The position numbers and the translations under genes are program-made. Positions 1 to 64,000 of a DNA stretch of 64,000 bases are shown here, in pieces. Origin of the DNA: Chloroflexota bacterium (GTDB lineage: Bacteria > Chloroflexota > Anaerolineae > Anaerolineales > UBA11579); NCBI GenBank assembly GCA_018662365.1, contig JABJGH010000006.1, positions 1 through 64,000 of the forward strand. Reading direction: 5' to 3'. Position 1 is the stretch's first letter; each line of letters starts with the position of its first letter. The notes beneath the pieces were generated by a model. It was not told the DNA's origin and searched no databases. It saw only the letters and a program-made list of their open reading frames with translations.

Positions 1-6
1 GGTGAA

Positions 7-44
7 ACCCCCTTGCGGGGGTGGAGGGGGCAAGCGCCCCCTCC
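7..44. terminator. Two adjacent GC-rich hairpins
   Basis: Two perfect stem-loops lie side by side: ACCCCC-TTGC-GGGGGT at 7-22 and GGAGGGGGC-AAGC-GCCCCCTCC at 23-44. They are much more GC-rich than their surroundings. Neither is followed by a strong T-run on the + strand; on the - strand the second is followed by only TTT. They may be a factor-assisted terminator of a gene left of the window, or an intergenic repeat. I cannot tell which. Confidence 0.4.
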
Positions 45-434
45 GTAAAAAATAATTAATAACTATCCCATTCGCACCAAATGTGGAGAATGGGGAGACG
101 TTATCATTTTATAATTCTTCATGTCCCCATTCTCCAAGGAATTAGCTTCACCAATTCCACCCTTGCACAAAAAGAACATATGTGCTATACTTTCTCTGAA
201 GGGAAATTCTATGACATTCTGGGGAAACCAAAAACCATCATCCTAAAAAATACCAACTTCCCCCATAAAAAAAGTCTTATAGTAAAATAAATAGATTTTG
301 CCGTTTGAGTGATTGTTCACGAACACTCTAACCAATTCCCGGAAATCCTCACTCAAGGAAACCGGTTGCACGAATCGAAAGATTTTGGAAAAAAGTAGAC
401 ATTACTGTGCGGAGTTGCGCACGAGGAGAAAAAA
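45..434. other. Gene-free region upstream of ppdK
   Basis: I find no convincing gene here. A 69-codon open frame at 81-290 has no ribosome-binding site and an amino-acid composition unlike a protein. A small palindrome, TGTTC-AC-GAACA at 314-325, could be an operator or hairpin in the ppdK leader. I found no clear -35/-10 pair. The ribosome-binding site ACGAGGAG precedes the ppdK ATG at 435. Confidence 0.5.
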
Positions 435-3173
435 ATGAATGATAAAAAATGGGTTTATTTATTTACAGATGTAAATAAAGCCGAAGAATCAGTTGGCGGA
501 GTATGGGCCAAAGTGCGCTCCCTTCTAGGTGGAAAAGGTGCCAACTTAGCAGATATGACCAGAATTGGCGTCCCTGTGCCTCCCGGCTTCACCGTCTCCA
601 CCGAAGCCTGCAATGCCTTCCTTGAAGCTGGCGAAACCTTCCCTGGCACCATGTGGGACCAAGAAGTCGAAGCCGTTCATGGCATCGAAGCCCAAACCGG
701 CAAAAAATTCGGAGACCCCAGCAATCCCCTTCTAGTCTCCTGCCGATCCGGTGCCGTCTTCTCAATGCCCGGCATGATGGACACCGTCCTCAACATCGGT
801 CTCAACGATGAAACTGCCGCTAAAATGGTCGAACTCACCGGGGACGAAAGATTTGTTTTCGATGCCTATCGCCGACTCGTCCACATGTTTGGCTCCGTAG
901 TTTTAGACATCAACGACGAAAAATTCGAAGAACCCCTCGACGAATACAAAAAAGAAAAAGGCTATAAGCTCGACACCGAAATGCAAGCCGCAGATTGGAA
1001 AGCCCTCACCGATACCTACAAAGCCGTCATCAAAGAGCATAAAGGTTTCGATTTCCCTCAAGAAGCCTATGAGCAGCTAAGAATGGCCACCGAAGCAGTC
1101 TTCCGCTCTTGGAATGGCAAGCGCGCCATCGACTATCGTAATGCTGCCCATATCGCCCACGATCTCGGTACCGCCGTCAATATCCAGACAATGGTCTTTG
1201 GCAACATGGACAACTCCGGCACAGGTGTCGCATTCACCCGTAACCCCTCCACTGGTGAGCCCGTGGTCTGGGGGGAATACCTCATGAATGCCCAGGGTGA
1301 GGATGTAGTCGCCGGTATTCGAAATGCTGAGAATGTGGTCAACATGAAAGCTGATCTACCCGAAGCCTACGCAGATTTTATGGATGTCTGCGCGAAACTA
1401 GAAAAACATTACCGGGAAATGCAAGACGTAGAATTCACCATTGAAAATGGCAAACTCTGGATGCTTCAGACCCGTGACGGCAAACGCACAGCCAAGTCAG
1501 CAGTCACCATTGCTGTTGATTTCGTCAACGAAGGCCTCATCACCAAAGAAGAAGCCGTCGGCCGGGTCCACACCGATCAAGTCGACACACTCCTCCATCC
1601 TCAATTCATCGACGAAGCAAAACGCGCCGCCGATGACGAAGGAAAATTATTTGCCACTGGCGTAAACGCCTCCCCCGGTGCCGCGGTTGGCCGGGTATAT
1701 TTTGACGCCGATACCGCTGAGCAAAAAGCCAAAGAAGAAGGCCAAGACGTCATCATGGTGCGCCCCTTCACCAAACCAGACGATGTCCACGGCATGTTAG
1801 CCGCCAAAGGGATTCTCACCAGTGAAGGTGGGGCCACCTCCCACGCCGCCGTCGTTGCCCGACAATTTGGTATCCCTTGTATCGTCGGTGCCTCCGCCGT
1901 CCGCATCAACATGGAAAATCGCACATTCACCGCCGGTGACATCACTGTCAAAGAAGGCGATTGGATCTCAGTCGATGGTGCCAGCGGTGAAGTATTCTTG
2001 GGTCAGATCGAATCAATTGCCCCATCTCTAGAAGAGCAGATTGATTTATTAACCCTCCTCGATTATGCAGATGAAATTTCCGCAACGGGTGACATCCGAA
2101 ATGCCCCAGCAGGCTGGCCCACCCGGGGCTTGCAAGTCTGGGCCAACGCCGATTACCCCGAAGATGCCCGCCGTGCCCGAAGTTATGGCGCACAGGGTAT
2201 TGGTCTCTGCCGCACGGAGCATATGTTCTTCGAAACCGAACGTCTCCCCATTGTGCAAGATATGATCTTGAGTGATACCAGCGAAGGGCGCACAGCAGCA
2301 TTAGATAAATTATTACCCTACCAACGAGCAGATTTCGATGGCTTATTTGAAGCAATGACCGGGCTTCCCGTCATCGTTCGCCTGATCGATCCTCCATTGC
2401 ATGAATTTATGCCAGATGAGCAGGAACTTCTCGAAGAAGTCATCGCTAATCGGATCAAAGAAACCGTTGACCAAGAAAAGGAAGAACTCCTCGAATCTAT
2501 CCAGGCCATGCATGAAAGCAACCCCATGATGGGATTGCGTGGTATTCGCTTGAGCGTGATGATGCCCGAGATCGTCGGCATGCAAGTGCGCGCGATCTTC
2601 GAAGCCGCCGCAGATGTAAAACTGCGTGGTTTTGAACCACATCCCGAGGTAATGATTCCTCTAACTGGGCATGTGAATGAGCTAAATTTGATCCAGCCTA
2701 TTTTAGAAGAAATTGCGACCAGCGTGATGAAAGAAAAAGGTGTCGAGTTTGCATATAAATTCGGTACGATGATCGAAATTCCTCGTGCGGGTTTAACCGC
2801 CGACCAAGTTGCCGGCGTGGCAGAATTTTTCTCCTTCGGTACAAACGACCTCACTCAATTCACATTCGGGTACAGCCGGGATGATGCGGAAAGAAATTTC
2901 TTAGTCAAATATGTGGAAGATGGCATTCTTCCTCAAAATCCATTCCAAACCATTGATATAGAAGGTGTGGGTCAGTTGATGGATATCACCGTCAAGAAAG
3001 GTCGCTCTGTGCGAAATGAACTTGAATGTGGTATTTGTGGTGAGCATGGTGGGGATCCACAATCGATTGATTGGTGTCACCAGATTGGTCTTAATTACGT
3101 GAGTTGTTCCCCATTCCGTGTGCCAGTTGCCAGGTTAGCAGCAGCACAGTCGGCATTACGACATAGGGCATAA
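435..3173 (+). CDS. ppdK: Pyruvate, phosphate dikinase
   Basis: Interconverts pyruvate + ATP + Pi with phosphoenolpyruvate + AMP + PPi in the cytoplasm, linking glycolysis and gluconeogenesis in many anaerobes. The 912 residues match the usual 870-910. The order is an ATP-grasp domain (GGKGANLADM near residue 33), the phosphohistidine swivel domain (GGATSHAAVVAR near residue 465, His being the phosphocarrier), and a C-terminal PEP-utilising TIM barrel with the CGICGEHGGDP active-site Cys near residue 865. Start ATG follows AGGAG. It is monocistronic, with its own terminator. The first two thirds use many C-ending codons on this strand, unlike the neighbours; high expression or mosaic origin could explain that. 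Identity is certain. Confidence 0.97.
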   Translation: MNDKKWVYLFTDVNKAEESVGGVWAKVRSLLGGKGANLADMTRIGVPVPPGFTVSTEACNAFLEAGETFPGTMWDQEVEAVHGIEAQTGKKFGDPSNPLLVSCRSGAVFSMPGMMDTVLNIGLNDETAAKMVELTGDERFVFDAYRRLVHMFGSVVLDINDEKFEEPLDEYKKEKGYKLDTEMQAADWKALTDTYKAVIKEHKGFDFPQEAYEQLRMATEAVFRSWNGKRAIDYRNAAHIAHDLGTAVNIQTMVFGNMDNSGTGVAFTRNPSTGEPVVWGEYLMNAQGEDVVAGIRNAENVVNMKADLPEAYADFMDVCAKLEKHYREMQDVEFTIENGKLWMLQTRDGKRTAKSAVTIAVDFVNEGLITKEEAVGRVHTDQVDTLLHPQFIDEAKRAADDEGKLFATGVNASPGAAVGRVYFDADTAEQKAKEEGQDVIMVRPFTKPDDVHGMLAAKGILTSEGGATSHAAVVARQFGIPCIVGASAVRINMENRTFTAGDITVKEGDWISVDGASGEVFLGQIESIAPSLEEQIDLLTLLDYADEISATGDIRNAPAGWPTRGLQVWANADYPEDARRARSYGAQGIGLCRTEHMFFETERLPIVQDMILSDTSEGRTAALDKLLPYQRADFDGLFEAMTGLPVIVRLIDPPLHEFMPDEQELLEEVIANRIKETVDQEKEELLESIQAMHESNPMMGLRGIRLSVMMPEIVGMQVRAIFEAAADVKLRGFEPHPEVMIPLTGHVNELNLIQPILEEIATSVMKEKGVEFAYKFGTMIEIPRAGLTADQVAGVAEFFSFGTNDLTQFTFGYSRDDAERNFLVKYVEDGILPQNPFQTIDIEGVGQLMDITVKKGRSVRNELECGICGEHGGDPQSIDWCHQIGLNYVSCSPFRVPVARLAAAQSALRHRA

Positions 3174-3190
3174 CTTAAAGATAAATGATT

Positions 3191-3223
3191 AAAGAGGCAA
3201 TCGATGAGATTGTCTCTTTTTTT
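3191..3223 (+). terminator. Intrinsic terminator after ppdK
   Basis: Stem AGAGGCAATC / GATTGTCTCT (one G-T pair) with a 5-base loop, followed by seven T. It lies 17 bases past the ppdK stop codon. Confidence 0.85.
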
Positions 3224-3270
3224 ATGCCCAACTAAGAGACATGGGTGAGGAATTAGACTAAAATATTTCC

Positions 3271-3900
3271 ATGGAAATTCCGATTTTGTTAAAAGGACTG
3301 GCGATAGGTTTTACGGGTGCCGCAGTATTAGGACCGATTGGCATCATTATCATTCAGCGAACATTGCGCGGGGGTTGGCAAACTGGCATTGCATCAGGGT
3401 TAGGCGTGGCATTAGCCGATGGTCTATTTGGATTAATTGGTGGACTTGGGTTAACGGCAATCACTAGTTTTATGGTGGGACAGCAAACTTGGCTGCGTCT
3501 GATTGGGGGTTTGATTTTGGTAATTATGGGGATGAATTCACTTTTTACAAAAGTGAATTTTAGAGAAACGAAAGAAATAGAAACCCAAAAATTAAATTAT
3601 TTGGGAGATTTTTCAAGTATTTTTTTGTTGACAATATCTAACCCGATGACCATATTATTTTTTGCGGGGGTCTATTCAGGAATTGGCCTTGCAGGGGTAG
3701 AAGGGGGATGGGTATCCGCGGTCAATTTTTCATTGGGCGTAACTTTAGGATCTTTGTTCCTGTGGATTGTTTTATCTAGTGGGGTAAATATATTGCGGTC
3801 AAATTTCAAAAAAGAGTTATTAATTCTGTTCAGTCGTTTGTCGGGATTGATCATAATAATTTTAGGAATTGGTATTGTAATCTCCTCATTTAATCGTTAA
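3271..3900 (+). CDS. LysE/RhtB-family amino-acid exporter
   Basis: A 209-residue integral membrane protein with about six hydrophobic segments, the usual size and pattern of LysE-type exporters. The N-terminus carries the family-like GFTGAAVLGPIGIIIIQRTLRGG segment, given here as residues 14-36, and the middle carries SNPMTILFFAGVYSG. It probably exports an amino acid or related metabolite; the substrate cannot be read from sequence. No ribosome-binding site is visible. Instead TAAAAT lies six bases before the ATG, with GAGACA 17 bases further upstream, which suggests a leaderless mRNA. Confidence 0.85.
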   Translation: MEIPILLKGLAIGFTGAAVLGPIGIIIIQRTLRGGWQTGIASGLGVALADGLFGLIGGLGLTAITSFMVGQQTWLRLIGGLILVIMGMNSLFTKVNFRETKEIETQKLNYLGDFSSIFLLTISNPMTILFFAGVYSGIGLAGVEGGWVSAVNFSLGVTLGSLFLWIVLSSGVNILRSNFKKELLILFSRLSGLIIIILGIGIVISSFNR

Positions 3901-3913
3901 TTTTATGTGGAAA

Positions 3914-3942
3914 TTGCATTACAGGAATGTAATAGTTAAATA
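3914..3942 (+). promoter_or_regulatory. Candidate degV promoter with palindrome in the spacer
   Basis: TTGCAT (3914-3919), a 17-base spacer, then TAAATA (3937-3942). A perfect palindrome ATTACA-GGAA-TGTAAT (3918-3933) lies inside the spacer, a typical operator position. It is about 70 bases before the first degV gene. The sequence match is real; the regulatory role is inference. Confidence 0.4.
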
Positions 3943-4010
3943 CTTCCACGATGGGCAACAATAGATTATGATTAAAGAGTTGATGGAGAAAAATTAGATT
4001 TGGAGCTTAA

Positions 4011-4880
4011 ATGAAAATTGTTACGGATAGTGGGGCGGATCTTTTTTTCCCTGCCGCTACCTTGGAAAGAATAAATGTTGAAACTGTTCCGCTGAAAGTT
4101 AGTCTTGATGACAAAGTTTATCGAGAAGATATTGATATTAATACCGGTGAATTTTATTATTTACTCAAGAACAGCAAGGGTCTGCCGACCACGTCACCTC
4201 CTTCTGTTTTCGATTTTGTGAACACCTATCGCAATATTTCTATGACGGATCCGAATATTTTATCGGTTCATATCTCCGCGAATTTAAGCGAAACTTATAA
4301 ATTTGCGGTTCAGGGCGCGCAGTTGGTCCCGGAAGCTAATATTATTCATTTCAATGCCAAAACATTATCTGCCGTTGTAGGATGGATGATCGAGGCTGCT
4401 TCGCGAGCAATCGATGCGGGGTGGAGCAACAAAATGATCATCAACCTGATGCGAAGAATTAGCGCGGAAAGCAACACTGTTTATACTTTGAATGAGCTTC
4501 GATATTTAATTAATGGTGGGCGGATCAGCCATATGCGGGGTTTAGTGGCTAATGTGCTCGGCATCAAGCCAGTAATCGGTATAGATAAAAAAGATGGGTC
4601 TTTTATCCAACATGGGCAGGAGCGTACATTTAAAGGTGCTCTAAATGGATTGATTAAGTATATGAAGAGTCATCATAAATTTGGAAGTAGGCTGAGGGTG
4701 CAGGTGCTGCATTCCTATAACCATGAAGCCGCAGCAGCATTCAAATATCAGATCGATAAATATTATGATGTGGTTTGGTTACCTATTGGGGAAATGTCCT
4801 TGGTGCTTGGCGCACATACTGGACCTAGTATGGTTGGGGTGGCATTTGCTGATCAAAAAATCTTTGATGCCCTGCCTTAA
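4011..4880 (+). CDS. DegV family fatty-acid-binding protein (copy 1)
   Basis: DegV/FakB-type proteins bind a fatty acid; in Firmicutes they present it to the kinase FakA. The 289 residues have the family start MKIVTDSGADL, a ligand-pocket S/T region (VHISANLSETYKFA), the NGGRISHMRG helix and the C-terminal LGAHTGPSMVGVA motif. It is followed by a paralogue about 65% identical by eye. Its pocket motif reads SANLSETYK where the second copy has the commoner SSGLSGTYN, so ligand binding may differ. A GGAG site precedes the ATG. No FakA-like kinase is nearby. Confidence 0.92.
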   Translation: MKIVTDSGADLFFPAATLERINVETVPLKVSLDDKVYREDIDINTGEFYYLLKNSKGLPTTSPPSVFDFVNTYRNISMTDPNILSVHISANLSETYKFAVQGAQLVPEANIIHFNAKTLSAVVGWMIEAASRAIDAGWSNKMIINLMRRISAESNTVYTLNELRYLINGGRISHMRGLVANVLGIKPVIGIDKKDGSFIQHGQERTFKGALNGLIKYMKSHHKFGSRLRVQVLHSYNHEAAAAFKYQIDKYYDVVWLPIGEMSLVLGAHTGPSMVGVAFADQKIFDALP

Positions 4881-5072
4881 AGAAGTATAGAAATATTCTT
4901 TATTAGTAATAAATGTGAGTTTTTCCTGGGGGAATGTCCATTTTCAAGCACCAATTTCTTTACATAATATATTTTTACGGCCCTATTTTGTGTTAAATCT
5001 CACTTGTTCGAAGATATTCGATTATGATATAGATAAGTTGAAAAATTGTTGTTTGAAAAAATGGAGAACCGA

Positions 5073-5942
5073 ATGAAGATCGTTACAGATAGTGGTGCAG
5101 ACCTTTTATTTCCGAAGGAAACTTTAGAAAAACTAGATGTTATCACCGTACCCTTAACCGTTAGTCTTGATGATAAATCGTATAGAGAAGGGATAGATAT
5201 AAAAACAGCAGATTTTTATGATCTGCTTGAGGCAAGCAAAGGGCTGCCCTTAACTTCAACCCCATCTCCCGGTGATTTTGCAGAAGTTTATAAAAAAATT
5301 GCGAAAACCGATCCTGATATTTTATCGGTACATATTTCTTCGGGCTTGAGCGGCACTTATAACGCTGCCATTCAAGGTGCAGATCTGGTGCCTGAAGCAA
5401 ATGTGACCCATTTTGATGCAAAGACGCTTTCGGCAGCAGTTGGGTGGATGATCGAGGCAGCCTCTAGAGCAATTAAAGCCGGATGGAGCAAAGATAAGGT
5501 CGTCGCACTGATGCAAAAAGTGAGCGATGCGAGCAATAGTGTTTACACGTTGAAAGAACTTAAATATTTAATTAATGGCGGAAGAATTAGCCATATGAAA
5601 GGGCTGTTGGCTAACTTGTTAAATATTAAGCCGGTGATCGGAGTGGAAAAGGTGGGGGGTACTTACGAGCAATTGGGACAAGAACGGAATTTTAAACGAG
5701 CCTTGGATGGATTGGTAAAACAGATCAAGTCTCAACATGCCTTGGGTAGTAAATTACGGGTGCAGGTTTTGCATGCGTTTAATCCAGAAAGTGCGGCATT
5801 ATTAAAAGAAAAAATCGACCAGCTTTTTGAAGTGGAATGGCTGCCGATCGGAGTGATGTCATTGGTATTGGGCGCACATACAGGTCCCAGCATGGTGGGT
5901 GTGGCCTACGCAGCGCAGAGCATTTTTGATGAATTACCCTGA
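5073..5942 (+). CDS. DegV family fatty-acid-binding protein (copy 2)
   Basis: Paralogue of the preceding gene, 289 residues from the chosen start. The frame is open back to 5046, but ATG 5073 gives the conserved MKIVTDSGADL start and has GGAG eight bases upstream. The pocket motif SSGLSGTYN, the INGGRISHMKG segment and LGAHTGPSMVGVA are intact and match the family consensus better than copy 1. A 165-base gap separates the copies, so it may have its own promoter. A terminator follows. Expected role: intracellular fatty-acid binding and handover. Confidence 0.93.
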   Translation: MKIVTDSGADLLFPKETLEKLDVITVPLTVSLDDKSYREGIDIKTADFYDLLEASKGLPLTSTPSPGDFAEVYKKIAKTDPDILSVHISSGLSGTYNAAIQGADLVPEANVTHFDAKTLSAAVGWMIEAASRAIKAGWSKDKVVALMQKVSDASNSVYTLKELKYLINGGRISHMKGLLANLLNIKPVIGVEKVGGTYEQLGQERNFKRALDGLVKQIKSQHALGSKLRVQVLHAFNPESAALLKEKIDQLFEVEWLPIGVMSLVLGAHTGPSMVGVAYAAQSIFDELP

Positions 5943-5966
5943 CAGGTTTTAAAAACAATATAACTA

Positions 5967-5997
5967 AAAAGTGCAAGAAATTTCTTGCGCTTTTTTA
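5967..5997 (+). terminator. Intrinsic terminator after the second degV
   Basis: Stem AAGTGCAAGAAA / TTTCTTGCGCTT with almost no loop, then a T-run. It lies between convergent genes and could also serve the - strand, where the A-run reads as T. Confidence 0.8.
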
Positions 5998-6026
5998 TTT
6001 TAATTAATTTGGTTAAATGGTGAACC

Positions 6027-6587
6027 TTACACTTTTTCTGCTAGCACTTCCTGAACAAATTTCGCCCCTCTTTCAATGGCTTCAAAATTTATGGGTAAAG
6101 TGCCACGGTGGCGCTCAGGAATATGACTGTCTAATGCTTTCTTTAATTCATCTACCGGGAGTACTTGAACTAATTCGAGTAAAGCCCCGATCATCACCAT
6201 ATTCGTTATCCGAATATTTCCTAGCTCTTTGGCGATATCATTACCGGGGATATAAATCGGTTGAATATCTGTGCGCTCAATTTTTTGGTCCACAAGAGAT
6301 TCATTGATGATCATGTACCCACCAGGGGCGACCAATGGTTCGTACATATTGACGGATGGGACGTTCATTGCGATGACAGCAAAGGGATTTCGGGCCACGG
6401 GAGAACCGATTTTTTCATCGGAGATGATGACGATGCACCTTGCTGTTCCGCCTCTCATTTCTGGACCGTAGGAAGGGATCCAGGTGACTTCCTTACCGTA
6501 ATCCATGGCAGCGTATGCCAATAGCTGACCTGCAAAAAGTGTACCTTGGCCACCAAAACCGGAGATGATGATACTTGTTTCTGTCAT
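6027..6587 (-). CDS. 2-oxoacid:ferredoxin oxidoreductase, gamma subunit
   Basis: Gamma subunit (186 residues) of a CoA-acylating 2-oxoacid:ferredoxin oxidoreductase. It begins with the typical ISGFGGQGTLFAGQLLAYAA, followed by TWIPSYGPEMRGGTARC. It is the last gene of a delta-alpha-beta-gamma operon, starting 9 bases after the beta stop. Family knowledge: this domain helps bind CoA and completes the alpha/gamma heterodimer. Confidence 0.93.
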   Translation of the reverse strand: MTETSIIISGFGGQGTLFAGQLLAYAAMDYGKEVTWIPSYGPEMRGGTARCIVIISDEKIGSPVARNPFAVIAMNVPSVNMYEPLVAPGGYMIINESLVDQKIERTDIQPIYIPGNDIAKELGNIRITNMVMIGALLELVQVLPVDELKKALDSHIPERHRGTLPINFEAIERGAKFVQEVLAEKV

Positions 6588-6596
6588 TATTCTTTC

Positions 6597-7376
6597 CTAG
6601 CCTTTGATATTTTTAATTTCAGGATTAACTTTGAAATCAGCTATGGGGTAAACGGGAATCATTTGTTCTTCTATGAATTCCAAAGATTTTGAAGGGGATA
6701 ATTTCCAGTTCGTGGGACATGAAGATAATATTTCAACCATAGAAAAACCCATACCACTGGCTTGTGTTTGAAAAGCTGTTTTGACCGCTTTCTTTGTCTT
6801 TCGAATATTGGCAGGGTTGTGAAGGCTTCGACGAACGACATAGCTTACTGCGTCTAAATTGGAAATTATTTCTGCCATGCGAATGGGATATCCCGCAACT
6901 TCAACATCTCGACCTAAGGGTGTTGAGGTCGTTTTCATATTTGGTAGGGTGGTGGGGGACATTTGGCCGCCCGTCATTCCATAGATGGCATTATTGAGAT
7001 AGATCACGGTGATATTTTCACCCCGAGCGGCAGCATGCATGATCTCTCCCATACCAATAGAGGCAAGATCGCCGTCTCCTTGATAGGTATAGACCATTTT
7101 TTTGGGTAATACCCGCTTGATGCCGGTCGCCATGGCTGGAGCCCGCCCATGGGCTGCTTCCACATAATCATGATTGAAATAGTTGTAGGCAAAGACAGAA
7201 CAGCCTACAGGTGCTACCCCAATGGTGGTCTCTCGAATGCCCATTTCGTCGAGTACTTCTGCCACCAATCGGTGTGCTGTGCCATGCGTGCAACCTGGGC
7301 AATAAAACGTAGGCATTTCTGTGAGGGATTCTGGTCGCTCATAAACAAGTGTTGCATTATTTGTTTCTGAAACCAT
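6597..7376 (-). CDS. 2-oxoacid:ferredoxin oxidoreductase, thiamine-diphosphate (beta) subunit
   Basis: TPP-binding catalytic subunit, 259 residues. [13 protein letters not shown] near the N-terminus and [14 protein letters not shown] (the GDG-type Mg/TPP motif) are intact, followed by [16 protein letters not shown]. The start overlaps the alpha stop by one base (TAATG), so translation is probably coupled. Length and motifs fit the VorA/KorB group. Substrate could be branched-chain 2-oxoacids or 2-oxoglutarate; the sequence alone does not decide. Confidence 0.93.
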
Positions 7377-8506
7377 TAATTCTCTCCTTCAATAATTAAC
7401 TCTAGTCTGTCGAGCCAAGCTTCTCGGGCATTGAAATCTGTGTCAGTGGGGGGACTATTATTTATTCGTCTGATCTCGTCTAGGATCTCATCGGGGAAGG
7501 GGGTGATCCCTCCCATGCGGCCATAAAACTCAATTGGAATTTTCCCTTTTACACTTAGGCTGACATCATCTAACATCATTCCGGTATTCATTTCTGCAAC
7601 GAGCATTGATTTTGCTTGGTCAGCTAATTTTTCAATTTCTTTATAGGGGAAGGGAGAAAGGGTAATCGGTCTAAATAGCCCGACCTTGATCCCTTCTTGA
7701 CGGGCTTGACGGACTGCTGTTGATGCGACCCTGCCTGCAGTTCCAAATGCGACAATCACGATTTCTGCATCATCGATCTCTTCGGTGTGATAGAGAATCT
7801 CATTTTTTTCAATTTCAAGTTTTCTTCGTAATAAACGAATATTTGTGACTTCTTCATCTTTTGGATCGATATAGATCGAGGAGAGAAATCTTCGTTCTCT
7901 GCCTTCTGTCTCTCCATCTACTGCCCATTCTGGTGTAATGAAATCAAGATCTCGCATGGGGGGGAGTTCAGCGGGTTCCATCATTTGCCCTAAATTGCCG
8001 TCTACAATTACAAATACTAAAGATCGATATTTATCTGCAAGATCAAAAGCAAGTGTGATGTAGTCGATTGCTTCTTGCACGCTGGCAGGGGCTAATACGA
8101 TGGGGAAATAATCCCCATGTCCGCCTCCTTTGACCATTTGGTTGTAATCTCCTTGGGAGGGGGCAATGTTGCCTAAGCCGGGTCCGCCACGCATTACATT
8201 GACAATTACGGCGGGGACCTCTGTTCCAGCTATATAGGATATTCCTTCCATCATTAGACTAATTCCAGGACTTGAGGAAGCAGTCATGGCTCTTTTTCCG
8301 GTGCAGGCGGCACCATAAACCATGTTTATGGCAGCGACCTCACTTTCTGCTTGGACAAAACCGCGTCCAAGTTCTGGCATTCTTTTTGCCATGTGTTCTA
8401 AAAATTCAGTTGAGGGGGTAATGGGGTAGCCGAAAAAGCCTTCACACCCTGCTCGGATGGCAGCTTCGGCGAATGCCTCGTTACCCTTGAGTAGTTTTTT
8501 TACCAT
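7376..8506 (-). CDS. vorB: 2-oxoacid:ferredoxin oxidoreductase, alpha subunit (VorB type)
   Basis: Alpha subunit, 376 residues. [17 protein letters not shown] is the hallmark YPITPS substrate-site motif; GERAM-like [16 protein letters not shown] and [18 protein letters not shown] follow. It best resembles the subunit annotated VorB (3-methyl-2-oxobutanoate dehydrogenase), but annotated VorB and KorA are hard to separate by eye. It sits between the ferredoxin-like delta subunit and the beta subunit in one operon. Confidence 0.9.
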
Positions 8507-8518
8507 TGCTTAAGTCTC

Positions 8519-8773
8519 CTACGCAGGCGAGGCTACAGATTGAGTTTTCTTTACTTTTGCTTCTCGATAAACAGTTAGGGCTGCATCAGGGCAAACTACT
8601 GCACATATCGCACAGCCTGTACAACCTGGTCCTGTTAAATTTACGGGGTGATAACCCTTTGAGGTAATTGTTTGCTGATCAATGGCAAGTACGTCCTGGG
8701 GACAAGCTGGTATACAAAGCTCGCAACCTTTGCAATACTTTTCATTGACTTCGATCCATCCCTTTGCAGGCAC
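8519..8773 (-). CDS. 2-oxoacid:ferredoxin oxidoreductase, delta subunit (2x[4Fe-4S])
   Basis: An 84-residue ferredoxin-like subunit with two complete four-Cys motifs, CKGCELCIPACP and CTGCAICAVVCP. It is the first gene of the operon and would carry electrons from the TPP site to free ferredoxin. Twelve bases separate it from the alpha subunit. AGGAGGC-type ribosome-binding sequence lies upstream of the ATG. Confidence 0.93.
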   Translation of the reverse strand: MPAKGWIEVNEKYCKGCELCIPACPQDVLAIDQQTITSKGYHPVNLTGPGCTGCAICAVVCPDAALTVYREAKVKKTQSVASPA

Positions 8774-8874
8774 AGTAAAGCCTCCTTATTTGGAAAATCG
8801 GATAATATGGAGTATATATAGCGTTTTATTACTTAATTATTTTCTCGCAGGTGGCTCGTTTTGTGGAGTGACAA

Positions 8875-8893
8875 ATGTCCCATAATTTCTGGG
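8875..8893. terminator. Small hairpin between EamA and the oxidoreductase operon
   Basis: GTCCCA-TAATTTC-TGGGAC, a perfect 6-base stem. It lies 60 bases past the EamA stop on the - strand but lacks a T-run, so terminator function is doubtful. Confidence 0.3.
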
Positions 8894-8955
8894 ACGTATT
8901 TCATAATGTCAATTCTCCCCAAAAATTCAGTGAGTGAGCTTCGGAAATTATTGGA

Positions 8956-9864
8956 TCATGCTAAGAAAATTATTGCCACGCCAACGAGTGAAATTACGGT
9001 TCCGAGGATACTTTGGAAATTTACTTTTTCTTTAAAGAAGTAAATGCTGATTGGAATTAAGAATATGGGGGGCAAGGATTGGAGAGTGCTAGAAATGCCA
9101 AGTTCTGTATTTTGAACAGATACTAATGAGAGCCAAACGCCTAACATTGGACCAATCAATGATGCGATAAAAATTAGCTTTAATGCGTTCGGATTTTCTC
9201 GGATGGTCTTAATTGTTTCTTTTCCTTTTCGAATAAGTAGCGTCCAGATCCAGATAGAAATTGTAGCAGCCAGCATGCGGATGATCTGTCCTGAGAGGGC
9301 AGGGAAGCCATCAATGAGTCCCTTTTTTGCAGTAAATAAACCGATAGCTTGGCCAGCAGCACCAAGCACGGCAAAAGCAATTCCCCATAAATATTTTTTT
9401 CTGTCTGCAATTTTATTGTCGCCATTTTCCTGATTTGAAACGACCCAGCTTATCCCACCAAGGGTAATTATAATTCCGATGATCTGCATGAGGCCGAGCG
9501 TTTCATCAAGAAACATCCAACCTAAACCAATGCCGATTACTGGAGAAAGTGCAAAGATCAACATTGTTAGGCGAGGTCCGAGATTGATCAACGCTTGGAA
9601 AAGGGCAGCGTCGCCAAGGGTTAGGCCAATGACTCCAGAAAGCCCTAACCATAGCCAACGAAATCCTTCAATTTCGGGGGGGAGTAAATTTCCATAGGCG
9701 ATCCAATGAACGATGAGCAATAGAAAAACTGCAATTACCAAACGGGTTCGGTTCACGATCACCGAGCCGACTGATTTACCAGCCAAGGTGAAAAAGGTGG
9801 GGCCAATAGAAAAACAGATCGCAGTGCCGATGGCAGCAAGCTCGCCAATTGTTTTTAATGTCAT
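8956..9864 (-). CDS. EamA/DMT-family transporter
   Basis: A 302-residue membrane protein with about ten hydrophobic segments in two repeated halves, the normal build of the drug/metabolite transporter superfamily. The first half has GLSGVIGLTLGDAALFQALINLGPRL and the second ends with the family-typical VISLVGVAIIFLA. The substrate is unknown. It follows the ROK kinase by 6 bases and is probably co-transcribed, so a sugar or sugar-derived substrate is possible but not shown. Confidence 0.88.
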   Translation of the reverse strand: MTLKTIGELAAIGTAICFSIGPTFFTLAGKSVGSVIVNRTRLVIAVFLLLIVHWIAYGNLLPPEIEGFRWLWLGLSGVIGLTLGDAALFQALINLGPRLTMLIFALSPVIGIGLGWMFLDETLGLMQIIGIIITLGGISWVVSNQENGDNKIADRKKYLWGIAFAVLGAAGQAIGLFTAKKGLIDGFPALSGQIIRMLAATISIWIWTLLIRKGKETIKTIRENPNALKLIFIASLIGPMLGVWLSLVSVQNTELGISSTLQSLPPIFLIPISIYFFKEKVNFQSILGTVISLVGVAIIFLA

Positions 9865-9870
9865 TTGAAA

Positions 9871-10797
9871 TTAAACCCCTTGGGCAAGATATATTTCGGA
9901 AGCAAGAGCAACCGCGCCATACCTTCCAGAAAAATCTCCTAAAGCGGGAGGAAGAATATAAGTATCTATGGAATTTGTTATTGAAGAATGTTGCACATAA
10001 TCGTTGAGAAGAGCTAGTATGTTTTCTCTGATTAATTCTAATAAGCCTGGTTTTTTCATTACCCCACCGCCGAGAATGATCTTCTGGGGGGAAATGGCGA
10101 GAATAATATTCATTAATCCTTTTGCGAGATATTCAGCTTCCAATATCCAGGCGGGATGATCTTCTGGTAAATCCTCAGGAGATTGCCCCCATATTGATTC
10201 AATTGCGGGTCCGCTGGCGATGCCTTCTAAGCAATTGTTGTGATATGGGCATATCCCTTGGGGGGAATCGGATTGGGGGGAGAGGGGGATGAGGAGGTGT
10301 CCCATTTCTGGATGAAGAAGCCCATGGATGGGTTTACCATTGATGATTACACCGCCCCCGATGCCAGTGCCTATGGTAAGGTAAACAAGGGATTCAAGAT
10401 TTTGGCCAGCACCCCATAAATGTTCTCCAAGGGCGGCGGCGTTGACATCAGTATCTAATGCAATTGGGAAAGGTAGTTTATCTTTTAATTTTCCGAGAAT
10501 ATCAAAATTTGACCATCCTGGTTTTGTCGTTTTGCTAATTTTTCCATAATTCGGGGACTTTTTATTGATGTCTAAGGGACCAAAAGTACCTAATCCGATG
10601 GCTTTGATTTGGAACTCATTTTGGAAATTTTTAATGAAAGTGATTATGTGGTCCAGGGTCTCATCTGGGTCGGTGGTTGGAATTCGGGTTGTCTCGAAAA
10701 CATCATCAGGATGATTTGCAATAATGCAATTGAATTTGGTGCCCCCTCCTTCGATTCCTACAAAATATTGTTTTTTTTCAGTTTCAAAATTTGGCAT
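9871..10797 (-). CDS. ROK-family sugar kinase (fructokinase-like)
   Basis: Cytoplasmic sugar kinase, 308 residues. The phosphate-binding EGGGTKFNCI opens it; DTDVNAAALGEH carries the catalytic Asp; YLTIGTGIGGGVIINGK is the second phosphate motif; HPEMGH followed by CPYHNNCLEG is the zinc-binding ROK signature. The pattern matches bacterial fructokinases of the ROK group more than glucokinases. A strong hairpin plus T-run sits directly before its ATG, suggesting that most transcription from the HD-GYP gene stops there or is attenuated. Confidence 0.92.
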   Translation of the reverse strand: MPNFETEKKQYFVGIEGGGTKFNCIIANHPDDVFETTRIPTTDPDETLDHIITFIKNFQNEFQIKAIGLGTFGPLDINKKSPNYGKISKTTKPGWSNFDILGKLKDKLPFPIALDTDVNAAALGEHLWGAGQNLESLVYLTIGTGIGGGVIINGKPIHGLLHPEMGHLLIPLSPQSDSPQGICPYHNNCLEGIASGPAIESIWGQSPEDLPEDHPAWILEAEYLAKGLMNIILAISPQKIILGGGVMKKPGLLELIRENILALLNDYVQHSSITNSIDTYILPPALGDFSGRYGAVALASEIYLAQGV

Positions 10798-10798
10798 A

Positions 10799-10843
10799 TA
10801 AAAAACCCTTCACAATTTATCAGCCAATTGTATAGGGTTTTAG
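10799..10843 (-). terminator. Terminator or attenuator abutting the ROK start
   Basis: On the - strand: AAAACCCT, AT, ACAATT, loop, AATTGT, GA, AGGGTTTTTT, ending at the bases just before the ROK ATG. A stem of about 13 pairs with one internal loop and six T. It terminates the HD-GYP transcript; its contact with the next start codon allows attenuation as an alternative. Confidence 0.75.
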
Positions 10844-10883
10844 GTGCATGTCAATCAATCTGTATTTATATCGAATTTAACTA

Positions 10884-12002
10884 CTAATAGTTTATTCTTT
10901 TGTCATCCATTGTAGTTAAATATTTTCTGCTAATAATTGTATCTGTGCCATGTAATTCAAGAAATTTGTCCACTACTTTTGGATCAAAATCAATACCCTT
11001 TTTTGATCTTAAATATTGGTCTACTTTTACCTTTGCGAATTTTTTTCTGTAAGGGCGATTAGAGTTTAATGCGTCCCAAACATCTACCACGGCAAATATT
11101 CTCGCAGCAAGGGGGATTTGTCTTCCTTTTAGTTGGAAAGGATAACCGGTTCCTGACCATCTTTCATGATGGAACATGGGGATATCTAATATGTCTTGTG
11201 ATAATTCAAGACTTGATAATAGTTCGCGAGCAATACTGGGATGGAGCTTCATGATCTGCCACTCTTCTTTCGAGAGGGGACCTTTTTTCTGAAGAATATT
11301 ATTATGGATGACTAATTTGCCGATATCGTGCAGTAATGCCCCATTTTTAATTGATTCCACCTCATCGTCGGGTAAACCCAGGTTAATTGCTAGCTCTTGC
11401 GCTAAACGGGCTACACGAACGGTATGTTCCTCGGTTTCCTTATCTCGAAGGTCCAACAATTTTACCCATTGGGAAATTATTTCGTCCTTGGCAATGCTTT
11501 TGGATTGATATTCAATGGTTTCTTTTATGGCCTCGATCAATTGTTTTGATCCGGGATAAAGGTCGAATGGGTTATCACTTATTTGGGGTTTGTTGCCATT
11601 TTTGTAAAACATGAACCAATAGCCGGCTGTGTTTAGATAATCACTAATTTTAAAGACCCTAAAAGAATTGAAATTTTCTAGGTCGACATAGCCTTCTAAT
11701 GAGAGCATATTATCCATGTCTAGGATTATGGGATCGTTACTTTTTTCTTGGGTTGCTAACTTCTTGGTGAACTCAATGCATAAATTTGAAAAAAACTTTT
11801 CGTCGAGTTTTCCATTTGTTTCAAATCCTGCCCGGGAGTTAATGAAATATTCCTCAGGTGTTTTTTCAAATAGAATTACACTTGCATCTATATGATGCTG
11901 TTTTAAAACTATTGAATGAATCGAATCCGAGAACAAAACTCCCGCGAGGGGAAGAGGAATCGTTTCAATTACAATGTTTTCACTGAGGATACCCATAGGC
12001 AT
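10884..12002 (-). CDS. HD-GYP domain protein (putative cyclic-di-nucleotide phosphodiesterase)
   Basis: A 372-residue protein. The first ~170 residues match no domain I recognise. The C-terminal HD-GYP domain has LLHDIGKLVIHNNILQK, HHERWSGTGYPFQLKG (the HHE...GYP part) and VVDVWDALNSNRPYR. Family knowledge: such domains degrade cyclic di-GMP or cGAMP at a di- or trinuclear metal site. It is the last gene of the micropeptide locus and would give that locus a second-messenger output. No signal peptide or membrane segment is seen, so it is likely cytoplasmic. ATG 11996 is an alternative start. Confidence 0.9.
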   Translation of the reverse strand: MPMGILSENIVIETIPLPLAGVLFSDSIHSIVLKQHHIDASVILFEKTPEEYFINSRAGFETNGKLDEKFFSNLCIEFTKKLATQEKSNDPIILDMDNMLSLEGYVDLENFNSFRVFKISDYLNTAGYWFMFYKNGNKPQISDNPFDLYPGSKQLIEAIKETIEYQSKSIAKDEIISQWVKLLDLRDKETEEHTVRVARLAQELAINLGLPDDEVESIKNGALLHDIGKLVIHNNILQKKGPLSKEEWQIMKLHPSIARELLSSLELSQDILDIPMFHHERWSGTGYPFQLKGRQIPLAARIFAVVDVWDALNSNRPYRKKFAKVKVDQYLRSKKGIDFDPKVVDKFLELHGTDTIISRKYLTTMDDKRINY

Positions 12003-12006
12003 TTCC

Positions 12007-12029
12007 GAAGAGGCTTAAATCACCTCTTC
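12007..12029 (-). promoter_or_regulatory. Hairpin just upstream of the HD-GYP start
   Basis: Perfect 7-base stem GAAGAGG / CCTCTTC with a 9-base loop, ending four bases before the HD-GYP ATG. Part of the stem (AGGAAGAGG) resembles a ribosome-binding site, so the structure may hold it closed. No T-run follows, so it is not a normal terminator. Confidence 0.35.
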
Positions 12030-12040
12030 CTAATTAATTA

Positions 12041-12262
12041 CTATCCAGTGATAATTTGGTGTAGTTTGAGGATGAACTGATTTAAATTCTCAGCATTGAT
12101 ATCCATTACTGCTTGATGTACAGTTGCGGGAAGGGGATATTCTTGCAATCTTTTTGATCTTGTGCCAGTGAGAATTTCGGCTTTGAAATCTTCATCTAAT
12201 AATGATCGAGTTGCAATTGCGTTAATTTGTGTTCGAGCTGTGGTTGTGTTATAGGATAACAT
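12041..12262 (-). CDS. 73-residue protein resembling NHLP-clan RiPP leader peptides
   Basis: Small acidic/neutral protein with a strong ribosome-binding site (GGAGGAAG). The layout, I..IATRSLLDEDFKAEIL, then L.EYPLPATVHQAVMDI, then NAENLNQFILKLHQII, is what I remember of the Os1348/Franean1_4349 group of NHLP-clan leader-like proteins, which are frequent in Chloroflexota. That match is from memory and by eye. There is no obvious core peptide after the leader-like part and no modification enzyme beside it. It lies 58 bases after the second micropeptide gene and 38 before the HD-GYP gene, so a shared operon is likely. Alternative: an unrelated small helical protein. Confidence 0.55.
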   Translation of the reverse strand: MLSYNTTTARTQINAIATRSLLDEDFKAEILTGTRSKRLQEYPLPATVHQAVMDINAENLNQFILKLHQIITG

Positions 12263-12320
12263 TATCTTCCTCCAAAGAAGAATAATAAAAATTCAGTAAG
12301 AAATTCTATAATCTAGTCGA

Positions 12321-12467
12321 TTACGATCCAGCTCCACCAGGGATGGGACCCGCGAAAGCGAAACCGGGGAAAAGTAATAAGGTGAATAGAATTGTTAGGA
12401 CCAATGCGAAGCGGAGCATTGTGAGGGCTTTGCCAGATACGAGTAAACTTGCGAGATTGTTTTTCAT
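12321..12467 (-). CDS. Secreted micropeptide, copy 2 (mature end GPIPGGAGS)
   Basis: A 48-codon gene. The product has a charged start (MKNNLASLLVSGKALTMLR), a hydrophobic stretch at residues 20-36, and a signal-peptidase-like AFA site after residue 39, leaving a predicted nine-residue peptide GPIPGGAGS. AAAGGAAA precedes the ATG. It is the tandem twin of the gene at 12509-12655: by hand alignment 22 codons differ without changing the amino acid and only residues 4-5 differ (NL versus KF). That pattern is strong evidence of translation under selection. I do not recognise the family. The alternative is a single-span membrane peptide that is not cleaved. Confidence 0.75.
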   Translation of the reverse strand: MKNNLASLLVSGKALTMLRFALVLTILFTLLLFPGFAFAGPIPGGAGS

Positions 12468-12508
12468 TTTCAAATTTCCTTTAATTAGATTGTTTTATAA
12501 AGATTATT

Positions 12509-12655
12509 CTAAGAACCAGCTCCACCGGGGATAGGGCCAGCGAAGGCGAAACCGGGGAAAAGCAGTAGGGTAAATAGAATTGTTAGAACTAAAGCGAAAC
12601 GAAGCATGGTTAGAGCCTTTCCTGAAACGAGTAAACTTGCGAATTTGTTTTTCAT
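12509..12655 (-). CDS. Secreted micropeptide, copy 1 (mature end GPIPGGAGS)
   Basis: A 48-codon gene with an excellent ribosome-binding site, GGAGGAAG. It encodes a basic N-terminus with Lys-2, Lys-4, Lys-13 and Arg-19, a hydrophobic core at residues 20-36, an AFA cleavage-like site, and the same nine final residues GPIPGGAGS as its twin. It is the first gene after the large SARP regulator, with a candidate SARP-type promoter upstream. A role as an exported signal sensed by the neighbouring TPR regulator is attractive but is inference only. The gene was probably missed by length cut-offs in automated gene calling. Confidence 0.78.
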   Translation of the reverse strand: MKNKFASLLVSGKALTMLRFALVLTILFTLLLFPGFAFAGPIPGGAGS

Positions 12656-12681
12656 TTTTATCTTCCTCCAGATATTGGTAA

Positions 12682-12717
12682 ATCATAAACTATACGTTAT
12701 GAACGCAGTTATGAACG
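12682..12717 (-). promoter_or_regulatory. Candidate SARP-dependent promoter of the micropeptide genes
   Basis: On the - strand, CGTTCATAAC occurs twice as a direct repeat with a 12-base period (12717-12708 and 12705-12696). The second repeat ends exactly 8 bases before a good -10 box TATGAT (12687-12682). There is no good -35 box. Family knowledge: SARP activators bind direct repeats (usual period 11 or 22) that end about 8 bases before the -10 and replace the -35. The fit is good apart from the period. Confidence 0.5.
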
Positions 12718-12803
12718 AAATCAGGTAATTTGTATTCTATTTTTAACAATAATGAAATTAATAATTTTTTTCACAAATCATTTCCCCCCAGAAATTTATT
12801 TAA

Positions 12804-15800
12804 TTATATATTTTTATAATATGTATCTAATTCTAAACTGGGCGATAGGCCAAGTTCAACCTGGATGTGATTTGAATAATCAATATAATGTTTTTTTGCA
12901 TCCTTAATCTTTAGTTCTGCAACCATGCATTTCATCAAATTTAAGTGATAATGATCTTGGTAGGGATCAATTTCAATTAACTGATCGTATAAGATTAAAC
13001 TCTCTGAGTAGTTCTTTTTTTCAAATTCTATTCTTGCAAGTTTTTCTAATATTCCTAGAAATTGATTGCGAATCTTGGTTCTTCTTTGATCTGCCCAGGG
13101 CATATCGATATCTGTAAGGTAATCGCCTTGGTAAAGTTCTAAGGCTTGTCTGAGTAAAATTCTTTCTTTTGTCTTATTTTGAGTTTCTCCTACTTGGTCA
13201 ACTAGTTGTTGGAATTGGTGTAAATCTGAGAATAATTTAATGTGGGGGTTTAGTTGATAATGCTCCTCCTTAAATTCGATCATGTGTTTCCCCCCTAATG
13301 CATTGCGAACGCGCCAAAGGACGGCATGAAAGTTACTGTTAATTTTTCCGGGCGAGAAGTCGGGCCAAAAGTCAAGAGCGATCTCTTCCTTGGTGACCCT
13401 CTTCCGATCAATCAAATAATGGAACATTGCCCTTGCGCCTGCGGAATGCCATAATTGATTTTCAATTAATTTTCCGTCTAACCTCACAGCGCCTTTGCCA
13501 AATGCTAATACTTGAAGTGAGGAAACAACTTTTGTGGTTTTTTCGGGTGGTTTAAATAGTTGATCTTTGGTTAATGGTTTTTTCTTAGATCGTTTAATTA
13601 GTGATTTTAATTGAGGAGAATCCCATTCTTTGGATAATTCTTCTAGGAAATCTTTGGGCTTCCTTGCTAGGGGAACCAAGAATTCATCAAAGCCAAGAGC
13701 TGCAGAATTTTGGAAAGCTATCTTAAGTTGATTTAATGCGGTTTCTTTTTCCCCAAGTAAAAAGGAAAGGTTTGCGTAATGGAAATATGTCTCTACTAAA
13801 ATTTGATCAGGTTGTGGGTCTTCCCCTAGACCTATAATTACCTTTTCAAAACAGGATTTCGCAAGATCATATTGCCCCATTGCCAAGTAAACTTTTCCAA
13901 AATTCTCCTGATGGACGGGAAGATCAAGCCCTTCTTTGTTCACCCGCGCGGTTTCTCTGATGTAAAAAAGTGCCTCATTGAAATTTTCAGAGAGGAAATT
14001 CAATTGCATTAATCCAGAAAAAATTTGGGCTTGACCCAAGGGATAACTAATGGATTCTGCTAATTTTAGGGCTTCTAAATATATTTTTTCAGCTTCCTCA
14101 TATTCCGATATATCTCGAAGAATATCCGCTTGGCCATTATAAACATGGACCAAATAATTATTGATTTGGAAAGTTTCGGCAATTTCAATTGCCTGAGCGT
14201 ACAGACGCCAGGCTTCTTTGAAATTTCCTAATAGAAAATGCAAATAAGCGTAATTATTTTTTACCATGGTGGTATTTGTATAATTTTTACGAATTTTTTT
14301 GCTTAACTCTAATGCTTCTCGATATGAACTCTGGGCTTCAAATATTCTTCCTGTTTCAACCCCAAAATACCCAACATCCGCTAATGTCATGATCAAATCA
14401 AAAATCTGATCATGGTTTTCGGTCAAATTCATTTCTTCACGAAATCCCTTAGCAGCATTCTCTAAAAAAGTAAAAGCATTATCCACTTCCCCCAAATAAA
14501 ATGAAGCGATTCCCTTTAATCTTTCTGCTTGGAACCAATAATGTTTTGTTAGTTCGTGCTTTATTGTTAGATCCTGAACGTCATCTGCAATACTTAAGAT
14601 TTTTTTGTAATCCCCAAAAGATCGATAAAGTATCCCCTTTGCATAGTATAAATTTGCAAGATTATTGTAATCTTTTAAATCTTTAATGAGGGGTTCAGCT
14701 AGATTCAGGAGCTCTTCACAGAGTGCTGGTTGACGGTTAGTAATCTTGGTTTTTCCGAGATCTAACAATAAAACGGGGGCTAAATGCCTGAGATCATTTG
14801 GATGGAGCAATTGCTGATACCAAGATTCAAGTAATTTTATTTGACCATTTAAATGAAATTGCCTTGAAGAGTTATTGATTACTTCTGCCGCAAGGTCTTG
14901 GAGACCCGCTTTAAAATAGTGAGAAATTGCATTTTCTGGTGAATCATTTTCTTTAAACCAGTCTGCAGCTCGTTGATTATATAATTTTACTTTTTCTGGT
15001 GAATTCTTTCCTAAAAAGGATTGGAGAAATTCAGAGAAAAGTTGATGGTAACGGTATGAGGCATCTGCCTTATTGTCAGAATCTGAGAGGAAGAGGTTTA
15101 ATTCTTCTAATTCTCTGATCATCGATTCCGAGTTATCCACTTCAAGCAAATAGTTTGCAAATTTTGAGGTGAATTGATCTGCAATAGAGGTGGCTAGCAT
15201 AAAGTCTTTTAATTCATCAGAAAGGGAACTTACGACCTCATTGGCGAGGTATTGATAGATATGTTCTCTGGCCCCCAAAATCTTTGGGATCTCAATCGTA
15301 GTGTTTTCTGTTCTAAGAGCAAGGAGGATTGCGATGATCCAACCTTCAGATTCTTCGATGATCCTTTGCGCGTGGTCGGGATGAAGGTCGATTTGATAAT
15401 ATTGACGGCATAGATCAATTAGTTCATTGGGAATAAAGGCAAGTTCTGAGGAACTAATGACAGATAGTTGTTCTTGGATGTAGAGGGCTGCAGTGGGGAT
15501 TCCATAAACCGATCTTGACCCGATCAATATTCTTAATTGATCAGGTAAAAATTCAAGAAATGTATCCATAAAGTCGTTGATCTCGGGATCATCACTAATA
15601 ATATGATAATCATCGATCACCATAATACTGTATAGGTCTATGGATTCTTCAATGATGGCGGCTAAAGAGATGGCAAGGGAACGAGGAGTGTGATCACCGG
15701 TCTGCGATAGACCTTCTTGATTGCTGCCAAAGGAGGGGATCTTTACTTGAAATGCTTGAACTAGGCTCTCATAAAAAGCTGCTAAACTCGTGTCCTGTTC

Positions 15801-15995
15801 TAAAATGCGATACCAGAATATCTCCGCGTCAACATCTTCAGCAAAATCAACGAGAAGTGTTGTTTTTCCATAACCAGCCGGCGCACAAATAAATGACAGT
15901 TTTCGGTGGATATTATTATGAAGAAGATCTAATAACCGAGCGCGCCGTAGTACTTTAAGATTTCGTTTTGGGATACGTATATTAATATCAGCCAT
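12804..15995 (-). CDS. STAND-ATPase/TPR/SARP transcriptional regulator
   Basis: A very large regulator (1063 residues from ATG 15995; a GTG four codons earlier is possible). Order: P-loop ATPase of the MalT/STAND type (CAPAGYGKTTLL near residue 40, MVIDDYHII near 125); a long helical middle with many TPR-like repeats (about 350-790, e.g. YRSFGDYKKIL, YLAMGQYDLAKSCFEKVI); an OmpR-like winged helix (about 820-900); and a bacterial transcriptional activation domain to the end. Family knowledge: the TPR region senses a ligand, the ATPase acts as a switch, and the winged helix-BTAD pair binds direct repeats. It transcribes towards the micropeptide genes, the obvious candidate targets. No signal peptide. 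Confidence 0.9.
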   Translation of the reverse strand: MADINIRIPKRNLKVLRRARLLDLLHNNIHRKLSFICAPAGYGKTTLLVDFAEDVDAEIFWYRILEQDTSLAAFYESLVQAFQVKIPSFGSNQEGLSQTGDHTPRSLAISLAAIIEESIDLYSIMVIDDYHIISDDPEINDFMDTFLEFLPDQLRILIGSRSVYGIPTAALYIQEQLSVISSSELAFIPNELIDLCRQYYQIDLHPDHAQRIIEESEGWIIAILLALRTENTTIEIPKILGAREHIYQYLANEVVSSLSDELKDFMLATSIADQFTSKFANYLLEVDNSESMIRELEELNLFLSDSDNKADASYRYHQLFSEFLQSFLGKNSPEKVKLYNQRAADWFKENDSPENAISHYFKAGLQDLAAEVINNSSRQFHLNGQIKLLESWYQQLLHPNDLRHLAPVLLLDLGKTKITNRQPALCEELLNLAEPLIKDLKDYNNLANLYYAKGILYRSFGDYKKILSIADDVQDLTIKHELTKHYWFQAERLKGIASFYLGEVDNAFTFLENAAKGFREEMNLTENHDQIFDLIMTLADVGYFGVETGRIFEAQSSYREALELSKKIRKNYTNTTMVKNNYAYLHFLLGNFKEAWRLYAQAIEIAETFQINNYLVHVYNGQADILRDISEYEEAEKIYLEALKLAESISYPLGQAQIFSGLMQLNFLSENFNEALFYIRETARVNKEGLDLPVHQENFGKVYLAMGQYDLAKSCFEKVIIGLGEDPQPDQILVETYFHYANLSFLLGEKETALNQLKIAFQNSAALGFDEFLVPLARKPKDFLEELSKEWDSPQLKSLIKRSKKKPLTKDQLFKPPEKTTKVVSSLQVLAFGKGAVRLDGKLIENQLWHSAGARAMFHYLIDRKRVTKEEIALDFWPDFSPGKINSNFHAVLWRVRNALGGKHMIEFKEEHYQLNPHIKLFSDLHQFQQLVDQVGETQNKTKERILLRQALELYQGDYLTDIDMPWADQRRTKIRNQFLGILEKLARIEFEKKNYSESLILYDQLIEIDPYQDHYHLNLMKCMVAELKIKDAKKHYIDYSNHIQVELGLSPSLELDTYYKNI

Positions 15996-16157
15996 AAATA
16001 TCTTCACTTTATTGTACTTGAATTGTATATAAAATTAGGCGGTCAATTCGGACAATATCATTCCAAATAAATGAGATTAGAGGGAATTTTTAGGAATATA
16101 GCCCCTAAATGGGCAAAATTATGGCTAATAATTGGTTGTTTATGAATAAGCCATGGA

Positions 16158-17291
16158 TTATTTTGGTCTTTCACCAAAATATTGATAGTAATTTACTTCA
16201 ATTTTGCCGTTAAAGAGTTTTCGAACTTTGTCTGGCTCAGCTCGTTTAAAGTAGTCCCGGAATTTTTTGTCTGCGGTGAGGACGTAGACTGACCAACCCA
16301 ATTTCTTTTTAAAGGTTTTATGGATAGAAATATACATTTGGTTTAACTCTTGCAGTTCGCCCATTTTCATTCCATAGGGGGGGTTGGTGATAATCATGCC
16401 ATATTGTTGATCTACCCAAAGGTCTTTAATATCTTTGGTTTCAAATTGGATATCATATTCAACCCCTGCATTTTGTGCATTTTTCTGGGCTGCTTTGATT
16501 ATTTCTTCATCGATGTCGTATCCAATAATGCGAAGGTCAAGATTCCGCTTGATTAAATCTCTAGCATTTTCTCTTTCTTTTGCCCAAGTTGTAGGATCAA
16601 GGATGGGCCAGGATTCTGAGACAAATTCTCTATTTAAACCAGGAGCAATATTGCGGGCGAGCATGGCAGCCTCGATCAGAATAGTGCCAGATCCACACAT
16701 TGGGTCGATGAGCAATCTATCTTTGTTCCAAAAACTTAGTTGAACCAGAGCAGCAGCCATCGTTTCTTTCAGGGAAGCTTTTCCACTTAATTGGCGATAG
16801 CCTCTGCGATTTAATCCTGGGCCGGAGGTGTCGATGGATAATGTGGCGACATCTTTGAGCACTGAAACTTTGATGGTGTATTTTGGACCCGTTTTATCGA
16901 ACCATTCAACATGATAGTATTCCTTTAAACGTTCGACGACTGCTTTTTCAACAATAGACTGACAGGCTCGGATACTTCCTAAAGTGGATTTGACTGAAAC
17001 GCCATCTACTTTAAAATCTCCATTTTCAGTAATCCATTCCTCCCAGGGCAAAGATTTGGTTTGCTCAAAAAGTTCGTCAAAGGTGATTGCGGTGAATTCT
17101 CCCATTTTCAGCAAAACCCGATCTGCACTGCGGAGCCATAAATTGGCCTTAGGAATCTCGTCGACCGAAGCTTCAAATTCAACTTTTCCGTTGGAAGGTT
17201 TTATGTTTTGGAATCCTAGTTTCTGAAGTTCGCGTTTTACGACAGATTCGAGCCCAAAGGTGAGGGAGGCAATTAAAATAATTTTTTTCAT
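16158..17291 (-). CDS. THUMP-domain class I RNA methyltransferase (RlmL N-terminal/YpsC type)
   Basis: Probably an N2-guanine methyltransferase of 23S rRNA. It has an N-terminal ferredoxin-like/THUMP half (residues 1-160), GPGLNRRGYRQLSGKASLKETMAAALV joining the halves, the SAM motif DPMCGSGTILIEAAMLARN, and the catalytic TNPPYG. About 377 residues, the usual length of YpsC-like enzymes. The frame is open to 17348, but ATG 17291 gives the family start MKKIILIAS. It is the last gene of its strand block and stands divergent to the tocopherol-cyclase-like gene. Confidence 0.9.
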   Translation of the reverse strand: MKKIILIASLTFGLESVVKRELQKLGFQNIKPSNGKVEFEASVDEIPKANLWLRSADRVLLKMGEFTAITFDELFEQTKSLPWEEWITENGDFKVDGVSVKSTLGSIRACQSIVEKAVVERLKEYYHVEWFDKTGPKYTIKVSVLKDVATLSIDTSGPGLNRRGYRQLSGKASLKETMAAALVQLSFWNKDRLLIDPMCGSGTILIEAAMLARNIAPGLNREFVSESWPILDPTTWAKERENARDLIKRNLDLRIIGYDIDEEIIKAAQKNAQNAGVEYDIQFETKDIKDLWVDQQYGMIITNPPYGMKMGELQELNQMYISIHKTFKKKLGWSVYVLTADKKFRDYFKRAEPDKVRKLFNGKIEVNYYQYFGERPK

Positions 17292-17417
17292 CCAGCCAAT
17301 TGTAACGTATTCTTCAAAGGAAAAATCGTTCCGAAATATCTGAGCCACAGGAAAATATTGGGAACCGTGAATTATAATTGGACTATCTAACTCTGAATTA
17401 TTAGGCGAGATTACCGA

Positions 17418-18392
17418 ATGACCTTTCTAAGAAATATATTTCATCCTGATCGATTCCATGGGAAATCAAAGGACGCCCCTTTTTTTGAAGGATGGTATTT
17501 TAAGCTCGCTAATGAAATTGAAGACAAATTTTTCGCATTTATTCCAGGTGTGTTCATGGGGGATAATGGATATGCTTTTATTCAAATCTTGAATGGAAAT
17601 ACTGGCGAAAGTAAATTTGTAAAGTATCCGTTATCTGATTTTAAGGCAGCAAAAGACTCTTTTGAAGTTTGGATTGGAAATAGCTATTTTTCTTTGGATG
17701 AAATCCGTCTTGGTATCAAAAATGAAGAGGTAGAAGTTGAGGGGAAACTAAATTTCTCCGGTGTAAATGGATGGCCAGTAAGCGTGATCTCCCCCGGCAT
17801 AATGGGATGGTTTGCTTGGGTACCCTTTATGGAGTGCTATCATGGGGTGTTGGGATTCGATCATGAGTTAATTGGAACTTTGTCGGTAAATGGATCAGAA
17901 ATTAATTTTCTGGGGGGAAGAGGCTATATTGAAAAAGACTGGGGTCGATCTTTTCCTGAAGCTTATATTTGGATGCAGACCAACCATTTTGAAGAAGGGG
18001 ATGTATCACTTACGGCGTCTTTGGCATTAATCCCTTGGATTGGGTATTCTTTTCCGGGCTTCATCATTGGGTTGTGGGTGAAGGGAAAACTGTACCGATT
18101 TGCGACCTATACAGGTGCAAAAATCGAAAAATTATCCATTGAAGGGGATATCGTGGAGATAAGAATCAGGGGTAGAAAATTTACCATAGAGCTGAGAGCA
18201 GAAAGAGCAGGGGGTGGGGAGCTCAAAGGACCGACCGAAAAAGCGATGGATGTGCGAGTTTTTGAGTCGATGACCTCGGTGATCGATGTAAAATTAAGTA
18301 CTTCAAGAGGGGAGATTATTTTTGAGCAAACGGGGAAACATGCAGGCTTAGAAATCGTTGGTGATCTGGAGCTACTAAGACCTAAAAAATAA
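17418..18392 (+). CDS. Tocopherol-cyclase-like protein
   Basis: A 324-residue protein of the tocopherol cyclase family. Near the start it has DAPFFEGWYFKL; in the middle MECYHGVLGFDHELIG and GGRGYIEKDWGRSFPEAYIWMQ, which are the family's most conserved blocks. Plant members close the chromanol ring of vitamin E. In anaerobic bacteria the role is unknown; a lipocalin-like lipid-binding or isoprenoid-modifying role is plausible. No tocopherol pathway genes are nearby. No signal peptide seen. Confidence 0.85.
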   Translation: MTFLRNIFHPDRFHGKSKDAPFFEGWYFKLANEIEDKFFAFIPGVFMGDNGYAFIQILNGNTGESKFVKYPLSDFKAAKDSFEVWIGNSYFSLDEIRLGIKNEEVEVEGKLNFSGVNGWPVSVISPGIMGWFAWVPFMECYHGVLGFDHELIGTLSVNGSEINFLGGRGYIEKDWGRSFPEAYIWMQTNHFEEGDVSLTASLALIPWIGYSFPGFIIGLWVKGKLYRFATYTGAKIEKLSIEGDIVEIRIRGRKFTIELRAERAGGGELKGPTEKAMDVRVFESMTSVIDVKLSTSRGEIIFEQTGKHAGLEIVGDLELLRPKK

Positions 18393-18471
18393 TGCACTTG
18401 GTGGGGTAAGGATTTTGAATAAAAGGCCTCTAGAAATTAACCAATAAAATATTTCAAAGAGGCAAAAATTT

Positions 18472-18753
18472 ATGAAAGCAGTATGGAATGGTGTTGTACT
18501 CGCAGAAAGCAATGAAACAGTAGTGGTGGAGGGGAATTATTATTTCCCAGAAAATTCTATCAATAAAGAGTATTTCCAAGAAAGTGATAGAAACACGGTT
18601 TGTTCTTGGAAGGGTACGGCAAGTTATTATTCGATCGTTGTGGATGGAAAGGAAAATACAAATGCAGCATGGTATTACGCCAAACCATCAGATTCGGCAA
18701 ATGAAATTAAGGGTCGAGTAGCCTTTTGGAAGGGGGTTGAGATACAAAATTAA
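18472..18753 (+). CDS. DUF427 domain protein
   Basis: A 93-residue protein of the DUF427 family: MKAVWNGVVLAES near the start, VVEGNYYFPENSIN, TVCSWKGTASYYSI and the C-terminal GRVAFWKGVEI are the conserved blocks. The function of the family is not known to me. A ribosome-binding sequence AAGAGG precedes the ATG. It is a single-gene unit between the tocopherol-cyclase-like gene and tatA. Confidence 0.88.
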   Translation: MKAVWNGVVLAESNETVVVEGNYYFPENSINKEYFQESDRNTVCSWKGTASYYSIVVDGKENTNAAWYYAKPSDSANEIKGRVAFWKGVEIQN

Positions 18754-18793
18754 CAGTCTTTATAATAATTTCAATAAATATTGTTTACTTGTT

Positions 18794-18821
18794 TTGACTA
18801 AGGCTCAAAAGAAGTTATAAT
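18794..18821 (+). promoter_or_regulatory. Sigma-70-type promoter of tatA
   Basis: TTGACT (18794-18799), a 16-base spacer, then TATAAT (18816-18821). The tatA ATG follows 47 bases later, with AAGGAGAAG as ribosome-binding site. Confidence 0.7.
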
Positions 18822-18867
18822 TACTAAAGAACTTGTTATTTAAATTCTTGGCTATGAAGGAGAAGTT

Positions 18868-19038
18868 ATGAGACTTGGCACAACGGAGCTAATCATTATT
18901 TTGGTGATTGTCATTTTGTTATTTGGGGCTGGCAGAATTGGAAAGATCGCAGGGGAACTTGGCTCTGGAATAAAATCTTTTAGAGCAGGTATAAAGTCAG
19001 ACGAAGAAGTTCCTGAAGAAGAGGAAAAAAAGGAATAA
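18868..19038 (+). CDS. tatA: Twin-arginine translocase subunit TatA/TatE
   Basis: A 56-residue protein: one N-terminal membrane helix (TELIIILVIVILLFGAGRIG), the hinge GAGRIGKIAGELGSGIKSFRAG typical of TatA, and a short acidic tail of Asp/Glu/Lys. TatA forms the pore for export of folded proteins across the cytoplasmic membrane. AAGGAG sits 7 bases before the ATG. No tatC is in the window, so TatC must be encoded elsewhere. The gene is short and easily missed by gene callers. Confidence 0.92.
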   Translation: MRLGTTELIIILVIVILLFGAGRIGKIAGELGSGIKSFRAGIKSDEEVPEEEEKKE

Positions 19039-19232
19039 TTATCGTCTAAATAAAATTAGAAGTGATTATAAATGAATAAATATGCTAGGAACTAGATTGT
19101 ACCTAAGTTTTTGGCATTTTTTATTTAATGTTTTAGGTTGGTTATCGAGTGATTGGCTGGGGGATTTCCGATAATATTTGGTGATAAGATACTGAATGAG
19201 ATCAAAAGGTATTCCTGAAATTGGAAAGTATC

Positions 19233-19574
19233 TTGCATGAATTATCTGTAACCCAAAATTTATTAAAATTAGCGCTTAGGCATGCTGATAAGAATAATGC
19301 CTCTCGAATTCTTTCAATGGAATTGGTGATAGGGGAGCTATCGTCTGTGATTGACGATTCGGTTTCCTTTTATTGGGATATGATCAGTGAAGGGACAATT
19401 GCGGAGGGGGCAAAATTAGTTTTTAAAAGAATACCGGCGAAGATGGAATGCCAAGATTGTGGAAAGATTTATTTATTGGTGAGTGGGGAGTTGAGCTGCC
19501 CTGCATGTGAGGGTGCAAAAATAACGCCAATTGCAGGAACCGAATTTTTATTGAATTCGATCGATGTGGAGTAG
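19233..19574 (+). CDS. hypA: Hydrogenase/urease nickel chaperone HypA
   Basis: Delivers nickel to [NiFe]-hydrogenase. It has the HELSVTQNLL start and the zinc-binding pair CQDCG...CPAC. I chose TTG 19233 because it makes His the second residue; the N-terminal Met-His motif binds nickel in this family. GGAAAG lies 4 bases upstream. An upstream TTG at 19221 would bury the His at position 6. The rest of the hyp operon and the hydrogenase are not in the window, so hypA stands alone here, next to the cytochrome pair on the other strand. Confidence 0.9.
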   Translation: MHELSVTQNLLKLALRHADKNNASRILSMELVIGELSSVIDDSVSFYWDMISEGTIAEGAKLVFKRIPAKMECQDCGKIYLLVSGELSCPACEGAKITPIAGTEFLLNSIDVE

Positions 19575-19601
19575 TTTTTTCCGGGTTTAAATTGGGTAGA
19601 T

Positions 19602-20366
19602 TTAGGGTATCTTAGAAATTTCCTTCATGAAGGCAATTGCTTCTAATATTCTTATCAGTTCTAGAGGGTGGTTTTCTTTCATTTGGTTTTCTGTAAGATA
19701 GCCCGTGAAAATACTATTATTTTTTTCTTTTACCAAGACATGGTAGGTATGCCAAATTAGAACCACTAATACTGCTAAAACTGCTTCCCAGCTATGAATC
19801 GCCTTTGAAATTGGCAAGATTTCCCTTGAGAAAAATTTGGTGAAAAACACAGGGAACCCTTGAATTAAGCCGGTAATGATCATGATGATATTTACCCAGA
19901 TCAATGCCCAATATTCAAGTTTTTCCTCAACAGTGAAACGATCAAATAAGGGCTTAGCGTCCTTTTTTCCAATATTGTAGAGAAAGATGCCCCAAATATC
20001 TAAAAAATCCTTTTTGGTAGGCCACATATAACCCAATTCTTGATCTATAAGCAACATGCGAATTATTTTGGCAAAATGGTAAATGGACTGGGCGATAAAT
20101 ATGCTGGCGGCGACATGGTGGATAAACTGTACGTTATTGATCCCGCCGAGTAACTGATTGATTATGTAATTTGCAATTTTCAAATGACTGTAACGTTGAA
20201 CTAGACCAGAAAAAGATAGGGTAAAAAAACTTAAGATTAGGGTTTGGTGTTCAATACGTTGGTATTTTGGAAACCGCAAATAAATCCTTTCTCCATTGGG
20301 CAGTTTGTACATCCTTCTAGACAAGGCTTTTGCACGATTAATTTGGCGAACTGTATATTCAGTCAA
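19602..20366 (-). CDS. Membrane cytochrome b subunit (formate dehydrogenase gamma/hydrogenase cyt b type)
   Basis: A 254-residue membrane protein with four main hydrophobic segments. His residues suited to ligate haem b lie in RIEHQTLILSFFTLSFSGL, FIHHVAASIFIAQSIYHF, AIHSWEAVLAV and LIWHTYHVLV. It starts at a TTG directly after the stop of the decaheme cytochrome, with GAGGGG as ribosome-binding site, so the two are one operon and probably one complex. It would pass electrons between the quinone pool and the multihaem protein. Confidence 0.85.
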   Translation of the reverse strand: MTEYTVRQINRAKALSRRMYKLPNGERIYLRFPKYQRIEHQTLILSFFTLSFSGLVQRYSHLKIANYIINQLLGGINNVQFIHHVAASIFIAQSIYHFAKIIRMLLIDQELGYMWPTKKDFLDIWGIFLYNIGKKDAKPLFDRFTVEEKLEYWALIWVNIIMIITGLIQGFPVFFTKFFSREILPISKAIHSWEAVLAVLVVLIWHTYHVLVKEKNNSIFTGYLTENQMKENHPLELIRILEAIAFMKEISKIP

Positions 20367-21593
20367 TTATTTCCCCTCTTGTTCATTTTTATCAATCGAA
20401 TTTTTTAATTGAGACCTTTTTCTGGCATCAAAAAATATATAGATCGAGGATACGAATAATACTGTTCCGATTAGGGTCGGATAAAATTTGTTGATGAAAA
20501 ATAAAATGGGATTATCTTCGATCGTGGGTACATAATGCCCCAACCAAGTCCTCGGAAAAGTAATATCAGCGTCGATATGACATTTTTGGCAGGTATGAAG
20601 GAGATTTTCAGGATAGACCTGGGAGGATGGATTGTCTGGCGCAAGTATGTTGTGAATGCCATGACAATCAAAGCATACTGCTTGATCCTTGGGGCGGTTC
20701 TTGTTGCTCAGAATGAATAGGTTGGAACTTCTGGCATGAAAATCTTTCAGATAAGTCTCAATGATCTGGGTGGAAATTCCATAAGGGGCCATTAAGGATT
20801 CATCGGAATGGCAAGTGGTGCACATGATGACGCTGGCATTTCTGAAGGTAATATCATATGGACCGCTGATATCATGGACCCCATGGCAATCTACACATGA
20901 CGGCACATCTTCATTTCCTTCCCCGATCAGGGCGGCTCCGTGCACGCTTCCCGCGTAGGTCGTATAAACTGCTAAATGGCATTCGGAACAGATTTCGGAG
21001 ATCATTGACCTGGGTTGATTCGGTTTGACGACGAAATGACTTTTATGGCAGTCCGTGCAAATGGGGGCAGATAAATTTCCTTGATCAAATACCATTTGAT
21101 GGGTACTGTCTGCGGAGCGTTCTGCTTCACTCTGATGACAATCTTTGCAAATATTGTTTAAGTTTAATTGATAATCCCTAAGAGTTAGATAGGCTAATTT
21201 GAAGGATATGTTTGCAAGGTTAACTTCTTCATCATACTCATTATTGGGATGGCAGTCTTTACAGGTAGTGGTATCAGGGTTGGGATGGGGGTTATCCGAT
21301 TGGTCTGTATGACAATCCGCACAATAAATATTTTCATCCCAGTGGATTGAATTTTTTGTATGATCGGTGGTAACGGTCAGTGAAATGGATTCTCCGTTTT
21401 CTAGGTATGCAAAAAAACTTTCTTGTGCATGGCAAAGAAGACATTCCCCCTGGTGACCTTCCGAATTAGGAAATGGGGCAGCTAGTGCAACCGGGACCAT
21501 AACCGAGCTGAGGAACAAAGAAAGGATGAATGCAAGGAAACTTCCCTGTATTCTAGATTTCATAGATGATAGATTCTCCGCAGGATCATTCAA
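20367..21593 (-). CDS. Decaheme c-type cytochrome, membrane anchored
   Basis: A 408-residue protein with ten CxxCH haem-binding motifs (CLLCH, CADCH, CKDCH twice, CTDCH, CSECH, CVDCH, CTTCH, CFDCH, CQKCH). It has an N-terminal signal segment ending in PVALAA, and one C-terminal membrane helix (LIGTVLFVSSIYIFF), so the haem domain lies outside the cytoplasmic membrane. ATG 21563 is an alternative start with GGAG 12 bases upstream and gives a more normal signal peptide. With the adjoining cytochrome b it forms a likely quinone-linked electron-transfer module. The terminal acceptor or donor is unknown. Confidence 0.9.
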   Translation of the reverse strand: MNDPAENLSSMKSRIQGSFLAFILSLFLSSVMVPVALAAPFPNSEGHQGECLLCHAQESFFAYLENGESISLTVTTDHTKNSIHWDENIYCADCHTDQSDNPHPNPDTTTCKDCHPNNEYDEEVNLANISFKLAYLTLRDYQLNLNNICKDCHQSEAERSADSTHQMVFDQGNLSAPICTDCHKSHFVVKPNQPRSMISEICSECHLAVYTTYAGSVHGAALIGEGNEDVPSCVDCHGVHDISGPYDITFRNASVIMCTTCHSDESLMAPYGISTQIIETYLKDFHARSSNLFILSNKNRPKDQAVCFDCHGIHNILAPDNPSSQVYPENLLHTCQKCHIDADITFPRTWLGHYVPTIEDNPILFFINKFYPTLIGTVLFVSSIYIFFDARKRSQLKNSIDKNEQEGK

Positions 21594-21839
21594 ATTTTAA
21601 AAAAGTATATATTCCATACTAATATAGATAGATGAGAAATTAATAGTTGCATATATCACGAATTGAGAGGGACAAACGCACTACTCAACAGTTAATGGTA
21701 ATTCTTCAAAGAGGATCCTCTTGAAGAAAAATAAACTTGATTTATTATCCAATGATGAGGTATTCTTAACCAAGCAATTTTGGGAAAAATACTAGAATAA
21801 TATTAAAAATAAGTTCGTTCATTGAAGAAGAGGAGAATG

Positions 21840-22739
21840 ATGTCGGAAAAAATTGGATTTATTGGATTGGGGATCATGGGCCATGGCATGGCTCATAATT
21901 TATTGAAGAAAGGACATGACCTTACTGTTTGGAATCGGACTGAAAGCAAGGTGGATGAATTTGTAGCAGCGGGGGCTAAAAAGGCTCAGACTTGCAAGGA
22001 AGTTGCTGAAAATTGCGATATTATCATGATCTGTGTCAGCGACAGCCCAGATGTAAAGGAAGTTGTTTATGGTGAAGTGGGGGTGTTGGCGGGGTTAACT
22101 GAAGGAAAATTAGTGATCGACCACAGCACGATCAGCCCACATACTACTTTAGAACTTGCCAAGTCGGTAAATGAGAAAGGAGCCTTTTGGCTGGATGCGC
22201 CGATCAGCGGTGGAAATGAGGGGGCGGCAAATGGGACCCTGAGCATCATGATTGGGGGAGAGAAAGAACAGTTCAATCGGGCCCTTCCATATCTGGAAGC
22301 AATGGGAAAGGGAATTACTTTGGTTGGGGATCAGGGGGCAGGACAATTGGTTAAATTGGTCAATCAGATCTTGGTGGTCGTGACGGGCCTTGCAGTTAGC
22401 GAAGCAATGGTATTTGCTCAAGCGGGGGGCTTAGACCTGGAAAAAACTTTGAAGGCAGTTGAGGGTGGGGCGGCGGCCAGTTGGATGCTCTCAGCTAGAG
22501 GACCGCAAATGATTGAAAGAGATTGGCGACCAGGATTTACGATTGATTTGCAACAAAAGGACTTGAGATTGGTATTGGAAGCTGCGGATCAACTGGGGGT
22601 TCCTCTGATCGCTACAAGCATGGTTTTCAATATGTACCGAACTTTGCAGCAACAAGGACTCGGTGGGGAAGGCAACCACGCTTTAGTAAAATCCCTTGAG
22701 AATATGTCCAAAATTACACTTGGCGAAGATCATAAATAA
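21840..22739 (+). CDS. 3-hydroxyisobutyrate dehydrogenase-family NAD(P)-dependent oxidoreductase
   Basis: Beta-hydroxyacid dehydrogenase of about 299 residues. It has the Rossmann motif IGFIGLGIMGHGMAHNLLKKG, the substrate motif DAPISGGNEGAANGTLSIMIGG and the catalytic Lys in GQLVKLVNQILV. Possible substrates are 3-hydroxyisobutyrate, tartronate semialdehyde, glyoxylate or succinic semialdehyde. The frame is open from a TTG at 21822, but AGGAG at 21831-21835 points to ATG 21840 (or 21837). A 22-base gap precedes the exonuclease gene. Confidence 0.92.
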   Translation: MSEKIGFIGLGIMGHGMAHNLLKKGHDLTVWNRTESKVDEFVAAGAKKAQTCKEVAENCDIIMICVSDSPDVKEVVYGEVGVLAGLTEGKLVIDHSTISPHTTLELAKSVNEKGAFWLDAPISGGNEGAANGTLSIMIGGEKEQFNRALPYLEAMGKGITLVGDQGAGQLVKLVNQILVVVTGLAVSEAMVFAQAGGLDLEKTLKAVEGGAAASWMLSARGPQMIERDWRPGFTIDLQQKDLRLVLEAADQLGVPLIATSMVFNMYRTLQQQGLGGEGNHALVKSLENMSKITLGEDHK

Positions 22740-22763
22740 AGCTATTAAGGATAGTTTAAAATA

Positions 22764-23312
22764 ATGCAAAACCCTTTCATTGATGAATTTTTTATTGTAA
22801 TAGATGTAGAAAGTGCAGGACCTAATCCGGGAAATTACGCGCTTTCTTCAATTGGGGCTTGTACGTTGAACCAGACTAGAGAAACGTTTTATATTGAGTT
22901 GATTCCCGATTCAGAATTATTTACGGATGAGGCATTGAGAATTAGTAATTTTTCAATGGAATATTTGAAGGAAAATGGTATTGACTCCAAAGAGGCGATG
23001 CAAAAATTTTCTGATTGGGTTAGCGGCATATGTCCTGAAAATGCTTCCCCAGTTTTCGTTGCATTTAATGCACCCTATGATTGGATGTTCGTGAATGAAT
23101 ATTTCCATCGATATAAAATTGCAAACCCTTTTGGTTATAAGGCTTTGGATATTAAGGCTTTTTATATGGGCAAGCATGGTGTCTCCTGGAAGGATACATC
23201 TTTTAAAAATGTAGCGGAACGCTATTTAGATAGTAAAAGTATTGAGCACCATGCACTTCAGGACGCGATCGACACGGCGGATATGTTTCAAAGGATGCTA
23301 GAAGATAACTAG
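22764..23312 (+). CDS. DEDDh-type 3'-5' exonuclease (RNase T/DnaQ-like)
   Basis: A 182-residue nuclease domain. The catalytic acidic residues are seen in FIVIDVESAGP (DxE), NAPYDWMFV (D) and HHALQDAIDTA (H and D). It is a stand-alone domain, not a polymerase subunit. It could process RNA or DNA ends. It sits 18 bases upstream of a putative nucleotidyltransferase, so the two may act together. Confidence 0.85.
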   Translation: MQNPFIDEFFIVIDVESAGPNPGNYALSSIGACTLNQTRETFYIELIPDSELFTDEALRISNFSMEYLKENGIDSKEAMQKFSDWVSGICPENASPVFVAFNAPYDWMFVNEYFHRYKIANPFGYKALDIKAFYMGKHGVSWKDTSFKNVAERYLDSKSIEHHALQDAIDTADMFQRMLEDN

Positions 23313-23330
23313 AGAATTTGGAGGTTTGTT

Positions 23331-24638
23331 ATGAGTGAGTCCGAAGAAATCAAAAATATTTTGGAGTCGGCGAAACGATTGGGGGTTGAGCTTGATGAAG
23401 CGGATGCCCTGCAATGGCTCACGGCGATGAGCGCGACACAAGAAGGTCAAATTGTAATGGATGTGGATACGGGTGTGTTTGGTCATAAAGTGTCCATTCT
23501 TGATTTTAGCGATGCAGATTTGGAGCATTTTCGGAAGATTGGCAAGATCGTGGAATTTTACGATATTCCTGGGAAGGTGGAAACCGCATTGGCATTGTCT
23601 GGGTCTGCTGCTCAATCTAAGATACAAACTTATCCTGGGGATGCAGATTTCTTTGAACGGGTAAATATCATTGCAGATAGTTGGGAAGATGCCTGCAAGG
23701 CTTTGGGGGATCTGATGCAGGATAAGATAAAAACCCATAGAAAAGCTTCAAATTATGAAATGATCGAGTTGAAAATGGGGTCCTATTCTTCTGATGTTAG
23801 ACGAAATGGAGAGGTTAAATCAACGGGGTCCCCGATTTCATGGACTCCAGATGAAGCATTGGCAGGAAAATTTTCCATCGAAACAATGGATGGTAAACCC
23901 GGCGAAATCAAATGGGATGAAGAAGTATTAGATCCGGGTTGGTGCAAACTGGATTGGGTGGTTGCGTATCCAGTTCGGAAACAATTGGTGAATGCCAGCA
24001 ATATGTTGGATGTGACCTGGGAAGCACCGGATGGTTCGATTACCCCATTGGATGGTTATCTAGATTCCTTCTTCCAGGAAGTTTATCTTGATGCAGAATC
24101 TGTGCCAATCTTTAGCAAATTGGTGAAACATGTTTCGGGAAATGCTTTGGATGATTATGTGGCTCAATTGGAAGGGGAAGTTAAGAAATATGTCACAAAG
24201 CATCCTAATTATGGGAAAGCGGCGAAACGAATGTATAATGTTTTTCGTTTGACTGGGCGTTATGTTGAGGCAGCGTTTTTGCGGGAATTATTTGATGAAC
24301 CCACAACCATGCTCTACCAAGTTTGGGCATTGATCCGAACAGTTGAGGAGAGTTTTAAACTCGGTTCTGAAATGGATATGGATATTATCCTTGGTCAGAC
24401 AGATGAATTGATCCTGGCAGTATCTGGGGTTTTGGAAGGGGAAATGGAAACGGAGATCATCCGGCAGTTGTTGAGATTTAAAGATTATTTGGTGCAGGAT
24501 TCAGAAAAAGGATTACTATCACCGCAGGCTGATGCTGCCAGAGAAGAATTGATCAATATTGTGAATAACTTCTTCTACGAAAAACTAGCGGGTATTCCAA
24601 CGATTAAAACGTATATGGATTCTTTCCAAGAAGGGTAA
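23331..24638 (+). CDS. Uncharacterised protein with a possible nucleotidyltransferase motif
   Basis: A 435-residue soluble protein that I do not recognise as a named family. Residues near 90-110 read LSGSAAQSKIQTYPGDADFFERV, close to the Pol-beta nucleotidyltransferase pattern G-S-x(10-12)-D-x-D. A third acidic residue could be in MIELKMG. The rest is mostly helical, with GKAAKRMYNVFRLTGRYVEAAFLRELF resembling a helical C-terminal domain. AAT TTGGAGG precedes the ATG. It follows the exonuclease closely and ends at a terminator. The enzymatic call is tentative. Confidence 0.6.
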   Translation: MSESEEIKNILESAKRLGVELDEADALQWLTAMSATQEGQIVMDVDTGVFGHKVSILDFSDADLEHFRKIGKIVEFYDIPGKVETALALSGSAAQSKIQTYPGDADFFERVNIIADSWEDACKALGDLMQDKIKTHRKASNYEMIELKMGSYSSDVRRNGEVKSTGSPISWTPDEALAGKFSIETMDGKPGEIKWDEEVLDPGWCKLDWVVAYPVRKQLVNASNMLDVTWEAPDGSITPLDGYLDSFFQEVYLDAESVPIFSKLVKHVSGNALDDYVAQLEGEVKKYVTKHPNYGKAAKRMYNVFRLTGRYVEAAFLRELFDEPTTMLYQVWALIRTVEESFKLGSEMDMDIILGQTDELILAVSGVLEGEMETEIIRQLLRFKDYLVQDSEKGLLSPQADAAREELINIVNNFFYEKLAGIPTIKTYMDSFQEG

Positions 24639-24653
24639 AAAAGTTGGACATAA

Positions 24654-24686
24654 TAAAAGCCAGTTGGTATTTACCGACTGGCTTTT
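24654..24686. terminator. Bidirectional terminator
   Basis: AAAAGCCAGT-TGGTATTTACCG-ACTGGCTTTTT between convergent genes; the A-run and T-run let it work in both directions. Confidence 0.85.
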
Positions 24687-24720
24687 TAATTTAAATTTTT
24701 TCGGTTATGGATTTATAACT

Positions 24721-26040
24721 TTATTCTTCAGAAATCAATATTTGTAATCGAAGTTTACCGAGCATAAAAATATTGCCATGATGGAGCAGATATGGTTTGT
24801 TGGATTCGATTCGTCTTCCGCCCTGAAACGTGCCATTGGAAGAATTGTTATCGATAAGGGAAACCTGATTATCTTTAATGTCTAGGAAGGCATGAAGACG
24901 GGAGATTCCCCATTCGTAGGCCTTAAAAGGAGTCAGGTCAATATCAGGAAGCATGGGCGAATTTTCGTAATTTCTCCCGAGGGTGTATTGACGATCGTTA
25001 TCTAATTCTAAGACTTGACCCGTGTCTAAAAAGAATAGGGCGATCTTCTTTTTTTCATCCACATCAAATTCATTAGGAATGCTAGAGTTTGAAAATCGGC
25101 TGCTGAAGGCAAGCATATTTGATAAATGGGCGGTAGGGAGAATGGAGGTTTTTACTTTTTCTTTGTAGGCTGAGATATCGGTGATGAACTCATCCACAGA
25201 TTGATATTGTTTTGAGGAGTCTTGTTTTAGGGCAATTTTTAAACTATTTTCAATTTCTTGAGGAAGTTCAGGTACATATTTGGTTAAGGAATCCAATTCA
25301 ATTGTTTCGATGTTCTTATAAATCCAATTTGGAGTGACTTCTTCTTTTGTGTAGGGCAAATGACTAGTAATCGTTTTATAGAATAATACTGCTAAGGAGA
25401 ATATATCTTCGTCAATCTCTAATTTAAGGTATGAGTAATCGTCAGTAACAAGGGGACCAGTTTCTTTTATTTTATCGAGGACTACCTTACTGAAGAATGT
25501 CTTGAAACAAAAATCAGTGAGGACAATATCTCCATCTTCTACGAGAAGTACATTATTCGCATGAATGTCCCCATGGGCGACACCTACATTATGTGCATAG
25601 GAAAGAGCATTACCAACTGTGTTGAATATATATAATCCTACAGTCAAGGGAACACGTACCATTCTAAGTTTTGCTGTTTGAATGAGGTCAATTAAACTTA
25701 GACTAGCGGCATATTTAGTTACCAAATATGGGAATCCATGTTCAACTCCATAATCTATAACGGGGTTGATATTCTTGTGTTCTAATTCTCGAAGAATGCC
25801 AGATTGCAACATAAATTGGTCGACAAAGTTTGATTCGTTTGAGTATTGATTCGGAAACAAATAGACTGAAAGAAGTTGTGAGCCACCGATTTTCCTTACA
25901 CTATATATATGGGCAATATTTGTCCGCCCTAAATAGGTATCTAACCGATAATTGGCAACAAGTTTCCCTGAGAGCTGGTCAATACCAGGCACATTTTGAA
26001 GAAATTCTTCATGTGTCGATTGAATTTTATTGTGAGCCAT
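24721..26040 (-). CDS. Ser/Thr-kinase-like protein with C-terminal FHA domain
   Basis: 439 residues. The N-terminal two thirds is a protein-kinase fold: YRLDTYLGRTNIAHIYSV replaces the glycine loop, GVAHGDIHANNVLL is the catalytic loop, and VLTDFCF stands where DFG is usual. The HGD-I-H-ANN loop keeps Asp and Asn, so catalysis is possible, but the weak Gly loop and DFC leave activity uncertain. The end is an FHA domain (YTLGRN, SRLHAFL, DNNSSNGTFQGGRRI) that binds phosphothreonine. Start ATG 26040 has AGGAGG upstream; the frame extends nine codons further. No membrane segment. Confidence 0.88.
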   Translation of the reverse strand: MAHNKIQSTHEEFLQNVPGIDQLSGKLVANYRLDTYLGRTNIAHIYSVRKIGGSQLLSVYLFPNQYSNESNFVDQFMLQSGILRELEHKNINPVIDYGVEHGFPYLVTKYAASLSLIDLIQTAKLRMVRVPLTVGLYIFNTVGNALSYAHNVGVAHGDIHANNVLLVEDGDIVLTDFCFKTFFSKVVLDKIKETGPLVTDDYSYLKLEIDEDIFSLAVLFYKTITSHLPYTKEEVTPNWIYKNIETIELDSLTKYVPELPQEIENSLKIALKQDSSKQYQSVDEFITDISAYKEKVKTSILPTAHLSNMLAFSSRFSNSSIPNEFDVDEKKKIALFFLDTGQVLELDNDRQYTLGRNYENSPMLPDIDLTPFKAYEWGISRLHAFLDIKDNQVSLIDNNSSNGTFQGGRRIESNKPYLLHHGNIFMLGKLRLQILISEE

Positions 26041-26110
26041 AATATTTCCTCCTATAAAGGTATCCAAAAATCAGAGAAATATCAAGTCCAATATTTTTGA
26101 TTCTTCAGAA

Positions 26111-26431
26111 TTAAATTGCGAGTATCCAGCGCAATCCTAAATAAATACCCATCCCTAAGACGATCGTGAGCAACAGATTTTTAGATTTCCAGGCAATTAA
26201 TGCGGCTAATACCCCAGCAATTAATTGGGGATTTTGGAATGAAATATCCAATTTATCTTTATCAAATAAAAGTTGAGGGATGATAATGGCGGTTAAAACT
26301 GTGGGGGGCACAAATTTTAGGCCGGAAAGATATTTTTCTGGAAGATTCATTTTGCTCAGAAATGCAAGCACGGGATATCTGATAATAAATGTGACCAGAG
26401 CCATGCCAAAGATTAAGAGAAACTCATTCAT
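26111..26431 (-). CDS. azlD: AzlD-type branched-chain amino-acid exporter subunit
   Basis: A 106-residue membrane protein with four hydrophobic segments ([36 protein letters not shown]). It is the small partner of AzlC; together they export branched-chain amino acids. ATG 26431 has AGGAGG nine bases upstream; an ATG three codons earlier would touch the AGGAGG directly. The start overlaps the azlC stop by eight bases, so translation is coupled. Confidence 0.9.
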
Positions 26432-27167
26432 TGGTTTCATCCTCCTGAGCGGAGGGCCAAATGGATTGGCCTATAACCCCGGCGGTGATCCCAATAATGG
26501 CTGCCAAGAATAAGCCCATCTGGTAGGGGAGATTATTGAATAATACGGAAGAAACCGCTGCAGAAACTACAGCCAAGATTATTGATTTGGATTTGATCAT
26601 TGGGATGAGCATGCCGATAAAGGTGACGATCATTGCGAAATCTAGGCCCCAACTTGCGGGATCTTTGATGGATTGTCCTGCTTTTATGCCAACAAAAGTG
26701 AATGCGGCCCAATTGATGTACATGAAAATGGCTGCCCCAAAAAAAAACCAATGTTTATGTGGGGAGGTATCTTTTTCTTGGTAGCGTTGAATGGTTACTA
26801 CAAATGCTTCATCGGTAAGCCAAAAACCCAGCGGTATTAACCATTTTTGGGGTAAGTTCTTTACATAGGGGGCAAGGGTGGCAGAGTAAAGCACATGACG
26901 GAGGTTAACAATGAAGGTTGTGGCAATGATGAGAAATATGCCAGTGCCGCTAGCAATTAATCCTGCAGCTATGAATTGGGAAGCACCGGCAAAGACAAAG
27001 AGAGACATTGACATCGTTCCTGCTGGACTTAGCCCACTGGTGACCGCCAATGCGCCGAAAATAATCCCAAAAGGGATCGCCCCAACCTCAAGGGGGAAAA
27101 TCGCTTTTGCCCCATTAAAAAATTCCACCCATCTGGTGAGGGGTTGCTTGGTATTTTTCTCGCTCAT
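26424..27167 (-). CDS. azlC: AzlC-type branched-chain amino-acid exporter subunit
   Basis: A 247-residue membrane protein. [57 protein letters not shown] and [11 protein letters not shown] are the standard AzlC blocks. It exports branched-chain amino acids with AzlD. The start overlaps the stop of the CAP-LysM gene by four bases (ATGA), so the three genes form one coupled operon, although a functional link to the surface protein is not evident. Confidence 0.93.
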
Positions 27168-28264
27168 GATTGGTTTGTTGAATCCTCATCTTTAGAGTGA
27201 TCGGTTGTTTTGGAAGTGAACATGCTGCCGAAGATGACCGCAATGAAGATCGCGAAAGCGGCGATAACCGCCCATCGAATTGCGCTATTTGGATTGGCAT
27301 CATCTTCAGAATTACCAGAATTGCTTTCAACCTCTTCAGAAGAAGATTCCTCGGTGGAGGTTGCAAGGGGGGTGTTGGTAACTTTTGAAGTTGGTGTGAC
27401 GCTGGGAGATGGTGTAATCGTTGAGGTGGGGGTATGCTGTGGGGTGGGGGTTTCTGGAGCAGGCGTATGTGAGGGGACGATGACGATTTCATCCCCGGTA
27501 TGCACAAATGTGAATCTGGTGAGGCCATTTTGTTCCAAGAGTAGATCGAGATCTACTTCATAGACCACCGCAAGGGTCCATGGTACTTGCCCGGTTTTCA
27601 GGACATGAATGACAGAACCATCTTCTCTGGGGGTGGCTTTGACGACAGGTACGGCATAAATTATGGATGGGGCGGGAGGAGAGTCATCACCATCTGACCC
27701 GGTGCTGCTGGAGGAACCAGAGGGGCCTGCGCCTGTGGAATAGCCAAATTCAACGGTGTAATAATTCCAGTTGCCGTCACTTGATACGCCAGCTCCCAGT
27801 TCATTAAATGCGGGTGCAAGCATCATCTCATTATGGATGGGAGAATCTTTCCACCAGTCTATGGCATTGCTGGGCGTTGTATTCGTGCCCCCATAAATTA
27901 TTTCTGCAAAATAGGTCACACTGCCCCCGGCATAACCCGCAGAAATTGCCCGCCCTTTAGGAGTGGAGCCTCCGGGACCGGTGTGGGTGACGGTGTTTAT
28001 GGCGGCCTGATATTCCGCATGCCCCTGAGCGAGAATGGTCAGAGTGGTGTTGGTTTGCAAGGATAATAAGCCATTCTGATTTCTATAATTATTGATCGAG
28101 GCAATTATTTCAGAAGGGGAAAGGGGGGGGAAGGCTGATCTGCTGGCTTTGACCTCAGCGGAGGTCGAAACCGGAACAGCTAGGAGAGTTATTAAAGTAA
28201 CTACCAAAATGGCGAATTGCCAGAGATTTGAACGAATTAACTTCACAGTTTCGAATGATACCAC
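27164..28264 (-). CDS. Secreted CAP-domain protein with LysM and C-terminal anchor
   Basis: 366 residues. Signal segment at 15-36; CAP/SCP-like domain at about 48-180 with [38 protein letters not shown] and [11 protein letters not shown]; a Ser/Gly/Asp linker; a LysM-like segment around residues 205-265 ([32 protein letters not shown]); a Thr/Pro-rich spacer; and a C-terminal membrane helix ([21 protein letters not shown]) with a charged tail. It is likely displayed on the outer face of the cell. CAP domains have varied roles, so no activity is claimed. Confidence 0.88.
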
Positions 28265-28463
28265 ATGGGATATGTTGAAGAAATGAATAAATTATAGAGA
28301 AAATATGGGTAGGAAGGCAAGCTTTAATTAAGATTTTGTCCTAGTAAGTCTATTCGCTTCCGATTAGAATACAAACCTATTTCAAATTTACCCAGGGTTC
28401 TTCATAAAGATTAATCAGGAAAATAAGGCAACTGGGTACAAAAATAGTGAATATGAGGAAAAT

Positions 28464-29474
28464 ATGACAGTCTTAGTAACAGGTGGTGCGGGATATATTG
28501 GCAGCCACACATGCGTGGAGTTGTTGAATCAGGGGAAAAAAGTGGTGGTGGTTGATAACCTTTCAAACAGCAGTGAAAAATCCTTAGATCGGGTGAGGGA
28601 GATCACCGGGAAAGAGCTGGATTTTTACCAAGTTGATCTCTTAGACAAAGAGAACCTTACAGAAATTTTTAAAAAACATGAGATCGAGTCGGTGATCCAT
28701 TTTGCGGGGTTGAAAGCAGTGGGAGAATCAGTTGAGAAGCCGGGACTTTATTATCATAATAATGTGACAGGTTCCATTGTTCTTTTTGAGGTGATGGCAG
28801 AATTTGGGGTAAAAAATATTGTGTTCAGCTCTTCGGCCACAGTATATGGAGATCCGGCAAGTTTACCAATTACTGAAGAATTTCCCTTATCACAAACCAA
28901 CCCGTATGGGACCGCAAAATATTTTATTGAGATCATATTGAAGGATTTACAAACCGCAGATGAGGATCTTAATGTGGCGATATTGCGATATTTCAATCCG
29001 GTTGGCGCGCATAAAAGTGGAAAGATCGGGGAAGACCCCATCGGTACTCCTAATAATTTAATGCCTTTTATCTCCCAAGTGGCAGTAAAAAAACGACCGG
29101 AGGTCATGGTTTTTGGGGATGATTATGATACACCAGATGGTACAGGGGTCAGAGATTATATTCATGTGGTGGATCTTGCAAAGGGACATATAAAAACTCT
29201 TGATCACCTGGAATCTAACCCTGGGTTTGTAGTTTATAACCTGGGCAAGGGGAAGGGGTATAGTGTTTTAGAATTAATCAAAGCCTTTGAAAAGGCTTCC
29301 GGGGTGGAGATTCCGTATAAGGTGGTGGGACGTCGGGATGGGGATATTGCATCGAGTTGGGCGGACCCTGCTAAGGCAGAGAGTGAGCTAGGGTGGACGG
29401 CTGAAATGGGTTTGGAAGAGATGTGTGAGGATACTTGGCGGTGGCAATCAGAAAACCCAAAAGGTTTTAACTAA
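28464..29474 (+). CDS. galE: UDP-glucose 4-epimerase
   Basis: Interconverts UDP-glucose and UDP-galactose for galactose use and surface glycans. 336 residues, the normal size. NAD motif [17 protein letters not shown], catalytic Ser-Ser region [11 protein letters not shown], YxxxK as YGTAKYFIE, and sugar-site [22 protein letters not shown] precedes the ATG. It is monocistronic and ends at a strong bidirectional terminator shared with carD. Confidence 0.96.
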
Positions 29475-29479
29475 TATAG

Positions 29480-29511
29480 AAAAAGAGCCCGTATCAACGG
29501 GCTCTTTTTTT
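29480..29511. terminator. Bidirectional terminator between galE and carD
   Basis: AAAAAGAGCCCGT-ATCA-ACGGGCTCTTTTTTT. The end touches the carD stop codon on the other strand. Confidence 0.9.
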
Positions 29512-30001
29512 ATGTGTGTAGGATAGCTTCTAATTTTTCTTTTGCTTTTTCAATATCTATCGTTTCGCTAATTGACCATTCTTGGATCATGCGACCGGTC
29601 ATTTTTGTCAAAGTATTTTCTTCGTAGGAATTTAAACCATTTTCAATTCTTCGCGCATTCAAATCCCTGATTAATCTAGCACTCACTTCAATATTGCTAT
29701 TCCCGATCATTTCGGAAATTTGTCGTTTCCGTTGGGTATGGTCGGTTTCTAGGGGGGCGGGGGTAGACTTTAATTCAGTAATTGCTTTCTTAAGTTTATA
29801 TTTTGAAGAAATGGGGCGAATTCGATCATTGTCAATATTATCGGTAGGAACGAAAAAGGTACTATTCTTTGTCTCAATAATGAAGAATTTCGATTTTACG
29901 TCCGCAATGTCTCTTTTCTCTATCCCTTTGATCTGTCCAACACCGTAATAGGTATGGACAACCCAATCGCCCCGTTTAAGGGGGGCTGATTTTTTAGCCA
30001 C
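29510..30001 (-). CDS. carD: CarD-family transcription factor
   Basis: RNA-polymerase-binding regulator that stabilises open complexes at rRNA and other promoters. 163 residues from GTG 30001. It has the N-terminal RNAP-interaction domain (GDWVVHTYYGVGQIKGIEKR, FFVPTDNIDNDRIRPI) and a helical C-terminal DNA-binding domain (LIRDLNARR, GRMIQEWSIS). The frame runs 18 codons further upstream, but AAGGAG lies six bases before this GTG and the resulting start MAKKSAPLKRGDWVVH fits the family better. Confidence 0.92.
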   Translation of the reverse strand: MAKKSAPLKRGDWVVHTYYGVGQIKGIEKRDIADVKSKFFIIETKNSTFFVPTDNIDNDRIRPISSKYKLKKAITELKSTPAPLETDHTQRKRQISEMIGNSNIEVSARLIRDLNARRIENGLNSYEENTLTKMTGRMIQEWSISETIDIEKAKEKLEAILHT

Positions 30002-30055
30002 TATTGGCTCCTTTGAGGTGGTCAATAAATAATCAAAAATATTATCGTATTCCAA

Positions 30056-30250
30056 AAATTGGGACGAAAATAATCGATTTTGCTTAGGATTTGTAATAAT
30101 TTCGGTGGAATTAGAACAAGTATTCCTAAAAATGTAAAAAAAAGCTCTATAAGTAGTATAACATGGCAGGGAAAATCCCCTTTAATATATCGCCAAGCAA
30201 TTTATTTTTAGGTAATTTTAGACAAATTATCGAGGAAAAGTGGGGAAATA
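30056..30250. other. Intergenic region between trmB and carD
   Basis: A 195-base AT-rich gap between two - strand genes. I see a probable -10 (TATACT, on the - strand, near 30160) but no firm promoter or terminator pair. Confidence 0.3.
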
Positions 30251-30925
30251 TTATGATTTGGTCAGCTCAAATCTATAAATGGGGCGGTTAATTCTTTCCC
30301 AAGCAAGCTGAAATCTCGATTTTACATCTGATTGATAGTGATCTAAAAATCTTTCTGTGTGGGTTTTGGTAAATCGATGGTCATTTTCAGCTATTTCCAG
30401 CATATCGAAGAAAAATTCTTTCTGGTCGGTAACTACGCTAATCAAACCTGTTGAAATTATTGCGGTATTCATTTTGTTTAGGAAATTTTGATCAAATATC
30501 CTATGTTTTATATGTTTGGAGCCATAATTGGGATCTGGAAAATGTAAAATTAACGTTTTTATGGAATTATCAGGGATAAGCGGATAGGTCAATTTGAAAT
30601 CCCCATGAATGAAACGAATATTTTCTAGTCGATTCTTTCTTGCGAGATCGATGGCAAAATAGACCGATCGGGTGGATGTTTCAATGCCGACATAATTTTC
30701 TTTGGGGTGTGATTTTGCAAGACCGGTGATATATTCACCGGTGCCACAGCCAATTTCCAAATTTATGGGGGAAGGAGAATTGAATAATCCTTCTCCACTC
30801 AGCTGAGGGAAAACATCGGGGTTGAAGTGAAGATCTTTTGAATTCCAGCGATAAAAATATCTTTCTTTTACAGCTGGGGTGGGCTCGATAAATTTTATTC
30901 GCCCAATTCGGCGGCCATGTGACAT
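30251..30925 (-). CDS. trmB: tRNA (guanine-N7-)-methyltransferase
   Basis: Makes 7-methylguanosine at position 46 of tRNA. 224 residues. The SAM site NLEIGCGTGEYITGLAKSHP, the FIHGDFKLTYPLIPD stretch and the catalytic/tRNA motif LHFPDPNYGSKHIKHRIFDQNF are diagnostic (usual form FPDPWPKKRHHKRR; here it is less basic). It lies 18 bases downstream of another methyltransferase gene and is probably co-transcribed. Confidence 0.92.
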   Translation of the reverse strand: MSHGRRIGRIKFIEPTPAVKERYFYRWNSKDLHFNPDVFPQLSGEGLFNSPSPINLEIGCGTGEYITGLAKSHPKENYVGIETSTRSVYFAIDLARKNRLENIRFIHGDFKLTYPLIPDNSIKTLILHFPDPNYGSKHIKHRIFDQNFLNKMNTAIISTGLISVVTDQKEFFFDMLEIAENDHRFTKTHTERFLDHYQSDVKSRFQLAWERINRPIYRFELTKS

Positions 30926-30943
30926 AAATAAATTCCTGAGGAG

Positions 30944-31714
30944 CTAAGGTTTTTCAAACCTTAGGAAATAAAAATTTGAATTTTCGATACTACCACTTTC
31001 AATAGATCGCATGCTGTGGGGGACTAAGCGGGGCATAGCATCTACTGTTCTCTGGGGTTGATCGGCATATTTTGCATGCGCTGGCATTTTCTTTAGCATA
31101 CGCATGGCACCGCTGATCTCGTCTAAAATGTGGATGGTTGTACCAGATTTAGCGGTGCGAGCCATCTCGCTTACTCCTTTGAAGGGATCCTCGTAGAATT
31201 GTAATCCACCCATTTGGAAAACGTGGTCAAAGGTTTCATCTCGGAAAGGGAGAAAGGCTCCGTCTCCCTGGAAAAGCTCAAGGGTACGACTCTGCTTATC
31301 CCCATTCTTTTGGGCAATTTTAAGCATTTGGATCGAGAGGTCGTGTCCAAAAAAATCTATGTCTTGGGGGAGGTATGCTAAATTGGTCCCAGTGCCAATG
31401 GCGGTTTCAAGAACTCTGTCACCAGAGTTAATCTTTAGCGATCTAATGTAATTTTCTCTAACTGTATTTTCTGAATTTATTTTAAGTTTTTCCCCCCAGG
31501 AAACAACAGCATCATATGCAAAGGCTGAACGGTCGTGGAGCCAGCGATTCCTATTGTTTTTCTTGGAATGGTTACTGGCATCGTAAATCAGAGGGATACC
31601 ATTGATGATGGGGAATTTTTTTCCGGTCATTACACCAACTAAAAATCCTTTTTCAATTTTAAAGGGTTCACCCACATATGGATTGCATAAAAGTGGTAGG
31701 TTTTCGATTCGCAT
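30944..31714 (-). CDS. Class I SAM-dependent methyltransferase with Trm112-like N-terminus
   Basis: 256 residues from ATG 31714. N-terminal LPLLCNPYVGEPF...KFPIINGIPLIYD resembles a degenerate Trm112 zinc-ribbon-like segment (only one Cys kept). The methyltransferase domain shows VLETAIGTGTNLAYL and FDHVFQMGGLQFYEDP. Substrate unknown; quinone or small-molecule methylation is typical. The open frame continues to 31978 but would run over the divergent SDR gene. TATAAT lies exactly six bases before the ATG, so the mRNA may be leaderless. Confidence 0.82.
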   Translation of the reverse strand: MRIENLPLLCNPYVGEPFKIEKGFLVGVMTGKKFPIINGIPLIYDASNHSKKNNRNRWLHDRSAFAYDAVVSWGEKLKINSENTVRENYIRSLKINSGDRVLETAIGTGTNLAYLPQDIDFFGHDLSIQMLKIAQKNGDKQSRTLELFQGDGAFLPFRDETFDHVFQMGGLQFYEDPFKGVSEMARTAKSGTTIHILDEISGAMRMLKKMPAHAKYADQPQRTVDAMPRLVPHSMRSIESGSIENSNFYFLRFEKP

Positions 31715-31774
31715 GAATTGATTATAATTGGAAACAAGGGCCCCAGCAGGTACTTTGCTAAAAGGAAGATCGAC

Positions 31775-32629
31775 ATGGAAATTAAGGATAAAACTATCTT
31801 GATCACAGGGGCATCGGATGGGATAGGAAAAGAGACCGCTCTTCGTATTGCGGCACATGGCACAAAAATCATTTTGGTTGGAAGAAACGAGGAAAAAACC
31901 AAGGGGGTTGTGAATGAGATTGTTAAGACTACCAATAATGAGAAAGTTGATTATTTTATTGCAGATTTGAGCGATCAAAACCAGGTGCGGGTGTTGGCGG
32001 AGAAAATCAAGGAAAAATATTCTCGTTTAGAGATCTTGTTTAATAATGCAGGGGCGACTTTTCGATCTTGGAAACTCACATCAGATGATATTGAAAGAAC
32101 CTTTGCACTGAATCATTTATCGTATTTTTTAATGACTTACTTATTGATGGATCTGATAAAGGAAAGTGGTCCTGCAAGAATTATTAATACATCGTCGAGC
32201 GGGCATAGAACTGGGGTGATCCATTTTGATAATTTGAATTTGGAAAAAGAGTACAGCTTGATGAAGGCTTATCGGCAATCTAAGTTAGGGAATGTGATGT
32301 TTACCTATGAGCTGGCGCGTAAGATGGCGGGAACAGAGGTGACTGTCAATGCACTGCATCCTGGATTGGTCAAGACAAATATTGGTATCCCAGAATGGGG
32401 ACTGATAGGAAAACTTCTAAAACCTGTCATTTTTAGAAATGCAATATCTGTTGAAGAGGGCTCAAAAACGTCGATCTATTTAATAGAATCTGATGAGGTT
32501 GAGAAAGTAAGTGGAAAATATTTCTATAAGAGTAAGGAAATGAACACTAATGAGGCGTCCTATATTGTTGAGGATCAAAAACGATTGTGGGAAGTAAGCG
32601 AGGGATTAACTGGGGTACATTGGGAATAG
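31775..32629 (+). CDS. Short-chain dehydrogenase/reductase (retinol-dehydrogenase-like)
   Basis: 284 residues. NAD(P) motif ILITGASDGIGKETALRIA, LFNNAGATF, catalytic Ser in INTSSSGHR, and YRQSKLGNVMF in place of the usual YxxxSK. The pattern resembles retinol dehydrogenase/WW-domain oxidoreductase-like SDRs. Substrate unknown. The frame is open from 31718, but AAAGGAAG before ATG 31775 decides the start; it is divergent from the methyltransferase gene with a 60-base shared promoter region. Confidence 0.88.
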   Translation: MEIKDKTILITGASDGIGKETALRIAAHGTKIILVGRNEEKTKGVVNEIVKTTNNEKVDYFIADLSDQNQVRVLAEKIKEKYSRLEILFNNAGATFRSWKLTSDDIERTFALNHLSYFLMTYLLMDLIKESGPARIINTSSSGHRTGVIHFDNLNLEKEYSLMKAYRQSKLGNVMFTYELARKMAGTEVTVNALHPGLVKTNIGIPEWGLIGKLLKPVIFRNAISVEEGSKTSIYLIESDEVEKVSGKYFYKSKEMNTNEASYIVEDQKRLWEVSEGLTGVHWE

Positions 32630-32660
32630 TAAAAATGGGGGGCTGGATATTTTTTCTTTC

Positions 32661-34118
32661 CTAAAATCCGTATCTTTCTGCAACAGGTTCAATATTTGAA
32701 TTATTTTGGATGCGGTCAACCTGACCACTTGTGGGTTCCGCTCAACAAAACCAATTTTCGGTCATTTTGGGCGGTGAGGGAATGTTTTGTAGAGGTTTGT
32801 TCCAAATTGGTAATTGTTTCCCCGCTATTTTATAGGTTTCGGTTTCAATCATTTTGAATACTTTGTAGGGATTTTCTTGTTGATTTTCTGCGGCGATAGA
32901 GGAAATGATCTGATGCAGCTCATCCATTTTTGGATCGGCATGCGTCCATCGATAGGTGAAGTTCTCTTGATCTAATTTTCCACACCAATTCTCAACATCT
33001 GGGTGATTTAAAAGGGCACTTCCGGGGGGGACTAACATGCGGACAGCAAATTGGACTGCTGGGATAAATGGGATTAGCTCTTGTTCTTTGACCCAGGCAA
33101 GAAATTCAATATAGTCAGCTAAACTGGTCCAAGGGGTAAATGGCATCCATGTAGGTTGTGGAGATATGCCAAGATTTTGAAGAAGTTGAAGCGCTTCTTT
33201 GATTTGAGGCAGGGTGTGACCCTTGTCTAGGCGAGTTAATATTTTCTCGCTGGTTGCTTCGCAGGCCGTGATGATAAAACTACAGCCCATTGTTGAAAAT
33301 TCTTTAATTATTTCTTTCTGTTCAAGAATATGTTCTACTTTTGTGGTGAAACTAAAGGTGATCTCGGGATATTCTGCATGCATTTCTCGAATGATCTTTA
33401 AGGCATGGTTGGGGCCATTCAGAAAATCGGGATCACCGAAACTGATATGCTTGGCTCCTTCAGCTACTTGCTGTCGAATATCTGCCAGAACAATCTCTTT
33501 GGGGATAATAAAAAAGCGACCTTGATAAACAGGGACAATGGGACAATGGTTGCAGGTATGTAAACAACCTCGGCTGGTTTCCACGTAGGCCACAAGCTCA
33601 TGATTGCCATTACTATTGTAGTGGGCATATTTATCTAAGGAGGGGAGATTTGTTCTTTCGGGGATTTGAAATTCGATTCGCTCAATGTGGGGAATATTTC
33701 TTGTAGTTTTCGTACTCACGCCAACTATGGCATTAATGTCTTGGGCGTCATTCACCGCTTTGATTAAGCCAACCAAAGGTGCTTCATATTCTCCTGCAAT
33801 CACAGAATCGGCCAAAATCTCTAATAAGTAATCAGCATTGAGCCAGGCATAATGACCGAAAAAACAGATATGCGCATTTGGATTAACTTGGCGAACTAGA
33901 TTTGCTGCCTCTACACCTAGTCTTAAAGCGGTGTGCATGGGTACGGCAATGCCGACAAACTGAGCTTCTTTTGCTCGTTCGGTAGGAAAATCGTCGATTG
34001 ATAGGTCATAGGCATGTGAATTTAAACCTGCAGCGGATAATGCTGCAAGGGGCCAGGCAAGGCTTAGTGGCTGATGCCCTAATTCGTAGCATGCTAATAA
34101 TAGGTTTTTTTTTGTCAT
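32661..34118 (-). CDS. B12-binding-type radical SAM selenoprotein (CUAEP tail)
   Basis: 485 residues if TGA 32744-32742 is read as selenocysteine (residue 459). Conventional calling stops there at 458. N-terminal cobalamin-binding-like domain (about 1-150), then the radical SAM core with CLHTCNHC near residue 190 binding a 4Fe-4S cluster. Just before the TGA is Cys; after it the frame continues Ala-Glu-Pro and 23 more residues to a TAG. I recall an NCBIfam group named for a CUAEP/CCAEP tail that matches exactly; not checked here. A SECIS-like hairpin follows the TGA. The reaction is unknown. It lies 59 bases downstream of yggX-like gene and is probably in its operon. Confidence 0.88.
32712..32744 (-). 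promoter_or_regulatory. SECIS-like hairpin following the in-frame TGA
   Basis: Directly after TGA (- strand): GCGG and AACC pair with GGTT and CCGC, with a two-base GA bulge and a 12-base loop CACAAGTGGTCA that contains the G-G-T-C often seen in bacterial SECIS loops. Eight base pairs in all. Position, next to the UGA and inside the coding region, is as expected for bacterial selenocysteine insertion. Confidence 0.75.
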
Positions 34119-34177
34119 TTAGGTTTTAACTGAAGGACTTGAAACTAAGATTCAATAATCTGGAATCAGAAAAAAGC

Positions 34178-34564
34178 TTATTTACTTGCTGGGGCAGGGG
34201 CGCCTTTACCGCCACCACTACCACCGCCACCACCTTTATCGCTGGGGGCAGGGGCACCTTTTCCGTCGGGACCAGGGGCAGATCCTCGTTGATCTTCGGG
34301 AATCCAATCATCAGGGAGTTGGGCACCCTCTCCAAATAAAAATTCTTCCATTTGTTGAGTTAGAAAATTATGGGCCTCAGGGTCGGCCATATTTAAACCG
34401 TAATGATTAATCGCAATTGTTTGTTGGTCGAGCCATAATTGCCAGGCTTGTGCAGACACTGTTTCGTATATGCGTTTGCCTAATTCATCGTTTCTTGGAG
34501 GGCGATTTAGTCCAGGTAATTCCTTGCCAATTTTGACACATTGAACCATTCGTTGTTCAGCCAT
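34178..34564 (-). CDS. YggX-like oxidative-damage/Fe-trafficking protein with low-complexity tail
   Basis: 128 residues. The first 85 match the YggX family (VQCVKIGKELPGLNRPP, ELGKRIYETVSAQAWQLWLDQQTIAINHYGLN, FLTQQMEEFLFG). In enteric bacteria YggX helps protect iron-sulphur proteins from oxidation. The last ~40 residues are a Gly/Pro/Ala/Lys tail (e.g. GGGGGSGGGKGAPAPASK), not usual for the family. GAGGAA precedes the ATG. It sits upstream of the radical SAM selenoprotein in the same direction. Confidence 0.85.
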   Translation of the reverse strand: MAEQRMVQCVKIGKELPGLNRPPRNDELGKRIYETVSAQAWQLWLDQQTIAINHYGLNMADPEAHNFLTQQMEEFLFGEGAQLPDDWIPEDQRGSAPGPDGKGAPAPSDKGGGGGSGGGKGAPAPASK

Positions 34565-34643
34565 TAAGTGAGTTCCTCAATTTATTTTTTATTTTACTTA
34601 ATCCTTTTCAGAATTCAGGTATTATAGAGCGGAGTGAACAGGC

Positions 34644-35555
34644 ATGTCAATGGTCAATATAAATGAGAGGAAAATTGTATATTTAGGAATGAATGGATCG
34701 TTTTCCGTGATTCCATTTAAAAGGTTAATTGAAGCCGGGGCGAATATCCGGGCGGTGATCATGCCCCGAGAAAACGCAGATGATTTTGGTCCTTCTTGGC
34801 TCCCAAACGCAAAACCTTTCTTTTCTGAGCTGCCGATGTTGGAAAAACCAAAAGAGCGTAATCTTCATCTATTGGCTTCTGAAAATCAAATTCCGGTACT
34901 CTCGGTGGGCAGTCTAAAAGACGAAGAAACTTTTCTGGAATTTAAAAATTTGTCCCCCGATATTGTTTTTACTGTTTGCTTTCCAAGAAAAATTCCAAAA
35001 AAATGGCTCGAAATTTCAAATCTTGGATTCTTAAATTTGCATCCTTCGTTATTACCAAAATATCGCGGACCAGCACCCTTATTTTGGCAATTTCGGGCGG
35101 GGGAAGAAAATATGGGGGTCACACTTCATTTTATGGATGAAGAAATGGATACAGGATATATCATTGCTCAGAAAAAAGTCAATTTCGCAAATGGTGTGAC
35201 CGCGGCTGAAGCGGATGAGATTACTGCGACTGTTGGTGGAGCAATGATGGTGGAAATGTTGTCAAAAGAGGAATTTCCGAGGGTTCCGCAAAATGATGAG
35301 GAAGCCACCGGGCAAAAATTGCCAGATGAAGATGCGAAAATAATCTCAACGAAATGGGATGTGAAGCGGGCGTATGATTTTCTGAAGGGTGCAGATGAAT
35401 GGGCGCCCTTTTGGCTGGATTTGGGAGGGGGTGAAAAGATTAAAATTAATCAGGCATTTGATATTCAAATTGATCAAATTCAATCCGAATTAATCATTGA
35501 AGAAGGGGGTATTTATTCTGTCCAAATGCAAGGCGGAATTATTCGCTTTCGGTAG
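34644..35555 (+). CDS. Formyltransferase-family protein (methionyl-tRNA formyltransferase-like)
   Basis: 303 residues with the formyl-transferase core: IVYLGMNGSFSVIPFKRL at the N-terminus, LSPDIVFTVCFPRKIPKKWLEI, the folate-site NLHPSLLPKYRGPAPLFWQF, and MDEEMDTGYIIAQ. A C-terminal OB-like domain follows. It could be Fmt itself or a paralogue: the start lacks the usual FxGTPxFA motif. Its end overlaps the convergent TMEM43-like gene by 17 bases. Confidence 0.8.
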   Translation: MSMVNINERKIVYLGMNGSFSVIPFKRLIEAGANIRAVIMPRENADDFGPSWLPNAKPFFSELPMLEKPKERNLHLLASENQIPVLSVGSLKDEETFLEFKNLSPDIVFTVCFPRKIPKKWLEISNLGFLNLHPSLLPKYRGPAPLFWQFRAGEENMGVTLHFMDEEMDTGYIIAQKKVNFANGVTAAEADEITATVGGAMMVEMLSKEEFPRVPQNDEEATGQKLPDEDAKIISTKWDVKRAYDFLKGADEWAPFWLDLGGGEKIKINQAFDIQIDQIQSELIIEEGGIYSVQMQGGIIRFR

Positions 35556-36654
35556 GGATTTCTTGGTCCCTTCGTTTGTCGATGAGGTAAAGGACAAGAG
35601 CAACTGCGACGATTGCAAAAATAGAAAGGCAAATAAATCCGATTAGAACCAGGGGGTTATGGGCGAGATAGGATACCAGAACAAATAATATTGATATCAC
35701 GGCTGCTATGGGGAAGGTGATGGCGATGAGGAGCCAAACACCCGCTTTTTCTAATGCGGGCAATATTGCAACGATAATAGTTATTGGGTTGAGAAGTAAG
35801 AACATTCCACACCAGAGCAGGGTGAAACCAGCAAACCTGATCCCCCAAAGAGCAGCGGAATATTCATCATCCATTTGCAGGATGGCATTTTCTCGGTCGA
35901 CAAAGAAAACCCGAAATAAACTTTCGTCTCCCTCAAATACGTAAGGAAGAAGTTGATCTTGTTTGATCTCCCCAAAGGTGGTGGTGAAATTATTTTGAGG
36001 CACCGCTGTGAAACTAATTCGGAGATCCCCAATGTCCGGAGAGTCCAGATTTGATTCACCAAAGTAAATGTACTCATTGGTGAGACTTACAAAATTAACT
36101 CGCAGAACTTCATTATTAATCGGTTCTTGATTGAGATTCAGGGATTGTGGATCGGGAAACTCAATTTGGTTAGGATCAATTTCATAATTGCCAATGAAGG
36201 CAGTAGGTACTGTAAATGTTAAGTTTTCATAACCCATGGCAGGGTTGTCATAACCAGATTGTACAAAGGTACTCGAATTATCAGGGGAGGTCGTCCATTC
36301 TTCTGAGTATTCATAATAGGTTTCGTCATCTTCATTTACTTCTTTTTCGGTCCAGGCGTACATTTCAACCTGGCGGTTGAGTTGAATATAATCGGTATTT
36401 TCGATGAAGACTGGGTCAGAGAGAGAATCTGGGGAGTGGAGGGGCCCTTCGAGGGCAATTAATTCACTAGATATTGCATTATTTGATTCCAGCGCATTTA
36501 TCGTGATGCTGTCCTGGGCGATATCTCCAAAATTAATGCGACCCTCATTATTCCAAAGGAGGAAGAACGCCCCAGCAAACATTCCTAGGCCGAAAAGTGC
36601 ACCGATTAATTTTCCTGAAAAAGATTGTTTTTGTTTGTTTCTTGATCTAAACAT
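35539..36654 (-). CDS. TMEM43-family membrane protein
   Basis: 371 residues from ATG 36654. One N-terminal membrane helix (LIGALFGLGMFAGAFFLLWNNEG), a large outer-facing domain (QVEMYAWTEKE, YEYSEEWTTSP, FVQSGYDNPAMGYEN), and three to four C-terminal helices. LLWNNEGR and the Tyr/Trp-rich YxYxxEW region are the TMEM43 signatures. Function in bacteria is unknown. The start overlaps the restored ybaK stop by eight bases. Confidence 0.85.
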   Translation of the reverse strand: MFRSRNKQKQSFSGKLIGALFGLGMFAGAFFLLWNNEGRINFGDIAQDSITINALESNNAISSELIALEGPLHSPDSLSDPVFIENTDYIQLNRQVEMYAWTEKEVNEDDETYYEYSEEWTTSPDNSSTFVQSGYDNPAMGYENLTFTVPTAFIGNYEIDPNQIEFPDPQSLNLNQEPINNEVLRVNFVSLTNEYIYFGESNLDSPDIGDLRISFTAVPQNNFTTTFGEIKQDQLLPYVFEGDESLFRVFFVDRENAILQMDDEYSAALWGIRFAGFTLLWCGMFLLLNPITIIVAILPALEKAGVWLLIAITFPIAAVISILFVLVSYLAHNPLVLIGFICLSIFAIVAVALVLYLIDKRRDQEIPTESE

Positions 36655-37134
36655 GTACATTCCCTCTTTCTTTTATATAGTTTCCTGTTTCAAAAATATT
36701 GAGCGCTCGCATTAATTCTTTTGTTTTGAGAATGATCGTCGTTCCCCTTCGCCCTGAGCCAATCGAAACGATGGATTGTTTCGAGACGGAATCATCCAAG
36801 AGAATGGGATATCTTGGGGGATGCGGAAGGGGGAAACAGCGCCAATCTCACAGCCAGTAATGTCGAGGACTTCTTCTGGTTTCGCCATGGATAACCTAGA
36901 TTGATTAAAATGATTTCGGAGGGTTTTCCAATTAACTTGCGAAGGTCCGGCGATGAGGACCATGGCGTATTTATTCTCGGAAAGTCTAAATAAAATACTT
37001 CGAATGATCTGGTCTAGAGATTGATCACGTTCTTCCGCAGCTTGCTCGATAGAATGGACGGGTCCGGGATGCACAAACTCAGTAAAGTCTATTTCAATTT
37101 TTTGTAGAATTGTAGCAACAGGACTTGGGGTCAT
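36647..37134 (-). pseudogene. ybaK: YbaK/ProX-type aminoacyl-tRNA deacylase, frameshifted
   Basis: Editing domain that removes mischarged amino acids from tRNA. As sequenced, the frame ends after 140 residues at 36712. From about 36806, however, the family-typical C-terminus lies in another frame: PILLDDSVSKQSIVSIGSG then RRGTTIILKTKELMRALN, stopping at 36647. Adding one C to the CCC run (GGG on + at 36806-36808) joins GAVSPFRIPQDI to that tail and gives a 162-residue protein of normal length. So there is a one-base deletion: a real mutation or a homopolymer sequencing error. TATAAT lies six bases before the ATG, suggesting a leaderless mRNA. Confidence 0.85.
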
Positions 37135-37196
37135 TAATTAATTATACAATAATTGACTTCATAATGGATAAATCTTATATTAATAATGGGAATAAA

Positions 37197-38096
37197 TTAG
37201 CGGTGGAGTTGATCTTTTATTGCCTGAATATGAGCGGGAGAGGTGCCACAACAACCACCGATCAGGCGCACCTTGTTTTGATGCCAACTCTCCGCTAATT
37301 GTCCATATTCAGGGGGGGACACATCGTCCGTATTTTCCCATCCCTCAATCTCATTGGTATGCCCAATGTTACCGTAGCCACTTAAGGGGATTTCGGTAAA
37401 AGTAGAGAGCTCTTTCAGAGCTTCGGTGATCATGGTGGTGGGGGTGCAGTTTACGCCAATAAAATTGGGATTATAGGGTTTTAGGACCCTAACCGCATCC
37501 TCTAAACTTTCACCGGAGAATATTTTTCCATCGGTTCGCAAGACAAAACTTACGCCAAAGGGGAGGTTAGTTGCCTTGGCGGCGATCACAGCTGCTTCTG
37601 CTTCTCGGATCGTGTTCATGGTCTCGATCAATAATAAATCGGCACCGGCTACTGCCAAGTGATCGACCATTTCTTTGTGTTCCTTCAAGCAATCTTCCTG
37701 GGGAGGGACGAGCTCGGGGGAATAACAATCTTCGAGTGGGGCGATGGAGCCAGCGACCCAGGCGGGATGCCCCCCTTCGTCCATAAATATTTTTGAAACC
37801 TGTTTTGCAATGTCGACTGCTTTAAAGGTGATTTCTTTTGCTTGATCTCCCATTCCGGCAATGTCCAAATTCCGCCGATGGGTGCGAAAAGTATTTGCGG
37901 TGAGGACTTCAGCACCAGCTTTGAGATAATCATAATGAACCTGGGCTAATGTTTTGGGGGAATCGATCAATGCCCAAGCACTCCATAGAGGCAAGCCAGT
38001 TTGTACGCCGCGACGGTTGAGTTCGGTGCCAGTGGCACCGTCGAGGAGGATCGGGCGGGGATCTTCAAACCTTTTCAAAAAAGTAGAATCGGTCAT
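37197..38096 (-). CDS. Homocysteine S-methyltransferase family protein
   Basis: 299 residues. DGATGTELNRRG at the start, AGAEVLTANTFRTHRRNL, IGVNCTPTTM and the zinc-binding RLIGGCCGTSPAHI define the family. It would transfer a methyl group from S-methylmethionine or another donor to homocysteine, giving methionine. It begins 9 bases after valS and is probably read from the same promoter. Confidence 0.92.
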   Translation of the reverse strand: MTDSTFLKRFEDPRPILLDGATGTELNRRGVQTGLPLWSAWALIDSPKTLAQVHYDYLKAGAEVLTANTFRTHRRNLDIAGMGDQAKEITFKAVDIAKQVSKIFMDEGGHPAWVAGSIAPLEDCYSPELVPPQEDCLKEHKEMVDHLAVAGADLLLIETMNTIREAEAAVIAAKATNLPFGVSFVLRTDGKIFSGESLEDAVRVLKPYNPNFIGVNCTPTTMITEALKELSTFTEIPLSGYGNIGHTNEIEGWENTDDVSPPEYGQLAESWHQNKVRLIGGCCGTSPAHIQAIKDQLHR

Positions 38097-38105
38097 GAAC
38101 TCTGT

Positions 38106-40829
38106 CTATCCTAATTCAGAAAGTTGAATTTCTATTTTTGCAGCGGTTTCTTTGAAAGCTTTTAATTTTTCATGTTCTTTTTCAACCACTTGTGGAGGAG
38201 CTTTCTCGGCAAATGGGCTATTTAATAATTTTTCTAGGCGATCAATCTGACTCAACACTTCTTTTAATTCTTTTTCTAATCTCTGTTTTTCTTCTACTTG
38301 GTCTACTAAACCAGCCAATGGTAAAAAGATATTGATTGAACCGACCACGAGGGCGATGGAGCTTTCTGGTTTCTCGTTAATTGAGTCGATTACCTGTAAT
38401 TCATTTTTATCTAGATGCGCCAATGCAGATATTGCATAGGCTTGATTTTTTATTAGTTTGGTTTGTTCTCCAGCTACAATAATGGCAGGGATTTTTCGGC
38501 CAGCTTTCACTTGTTTTTCGGATCGCAAATTTCTTATTGATCTAACTATTTCCATTACCAATTCAAACTCATTGATCTTATCTTCTTCCCATCCCTCTTT
38601 TTCAAATGGTTCTGGCCATTTTGCGATAATTAGGGCTTCTTCCCAGCCTTGTGAGGGGGCGAGGTCGGGACTGTGATCGATTGATGCTTGCTTTAGGTAC
38701 CCCCAAAGTTCTTCGGTGATGAAGGGGGTAAATGGGTGGAGGAGTCTTAATAAGGTATCTAAAATGCGGACCAATGCATTTGCTGTCATCTTTGCACGGG
38801 GACCGCCTTCAGAAATTTGCAGCTTGGCAATTTCTAGATACCAGTCAGCAAATTCGCTCCAGAAAAATTCATAGATCTGGCGACCTGCTTCTCCATATTG
38901 ATGGGTTGCAAAGAGGCGATCGACATTATGGGTGAGGTCTTTGAGTTTTGCCCATGCCCAAGAATCGGCCAAAGTCCATTCGATGCCTTTTAAATCGGCA
39001 TCTGCGGGGGCTTGCTTGAGGAGGCTAAGCACCAAGCGAGTGGCATTCCAAAGCTTGTTTGCAAAATTCCGGTTGGCTTCCACTTTTTTAAGGCTGATGT
39101 TCATATCTTTGCCGGGAGTAGAGCCGACCAGGAGGGTAAATCTTAGAGAATCCGTCCCGAACTGATCAATTACTTTGAGAGGATCAATCACATTTCCTTT
39201 GGACTTACTCATTTTTTGGCCATGTTCGTCCATAACCAACCCGTGGAGATAAACGGTATCGAAGGGGATGTCGTCCGTAAATTCTAGGCCGCTCATGATC
39301 ATGCGCACAACCCAGAAGAATAGAATATCGTTTCCGGTTTCGAGAACGGAGGTGGGGTAGAAGTATTTTAGATCGGGGGTTTGTTCAGGCCAGCCAAGGG
39401 TTGAGAAGGGCCAAAGACCGGATGAAAACCAGGTGTCAAGCACATCTGGGTCTTGTTCTAGGGCAGTCTCTTTTCCATAATGATCCTTGGCTTGTTGCAT
39501 GGCTTCCTCTTCAGAATGAGCGCAGAACTTTTCCCCATCGGGTCCGTACCAAACTGGAATTTGGTGGCCCCACCAAAGCTGGCGGGAGATGCACCAATCT
39601 TGAATATTTTCGAGCCAATTATTATATGTTTTGGTGAAGAATTCAGGAACGATTTTGATTCTGCCATCACTGACTGCAGCTAAGGCTTTATCCGCCAGGG
39701 GTTGAATGTCCACAAACCATTGGGTGGAGATCATCGGTTCAATAATTTCTCCACCACGTTGGGAGCGTGGTACCTGGTGGGTATGTTCCTCGGTCTTGAT
39801 CACCAGTCCTGCTGAGTCCATATCCTTCCAAATTTTTTCGCGACATTCGAATCGGTCTAAACCTTCGTATTGACCGCCATTTTCATTGATCTTTGCATCT
39901 TTGTTGAGGATCGAAAGAACCTTTAGCTTATGGCGCGCCCCAATCTCGTAATCATTGGGGTCATGCCCAGGGGTGATCTTCAAAGCGCCAGTACCAAAAC
40001 TTTGATCTACATATTCATCCGCAATCACAGGAATTTCGCGACCAAGCATGGGAACGATCGCCATTTTGCCAATTAAATTTTTGTAACGCTGATCCTCTGG
40101 ATGAACTGCAACAGCGGTATCCCCTAATATTGTTTCAGGGCGGGTGGTAGCTACTGGGATATATTCGTCTGAGTCCTTGATCTTATATTTGAAAAAATAT
40201 AGCTTCCCAACTTCTTCATGGTATTCAACTTCTAGGTCAGAAACCGCTGTTCTTAATCCGGGGGACCAGTTGATAAGGCGGGGACCACGATAGATCAAAC
40301 CTTTGTTATAAAGCCTAACAAAGGCTTCTTTTACTGCAATAGACAATCCTTCATCTAATGTGAAGCGTTCGCGATCCCAATCACAAGAAGCGCCTAAACG
40401 TCGAATTTGCTGTGTAATGATGCCGCCATATTTTTCTTTCCATTCCCAGGTATGTTTTAGGAACTCTTCTCTACCAATTTCTTCTCGAGTAACTTCTTTG
40501 GTGCGTAATAAATATTGCTCAACTTGGAGTTGAGTAGCAATGCCGGCATGGTCGGTTCCGGGAACCCAAAGAGTAGGGACACCTTTCATGCGGTGGTAGC
40601 GAATCATTAAATCTTCTAAGGATACAAAGAGCGGATGCCCAAGGTGTAACTCACCGGTTACATTGGGTGGGGGAATAGAAATGACGAATGGCTTGATCGA
40701 AGGATCATGCCCGGGTTCATTGGGGTCATTGGTGGGTTTGAAATATCCATTTTCTTCCCACATTTTATAGATACGTTCTTCAGTATCTTTGAAGTCATAT
40801 GTTTTTGCTAAATCCATTTTTTTTGTCAT
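38106..40829 (-). CDS. valS: Valyl-tRNA synthetase
   Basis: Charges tRNA-Val. 907 residues, the usual length. Signature 1 is NVTGELHLGHPLF near residue 55, KMSKSKGN near residue 540; an editing domain (GTGALKITPGHDPNDYE) lies between, and a C-terminal coiled coil (EEKQRLEKELKEVLSQIDRLEKL) ends the protein. Start ATG has AAGGAG 7 bases upstream. Expression is controlled by the T-box leader just upstream. Confidence 0.97.
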   Translation of the reverse strand: MTKKMDLAKTYDFKDTEERIYKMWEENGYFKPTNDPNEPGHDPSIKPFVISIPPPNVTGELHLGHPLFVSLEDLMIRYHRMKGVPTLWVPGTDHAGIATQLQVEQYLLRTKEVTREEIGREEFLKHTWEWKEKYGGIITQQIRRLGASCDWDRERFTLDEGLSIAVKEAFVRLYNKGLIYRGPRLINWSPGLRTAVSDLEVEYHEEVGKLYFFKYKIKDSDEYIPVATTRPETILGDTAVAVHPEDQRYKNLIGKMAIVPMLGREIPVIADEYVDQSFGTGALKITPGHDPNDYEIGARHKLKVLSILNKDAKINENGGQYEGLDRFECREKIWKDMDSAGLVIKTEEHTHQVPRSQRGGEIIEPMISTQWFVDIQPLADKALAAVSDGRIKIVPEFFTKTYNNWLENIQDWCISRQLWWGHQIPVWYGPDGEKFCAHSEEEAMQQAKDHYGKETALEQDPDVLDTWFSSGLWPFSTLGWPEQTPDLKYFYPTSVLETGNDILFFWVVRMIMSGLEFTDDIPFDTVYLHGLVMDEHGQKMSKSKGNVIDPLKVIDQFGTDSLRFTLLVGSTPGKDMNISLKKVEANRNFANKLWNATRLVLSLLKQAPADADLKGIEWTLADSWAWAKLKDLTHNVDRLFATHQYGEAGRQIYEFFWSEFADWYLEIAKLQISEGGPRAKMTANALVRILDTLLRLLHPFTPFITEELWGYLKQASIDHSPDLAPSQGWEEALIIAKWPEPFEKEGWEEDKINEFELVMEIVRSIRNLRSEKQVKAGRKIPAIIVAGEQTKLIKNQAYAISALAHLDKNELQVIDSINEKPESSIALVVGSINIFLPLAGLVDQVEEKQRLEKELKEVLSQIDRLEKLLNSPFAEKAPPQVVEKEHEKLKAFKETAAKIEIQLSELG

Positions 40830-40843
40830 CTTGCTGCTCCTTA

Positions 40844-41139
40844 AAAATAAAATCGCCGTCGTCTCAAAGGACGAAAGCGACTAGCCTTCCGCGGTACCAC
40901 CTTAATTCGCCACTAAAAAACTCAATGGCGCACTTGTCACCTTGGCAATCACCAAGATTTTCGCTATATCGGGCTAACCCGTGTCGGTCTACTCAAACGG
41001 ATAATACGGTTTTTTCTTCGACATCCTTCTGGGCGACTTCAAAATATTACTATCTCGGAGGGCTTTCAGCATGTTTGCCCACCTCTCTGTTGGAGAGAAA
41101 TATTCATACTCCTCCCAGATAAGGAGGATATTTATTATT
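40844..41139 (-). promoter_or_regulatory. T-box leader of valS
   Basis: A T-box riboswitch that senses uncharged tRNA-Val. The diagnostic T-box sequence AAGGTGGTACCGCGG is at 40903-40889; it is followed by a terminator hairpin (about 40882-40851) with TTTTATTTTT. The stem I region, with the AGTA-type turn and two GTC (Val) triplets at 41037-41035 and 41022-41020, lies 100-140 bases upstream. Which GTC is the specifier I cannot decide. When tRNA-Val is uncharged, the antiterminator forms and valS is transcribed. Confidence 0.93.
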
Positions 41140-41145
41140 AATGAG

Positions 41146-41174
41146 ATTATACATTAAGGGAATTATGGGGTCAA
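41146..41174 (-). promoter_or_regulatory. Promoter of the valS T-box transcript
   Basis: TTGACC (41174-41169), 17-base spacer, TATAAT (41151-41146). Start of transcription is expected near 41139. Confidence 0.8.
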
Positions 41175-41198
41175 CTGGTGATGCTTCAGTTTAATAAT

Positions 41199-42587
41199 TT
41201 ATTTTTCTAGGAAAGCCCGAATTTCCTTTACTAAGGCAAGCGTTCTTTCGGGTGCCATTCCAATATGATCCTCAGAGTCCATAAGTTTTATAATATCTTT
41301 TTTTGTAATAAAATCCAGAAATTTCGGATCCTCGCTCATTGTTTTTATAAGAGGGTTTTCTTGATTATTCTGGATTGCATCCCAAGCATTTAAGGAATGA
41401 TTGCGGATGATTTCATGCATTTCCTGGTGGTTGGCACCATTTTTTGCCAATGCAGCCAGGAGGCTTTCAGTTGCGGAAAATGGTCCATAAATTTCCATAT
41501 TTCTGTTAATAGCATTTTTATTGATCTTTATTCCAAATAATATTTTTATGCTTGTCTGAATGAGTTCGTCACTAATCAAAAATGTTTCAGGTAGTGTGGT
41601 GCGTCGATTTGCACTATCGTCTAGGGTGCGCTCCAAGAGGGAATTGGCAGCGTTATCCCAGGCAACTCGAGGCATTTGAGCTAGAAGGCGGCTTAAAGAA
41701 TTAATCTTTTCGGCATTGATCGGATTTCGCTTGAATGGCATTGCCGATGATCCCACTTGATTTTTTGAAAATTCTTCGCTAATTTCACCAAAGGGGGGGG
41801 ATTGTAGGATACGAATATCGAAGGCCATTTTATGAAGCGAGGCGCCCAGACCAGCAATTGCGGATGATATTTGATAATCTTGTTTGCGTGGATATGTTTG
41901 GGTAGTGATATTAAAAAAATTCAGGCCGATCTTATCGCTGAGAATTTGTTCAAATTTATCTAAATTATCCTTGCCAATGAGATCCGAAAATGCCGCTCCA
42001 CTGCCAACTGCGCCCTTAAATCCTTTTCCTTTTAAGGTTTCATGCAATTGAAGAATATTATTGTAATCCAAAAATATATCTTGAGCATATTGGGCGAATC
42101 GGTAACCCAGGGTGGTGGGTTCTGCGGGTTGAATATGAGTATGGCCCATGACCTGCAGATTTGCATGTTCTTCTATCAAATTGGTCAAAAGAGATAATAA
42201 GTCTTTGATGCCTTCTAAAATAAATTCCAAAGATTGTTTGATTCTTAAGGCGTCGGCATTATCGACGATATCCATTGAGGTAGCACCTAGATGAATAATG
42301 CCACCCCCAATGGTAGATTGTTCTGCAAAGGTCTTTAATTCGGCCACGAGATCATGGTGAATTTCCGATTCAATTTCTAAGGCGCGGGGTATATCGATCT
42401 GTGCGGCATGGTCAGAAAGATCCTTTACCTGTTCTTTAGAAACCAGGCCGAATTCTTGTTGAGCTTCAGCTAGTGCTACCCAGAGTTTCCTCCAAAACAG
42501 GCGTTTATTCTCTTCACTCCATATTTGGCGAATTTCTTCGCTGCCATAACGCCAAGTGTAAGGGGATTGATACTTATTATGATCCAT
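41199..42587 (-). CDS. purB: Adenylosuccinate lyase
   Basis: Acts twice in purine synthesis, splitting fumarate from SAICAR and from adenylosuccinate. 462 residues. Motifs: HLGATSMDIVDNADALR, VMGHTHIQPAEPTTLGYRF, and the signature GSSAMPFKRNPINAEKI. AAGGAC precedes the ATG. It follows pyrD by 86 bases; read-through from the pyr operon is possible, which would link purine and pyrimidine synthesis. Confidence 0.95.
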   Translation of the reverse strand: MDHNKYQSPYTWRYGSEEIRQIWSEENKRLFWRKLWVALAEAQQEFGLVSKEQVKDLSDHAAQIDIPRALEIESEIHHDLVAELKTFAEQSTIGGGIIHLGATSMDIVDNADALRIKQSLEFILEGIKDLLSLLTNLIEEHANLQVMGHTHIQPAEPTTLGYRFAQYAQDIFLDYNNILQLHETLKGKGFKGAVGSGAAFSDLIGKDNLDKFEQILSDKIGLNFFNITTQTYPRKQDYQISSAIAGLGASLHKMAFDIRILQSPPFGEISEEFSKNQVGSSAMPFKRNPINAEKINSLSRLLAQMPRVAWDNAANSLLERTLDDSANRRTTLPETFLISDELIQTSIKILFGIKINKNAINRNMEIYGPFSATESLLAALAKNGANHQEMHEIIRNHSLNAWDAIQNNQENPLIKTMSEDPKFLDFITKKDIIKLMDSEDHIGMAPERTLALVKEIRAFLEK

Positions 42588-42673
42588 TGAAAGTCCTTCT
42601 TAGAATCTTGTAGATAAGGGATTGACTATATTGTAGTAGATTTTTGGTGGTTGTTCCCATTCTTCTTGGGAGA

Positions 42674-43690
42674 TCAGTTTAAATTGGAAAGAATGTTTTT
42701 AACGAGGGATGGACCTGAATAGATTAGTCCGGTATAAACCTGGACTAATTTTGCCCCTGCATCCAGTTTTTCTTGGGCATCTTTTGCACTCATCACTCCG
42801 CCAACTGCAATGATCGGAATAACTCCTTTTGTGTATTGATCAATCTTCCTGACCATCTCGGTGTTTTTTTTTGTGAGTGGCATTCCACTTGAACCCCCTG
42901 TTTCATTCTTATTCGCTGAGATTAAACTAGATTTATCAATGGTTGTATTGGTGGCGATAATGCCATCCATTTTTAGTTTTATAAGAATATCTAAGGCATC
43001 GGATAATTCTAATTCAGTCAGATCGGGGGATAATTTAACTAATAGCGGGACTCTTTTTTCAAAATTATCTCGATGATCGATAATGGCGGTTAATAGGGTG
43101 TTTAGATGAGCTTTCCCTTGTAATTCTCGCAAGCCGAGCGTATTTGGGGAACTAATATTGATCGCAAAGTAATCGGCAAGATGGTTGAAGTGGCTTATTA
43201 AACTTGTGTAATCTTTGTGGGCATCTTCATTTGGGGTATCCTTATTCTTTCCTATATTAATACCCAGAATAAATTCACTGCGGTTTTTAATTTTTTCTAA
43301 ATTGTTCAGAATTTTTTCCGCTCCCAAATTAGGAAAGCCCATACGATTAATAATCGCCTTTTCCCCGGGGAGCCGGAAAATACGTTTTTTGGGATTTCCT
43401 AATTGGGGAAGGGGGGTAATTGTGCCCACTTCGATATGCCCAAAACCTAGGGCTGCTAGACCCTGGACGGCAATGCCATTCTTATCATATCCAGCAGCTA
43501 AACCCAGGGCGTTGGGGAAGGTTAAGCCAAATGCACGAATGGGTTTGGATCTGGGGGTTTGAAATATTTTTTTTAGGAACCGGAGAAATAGAGGAATTCT
43601 AGAAGAAAATGCCAATATTTTTAATGTGAGCGCATGTGCTTCTTCGGGGTCAATTTTGAATATGAGGGGGCGAAAAAGTTTATAGATCAT
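42674..43690 (-). CDS. pyrD: Dihydroorotate dehydrogenase (quinone), class 2
   Basis: Oxidises dihydroorotate to orotate with quinone as acceptor, at the inner face of the membrane. 338 residues. N-terminal helical extension (MIYKLFRPLIFKIDPEEAHALTL, residues 1-23) is the class 2 membrane-binding segment; FGLTFPNALGLAAGYDKN, INISSPNTLGLRELQ (catalytic Ser) and IIAVGGVMSAKDAQEKLDAGA follow. Class 2 enzymes need a quinone pool, so the organism has one. It is three bases after pyrFE, the last gene of the pyr operon. Confidence 0.95.
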   Translation of the reverse strand: MIYKLFRPLIFKIDPEEAHALTLKILAFSSRIPLFLRFLKKIFQTPRSKPIRAFGLTFPNALGLAAGYDKNGIAVQGLAALGFGHIEVGTITPLPQLGNPKKRIFRLPGEKAIINRMGFPNLGAEKILNNLEKIKNRSEFILGINIGKNKDTPNEDAHKDYTSLISHFNHLADYFAINISSPNTLGLRELQGKAHLNTLLTAIIDHRDNFEKRVPLLVKLSPDLTELELSDALDILIKLKMDGIIATNTTIDKSSLISANKNETGGSSGMPLTKKNTEMVRKIDQYTKGVIPIIAVGGVMSAKDAQEKLDAGAKLVQVYTGLIYSGPSLVKNILSNLN

Positions 43691-43693
43691 TTT

Positions 43694-45094
43694 CTAGTTT
43701 TTCAAGAATTCTTCGACATTTTTTAATTGTTGATCATTTATCTCGTTGAGTTGGTGGAGGTGATGGACTAGTTCGGTCAAGGTGAAGACAGGGTGAAGGG
43801 TATACCCGGATTCAGCTAATTTTTCTTTTGCACCGGATTCTCTGTCAATGAGTACGACAACATCTTCGACAATCAAATCAGCAGCGGTAAATTTTGCGAT
43901 CGCTTCGAATTTGCTGCCTCCGGTTGTAGTGAGGTCATCGATCACAACAACCCGGTCTCCGGGTTCATACTCCCCTTCGATCAATTCTTTTGTACCATAC
44001 TCTTTTGCTTCTTTACGGGGGTAGATCATCGGCCAATTGCCCTGTAGGCTGAGCGCAGTACCGATCGGCATGGCAGCATAGGGTAAGGCACCAATTCTAT
44101 TGAATTTGAGGTTATTGAGGATCGGCTGATAAGCTTTGGCAACCTGGGATAATAGTTTTGGAAATCCAGCTAACCTGCGTAGATCAATATAGATTGGGGA
44201 GATCAAGCCTGATTTTAAGGTGAACTCACCAAACTTTACGCACCCAGCTTTCAGTAACCCCTTTGCAACAGAATCTAATTGATGATTTGTGGGATTCGGA
44301 GATATTTGATTGCGGGCATCGTTAATTTCATCTCGTAATTGCTTGGCGGCTAGGGCAGGGTTTTCTGCTTGGGAAATCCCACGGGAAACTGGCACTAAAA
44401 TACCCAACCCATCCGCTCGAAGACCGGCTTTTAGCGAAGCCTGAATATCTCCACCTTGGGCACCAATTCCTGGGGCTAGGATCCATAGGTCGGGAGCGGC
44501 TATTCTTACTTGGGCCATGGCTTCCGGATGGGTGGCTCCCACGACTAAACCGAGGTTATTATTTTTATTCCACTTTCTGCCTAATTTGGCAACGGATTCA
44601 AAAACTGTATCGCCATTGGTCAATTCTTGGTCTTGGAGATCGGATGAGCCAACGTTGGAGGTCTTGCATAACATAAATGCGCCAAATTCAGGATTTTTGA
44701 TAAATGGCTCCACTGCATCAAAGCCTAAATAGGGATTGATTGTCACCGCGTTCGCATTATATTTTTCAAATACCGCCTGCACATATGCTTGCGCGGTTGA
44801 GGAAATATCCCCTCTTTTTGCATCTAAGATGACGGGAATATCATCAGGAATAGAGGTAATCACATTGATCAATGTATCAATGCCCTCTGAGCCGAATGCT
44901 TCAAAGAAAGCAATATTTGGTTTATATGCTGCCGCATAAATATGTGTGGAATCAATAATATTTGCACAAAAAATTGCAACGGCAGAGGCTGTTTGCTCAG
45001 CTAATTGTGCGGGATGAGGATCTAAACCGACGCATAATAATGAATTAACTTTGATTATTCGGGATTCAAGTTGAGCAAAGAAAGAGTTTTCCAT
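43694..45094 (-). CDS. pyrFE: Bifunctional orotidine-5'-phosphate decarboxylase / orotate phosphoribosyltransferase (PyrF-PyrE)
   Basis: A fusion of 466 residues catalysing the last two steps of UMP synthesis. Residues 1-270: type 2 PyrF (LLCVGLDPHP, catalytic VILDAKRGDISSTAQAYV). Residues 285-466: PyrE (GLISPIYIDLRRLAGFPKL, PRKEAKEYGTKELIEGEYEPG, PRPP motif VVVIDDLTTTGGS). The order is decarboxylase first, the reverse of the animal UMP synthase. It is two bases after pyrB in the pyr operon. Confidence 0.95.
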   Translation of the reverse strand: MENSFFAQLESRIIKVNSLLCVGLDPHPAQLAEQTASAVAIFCANIIDSTHIYAAAYKPNIAFFEAFGSEGIDTLINVITSIPDDIPVILDAKRGDISSTAQAYVQAVFEKYNANAVTINPYLGFDAVEPFIKNPEFGAFMLCKTSNVGSSDLQDQELTNGDTVFESVAKLGRKWNKNNNLGLVVGATHPEAMAQVRIAAPDLWILAPGIGAQGGDIQASLKAGLRADGLGILVPVSRGISQAENPALAAKQLRDEINDARNQISPNPTNHQLDSVAKGLLKAGCVKFGEFTLKSGLISPIYIDLRRLAGFPKLLSQVAKAYQPILNNLKFNRIGALPYAAMPIGTALSLQGNWPMIYPRKEAKEYGTKELIEGEYEPGDRVVVIDDLTTTGGSKFEAIAKFTAADLIVEDVVVLIDRESGAKEKLAESGYTLHPVFTLTELVHHLHQLNEINDQQLKNVEEFLKN

Positions 45095-45096
45095 TA

Positions 45097-46086
45097 TTAA
45101 GCTTTTCCTAAGACCAGTGCTAATAAGGCCATTCTGACAAATAAACCATATTCCATTTGGCGAAAATAAGCGGCTCGGGAATCATCGTCAAAATCCATGC
45201 TAATTTCTCCAACACGGGGGAGGGGGTGCATGACGATCATCTTTTTCTTGGCGGCTTTCATGATTTCTGGGTCGATGATAAATGCGCCGGCCACCTTTTC
45301 ATAATCTTCTGGGTTATCAAAGCGTTCCTTTTGTACCCTAGTGACATATAGTACATCGGTCTCTGGCAGGGCTTGTTCGAGGGTGGAATGCTCGGTCTGT
45401 GAAATGCCTTTTTGGTTTAATTCTTCGATGATCTCGGGGGGCATTCTCAGAATATCTGGGGAAACGTAATGTAATTTTACATTATATAAGGAGAGTAATT
45501 GGGAGAGGGAATGAACTGTGCGTCCATATTTTAGATCGCCAACCATGGTGACGGTTAGGTTTTCGACATTACCCAATTCTTCGAGAATTGTGAGGAGGTC
45601 CAACAGGGCCTGGGTAGGATGTTCTCCGACGCCATCGCCAGCATTGAGGATTGGTTTTTTTGAATATTTCGCTGCAATTGCTGATGCGCCCTTTTCAGGG
45701 TGGCGGAGAACGATCACATCTGCATAGCATTCTAGGGTGCGGATGGTGTCTGGCAGAGTTTCACCTTTTGAAACCGATGAATACTTCACTTCATGGATTG
45801 GTATGACCGACCCGCCTAATCTTTCCATGGCTGCGGTAAAGGAAGAGGAGGTTCGTGTGGAAGGCTCATAAAAAAGGTTGGCTAAAATCTTTCCCTTTAG
45901 TAGATCAAAGGTGCCAACCCTGGCAACCATTTCCCGCATTTCAACAGCTACACCAAATATATAGGCGAGGTCTTCTTTGGAAAATTGGTTGACCGACAAT
46001 ATATCAGTGCCATAAAAACGGGCGCCGCGCTGATCGCCAAATGGCAGGTGTTGTGATGCTGACTGTTGAATATTTGATAGTGACAT
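45097..46086 (-). CDS. pyrB: Aspartate carbamoyltransferase catalytic subunit
   Basis: Joins carbamoyl phosphate and aspartate. 329 residues. [21 protein letters not shown] binds carbamoyl phosphate; [33 protein letters not shown] and [14 protein letters not shown] follow; [10 protein letters not shown] binds aspartate. No regulatory chain (pyrI) is present here. The gene is 17 bases after pyrC in the operon. Confidence 0.95.
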
Positions 46087-46103
46087 TGTTTTCTCCTTGA
46101 ATA

Positions 46104-47171
46104 CTAATCCCGAATGTTTTGCCCTGAACTAGGTTTTGAAACTATTTGACCCTCTTTAAAAATTTCTTCTCCTCGTAAAATAACTTTCTTTAATCGACCT
46201 GTCATTTCCCATCCATCAAAGGGACTCCAGCCGGATTTGCTGAAAGTCTTCTTTGCATCGAAATGCCATTTTTCTTTTGTATCAATTTCAATTAACGTAT
46301 TTTCCTGGATAGGAAGGTTAAATATCATTAATGGGTTGGTATGCATTTTTTCGATAATCGTTTCTACGGTCAATCGCCCTTGGTTTGCAGCAGTGAGTAA
46401 TAAAGGAAGGGCAGTTTCCAGACCGGGGAAACCAGGGGGAGGGGATTCGCTATCTTTTTCTTCTAAGGTATGTGGGGCATGATCGGTGGCAAAACAATCG
46501 ATCACATCCATGTTTTCCCATAGGGCATCCACGTCTGAACCCTTGGCTAATCTTGGGCGGACTTCTGATCGGCCAAAACCTAAGCGGGAAAAATCTTGTT
46601 CAGAAAGGAAAAGATGATGGGGAGCCACTTCGCATGTCACACGAATTCCTTTTTCTTTAGCTAAGCGAATGAGGAGGATTTCTTCTTTTTTTGATACATG
46701 GCAAATATGAATTGAGCGATCAAACATTTCTGCCATTAGGATGGCAGCTGCCATTGTTTTTTGTTCCGCATGGACGGCGAGAGGCAACTCTTTGGGCCAT
46801 GCTTCAAAATGATGGGCCCATAAATGCATCTCATCCAATTTGAGATCCCCAAAAGTGGCATCCAGATACATTTTTAATCCGGCAGACTTCTTGGCAATCT
46901 TGGCAATCTCCGGGGCATTTTGAGGGCCAGCGCCTATAAATTGGCCCCAATCACAATATGCTTTTTGGCTTGCTATATTGGATGCCTGATCAAGGGCTTC
47001 TGCCGTGGTCACTGAAGGATTAGTATTGGGCATTGCTAATAGCATTGTGAATCCGCCAGCAATTGCGGCTTTAGTGCCCGACTCCCAATCTTCTTTATGG
47101 GTTGCGCCAGGTTCACGCATATGGACATGTACATCAATTAATCCAGGTAGTTTGATTTTAGTCATAGGCAT
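46104..47171 (-). CDS. pyrC: Dihydroorotase
   Basis: Closes carbamoyl aspartate to dihydroorotate. 355 residues; metal-binding [41 protein letters not shown] and [15 protein letters not shown] are all intact. First gene of pyrC-pyrB-pyrFE-pyrD. The ATG at 47171 directly follows the T-run of an attenuator; a second ATG at 47165 is possible. No normal ribosome-binding site is present; translation may be coupled to the leader ORF, whose TAA overlaps the start region. Confidence 0.93.
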
Positions 47172-47295
47172 AAAAAAAAGAGCCTATAAAAGGCTCTTTG
47201 GAATTAGTGGGCAATAAAACGGATATTTCGGCCGCTGTTTTTTGCGGCGATTTTCTGATCTTATCTAAATCCGGTTGGAATATTGATGCATTCAT
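47158..47295 (-). CDS. Leader peptide ORF of the pyr operon (PyrL-like)
   Basis: A 45-codon ORF starting 9 bases after the pyr -10 box, running through both leader hairpins and the attenuator T-run, and ending at a TAA within the pyrC start region. The length and layout are the same as in the E. coli pyrBI leader (44 residues). The peptide begins MNASIFQPDLDKIRK and ends [10 protein letters not shown]. There is no ribosome-binding site, which fits leaderless translation. Its coding status is inferred from position only. An internal ATG at 47291 opens an 8-codon alternative. Confidence 0.55.
   Translation of the reverse strand: MNASIFQPDLDKIRKSPQKTAAEISVLLPTNSKEPFIGSFFYAYD
47172..47199 (-). 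terminator. Attenuator before pyrC
   Basis: AAAGAGCCT-TTTAT-AGGCTCTTT with eight T, the last adjoining the pyrC ATG. It is an intrinsic terminator between the pyr promoter and the first pyr gene, hence an attenuator. Confidence 0.88.
47231..47248 (-). promoter_or_regulatory. Pause-type hairpin in the pyr leader
   Basis: Stem GCCGC / GCGGC with an 8-base A-rich loop, about 35 bases upstream of the attenuator. Between them lies a U-rich stretch of RNA (CCGTTTTATTG). In E. coli pyrBI a hairpin and U-rich stretch slow RNA polymerase when UTP is low. Confidence 0.55.
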
Positions 47296-47304
47296 TCTGA
47301 AAGG

Positions 47305-47332
47305 ATTTTACAGAAAATTCCCAATAAGTCAA
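47305..47332 (-). promoter_or_regulatory. Promoter of the pyr operon
   Basis: TTGACT (47332-47327), 16-base spacer, TAAAAT (47310-47305). The transcript would begin near 47298, just before the leader ORF. Confidence 0.75.
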
Positions 47333-47345
47333 GGAGATTGTCCTT

Positions 47346-47954
47346 TTAACTGATGACTTTGAAGATACAGTGGTGAGAATCTCCCGGATTTCGGGAACAT
47401 TTATCAATCATTTTTACATTATTTTCTACCAAATCTTCGATCAGATAAGTGTCCATTTCACATAATTCGGTATTATTTTCTGCCAATTCAGGGTAGGGAC
47501 AATTCCCAAGAAAAATTCTGGGGGAATCAGAATGTGCCTCCCAATGAGACTTATAACCTAGCTCGTTTAACCTTTGGACAGCGGTGCCGAGCCGAAGTGT
47601 GATGGATTGATTTTCGTTTGATTCTTTTGCGCCCAATTGAGTGGCTAGCTTTCTGAGCTGGACCTCTTTTTGTTTTTTGGATCGGTGATCGGTGATGGTG
47701 CTGATTAGGGCAGTGGAAAGATTGACCAGTCCTTGTTCTTTAGACTGTTTTATGGGCATATAAATCAAGTTTGGACGTCCCCTTCCATCTGCATCGGAAC
47801 GCCCAACCACTTCAATTTTATGGTCTTCTTCTAATACGTTTAGGTGATGTCGCACATTGGCGGGGGTCATTTGAAAGACATGACTTAATTCCAGTGCGGT
47901 GGATTGATAGTTGTTGTCCAAATAGTCTAAAATACGTTGGCGGGTATTTTGCAT
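47346..47954 (-). CDS. Winged-helix regulator with C-terminal Cys cluster (SufR-like)
   Basis: 202 residues. N-terminal winged helix (ILDYLDNNYQSTALELSHVFQMTPANVRHHLNVLEED) and a C-terminal half with LGNCPYPELAENNTELC and KCSRNPGDSHHCIF: four Cys spaced as in the SufR-type Fe-S-sensing regulators. It likely binds an Fe-S cluster and represses when the cluster is loaded. It is divergent from iscX-nuo, with a large inverted repeat in the shared region. -10 TATACT lies six bases before the ATG, with TTGCTT 17 bases further, so the mRNA appears leaderless and probably autoregulated. Confidence 0.85.
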   Translation of the reverse strand: MQNTRQRILDYLDNNYQSTALELSHVFQMTPANVRHHLNVLEEDHKIEVVGRSDADGRGRPNLIYMPIKQSKEQGLVNLSTALISTITDHRSKKQKEVQLRKLATQLGAKESNENQSITLRLGTAVQRLNELGYKSHWEAHSDSPRIFLGNCPYPELAENNTELCEMDTYLIEDLVENNVKMIDKCSRNPGDSHHCIFKVIS

Positions 47955-47969
47955 ATAAAAAGTATAATC

Positions 47970-48001
47970 GAAAATATTTAATTAAGCAAATAAATATTTT
48001 C
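47970..48001. promoter_or_regulatory. Inverted-repeat operator candidate
   Basis: GAAAATATTT, 12-base spacer, AAATATTTTC: a perfect 10-base inverted repeat. It covers the -35 and spacer of the regulator's promoter and lies 13 bases before the iscX -35. A dimeric repressor here would control its own gene and perhaps the divergent iscX-nuo operon. Very AT-rich, so chance is not excluded. Confidence 0.55.
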
Positions 48002-48014
48002 TTTAATAAGTACA

Positions 48015-48043
48015 TTGACCCATTTAGAACCCAGAAGTATAAT
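48015..48043 (+). promoter_or_regulatory. Promoter of iscX-nuoB-nuoCD-nuoI
   Basis: TTGACC (48015-48020), 17-base spacer, perfect TATAAT (48038-48043). The iscX ATG is only eight bases past the -10, so the mRNA should have almost no leader. Confidence 0.85.
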
Positions 48044-48051
48044 CTGGACTG

Positions 48052-48264
48052 ATGGATCAACCTTTGTATTGGGATGCAGTTTTTGAAATTGCGCTGGCAT
48101 TAATAGCCAAGTTCCCTGAAGAAGATTTAGAGGAAGTTTCACTGTTACAAATCTTCGAATGGACATTGGCATTGCCAAATTTTAAGGATGATCCGGAACT
48201 GGCGAATGACGATATATTGTTATCGATTTACCAAGAATGGTATGAGGAGAAAAATCCGATATGA
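48052..48264 (+). CDS. iscX: Fe-S assembly protein IscX
   Basis: 70-residue acidic protein. [40 protein letters not shown] and [21 protein letters not shown] cover the whole IscX fold (YfhJ). In enteric bacteria IscX binds IscS and iron and tunes Fe-S assembly. Here it is the first gene of the complex I module rather than in an isc operon. It overlaps nuoB by four bases (ATGA). Confidence 0.93.
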
Positions 48265-48893
48265 CAGACGAAAAAACCATTGAAGTTCCAGATGAAATGC
48301 GCGCTCAAGTTGCCTTAACCAATATGGCAGACTTAGTGAAAGGCAATCTTTTGGATAAGCCCTATAACTGGGGCCGCCGTAATTCTATATGGCCAATGAT
48401 GTTTGGCTTGGCATGCTGCGCAATTGAAATGATCGCGACAGCTGCAAGCCGATATGATATGGCAAGATTTGGGATGGAAGTCATGCGCCCAAGTCCGCGT
48501 CAATCAGATATGCTCATTGTTTCGGGCACGGTAACCAAGAAAATGGTTCCCCAAATTGTGCGTCTTTATAACCAGATGCCAGAGCCAAAGTATGTGGTGG
48601 CGATGGGTGCTTGTGCTTCTGGCGGGGGACCCTTTAAGGAAGGCTATAACGTTGTAGCGGGCATTGATAAGTATATCCCTGTGGATGTATATATTTCAGG
48701 TTGCCCTCCAACCCCACAAGCCTTACTTAATGGATTTATGAAATTACAAGAAAAAATCGATTCTCAATCAATCAATCGAGAACGATGGTACGACAAAGAG
48801 GATCCAATTGAAGCCCTCCCCGTACCTGTTTTAGGTCCAGATATTATGGATCCTCGAGATTATGCAATGATTACTAAACAGGCAAAGGCGTAA
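48261..48893 (+). CDS. nuoB: NADH-quinone oxidoreductase subunit B
   Basis: 210 residues; carries cluster N2, the final Fe-S cluster before quinone. LACCAIEM with the tandem Cys, [46 protein letters not shown] complete the site. N-terminal extension of about 30 residues and a C-terminal acidic extension. GAGGAG lies 11 bases before the ATG inside iscX. It is followed by nuoCD after three bases. Confidence 0.95.
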
Positions 48894-48896
48894 AAG

Positions 48897-50642
48897 ATGA
48901 CTGAAGAATTAGTGGTTACTCTGTCTGCTTTGGAAACACGTTTTCCAGATGTTGTAAAAAAAGATGAACGCAAAGGCTACGAAGGTTTTTTGGTAGATAC
49001 CAAAAATTTGGTGGAAGTTGCCACGGTAATACGTGATGAACTCGGATATGACTATCTTTCATCTGTGACGGGTGTGGATTACCTCGAAGAAGAATTATTG
49101 GAAGTTGTTTACCATTTTTATCGATCGACCGGTGGTAAATCTTTAGTCTTGAGTGTGCAAGTTCCTCGCAAAAAGGCTGTTGTTCCTTCTTTATATGATC
49201 TTTTCATCAGTGCTGATTTCCAGGAGCGAGAAGCCTGGGATTTGTACGGCATCAAATTTGAAGGTCACCCTGATCTTCGCCGCATTTTAATGTGGGAAGG
49301 TTTTGAAGGTTTTCCAATGCGGAAGGATTATCAAGAAGCATTTTTTGTGGAAGATCAAAAACCTTTCGCAAATCGATGGCCTGAAGGAAAAGTATTCCGA
49401 AGTGAAGATGAAAACCAATTTGGAAAAAATGTTCAGTATCCTAAGGGATTTGATAAACCTAAGAAATGGGATCCTGAAGAGGAAGATCTGCTCTATGCTG
49501 GTTTACAAGAATTAGGCAAAAAGGATAGCGGAGACTTGGCTACGGATCATGTGGTGGTCAATATGGGTCCTCAACATCCTTCTACCCATGGTGTGTTTCG
49601 AATGGCGGTGGTTTTGGACGGGGAACGAATTGTTGCTCTAAAACCAGTAATGGGCTATTTACATCGCAACCATGAGAAAATTGGTGAGCGAAATACTTAT
49701 TTGCATAATATTCCGTTTACAGATCGTTTAGATTATCTCTCTTCAATGGTCAATAATCACGGGTATGTTTTGGCCGTAGAAAAGTTGCTTGGTAAAAAAG
49801 GTGCAGTTCCAGAAAGAGCTGAATATATCCGAGTGATCATGTCGGAACTTACTCGCGTAAGTAATCACCTTTGGGCAATTGGATTTTTACTAAATGACCT
49901 GGGTGCATTCTTTACACCATCACTTTATGCGATTGAAGAAAGAGAATTGATCTTAGATATTTTCGAGGCCACAACCGGCGCTCGAATGATGAATAATTAT
50001 TTCCGCTTTGGTGGCGTTGCTCGAGATTTCCCACCTGGTGTATTGGAAAAATTAAACAGCATCGTTTTTGAACGACTTCCTCGAAAGGTAGATGAATTGG
50101 ATGTCTATCTTACTGATAATGAAGTAGTTGCCTCCAGAACCAAGGGTGTGGGTGTTCTCTCCCCTGAAGAAGCGATCGCACATGGTGTGGGTGGTCCGGT
50201 ATTGCGAGCATCGGGTGTGCCATACGATGTTCGAAGAGCAGATCCATACAGTATCTATGACCGCTTTGATTTTGATGTGGCTGTTCGATATCATGGGGAC
50301 TGCTATGACCGATATATTATTCGTATTGACGAGATCAGACAAAGCCTACGTATTTTACAGCAGGCCTTAAAGGATATTCCCGAAGGCCCGGTTTTGTTAA
50401 AGAATCCATATAATATCCGTGTGCCTGAAGGTGAGTCTTATGGCCGAGTTGAAGCCCCAAAAGGCGAGCTGGGATTTTATATCGTTTCAGATGGTACTGC
50501 TAATCCTTACCGATACCACGTACGTGCTCCTTCGTTTGTCAATTTGACGGCTTTGGAGAAAATGTGTGTGGGTCAGTTGGTGGCGGATGCGGTCGTTGTG
50601 CTAGGTTCGATTGATATTGTTCTTGGCGAGGTTGACCGCTAG
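48897..50642 (+). CDS. nuoCD: NADH-quinone oxidoreductase subunit C/D fusion
   Basis: 581 residues: NuoC (about 1-165; [25 protein letters not shown]-like [36 protein letters not shown]) joined to NuoD (about 205-581; [53 protein letters not shown]). NuoD lacks the hydrogenase-type Cys pair at its end, as in complex I. The fusion is known from several bacterial groups. The next gene, nuoI, is 27 bases on. Confidence 0.95.
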
Positions 50643-50669
50643 GTAACTACCGGAGATATGGAGTAGATT

Positions 50670-51320
50670 ATGTACGGAAAAGGTATATTTAAAGGAATGT
50701 GGGTGACCCTGAAACATTTTGTGGCCACTTTTACAGATGATTTTAGAATGATCGGCCGAAAATATAATAAGGCTGAGGGCATTGAATACCGAATGAGCAA
50801 AGATGTGAAAGGCATTTTTTCAATTCAGTATCCTGAAGAAAAAATGCCTGTCCCTGAAGAATTTAGGTTCATCCCATTCTTGTTATATGATACAAATGAG
50901 GACGGCACAGAACAAATTCGTTGTACTTCTTGCGGGATTTGCGCAAAAGTCTGTCCACCCCAATGTATTTGGATCGAGCAAACTACAAATCCAGACACTG
51001 GTCGACCGGTTCCCGAACCCGTTGAGTTCTTCGTTGATATTGATATTTGTATGAACTGTGGATATTGTGCTGAGTATTGTCCTTTCGATGCGATTAAAAT
51101 GGATCATGATTATGAAATGGCCTCATTTGACCGCATAGATGCACATATTTTTAATAAAGAGAAATTATTAAAACCAGCAGAATATTATGCTGAAATAAGA
51201 CCGCTGAATTGGGAACGAGAAGAAATAATTCGGAAAGAAAAAGCAGAGAAAAAGAAAGCTGCTGAAGCCGCAAAAGCCGCAAGGGCTGCTGCAAAAGCCG
51301 AAGCTGCTGGCGCTGAATAG
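50670..51320 (+). CDS. nuoI: NADH-quinone oxidoreductase subunit I (2x[4Fe-4S])
   Basis: 216 residues with two ferredoxin motifs, CTSCGICAKVCPPQC and CMNCGYCAEYCP, for clusters N6a and N6b. N-terminal helix GMWVTLKHFVATF. The C-terminal 40 residues are a Lys/Ala/Glu helix (EKKKAAEAAKAARAAAKAEAAG) not usual in NuoI. A terminator follows, so the operon ends here with no membrane subunits (A, H, J-N) and no NADH module (E, F, G). Confidence 0.95.
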   Translation: MYGKGIFKGMWVTLKHFVATFTDDFRMIGRKYNKAEGIEYRMSKDVKGIFSIQYPEEKMPVPEEFRFIPFLLYDTNEDGTEQIRCTSCGICAKVCPPQCIWIEQTTNPDTGRPVPEPVEFFVDIDICMNCGYCAEYCPFDAIKMDHDYEMASFDRIDAHIFNKEKLLKPAEYYAEIRPLNWEREEIIRKEKAEKKKAAEAAKAARAAAKAEAAGAE

Positions 51321-51354
51321 GATTTCGATCTACATCTAATCAACTAAAGTTTAC

Positions 51355-51390
51355 GCCAGCGGGCGGACGATTGCTCACTCGCTGGTTTTT
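51355..51390 (+). terminator. Intrinsic terminator after nuoI
   Basis: GCCAGCG, 18-base loop, CGCTGGTTTTT. It closes the iscX-nuo operon. Confidence 0.75.
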
Positions 51391-51403
51391 GTAAAAATAG
51401 CTT

Positions 51404-51718
51404 ATGTCGAATAATGATACAGAATTAATATTTCCCGCCCGGGTCATCTCTGAGTTAGAAGTTGAACGAGGAAAGGCCTGGAAGGAATTGATTACGAGAG
51501 TTTTGAGCAAGGACCCAGCTGATAACGAACATCTGGCCTTCATTTTGATGATGGCGAAATTAAATGGCTGTAATACTTGTAGTTCAGACTCGTTTAGGGC
51601 AATGAGGGGGTGTACTCAGTGCTCCTTACAAAACGTCCGTCGATTTAAAGACGATGATAAAAAACTAGTTAAATTATTTGATAAAGCTCTTATTGAAATT
51701 AATAAAAGCTTTGATTAA
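51404..51718 (+). CDS. Conserved-looking Cys-rich small protein
   Basis: 104 residues, function unknown. LEVERGKAWKELITRVLS at the start, then LAFILMMAKLNGCNTCSSDSFRAMRGCTQCSLQNVRRFKDDD with four Cys as NGCxxC and RGCxxC, a possible metal or Fe-S site. I have a memory of similar proteins in Chloroflexota but cannot name the family. No ribosome-binding site is seen, and TAAAAA lies close to the ATG. It stands between complex I genes and mrp, both Fe-S related. Confidence 0.7.
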   Translation: MSNNDTELIFPARVISELEVERGKAWKELITRVLSKDPADNEHLAFILMMAKLNGCNTCSSDSFRAMRGCTQCSLQNVRRFKDDDKKLVKLFDKALIEINKSFD

Positions 51719-51741
51719 GGGATAAAAAGAGAGTTCTTAGA

Positions 51742-52830
51742 ATGGTAACTGAAATAAAAAATGAAAATGTATTGGCAGCGATCAGCAAAGTAAAAGATCC
51801 TGCATTGAATAAAAGTTTGGTTTCCGCATTTTTAGTTCGGGATATTGCGATCGAGGGAGAGAAGGTAAGTCTTACCTTGGTATTGATTTCCCCCGAGCAT
51901 CCCTTTAAAGAACAAATGGTGGAGGAACTGAAAACCGCCATTCTGGGAATTGAGGGAGTGAAAGAAGCGAAGATCAATTCGGTTGTGGAAGTCCCCACAG
52001 ATGCGAAAGTACAAAACAAAAATGATACCAAGATCAAAAATGTGATCGCGGTGGCATCTGGAAAGGGCGGGGTTGGCAAAAGCACCGTTTCGGTGAATAT
52101 CGCGGTGGCATTAGCGAAGACCGGGGTTAAAGTGGGTCTGATGGACGCTGACCTTTACGGACCGAATATTCCGATTATGATGGGTGTAGAAAGATTAGCT
52201 GCAAACCCGAGCGAAGAAGGACGAATATCCCCTGCAGAAGCCCATGGGGTAAAGATGATTTCGATCGGTTTTATGGTTCCCCCTGATCAACCCATCGTTT
52301 GGCGTGGGCCAATGCTCCATACGGCTATTCGACAATTTATTGAAGATGTGGATTGGGGAGAAATTGACTACTTGGTGGTGGATCTTCCCCCAGGAACCGG
52401 CGATACCCAATTAAGCTTGGCACAGACTTTGTCAGTTACGGGAAGTGTAATCGTTACTCTACCTCAACAGGTTTCGCTAGATGATGCTCGGAGAGGTTTA
52501 GAAATGTTCCGCCAACTCCAGATTCCGATCTTTGGGGTAGTTGAAAATATGAGTTATTTAGAAATGCCCGATGGGGAACGAGTGGATGTGTTTGGAGCGG
52601 GTGGCGGAGAAAAATTGGCGGAAGAGGCTGATGTGCCATTCATGGGTGCGATACCGATGGATCCCGCAATAAGAAAGGGTGGAGATAGCGGAATGCCGAT
52701 CGTACTTTCCAGACCAGATTCAGTTGTATCCAAGGTGATTACCGAAATTGCATATCAAACTGCCTTGCGTTCAAGTGTTTTAGCGATTAAAAATCAATCA
52801 GGATCGATACCGATAAATATCGTAGGATAG
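51742..52830 (+). CDS. mrp: Mrp/NBP35-family Fe-S carrier ATPase
   Basis: 362 residues. N-terminal MIP18/DUF59-like domain (residues 1-85), then a P-loop ATPase: VASGKGGVGKSTVSVNIAVALA, LMDADLYGPNIPIMMG, VVDLPPGTGDTQLSL. Family knowledge: it carries Fe-S clusters to target proteins and, in some systems, helps assemble complex I. The usual CxxC near the C-terminus is not obvious, so cluster binding is uncertain. It lies 23 bases after the small Cys-rich gene and 10 before ricT. Confidence 0.93.
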   Translation: MVTEIKNENVLAAISKVKDPALNKSLVSAFLVRDIAIEGEKVSLTLVLISPEHPFKEQMVEELKTAILGIEGVKEAKINSVVEVPTDAKVQNKNDTKIKNVIAVASGKGGVGKSTVSVNIAVALAKTGVKVGLMDADLYGPNIPIMMGVERLAANPSEEGRISPAEAHGVKMISIGFMVPPDQPIVWRGPMLHTAIRQFIEDVDWGEIDYLVVDLPPGTGDTQLSLAQTLSVTGSVIVTLPQQVSLDDARRGLEMFRQLQIPIFGVVENMSYLEMPDGERVDVFGAGGGEKLAEEADVPFMGAIPMDPAIRKGGDSGMPIVLSRPDSVVSKVITEIAYQTALRSSVLAIKNQSGSIPINIVG

Positions 52831-52840
52831 TTGGTGCCAA

Positions 52841-53761
52841 ATGGATAAAAAAATCGTAGGTATTCGTTTTCAAAAGGTGGGCAAGCTTTACCATTTTGAT
52901 GCAACACGAAACCCCGCACTCATGCCGGGAGACTTTGCTATTGTAAAGACAGCCAGGGGCACCCAATTGGGGCAAGTAATGGGGATCATTGAGGATCCCT
53001 CTCCACCTCCACGGGGAACTTGGAAACGAATAGAACGCATAGCTACGGCAAATGATCTTCTTTTGCGTCAATCATATGAGAAGAAAGAATTGGAAGCGAT
53101 GATTTTTTGTCGGGCAAAGGCATCTGAACATGGCTATGAGGGTTTAAAGATCGTTAAAGCTGAGTTTGACTTTGAAGGGGATAATTTGTTACTTCTTTAT
53201 AACACTGAGGGAGAAGAAGAAGTAAAGTTAAACCCAATAAGCAAGGAAATGAAAAAAGAGTATCCAAATATCAAAATAGAGTTTCGCCGAATTGGACCGA
53301 GGGATGTGGCTAAGGTTATCGGTGGTATGGGCGTATGTGGTTTAGAAGCTCGCTGCTGTTCTACCTTTCTTACCGAATTTAGTCCAATTTCAATCAAGAT
53401 GGCCAAAGCACAAGGAATTTCATTAGATCCATCAGAAATTACCGGGATGTGTGGAAGATTGCGATGCTGTTTGATCTATGAATATGAGCAATATGTTGTA
53501 GCTCGAAAGGTGCTTCCCAAAAGAGGTAAAAAAGTTGTGACACCTCTGGGGACCGGGAAAGTGATCGACCTAAACCCGTTGAAAGAAACCGTGATCGTTC
53601 GGATAGAAGATCAAGACCGCACAAGAGCGGAGTTTATGAGACATGAAATTGAACCCTGGAATGAATTAGAAGCCTTACGCAGAAAATCTGAGGCTCCTTG
53701 TGATAAACATGAGGGTGGGGGATGTGATTGTGGTAGAGCTGGGAAGGAAAAGAAAAATTAG
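52841..53761 (+). CDS. ricT: PSP1-domain protein RicT (YaaT)
   Basis: 306 residues of the PSP1 domain family. VGIRFQKVGKLYHFDA at the start; Cys-rich GVCGLEARCCSTFLTEFSPISIKMAKAQ and GMCGRLRCCLIYE are the RicT core. In Bacillus RicT forms an Fe-S-containing complex with RicA and RicF that affects mRNA processing. The extreme C-terminus adds another Cys/His-rich tail (CDKHEGGGCDCG). Partner genes are not seen here. Ten bases after mrp, same operon. Confidence 0.92.
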   Translation: MDKKIVGIRFQKVGKLYHFDATRNPALMPGDFAIVKTARGTQLGQVMGIIEDPSPPPRGTWKRIERIATANDLLLRQSYEKKELEAMIFCRAKASEHGYEGLKIVKAEFDFEGDNLLLLYNTEGEEEVKLNPISKEMKKEYPNIKIEFRRIGPRDVAKVIGGMGVCGLEARCCSTFLTEFSPISIKMAKAQGISLDPSEITGMCGRLRCCLIYEYEQYVVARKVLPKRGKKVVTPLGTGKVIDLNPLKETVIVRIEDQDRTRAEFMRHEIEPWNELEALRRKSEAPCDKHEGGGCDCGRAGKEKKN

Positions 53762-53770
53762 GAGTTTATT

Positions 53771-54943
53771 TTGGTTGATTTCATAGCAGAGGCTGACGAA
53801 CTTTTTGAATATACTCGTGATCTTAGAAGAGATTTCCATAAGCATCCTGAAATTGGGTTTGAAGAGTTTAGGACAGCGGGAATTGTTGCCGAGGAATTAA
53901 ATAAACTTAATATTGAAGTAAGCACTGGGGTAGCCGAAACTGGTGTTGTGGCAATTATTGAAGGGGGGAAACCGGGTCCGGTGGTCCTTTGTAGATTTGA
54001 TATGGATGCACTGCCCATCAACGAAGAAACAAATGCTGAATATGCATCAGTAAATGATGGGTTGATGCATGCTTGTGGGCATGATGGGCATACCGCGATT
54101 GGTTTGGGTTTAGCAAAATTGCTTCATAAGAATAAAGAGGCATTGAACGGCACAGTGAAGTTGGTGTTTCAGCCAGCAGAGGAAGGGATGGGGGGCGCAG
54201 AAAAAATGGTGGCAGAGGGTGTGCTTGAAAATCCGCGTCCAGATTATTCTCTGGGATTACACGTTTGGAATACGATGCCTGTTGGAAAATTTGGGATTAC
54301 TGCGGGACCGATCATGGCAGCAGCGGAAACAATGCAAATAAAAATAAAGGGGAAGGGGGCACACGGTGCAAAACCAAATGAAGGGATTGACCCGATTGTT
54401 GCAGCTTCCCAAATTATTCTGGGGTTACAAACGATCGTTTCAAGAAATGTGGATCCGAAAGATACTGCGGTGATTAGTGTTACGGCAATCAATGGGGGGA
54501 CAGCATTTAATATCATTCCCCCGGAAGTAGAAATATTGGGCACGATCAGGTCTTATTCTCCTGAGACTCGAGAAATTTTGTTGAGGAGAATTGACGAGGT
54601 TGTCACTGGCATAGCTGCTAGTATGGAATGTGAAGCAGAAGTAAAGATGACAGATATTACCCCGGTTGTGGATAATGATGATGCATTAACCCATCGAATT
54701 CAGGATTTGGCGACCGATTTATTCTCTGCAGATAAAGTAGTCTCAGATGAGAGGACAATGGGATCCGAAGATATGTCCTTTTTGATGAAAGATATTCCGA
54801 GTTGTTTTGTATTTGTTGGTTCACAAAATAAAGAGAAGGGATTCCATTTTGGTCATCATCATCCTAAATTTGACATTGATGAGAAAGCGCTAAGAAACGG
54901 TTTGGCATTAATGGCATCTACTGTTTTTGACCTATTGTCCTGA
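53771..54943 (+). CDS. M20-family amidohydrolase/peptidase
   Basis: 390 residues; hydrolyses N-acyl amino acids or similar amides. RRDFHKHPEIGFEEFRTA, the metal-binding MHACGHDGHTAIGLG, FQPAEEGMGGA (catalytic Glu) and GAHGAKPNEGIDPI are intact. It fits the hippurate hydrolase / N-acetyl-diaminopimelate deacetylase group. Start is TTG 53771, with AGGAG seven bases upstream; there is no better ATG. It follows ricT by nine bases. Confidence 0.93.
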   Translation: MVDFIAEADELFEYTRDLRRDFHKHPEIGFEEFRTAGIVAEELNKLNIEVSTGVAETGVVAIIEGGKPGPVVLCRFDMDALPINEETNAEYASVNDGLMHACGHDGHTAIGLGLAKLLHKNKEALNGTVKLVFQPAEEGMGGAEKMVAEGVLENPRPDYSLGLHVWNTMPVGKFGITAGPIMAAAETMQIKIKGKGAHGAKPNEGIDPIVAASQIILGLQTIVSRNVDPKDTAVISVTAINGGTAFNIIPPEVEILGTIRSYSPETREILLRRIDEVVTGIAASMECEAEVKMTDITPVVDNDDALTHRIQDLATDLFSADKVVSDERTMGSEDMSFLMKDIPSCFVFVGSQNKEKGFHFGHHHPKFDIDEKALRNGLALMASTVFDLLS

Positions 54944-55098
54944 CATAAAAAGCTAATTTGTAAGTAAATAAGTGATTGGGGGAATATAGAGGATCGACCT
55001 TCTAATATTTAATAATATTGTTTCTTGACCTCCCTGAGAAATATTGTATAATCTCATTAATCATATTAATAGATATAATCGAGTTAATCAGGAAAAAT

Positions 55099-55782
55099 AT
55101 GACAAGAAATAACTCCTTCAACTTTTTGGAGTACCTTGCAGAGAAAACGATTGTTAGTGCAGACTCCCAAGAAGATCAAGAAAGAATTCCTTCTTTAACT
55201 GATCTTAGTAGCGAGACCGGCATTAGTATTGCTTCTCTACGAGAACAACTGGGCGTTGCCAGGGCCTTAGGATTGGTTGAGGTACGTCCTAGAACCGGCA
55301 TCCGAAGAATGCCATATCGTTTTGCCCCTGCGGTTATAGAAAGTCTTAATTATGCAATTTCATGTGATCGTAAGTATTTTGATGATTTTGCTGATCTGAG
55401 ACGGCATGTTGAAGCGGAATATTGGAAACAAGCTGTTGGGAAACTAACTGAAGAGGATAAGGAAGACTTAGAAAAAATTGTTCAGCAGGCATGGGTGAAA
55501 TTGCAAGGTGATCCAATTCGGGTTCCCCACTCTGAGCACCGCGAGCTACATATTGTGATATTTAAAAGGTTAGATAACCCGTTTGTTACTGGAATTTTAG
55601 AAGCCTATTGGGAAGCTTACGAAAAAATAGGTTTAAGTCGATATAGTGATCTCTCATACCTCAAGGATGTTTGGACTTACCATAACAAAATTGTTTCTGC
55701 AATTTGTTCTGGAAAGGTAGATGAGAGTTTTCAATCAATGCTCGATCATATGGATTTGATCGAGCACAGGAATAATAATTAA
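55099..55782 (+). CDS. GntR/FadR-like transcriptional regulator
   Basis: 227 residues. N-terminal winged helix (IPSLTDLSSETGISIASLREQLGVARALGLVEVRPRTGIRRMPY) and an all-helical C-terminal domain like FCD, with possible ligand His in RRHVEAEYW, SEHRELH and TYHNKIV. The frame is open from 55018, but AGGAAA before ATG 55099 and the compact start decide. It is 15 bases before korA, so it probably regulates that operon in response to an organic acid. Confidence 0.87.
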   Translation: MTRNNSFNFLEYLAEKTIVSADSQEDQERIPSLTDLSSETGISIASLREQLGVARALGLVEVRPRTGIRRMPYRFAPAVIESLNYAISCDRKYFDDFADLRRHVEAEYWKQAVGKLTEEDKEDLEKIVQQAWVKLQGDPIRVPHSEHRELHIVIFKRLDNPFVTGILEAYWEAYEKIGLSRYSDLSYLKDVWTYHNKIVSAICSGKVDESFQSMLDHMDLIEHRNNN

Positions 55783-55797
55783 TTTTAAGGAGTTTTC

Positions 55798-57627
55798 ATG
55801 ACTGAACAATCCCTAATGAAGGAATCCTCCACAGAAACCAGGGTTGTAAATGATTTTTCGATCACGGTTGCAACTGTAAATGGTTCTGGAAGTCAGACTT
55901 CAAATTTAACGATATTGAGATCTTTATTTAAGATGGGCATTCCGGTTTCAAGTGGGAATTTATTTCCCTCCAATATTCAAGGCCTGCCCACTTGGTATAC
56001 GATCCGCGCGAGTAAGGATGGATATACAGCAAGAACTGAAACACATGAAATTGTGATCGCCATGAATGTAGCAACTTTTGCAGAAGATCTTGCAAAGGTT
56101 TCACCGGGTGGTGCATTTTATTATGCAGATCACTTAAAGTTGGATATTGGACGCGATGATATTGCGGTTTATCCAGTACCAGCCAAGGATCTGGCAAAAA
56201 AATCCGGGGCACCTTCACAGCTTAGAAGTTATGTTGGGAATATGGCATACGTCGGTGTTTTAGCTCATATCATCGGGATCGATATGGAAAAAATTAAAGA
56301 CGCACTTGATTTTCACTTCAAAGGGAAGGAAGGTCCGGTAAATCTTAATTTTGGGGTGATAGAAGAAGCAGCAAAGTGGGCAAAAGAAAACCTTGAAAAA
56401 CAGGATCCATTTTATGTAGAAAATATGGAAGGCATGACTGAAGATTGCATTATGGCGACAGGAAACACAGCCGGAGCTCTTGGCTCCATTTATGGGGGAG
56501 TTCAATTTTGTGGTTGGTACCCGATCACTCCAGCTACTTCGTTGCCAGAAGCCGTAAAACACTATATTCCGGGATTGCGTGATAAACCCGAGTTGGACGG
56601 AAAAACCTATGCAATTGTACAAGCTGAGGATGAATTGGCGGCAATTGGCATGTGTGTGGGAGCCGGTTGGGCGGGATTAAGGTCTATGACCTCCACGTCC
56701 GGTCCTGGCATTAGTTTGATGACTGAATTTATTGGATTGGCCTATTATTCTGAAATTCCCGTGGTTATTTGGAATATTCAGCGCGTGGGTCCAAGCACAG
56801 GTATGCCCACTCGTACGTCACAAGGTGACCTTTCACAGGCCTATTATATTGGTCATGGAGACACTGAGCATATCATTTTATTACCTTCATCGGTCAATGA
56901 GTGTTTTGAGTTTGGATGGAAATCTTTCGACATCGCTGAGAGAGTTCAAACCCCAGTATTCGTGTTATCTGACCTTGATTTGGGTATGAACCAGGGGATG
57001 ACTGAGGCTTTCAATTATCCTGATAAAGAAATGGATAGAGGGAAGGTGCTTTGGGAAGAAGATTTTGAAAAAATGACCGAACGTTGGGGAAGATATTTAG
57101 ACGTGGATGATGACGGAATTCCATACCGATCTATTCCTGGAAACCGAAACTCAAAGAGTGCTTATTTTGCTCGGGGTACTGGTCATGATGATTATGCCGC
57201 TTATACGGAAAAACCAGATGATTGGGAAAAGAATATGGCACGGCTTGTTCTAAAATTCAAAACTGCCCAAGAATATTTACCATCTCCAGTAATTAAACAA
57301 AAAGAGGGTGCAAAAATTGGGATGATTGCTTTTGGATCGACTGAATCGGCGATCGCAGAAGCCCAAGATATTTTAGAGTCCAAAAATGTTCCTGCTGACT
57401 TTTTGAGAATCAAAGCATTACCCCTTACAGACTCGGTGAAAGAATTTATCGAATCCCATGACACAGTTTATGTAGTCGAATTAAATCGAGATGGACAAAT
57501 GCATCAAATATTAACTGTAGAATATCCAAAATTGACAGAAAAAATGGTTTCACTCACAAAACATAATGGTTATTCATTATCTGCTGAATGGGTTGTATCT
57601 GAATTGCTCAAAAAGGAGCAAGAATAA
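55798..57627 (+). CDS. korA: 2-oxoacid:acceptor oxidoreductase, fused gamma-alpha subunit (KorA type)
   Basis: 609 residues. Gamma domain first (about 20-190; VATVNGSGSQTSNLTILRSLFKMG), then the alpha domain (about 215-609; GGVQFCGWYPITPATSLPEAV, STSGPGISLMTEFIGLAYY). WYPITPAT replaces YPITPS. GGVGSQ is degenerate to NGSGSQ. TTAAGGAG precedes the ATG. Overlaps korB by one base. Likely substrate 2-oxoglutarate or pyruvate, unresolved. Confidence 0.92.
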   Translation: MTEQSLMKESSTETRVVNDFSITVATVNGSGSQTSNLTILRSLFKMGIPVSSGNLFPSNIQGLPTWYTIRASKDGYTARTETHEIVIAMNVATFAEDLAKVSPGGAFYYADHLKLDIGRDDIAVYPVPAKDLAKKSGAPSQLRSYVGNMAYVGVLAHIIGIDMEKIKDALDFHFKGKEGPVNLNFGVIEEAAKWAKENLEKQDPFYVENMEGMTEDCIMATGNTAGALGSIYGGVQFCGWYPITPATSLPEAVKHYIPGLRDKPELDGKTYAIVQAEDELAAIGMCVGAGWAGLRSMTSTSGPGISLMTEFIGLAYYSEIPVVIWNIQRVGPSTGMPTRTSQGDLSQAYYIGHGDTEHIILLPSSVNECFEFGWKSFDIAERVQTPVFVLSDLDLGMNQGMTEAFNYPDKEMDRGKVLWEEDFEKMTERWGRYLDVDDDGIPYRSIPGNRNSKSAYFARGTGHDDYAAYTEKPDDWEKNMARLVLKFKTAQEYLPSPVIKQKEGAKIGMIAFGSTESAIAEAQDILESKNVPADFLRIKALPLTDSVKEFIESHDTVYVVELNRDGQMHQILTVEYPKLTEKMVSLTKHNGYSLSAEWVVSELLKKEQE

Positions 57628-58652
57628 TGGCGAAAGTAAATCAAATCGGACTAGAAAAAAGTGAATATCGAGGGGCACCGACCACATTATGTGCGGGATG
57701 CGGGCATAATTCGATCTCAAATCAAATTATTGCTACCGCCTATGAACTAAATTTAGTGCCCGAGGATATCGTAAAATTCAGTGGTATTGGATGTTCTAGC
57801 AAAAGCCCAACTTATTTCTTGGGCAGGTCTTTTGGCTTCAATAGTTTGCATGGAAGAATGCCGTCAGTTGCAACAGGCGCTATGTTTGGAGACCAAAGTT
57901 TAGAAGCCATAGCAGTTAGTGGGGATGGGGATACAGCAAATATTGGTATGGGTCAATTTAAACATATCATGCGTAGAAATGTCCCGATGGTGTATATTGT
58001 GGAAAATAATGGGGTTTATGGACTTACAAAAGGACAGTTCTCTGCAACTGCAGAAAAAGGATTATCCTTAAAAAGCCAGGGAAATAATCCTTATATGTCC
58101 GTTGATATTGTGATGGAAGCGCTTACATCAAAAGCTACCTTTGTGGCGCGATCTTTCGCAGGTGACGCCTCACAGGTGAAAGAATTGATTAAAGCTGCCA
58201 TCAGTCATAACGGGACAGCCATTCTGGACATCATTAGCCCCTGTGTGACCTTTAATGACCAAGCTGGCTCCCATCATTCCTACGAATGGACCAAACAACA
58301 TCGTGAAATGCTGCATGATTTTAGTTATGTGCCCTTCACCGAAGAGATTCATATTGACGAGCAACAAGCTGGTGAAGTTCAAACAGTGAGGATGCATGAT
58401 GGATCACAGGTGGTTTTGAAGAAATTAGAACGCGATTATGATCCCACAGATCGTTTTAAGGCAATGCAAGTATTGCAACAAGCAAATGAGGAAAATATCT
58501 TGCTCACAGGTTTGATCTATGTCGAGGAAGATGCCCCTTCATTAATGGACCTGCATCAATTGCCCAAGGATAAAGCCCTCAATAGATTTGAGGAAGATGA
58601 CCTGCGACCTTCGAAAGAATCTCTCCAAATGATCAGTTCATTGATGTTCTAA
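57627..58652 (+). CDS. korB: 2-oxoacid:acceptor oxidoreductase, beta subunit (KorB type)
   Basis: 341 residues, TPP-binding. LCAGCGHNSISNQII, GIGCSSKSP, LHGRMPSVATGA and SGDGDTANIGMGQ, VENNGVYGLTKGQFS are standard. Residues beyond 270 form a C-terminal part with ERDYDPTDRFKAMQVLQQA, typical of this two-subunit group. No separate ferredoxin-like subunit is nearby. A terminator follows, closing the gntR-korAB operon. Confidence 0.94.
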   Translation: MAKVNQIGLEKSEYRGAPTTLCAGCGHNSISNQIIATAYELNLVPEDIVKFSGIGCSSKSPTYFLGRSFGFNSLHGRMPSVATGAMFGDQSLEAIAVSGDGDTANIGMGQFKHIMRRNVPMVYIVENNGVYGLTKGQFSATAEKGLSLKSQGNNPYMSVDIVMEALTSKATFVARSFAGDASQVKELIKAAISHNGTAILDIISPCVTFNDQAGSHHSYEWTKQHREMLHDFSYVPFTEEIHIDEQQAGEVQTVRMHDGSQVVLKKLERDYDPTDRFKAMQVLQQANEENILLTGLIYVEEDAPSLMDLHQLPKDKALNRFEEDDLRPSKESLQMISSLMF

Positions 58653-58671
58653 CAAAACCAATCAAAATTAT

Positions 58672-58708
58672 AAACCTCTCTGTTTTCAATAGAGAGGTTT
58701 TTTTATTT
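58672..58708 (+). terminator. Intrinsic terminator after korB
   Basis: AAACCTCTCT, 9-base loop, AGAGAGGTTTTTTT. Strong. Confidence 0.9.
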
Positions 58709-58823
58709 AATTGAGATATTCATTGGTACAATATTAATTGCCCTCAAGTTGGCAATAATAGTATAAATAGATATATTAATTCATCACTGAAGAAAGGTGT
58801 AAACCGATAATTAGGAGAAAAAG

Positions 58824-60050
58824 GTGAAATTTATTAGTGGAGTTTTTAAATTTTTGGCGGTGATCATCATGATCTTTGTGATTATCTTTCTACCGCTATC
58901 TTTGTTCGCCAGAAATGTGGGGGAGGTTCTATTTTCTCAGGATATGATTTCTGAGCTAATTGAAAAAAATCTTTTTGATGAAGAAATCCTGGCGAATCTT
59001 GCTCAGGATCTTATATCCTCTAACCCTATTACGTCAGAGCTTACAGACGATACGAGCGCGGTTTCAGAATTTGTAAACGGTGCACTGAAAAACTTGAATA
59101 TCGATCAATGGACAGAATTAATTTCAACAATTACCCCAACGGATTTGATGTCGGATACCTTTAGTTCAATATTCGATGAGTTTTATATTTGGATGGATAA
59201 CGATGAACCTGTTCCTAACATTGTGATCGATCTAACCCCATGGAAGAGAAATACTATTCAGAATTCTTCAAAAGTTCTGGATCTAGTGTTAAATGTGCTG
59301 CCAGCCTGCACGAGTGATCAAATTTCAACTTATGCCTTAAATTCCGCGGCAAATTTTTTCGGAGGGTCGGCATCGAATAGCGTCCCCCTCTGTAAACCAT
59401 CAGAACCTTATTATTCCCTGCTAGTAGAGAAGGGGACTGTAGCGATTCCAAGCATAGCTGGCAAATTGCCAGATGAAGTGAACCTGGCAGATCAATTAGG
59501 TGCGGCAAGTTTTAATTTAGTGATCCTTAAACAAACCCTAAAAAGCGCAAGGTTCCTATTACAGTGGTCTTGGATTATCGTGCTGATTTTATTTTTAGTT
59601 GCAATTCCGATGGGGGCAAGAACAATCTCTCAAACGTTTAAATGGGCGGGGTGGCCCCTTTTCTTTTCAGGTGGGTTTTTATTTGTCCTGGTGTTCTCTT
59701 TAGATTTTATTTCAACAAGATTGATTTCTTTTATGGGCAATTTGTTTTTCGCCGATGTGCCTGAAACGATTGGAGGATTTCTAGAATCGATTTTGGCGAT
59801 ATTGATGACGTTTTTTGCATTTCCATTGAAAAACCAAGGACTGATTGTTTTTGTAGTTGGGCTAATTTCATTGATGATCGGTTATATTCTGTATTCGATG
59901 ATGGATAATAAAAAAAATCTTGTACCTGCAACTCCGGTAAGCCCTGCACCTGCAACTGAGAACAATGTGCTAACTGACCCCTTGGAAACTACCGAGACAA
60001 TCCCTAGCGAAGTTGATGCTGTGGAGGATAAAATTCCACCCGTTGAATGA
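58824..60050 (+). CDS. Multi-pass membrane protein of unknown function
   Basis: 408 residues; I do not recognise the family. One N-terminal helix (FLAVIIMIFVIIFLPLSLFA), a soluble outer domain of ~220 residues with two Cys (VLPACTSD, VPLCKP) that may form a disulphide, four C-terminal helices from about residue 245, and a Pro/Thr/Glu-rich tail. Start is GTG with AGGAG upstream. Single-gene unit with a terminator on each side. Confidence 0.8.
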   Translation: MKFISGVFKFLAVIIMIFVIIFLPLSLFARNVGEVLFSQDMISELIEKNLFDEEILANLAQDLISSNPITSELTDDTSAVSEFVNGALKNLNIDQWTELISTITPTDLMSDTFSSIFDEFYIWMDNDEPVPNIVIDLTPWKRNTIQNSSKVLDLVLNVLPACTSDQISTYALNSAANFFGGSASNSVPLCKPSEPYYSLLVEKGTVAIPSIAGKLPDEVNLADQLGAASFNLVILKQTLKSARFLLQWSWIIVLILFLVAIPMGARTISQTFKWAGWPLFFSGGFLFVLVFSLDFISTRLISFMGNLFFADVPETIGGFLESILAILMTFFAFPLKNQGLIVFVVGLISLMIGYILYSMMDNKKNLVPATPVSPAPATENNVLTDPLETTETIPSEVDAVEDKIPPVE

Positions 60051-60063
60051 AATAAATCATGAT

Positions 60064-60102
60064 AAAAAAAGAACTCCTCTGGTAAAGAGGAGTTCTTTTT
60101 TT
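60064..60102. terminator. Bidirectional terminator
   Basis: AAAAAAAGAACTCCTCT-GGTA-AAGAGGAGTTCTTTTTTT between the convergent membrane-protein gene and pyk. Confidence 0.92.
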
Positions 60103-60116
60103 AGTAATTGCTATTA

Positions 60117-61559
60117 TTAGGAATGTTGTCCAATAGTATAGAGTAAGGCAAAATTTGGTAATCGTCTTGCCCCCACGGGGAATCCTGAAATGATGACTAC
60201 TTGTTGCCCTGGTTTGACTGGCGTGGAGGCAATCATCGCTGTGTCTACGTGGGCTAGCATATCTTCAATCTTGTCAGCAAATGGAATTTTATAGGGGAAC
60301 ACTCCCCAGTAGAATGCCATTCTTTGGAAGGTCTCCTCCTCAGGAGTGAAACCGATGATCGGTACTCTGGGCAACGCTTTTGACATTAATCTAGCTGTTC
60401 TACCCGTTTGGGTGAATACTACAATCGCCGAGACGTTTAAATCGTGGGCTAATTCTCTTGCTGCCCTGGTGATCGATATGGCATCATCTGTGCCCATGTC
60501 CGAATCGGAACCATGCCAATGCCCCCATTCTTTTTGACTCTTTTCTGATTCTCGGATAATTGCATCCATGATCTGGACAGTTTCGACTGGATATTTGCCC
60601 ATTGCTGTTTCCCCAGATAACATTACTGCATCCGTCCCATCTAAGATGGCATTTGCCACGTCTGATGCCTCCGCACGGGTGGGACGGGGATTAATAATCA
60701 TTGAATCCAACATTTGTGTTGCAGTGATGACTAATTTCCCCTTTCGATTGGCGGCATCAATGATCTGTTTCTGAGCGATTGGCACTACCTCGGGGGGCAT
60801 TTCAACACCTAAATCTCCACGGGCAACCATTACGCCGTCAGCGAGATCTATGATCTCGTCTAAATTATCTAGAGCTTTGGGGCGCTCGAGTTTAGCAATG
60901 ATCGGAATACCAACTCTGTTAGGTGCATATTGACTAATCGCCTGGCGTACGCGGGCGACATCTTGCGCTGACTGAACAAATGAGATGGCAACGGCATCGA
61001 CACCTTGCTCTAATCCAAATGCGAGATCTTCCTCATCTTTTTCGGTGAATCCGGGGATGTTCAAATCTGTACCTGGGAGATTAATCCCTTTATTTGATTT
61101 TAGAAATCCTCCTAACCATACAGTAGCTTTTACTTCTGTTTTTTCCTCGTTGATCTCAGTTACGATTAATTCCAAATTTCCATCGTCAAGGAGGATTCTG
61201 CCGCCAATTTTTACAACGGAGGGCAAATCTGCAAAATCAACAGGAATATCTTCTGGATTTTTTGGATTAGCAAGGGTGGATAAAATGATACTCTCGCCTT
61301 TAACAAGGGGGGTTCCCTCTGCTGAAAGGTCGCCAATTCTGATTTTTGGGCCTTGAAGATCCTGGAGGATTCCTAAGGGTTGGCCAGAGCGATAAGAAAT
61401 TTTACGTAGTTTTTTGATCACCTCTTGATGATCTTTATGATCGCCATGAGAAAAATTTAGACGAGCGACGTTCATCCCAGCTTGAATTAACTTTTTTAGG
61501 GTTGCTTCATCCTGGCTTGCTGGTCCGATAGTGGCTACAATTTTGGCTCGTCTTTCCAT
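60117..61559 (-). CDS. pyk: Pyruvate kinase
   Basis: Converts PEP + ADP to pyruvate + ATP. 480 residues. RAKIVATIGPASQDEATL, NVARLNFSHGDHKDH, IPIIAKLERPKALDNLDEII (catalytic Lys) and GVMVARGDLGVEMPPE, then the C-terminal domain. No extra PEP-utiliser domain at the end. Having both pyk and ppdK in one organism allows control of PEP/pyruvate flow. It is the last gene of the ald-CoA-transferase-pyk block (gap 55 bases). Confidence 0.97.
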   Translation of the reverse strand: MERRAKIVATIGPASQDEATLKKLIQAGMNVARLNFSHGDHKDHQEVIKKLRKISYRSGQPLGILQDLQGPKIRIGDLSAEGTPLVKGESIILSTLANPKNPEDIPVDFADLPSVVKIGGRILLDDGNLELIVTEINEEKTEVKATVWLGGFLKSNKGINLPGTDLNIPGFTEKDEEDLAFGLEQGVDAVAISFVQSAQDVARVRQAISQYAPNRVGIPIIAKLERPKALDNLDEIIDLADGVMVARGDLGVEMPPEVVPIAQKQIIDAANRKGKLVITATQMLDSMIINPRPTRAEASDVANAILDGTDAVMLSGETAMGKYPVETVQIMDAIIRESEKSQKEWGHWHGSDSDMGTDDAISITRAARELAHDLNVSAIVVFTQTGRTARLMSKALPRVPIIGFTPEEETFQRMAFYWGVFPYKIPFADKIEDMLAHVDTAMIASTPVKPGQQVVIISGFPVGARRLPNFALLYTIGQHS

Positions 61560-61614
61560 AGTATCAATTAAACCTTAAGAATTGATTTCTAACTCAAATT
61601 TCTTTGGGGGTGAT

Positions 61615-62913
61615 TTATATATAGTTTAATTCTTTGGCTTGTTTCTTTAAACTATCCCTAAATTCGGGATGGGCAATATTTATTAATGACCTAGCTCGCT
61701 GCCGGATTGTCTTACCATAAAGGTCAGCAACACCATACTCTGTAATTACGTATCGTACATGATTTCTGGTGGTTACAACCCCAGCTCCTGGTTTTAGCAT
61801 GGGTACAATTCGACTAAACTCTTTGGCTTTGCTGGGTAGGGCGATCATGGGGACGCCCCCCTCGGAACGTGAGGCACCATAGATAAAGTCTAATTGCCCT
61901 CCTACGCCACTATATAGCTTAGGACCGATACTGTCCGCACAAATTTGGCCAGTGAGGTCAACCTCAATAGCGGAATTAATTGCGACCATTTTTTCATTTT
62001 TGGCGACCACAAATGGATCGTTCACGTATTCGGTAGGGTGCAATTCGATCAAAGGGTTGTCATTTACCCAGTCATATAATTTTTGTGTACCAATAATGAA
62101 TCCTGCCAAAATTTTTCCGGGATGGAGCGTTTTTTCTGAATTGGTAATGATCCCTTCTTCGACCAGATCAATCACACCATCTGAAAATAACTCGGTGTGA
62201 ATGCCCAAATTCTTTTTGTTGTAAAGGAATTTTAGGACTGCGTCTGGAATTGCCCCAATTCCCAATTGCATTGTTGCCCCATCTGGAATCAGGTCAGCGC
62301 AATACCCAGCAATTTTTTCGGTAATTTCGCTTGGACCAGATTCTGACATGGCATGTTCGGGTAGAGGATAATTAGAAGGGACCAAATAATCTAATCGATT
62401 TACATGAATGAACGAATCTCCGAGGGTGCGGGGCATTTGTTCGTTCACCTCAGCTATGATTAACTTTGCAGATTCCGCCGGAGTTTTAGTAAGCCCCACT
62501 TCCACACCGAAGCTGCAAAATCCATGTTCGTCAGGTGGAGAAACGTGAATGAGGGCTACATCCAAGGGGAGGATTCCTTCTTTGAATAGCAAGGGAAACT
62601 CAGACAACATTACTGGGGTGAAATCTGCTCTACCTTCGTGAACTGCTTCCCTGATATTGCTACTGATAAAAATGCTGTTTACCCGAAGATGGCCTTCCAT
62701 ATTTGGGGCCACATAATCTGAACCGCCGACGGTTAATGCCTGCATGATCTCTACATTTTCAAGATTATCGGGTGCATACTCTACAAGGGCAGATAATAAT
62801 TTTTTAGGTACAGAGACATTTCCAGATAAAAATATTCGTTGATTACTTCTAATATGGGTAACTGCCTCTTCGGCAGAAATTACGCGATCTTTTACTCTAT
62901 TCATCCAATCCAT
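61615..62913 (-). CDS. Acetyl-CoA hydrolase/transferase family (4-hydroxybutyrate CoA-transferase-like)
   Basis: 432 residues. LSGNVSVPKKLLSALVEYA, DVALIHVSPPDEHGFCSFGVEVG, GATMQLGIGAIPDAVL and GIHTELFSDGVIDLVEEG (catalytic Glu region), then GGQLDFIYGASRSEGGVPMIALPS. It moves CoA between acyl-CoA and acetate or a similar acid, a common step for ATP-yielding fermentation. The exact acid is unclear. Nine bases after ald. Confidence 0.9.
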   Translation of the reverse strand: MDWMNRVKDRVISAEEAVTHIRSNQRIFLSGNVSVPKKLLSALVEYAPDNLENVEIMQALTVGGSDYVAPNMEGHLRVNSIFISSNIREAVHEGRADFTPVMLSEFPLLFKEGILPLDVALIHVSPPDEHGFCSFGVEVGLTKTPAESAKLIIAEVNEQMPRTLGDSFIHVNRLDYLVPSNYPLPEHAMSESGPSEITEKIAGYCADLIPDGATMQLGIGAIPDAVLKFLYNKKNLGIHTELFSDGVIDLVEEGIITNSEKTLHPGKILAGFIIGTQKLYDWVNDNPLIELHPTEYVNDPFVVAKNEKMVAINSAIEVDLTGQICADSIGPKLYSGVGGQLDFIYGASRSEGGVPMIALPSKAKEFSRIVPMLKPGAGVVTTRNHVRYVITEYGVADLYGKTIRQRARSLINIAHPEFRDSLKKQAKELNYI

Positions 62914-62922
62914 GATCTGACC

Positions 62923-64000
62923 TTATTTATCCTGCGGGATAATTCTGTTGAGATTTACGATTTTACCTTTATAGGTGTTTACTGCTTTTTCTATTGCCGT
63001 GTTTTCTTGAATTGCCTTATCTACATCTTTTTCAGCAAGATCTAAAATATAAGGTACTGCAACATTGAAAAACGCATTCGTTGCTGTTCGAGCGATCACA
63101 CTAGAAATATTAGGGACACAATAGTGGATTACGTCTTCTTCCACAAAGATGGGATTATCATGAGTGGTGGGTCTAGAAGTAACCGCGCATCCACCTTGGT
63201 CGATACTAATATCCATTATCAAAGCTCTGGATTTCATTGACTTTAATATTTCTCGAGTGATGATTTTGGGCGCAAGCTCACCGGGAATCCCAGCGGCTGC
63301 AATAACTACATCTGCATAGGCAGTAGTTCTTTCAATATTTGCTTGATTTGAAAACATGGTGACCAATTGGGGTAAATCATATTGTATTTTTCTTAATGAT
63401 TTATAGTCTCGATCTAGGACTGTTACCTGAGCACCCATTCCTAAAAATGCGGAGGCGGCAAAATGTCCAAATACTCCCGCGCCGAAGATAACTACCTCAG
63501 CAGGGGGAACCCCGGCGCTACCGCCTAATAAGATACCCTTGCCCCCGGAATTATTTTGAAGATAATGGGCGGAAATTTGGGCTGATAGCCTGCCGCCAAT
63601 TTCGCTCATCATATGTAAGACAGGTCTTGATCCGTCTTTCTCTTGTATTTGTTCGTAGGCAATTGTGGTGATCTCATTTTCTAGAAGAAAATCGATCTTT
63701 GTTTGATTGGCAGCTGGGAGATGTAAAAATCCACATAGGGTTGCATTTGGTGAGATCATTCTCAATTCGTTTTCCAATGGACGGGAAAATTTTAGAATCA
63801 AGTCAGCTCTTCCAAAGGCTTCATGGGCCGAATATACGATCGTTCCACCTACTTTTTCATAGTCTTGATCTGTAAAACCGCTGTGCAATCCAGCGTCATG
63901 TTCTATATAACAAGTATTTCCTCTACTAATTAACATTTTTACGCCAGCAGGATGAAGCCCTACTCGATATTCAGATGGTCTACTTTCTTTTGGTATTCCT
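62923..64000 (-). CDS. ald: Alanine dehydrogenase (5' end beyond the window)
   Basis: Reversibly makes alanine from pyruvate + NH3 + NADH. The frame is open to the window edge: upstream of ATG 63936 it still reads GIPKESRPSEYRVGLHPAGVK, the conserved N-terminus, so only a few residues are missing. GFLHLPAANQTKIDFLL, GVPPAEVVIFGAGVFGHFAA (NAD site), VLDRDYKSLRKIQYD, MDISIDQGGCAVTSRPTTHDNP and HYCVPNISSV are intact. First gene of the block with the CoA-transferase and pyk. Confidence 0.93.
   Translation of the reverse strand, partial: GIPKESRPSEYRVGLHPAGVKMLISRGNTCYIEHDAGLHSGFTDQDYEKVGGTIVYSAHEAFGRADLILKFSRPLENELRMISPNATLCGFLHLPAANQTKIDFLLENEITTIAYEQIQEKDGSRPVLHMMSEIGGRLSAQISAHYLQNNSGGKGILLGGSAGVPPAEVVIFGAGVFGHFAASAFLGMGAQVTVLDRDYKSLRKIQYDLPQLVTMFSNQANIERTTAYADVVIAAAGIPGELAPKIITREILKSMKSRALIMDISIDQGGCAVTSRPTTHDNPIFVEEDVIHYCVPNISSVIARTATNAFFNVAVPYILDLAEKDVDKAIQENTAIEKAVNTYKGKIVNLNRIIPQDK

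Follow-up and report, generated by a model that had tools for sequence, protein, structure and literature searches.

A possible peptide-signalling locus of a STAND/TPR/SARP regulator and twin micropeptides in Chloroflexota

Chloroflexota are common in soils, sediments and wastewater. In a window of 64,000 nucleotides from one member of the phylum (contig JABJGH010000006.1), two tandem genes encode almost the same short preprotein next to a very large regulator, and the question raised by this locus is whether the peptide is a signal for its neighbour. In Bacillota, quorum sensing by peptides that act on intracellular TPR receptors is documented (PMC10075063, PMC11343458), and our literature search found no TPR-receptor peptide quorum sensing in Chloroflexota and nothing relevant on SARP/MalT/STAND peptide pheromones in this phylum.

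The twin genes and their neighbours

The regulator, both twins, a 73-aa protein and an HD-GYP gene all lie on the minus strand of the window:

12804..15995, minus strand: regulator, 1063 aa if started at ATG (1067 from a GTG further upstream)
12694..12717, minus strand: candidate SARP-type operator, a 12-bp direct repeat, CGTTCATAACTG followed by CGTTCATAACGT
12682..12687, minus strand: -10 element TATGAT, exactly 8 bp past the second CGTTCATAAC
12665..12669, minus strand: Shine-Dalgarno sequence GGAGG of twin 1
12509..12655, minus strand: micropeptide precursor twin 1, 48 aa
12539-12655, minus strand: signal-like residues 1-39 of twin 1
12512-12538, minus strand: predicted mature peptide GPIPGGAGS of twin 1
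12321..12467, minus strand: micropeptide precursor twin 2, 48 aa
12351-12467, minus strand: signal-like residues 1-39 of twin 2
12324-12350, minus strand: predicted mature peptide GPIPGGAGS of twin 2
12041..12262, minus strand: Os1348/NHLP-clan-like small protein, 73 aa, helical, without a core-peptide extension
10884..12002, minus strand: HD-GYP (HD_5) protein, 372 aa, putative c-di-GMP phosphodiesterase

A sequence-only reading of this DNA had described two 48-codon genes for a nearly identical preprotein under strong selection, and this description was borne out: 22 sense codons and the stop codon differ silently, the proteins differ at residues 4-5 only (two nonsynonymous codons, 4 and 5), and both end in PGFAFA, the proposed AFA cleavage site, followed by GPIPGGAGS. 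By the Nei-Gojobori method, pS between the twins is 0.60 and pN 0.019, with 23 synonymous and no nonsynonymous changes across residues 6-48. The peptide matches no family in Pfam or NCBIfam, and in its own genome it is found at two sites only, the twins themselves.

The 73-aa protein had been called leader-like. The window copy has no Pfam or NCBIfam match, but its orthologues match the NH_RiPP_Os17 model of the Os1348 NHLP clan (NF038399) with E 4e-4 to 3e-8, the best at 33.6 bits (E 3.1e-8) and thus below the curated cut-off of 40 bits. Its AF2 model has a pLDDT of 85 and gave no significant Foldseek match, and no match to the protein was found among plasmids. A profile search of the PDB returned only a weak match, to 6LK7 (an 85-aa 'nitrile hydratase alpha chain', E 0.04), which we take to be Os1348 itself. 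For the gene further downstream, the HD domain was confirmed (HD_5, 6.5e-31), and the translation contains the HD-GYP motifs LLHDIGKL and HHERWSGTGYP, which makes it a putative phosphodiesterase.

Conservation of the module and amplification of the tail

A tblastn search with the 48-residue peptide, proposed earlier as a check, yielded no convincing match outside the family in 298 genomes of the class, and neither did a scan of the genome contigs. The micropeptide is conserved by position and motif, and homologues were therefore sought through the regulator and the Os1348-like protein. By this route the predicted linkage to SARP regulators, whose absence from other genomes had been named in advance as evidence against the idea, was found phylum-wide, with the order regulator, micropeptide, Os1348-like protein and often HD-GYP protein conserved in the family and across Chloroflexota. 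A strict micropeptide detector was positive at 34/46 loci with regulator and Os1348-like gene, compared with 1/46 on the antisense strand and 2/319 control gaps, and an SD-like 4-mer precedes all 44 of 44 micropeptide starts versus 14% of random ATGs. An HD-GYP gene follows in 37/54 loci with regulator and Os1348-like gene, being missing in about a third, and in 1/20 loci without the latter. Some regulators of the same family, L208-L210, L213, L214, L217, L223, L241 and L248, show neither a micropeptide nor an Os1348-like gene.

In most lineages the micropeptide has a hydrophobic, signal-like segment ahead of a short tail, and in several lineages this tail, which is the predicted mature peptide, has been multiplied in tandem to as many as seven copies. 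The repeated unit coincides with the predicted mature peptide, as G305 has VLA followed by a single GPIPGGIGG, whereas G308 has seven copies of [YF]GPIPGGVGG. The nine-residue unit proposed from the window is thereby backed independently, since it is exactly this unit that a sister lineage has in seven copies. The copies chosen by exact motif, and hence with pN biased towards 0, have a pS of 0.34 and a pN of 0 in L096 (seven units) and a pS of 0.78 and a pN of 0 in L264 (four units). Three lineages have the repeats but no signal sequence, so that Sec export is not general, and on the regulator tree this leaderless tandem form requires three separate changes. A cultured organism among the carriers is Thermanaerothrix daxensis GNS-1, whose leaderless form has four copies of PQASGDISR. 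Since the tail was amplified repeatedly, in three cases independently and in leaderless form, the short tail is the selected unit.

The regulator and its candidate operator

The regulator combines a MalT-like STAND N-terminus, a TPR superhelix at about residues 405-805 (TPR_12, 2.9e-25) and the OmpR-type wHTH plus BTAD that characterise a SARP (BTAD, 1.1e-18) at the C-terminus. Its AF2 model (pLDDT 86) resembles MalT (8bob, TMt 0.82) and the SARP part of AfsR (8k60, TMt 0.76) in Foldseek. It is not a MalT equivalog, as the model NF003420 covers residues 10-404 (2.7e-66) with 224 bits against a cut-off of 537 and the C-terminus is a SARP rather than a LuxR HTH, nor an AfsR equivalog, as NF053617 gives 47.8 bits against a cut-off of 1430 and the domain order is reversed. 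It has the STAND module of MalT-family regulators at its N-terminus (MalT 8bob, phmmer 1.4e-31) and a MalT-like TPR region, but a SARP replaces the LuxR-type HTH, the neighbourhood differs, and a peptide instead of maltotriose is presumed to be the ligand. Tail similarity tracks TPR identity when STAND and SARP are controlled for, weakly (partial Mantel r 0.19, p 0.001) and in a test that is liberal under shared ancestry; in this same liberal test the partial correlation with SARP-domain identity is weaker (r 0.12, p 0.011), and there is none with STAND identity (r -0.07).

Control of the peptide gene by the regulator, as envisaged earlier, is supported by a SARP-type operator and -10 element in the micropeptide promoter. 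SARP target promoters have direct repeats spaced by about one helical turn. In them the 3' repeat lies 8 bp from the -10 element, and the direct repeats of AfsR are spaced by 11 bp (PMC10936776). The window follows this rule exactly, with 8 bp between the end of the second repeat and TATGAT, and direct repeats 11 or 12 bp apart together with a -10 element occur at 36/84 loci versus 0.48 expected. With at most one mismatch, GTTCATA-N5-GTTCATA has eight matches in the own genome and its reversed pattern none; two of the eight sit before two further HD-GYP genes, in a genome with seven HD_5 matches. A looser search allowing three mismatches was at noise level in this genome (8 matches versus 13 for the control).

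The proposed circuit and its alternatives

On balance, we favour a self-activating (autoinducing) peptide-signalling circuit, in which the neighbouring regulator would be the receptor and c-di-GMP turnover one output; gene order, translation signals, purifying selection, operator/-10 geometry and repeated tail amplification, all of them sequence evidence, point in this direction. The regulator would bind the direct-repeat operator, which overlaps the -35 region in front of the micropeptide gene, and thereby switch on the whole set of micropeptide(s), Os1348-like protein and HD-GYP enzyme, together with a few distant genes that share the operator. The precursor would be inserted through Sec and cut after A-x-A, releasing a short Gly/Pro-rich peptide (GPIPGGAGS in this case), and one output would be a change in c-di-GMP. 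We infer that the peptide is exported, cleaved, imported and bound; whether its effect activates or inhibits, and what part the Os1348-like protein plays, is inference as well. Oligopeptide-binding proteins of the SBP_bac_5 type are encoded in 24/24 genomes of the family.

The likeness to RRNPP systems noted from the sequence holds as an analogy and fails as membership, on receptor size and family criteria. Like RRNPPA systems of Bacillota, the locus pairs a cytoplasmic TPR regulator with an adjacent small gene for a putative propeptide, from whose C-terminus a short pheromone would come, and RRNPPA propeptides are known with up to eight tandem pheromone copies (PMC10075063, PMC11343458). RRNPP_detector expects a receptor 250-500 aa long whose TPRs bind peptides (PMC10075063), whereas the candidate here is 1063 aa long and carries STAND and SARP domains. 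Of the propeptide features (adjacent, 10-100 aa, secreted), the 48-aa twins show adjacency, size, a hydrophobic segment and A-x-A, a micropeptide being present at the 34/46 loci, leaderless in three lineages and otherwise of predicted secretion. The phylum, the leaderless repeat forms and the apparent placing of the propeptide gene under a SARP box also differ.

AfsR-AfsS of Streptomyces (PMC10936776, PMC2267785) likewise has STAND/NOD, TPR and SARP domains, a small gene whose direct repeats and -10 element lie 8 bp apart (activation here being predicted) and a small protein that can consist of short tandem repeats, with AfsS compared by description only; no Streptomyces locus was present among the control genomes of the AfsR family search. 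Here the order is NOD-TPR-SARP, the reverse, with a MalT-type N-terminus; the repeats are mostly 12 bp instead of 11, most small proteins have a signal-like segment, and Os1348-like and HD-GYP genes are linked. The circuit is thus neither RRNPPA nor AfsR/AfsS and combines features of both. A one-way arrangement, in which the regulator responds to some other cue and the micropeptide acts downstream as a small effector without feedback on it, is nevertheless the rival to be taken most seriously, if an unlikely one: AfsR (SARP-NOD-TPR) directly activates afsS, whose 63-aa product contains three repeats of 12 aa, a large SARP apparently controls an adjacent small, often tandem-repeat gene by way of direct repeats here too, and leaderless forms suit an intracellular effector, yet the signal-like segment and short tail of most lineages suit an exported signal, and it is the TPR domain that tail similarity specifically tracks.

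That the peptide stays uncleaved as an anchored membrane microprotein, regulating envelope stress or a partner protein, is improbable. Between the twins, constraint extends over the entire precursor and thus also over its signal-like part, and about 20 residues precede the hydrophobic stretch; against this, three lineages have wholly lost the hydrophobic part and multiplied the tail, and the tail is the duplicated part in G308 and L162. We regard a RiPP or bacteriocin locus, with the micropeptide and/or the NHLP-clan protein as modified antimicrobial precursors, as quite improbable: the 71-105-aa neighbour has profile similarity to the Os1348 family (NF038399), and Os1348 of Pseudomonas sp. 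Os17 is itself tied to antibiotic activity (PMC7726476), but the protein ends at the helical domain without a conserved core, no RiPP maturase or peptide exporter was recognised among the conserved neighbours beyond the module (annotation being partial), and the operator suggests regulation; a further difference from the Os1348 family is that the neighbour consistently adjoins a SARP regulator and a micropeptide. A SecM-like arrest or attenuation leader monitoring Sec activity or translation for downstream genes would explain the signal-like N-terminus, the Pro/Gly-rich C-terminus and the genes in line, but is highly improbable, as a single stall site fits neither the duplicated genes nor the leaderless forms nor a tail unit repeated identically up to seven times, and conservation is at the amino-acid, not the nucleotide, level.

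More tentatively than for the autoinducing circuit itself, and with somewhat less than an even chance, we propose that such loci constitute a new peptide quorum-sensing family across Chloroflexota, with STAND/TPR/SARP receptors of ~1070 residues, self-encoded and mostly Gly/Pro-rich peptides of 4-19 residues, unit copy number as a means of tuning and c-di-GMP turnover as output. The peptides are short, easily synthesised and, on present evidence, unmodified, so that the claim is directly testable. If it is true, a large STAND/SARP regulator would have a candidate self-made ligand, a peptide role would be worth seeking in the long-puzzling AfsR-AfsS pair, and some orphan Os1348-like proteins would gain a context.

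Gene order at the window locus and its recurrence in other genomes

On the minus strand of the window, a regulator gene is followed by two 48-codon genes, a gene for a 73-residue protein and an HD-GYP gene:

12804-15995, minus strand, STAND/TPR/SARP regulator, 1063 residues
12509-12655, minus strand, twin 1, 48 codons
12321-12467, minus strand, twin 2, 48 codons
12041-12262, minus strand, 73-residue protein
10884-12002, minus strand, HD-GYP protein

In the regulator, a MalT-like STAND module at the N-terminus is followed by TPRs and, at the C-terminus, by a SARP (BTAD) domain; its AlphaFold2 model (pLDDT 86) has structural matches in MalT (8bob; TMt 0.82) and in the SARP domain of AfsR (8k60; TMt 0.76). 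As the sequence-only reading had claimed, the twins are near-identical, with precursors alike except at residues 4-5 and silent differences at 22 sense codons and the stop (pS 0.60, pN 0.019 by Nei-Gojobori counting; 23 synonymous and 0 nonsynonymous changes in residues 6-48). No further copy of the peptide sequence was found in the same genome.

The linkage to SARP regulators that this reading had proposed to check recurs elsewhere: orthologues of the regulator and of the 73-residue protein adjoin one another, and genome after genome a micropeptide gene lies between them. Searches with the peptide alone matched only family members. Family tails, the short C-terminal parts of the micropeptides, include GPIPGGIGG, GPSPGGIGG, GFAGGSPGG, GPGTGAT and DGPSPGPVGG, to which a profile search over 400 genomes of the phylum and 40 more neighbourhoods added, among others, GAPEDGGGVGR, GAPVGGSGF, NPPMDGGSPT and KAPSDGGGGPF. 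Anaerolinea sp. MAGs and Thermanaerothrix daxensis GNS-1 are among the carriers, as are Dehalococcoidia and SAR202 MAGs, whose tails are short and glycine-poor (QSPLF, GNWD). At loci L201, L204 (Dehalococcoidia MAG) and L212 (SAR202), regulator relatives accompany the very short tails QSPFF/QSPLF (twin genes) and GNWD, and an Os1348-like gene, the counterpart of the 73-residue gene, was not detectable.

A fixed detector (a hydrophobic 12-mer followed by a G/P-rich tail of 5-30 residues, or a Gly-rich triple repeat), built after family examples had been seen and applied to loci that share descent, was positive in 34/46 gaps between regulator and Os1348-like gene, versus 1/46 antisense gaps and 2/319 control gaps after other long ORFs at the same loci. 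Detector-negative loci can still carry conserved short peptides, such as TIRFSCPPGAPPPGGGGWS / TIRFTCPPGAPPPGGGGWF in two genera. An SD-like 4-mer precedes all 44 micropeptide ATGs examined, versus 14% of random ATGs. A gene for a DUF5317 membrane protein, with PF17248 confirmed in L122, separates the micropeptide from the Os1348-like gene at many Anaerolineales and some other loci (L121-L123, L158, L176, L179, L184-L186, L188). In genomes G305 and G308, an apparent aminoglycoside 6-adenylyltransferase, assigned by eye, is encoded between regulator and micropeptide (L095 8171-9061, L096 85-669, module orientation).

The tail and the 73-residue protein

The unit under selection is the tail. G305 encodes a single VLA|GPIPGGIGG, and its relative G308 seven copies of [YF]GPIPGGVGG behind a signal-like segment; the repeat unit therefore corresponds to the predicted mature peptide. 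L162 carries LLANPPVGGGSSAT three times. Tandem arrays without a signal sequence occur in one genus (G306, G309, G312-G320), in the pair L183/L228 and in Thermanaerothrix (L264), the latter two with Arg-Arg joining the units, and the regulator tree (FastTree) requires three separate changes to this form. Tandem units differ from each other at synonymous sites, although picking copies by exact motif biases pN to 0, most strongly where some copies fail to match (for example L228). Whole-gene tandem duplicates are recurrent (window, L188, L201, L204, L216). In L108, a cassette of micropeptide and Os1348-like gene is duplicated in tandem (8629-8841 and 9219-9431); its Os1348-like copies are identical to each other, and one peptide array is degenerate.

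Orthologues of the 73-residue protein match the Os1348 NHLP-clan profile NF038399 with E-values between 4e-4 and 3e-8, under the curated cut-off. The protein lacks a conserved core, its model (pLDDT 85) has five helices and no relative by Foldseek, and no RiPP enzyme was recognised near its gene. An HD-GYP gene lies downstream at 37/54 loci with regulator, Os1348-like gene and sufficient room, versus 1/20 regulators without an Os1348-like gene. We take the 73-residue protein to be a candidate regulatory partner. At L115, L116 and L118, an IrrE/M78-like protein is encoded immediately 3' of the Os1348-like gene (L116: Peptidase_M78, E 2.8e-4, just under cut-off). A second Os1348-like branch in Chloroflexota families f82/f118, with a conserved SK(S/T)xGxGF-type C-terminal tail, forms a separate group with no SARP regulator ahead on the same strand (L163, L165, L166, L168-L170, L172, L173, L175, L189, L190, L192, L196).

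A candidate SARP-type operator

SARP operators consist of 11-bp repeats whose 3' copy lies 8 bp from the -10 element (PMC10936776). The 300 bp beyond the regulator stop were searched at 84 loci, many of them related and a few duplicated. Direct repeats with a period of 12 were found at 32 loci (2.0 expected) and with a period of 11 at 16 (2.1 expected), and repeats accompanied by a correctly spaced TANNNT -10 at 36 (0.48 expected); periodic matches at L102, L104 and L105 are coding repeats, not operators. The window candidate reads CGTTCATAACTG|CGTTCATAACGT, its second CGTTCATAAC being followed by 8 bp, TATGAT, GGAGG and ATG. From these promoter sequences, the micropeptide gene is probably a direct target of the regulator.

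A search of the same genome for GTTCATA-N5-GTTCATA, allowing up to one mismatch, gave 8 matches, versus 0 for the reversed pattern; a looser search with 3 mismatches was uninformative. Other copies with a well-placed -10 precede TM-GAF-HD-GYP, MASE3-GAF-HD-GYP and metallo-beta-lactamase-fold genes, in a genome with only 7 HD_5 matches. A perfect copy (G000:C9:23144, L320) lies upstream of the gene for a 508-residue protein that has a metallo-beta-lactamase fold and a ComEC-like DVGQGDG motif.

Peptide sensing or one-way output

The main rival reading is a one-way circuit in which the micropeptide would be an output of the large SARP, because AfsR-AfsS is a case of a large SARP that drives a small repeat protein with no peptide signalling known. 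The TPR domain is the fastest-evolving part of the regulator (mean identity 0.25, versus 0.37 for STAND and 0.32 for SARP). With STAND and SARP controlled, there is a correlation between the similarity of the tails and TPR identity (r 0.19, p 0.001); the correlation with SARP identity is weak (r 0.12, p 0.011), and there is none with STAND identity (r -0.07). This pattern is suggestive of the TPRs as a peptide sensor. Since SBP_bac_5 proteins occur in 24/24 family genomes, they offer a candidate route for peptide import. RRNPPA propeptides can carry functional tandem copies of the pheromone (PMC11343458). The published RRNPP detector covers only Bacillota and receptors of 250-500 residues (PMC10075063) and would therefore miss this Chloroflexota system, and no description of the arrangement was found in open-licence papers. 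The most economical account of the locus is an autoinducing peptide circuit.
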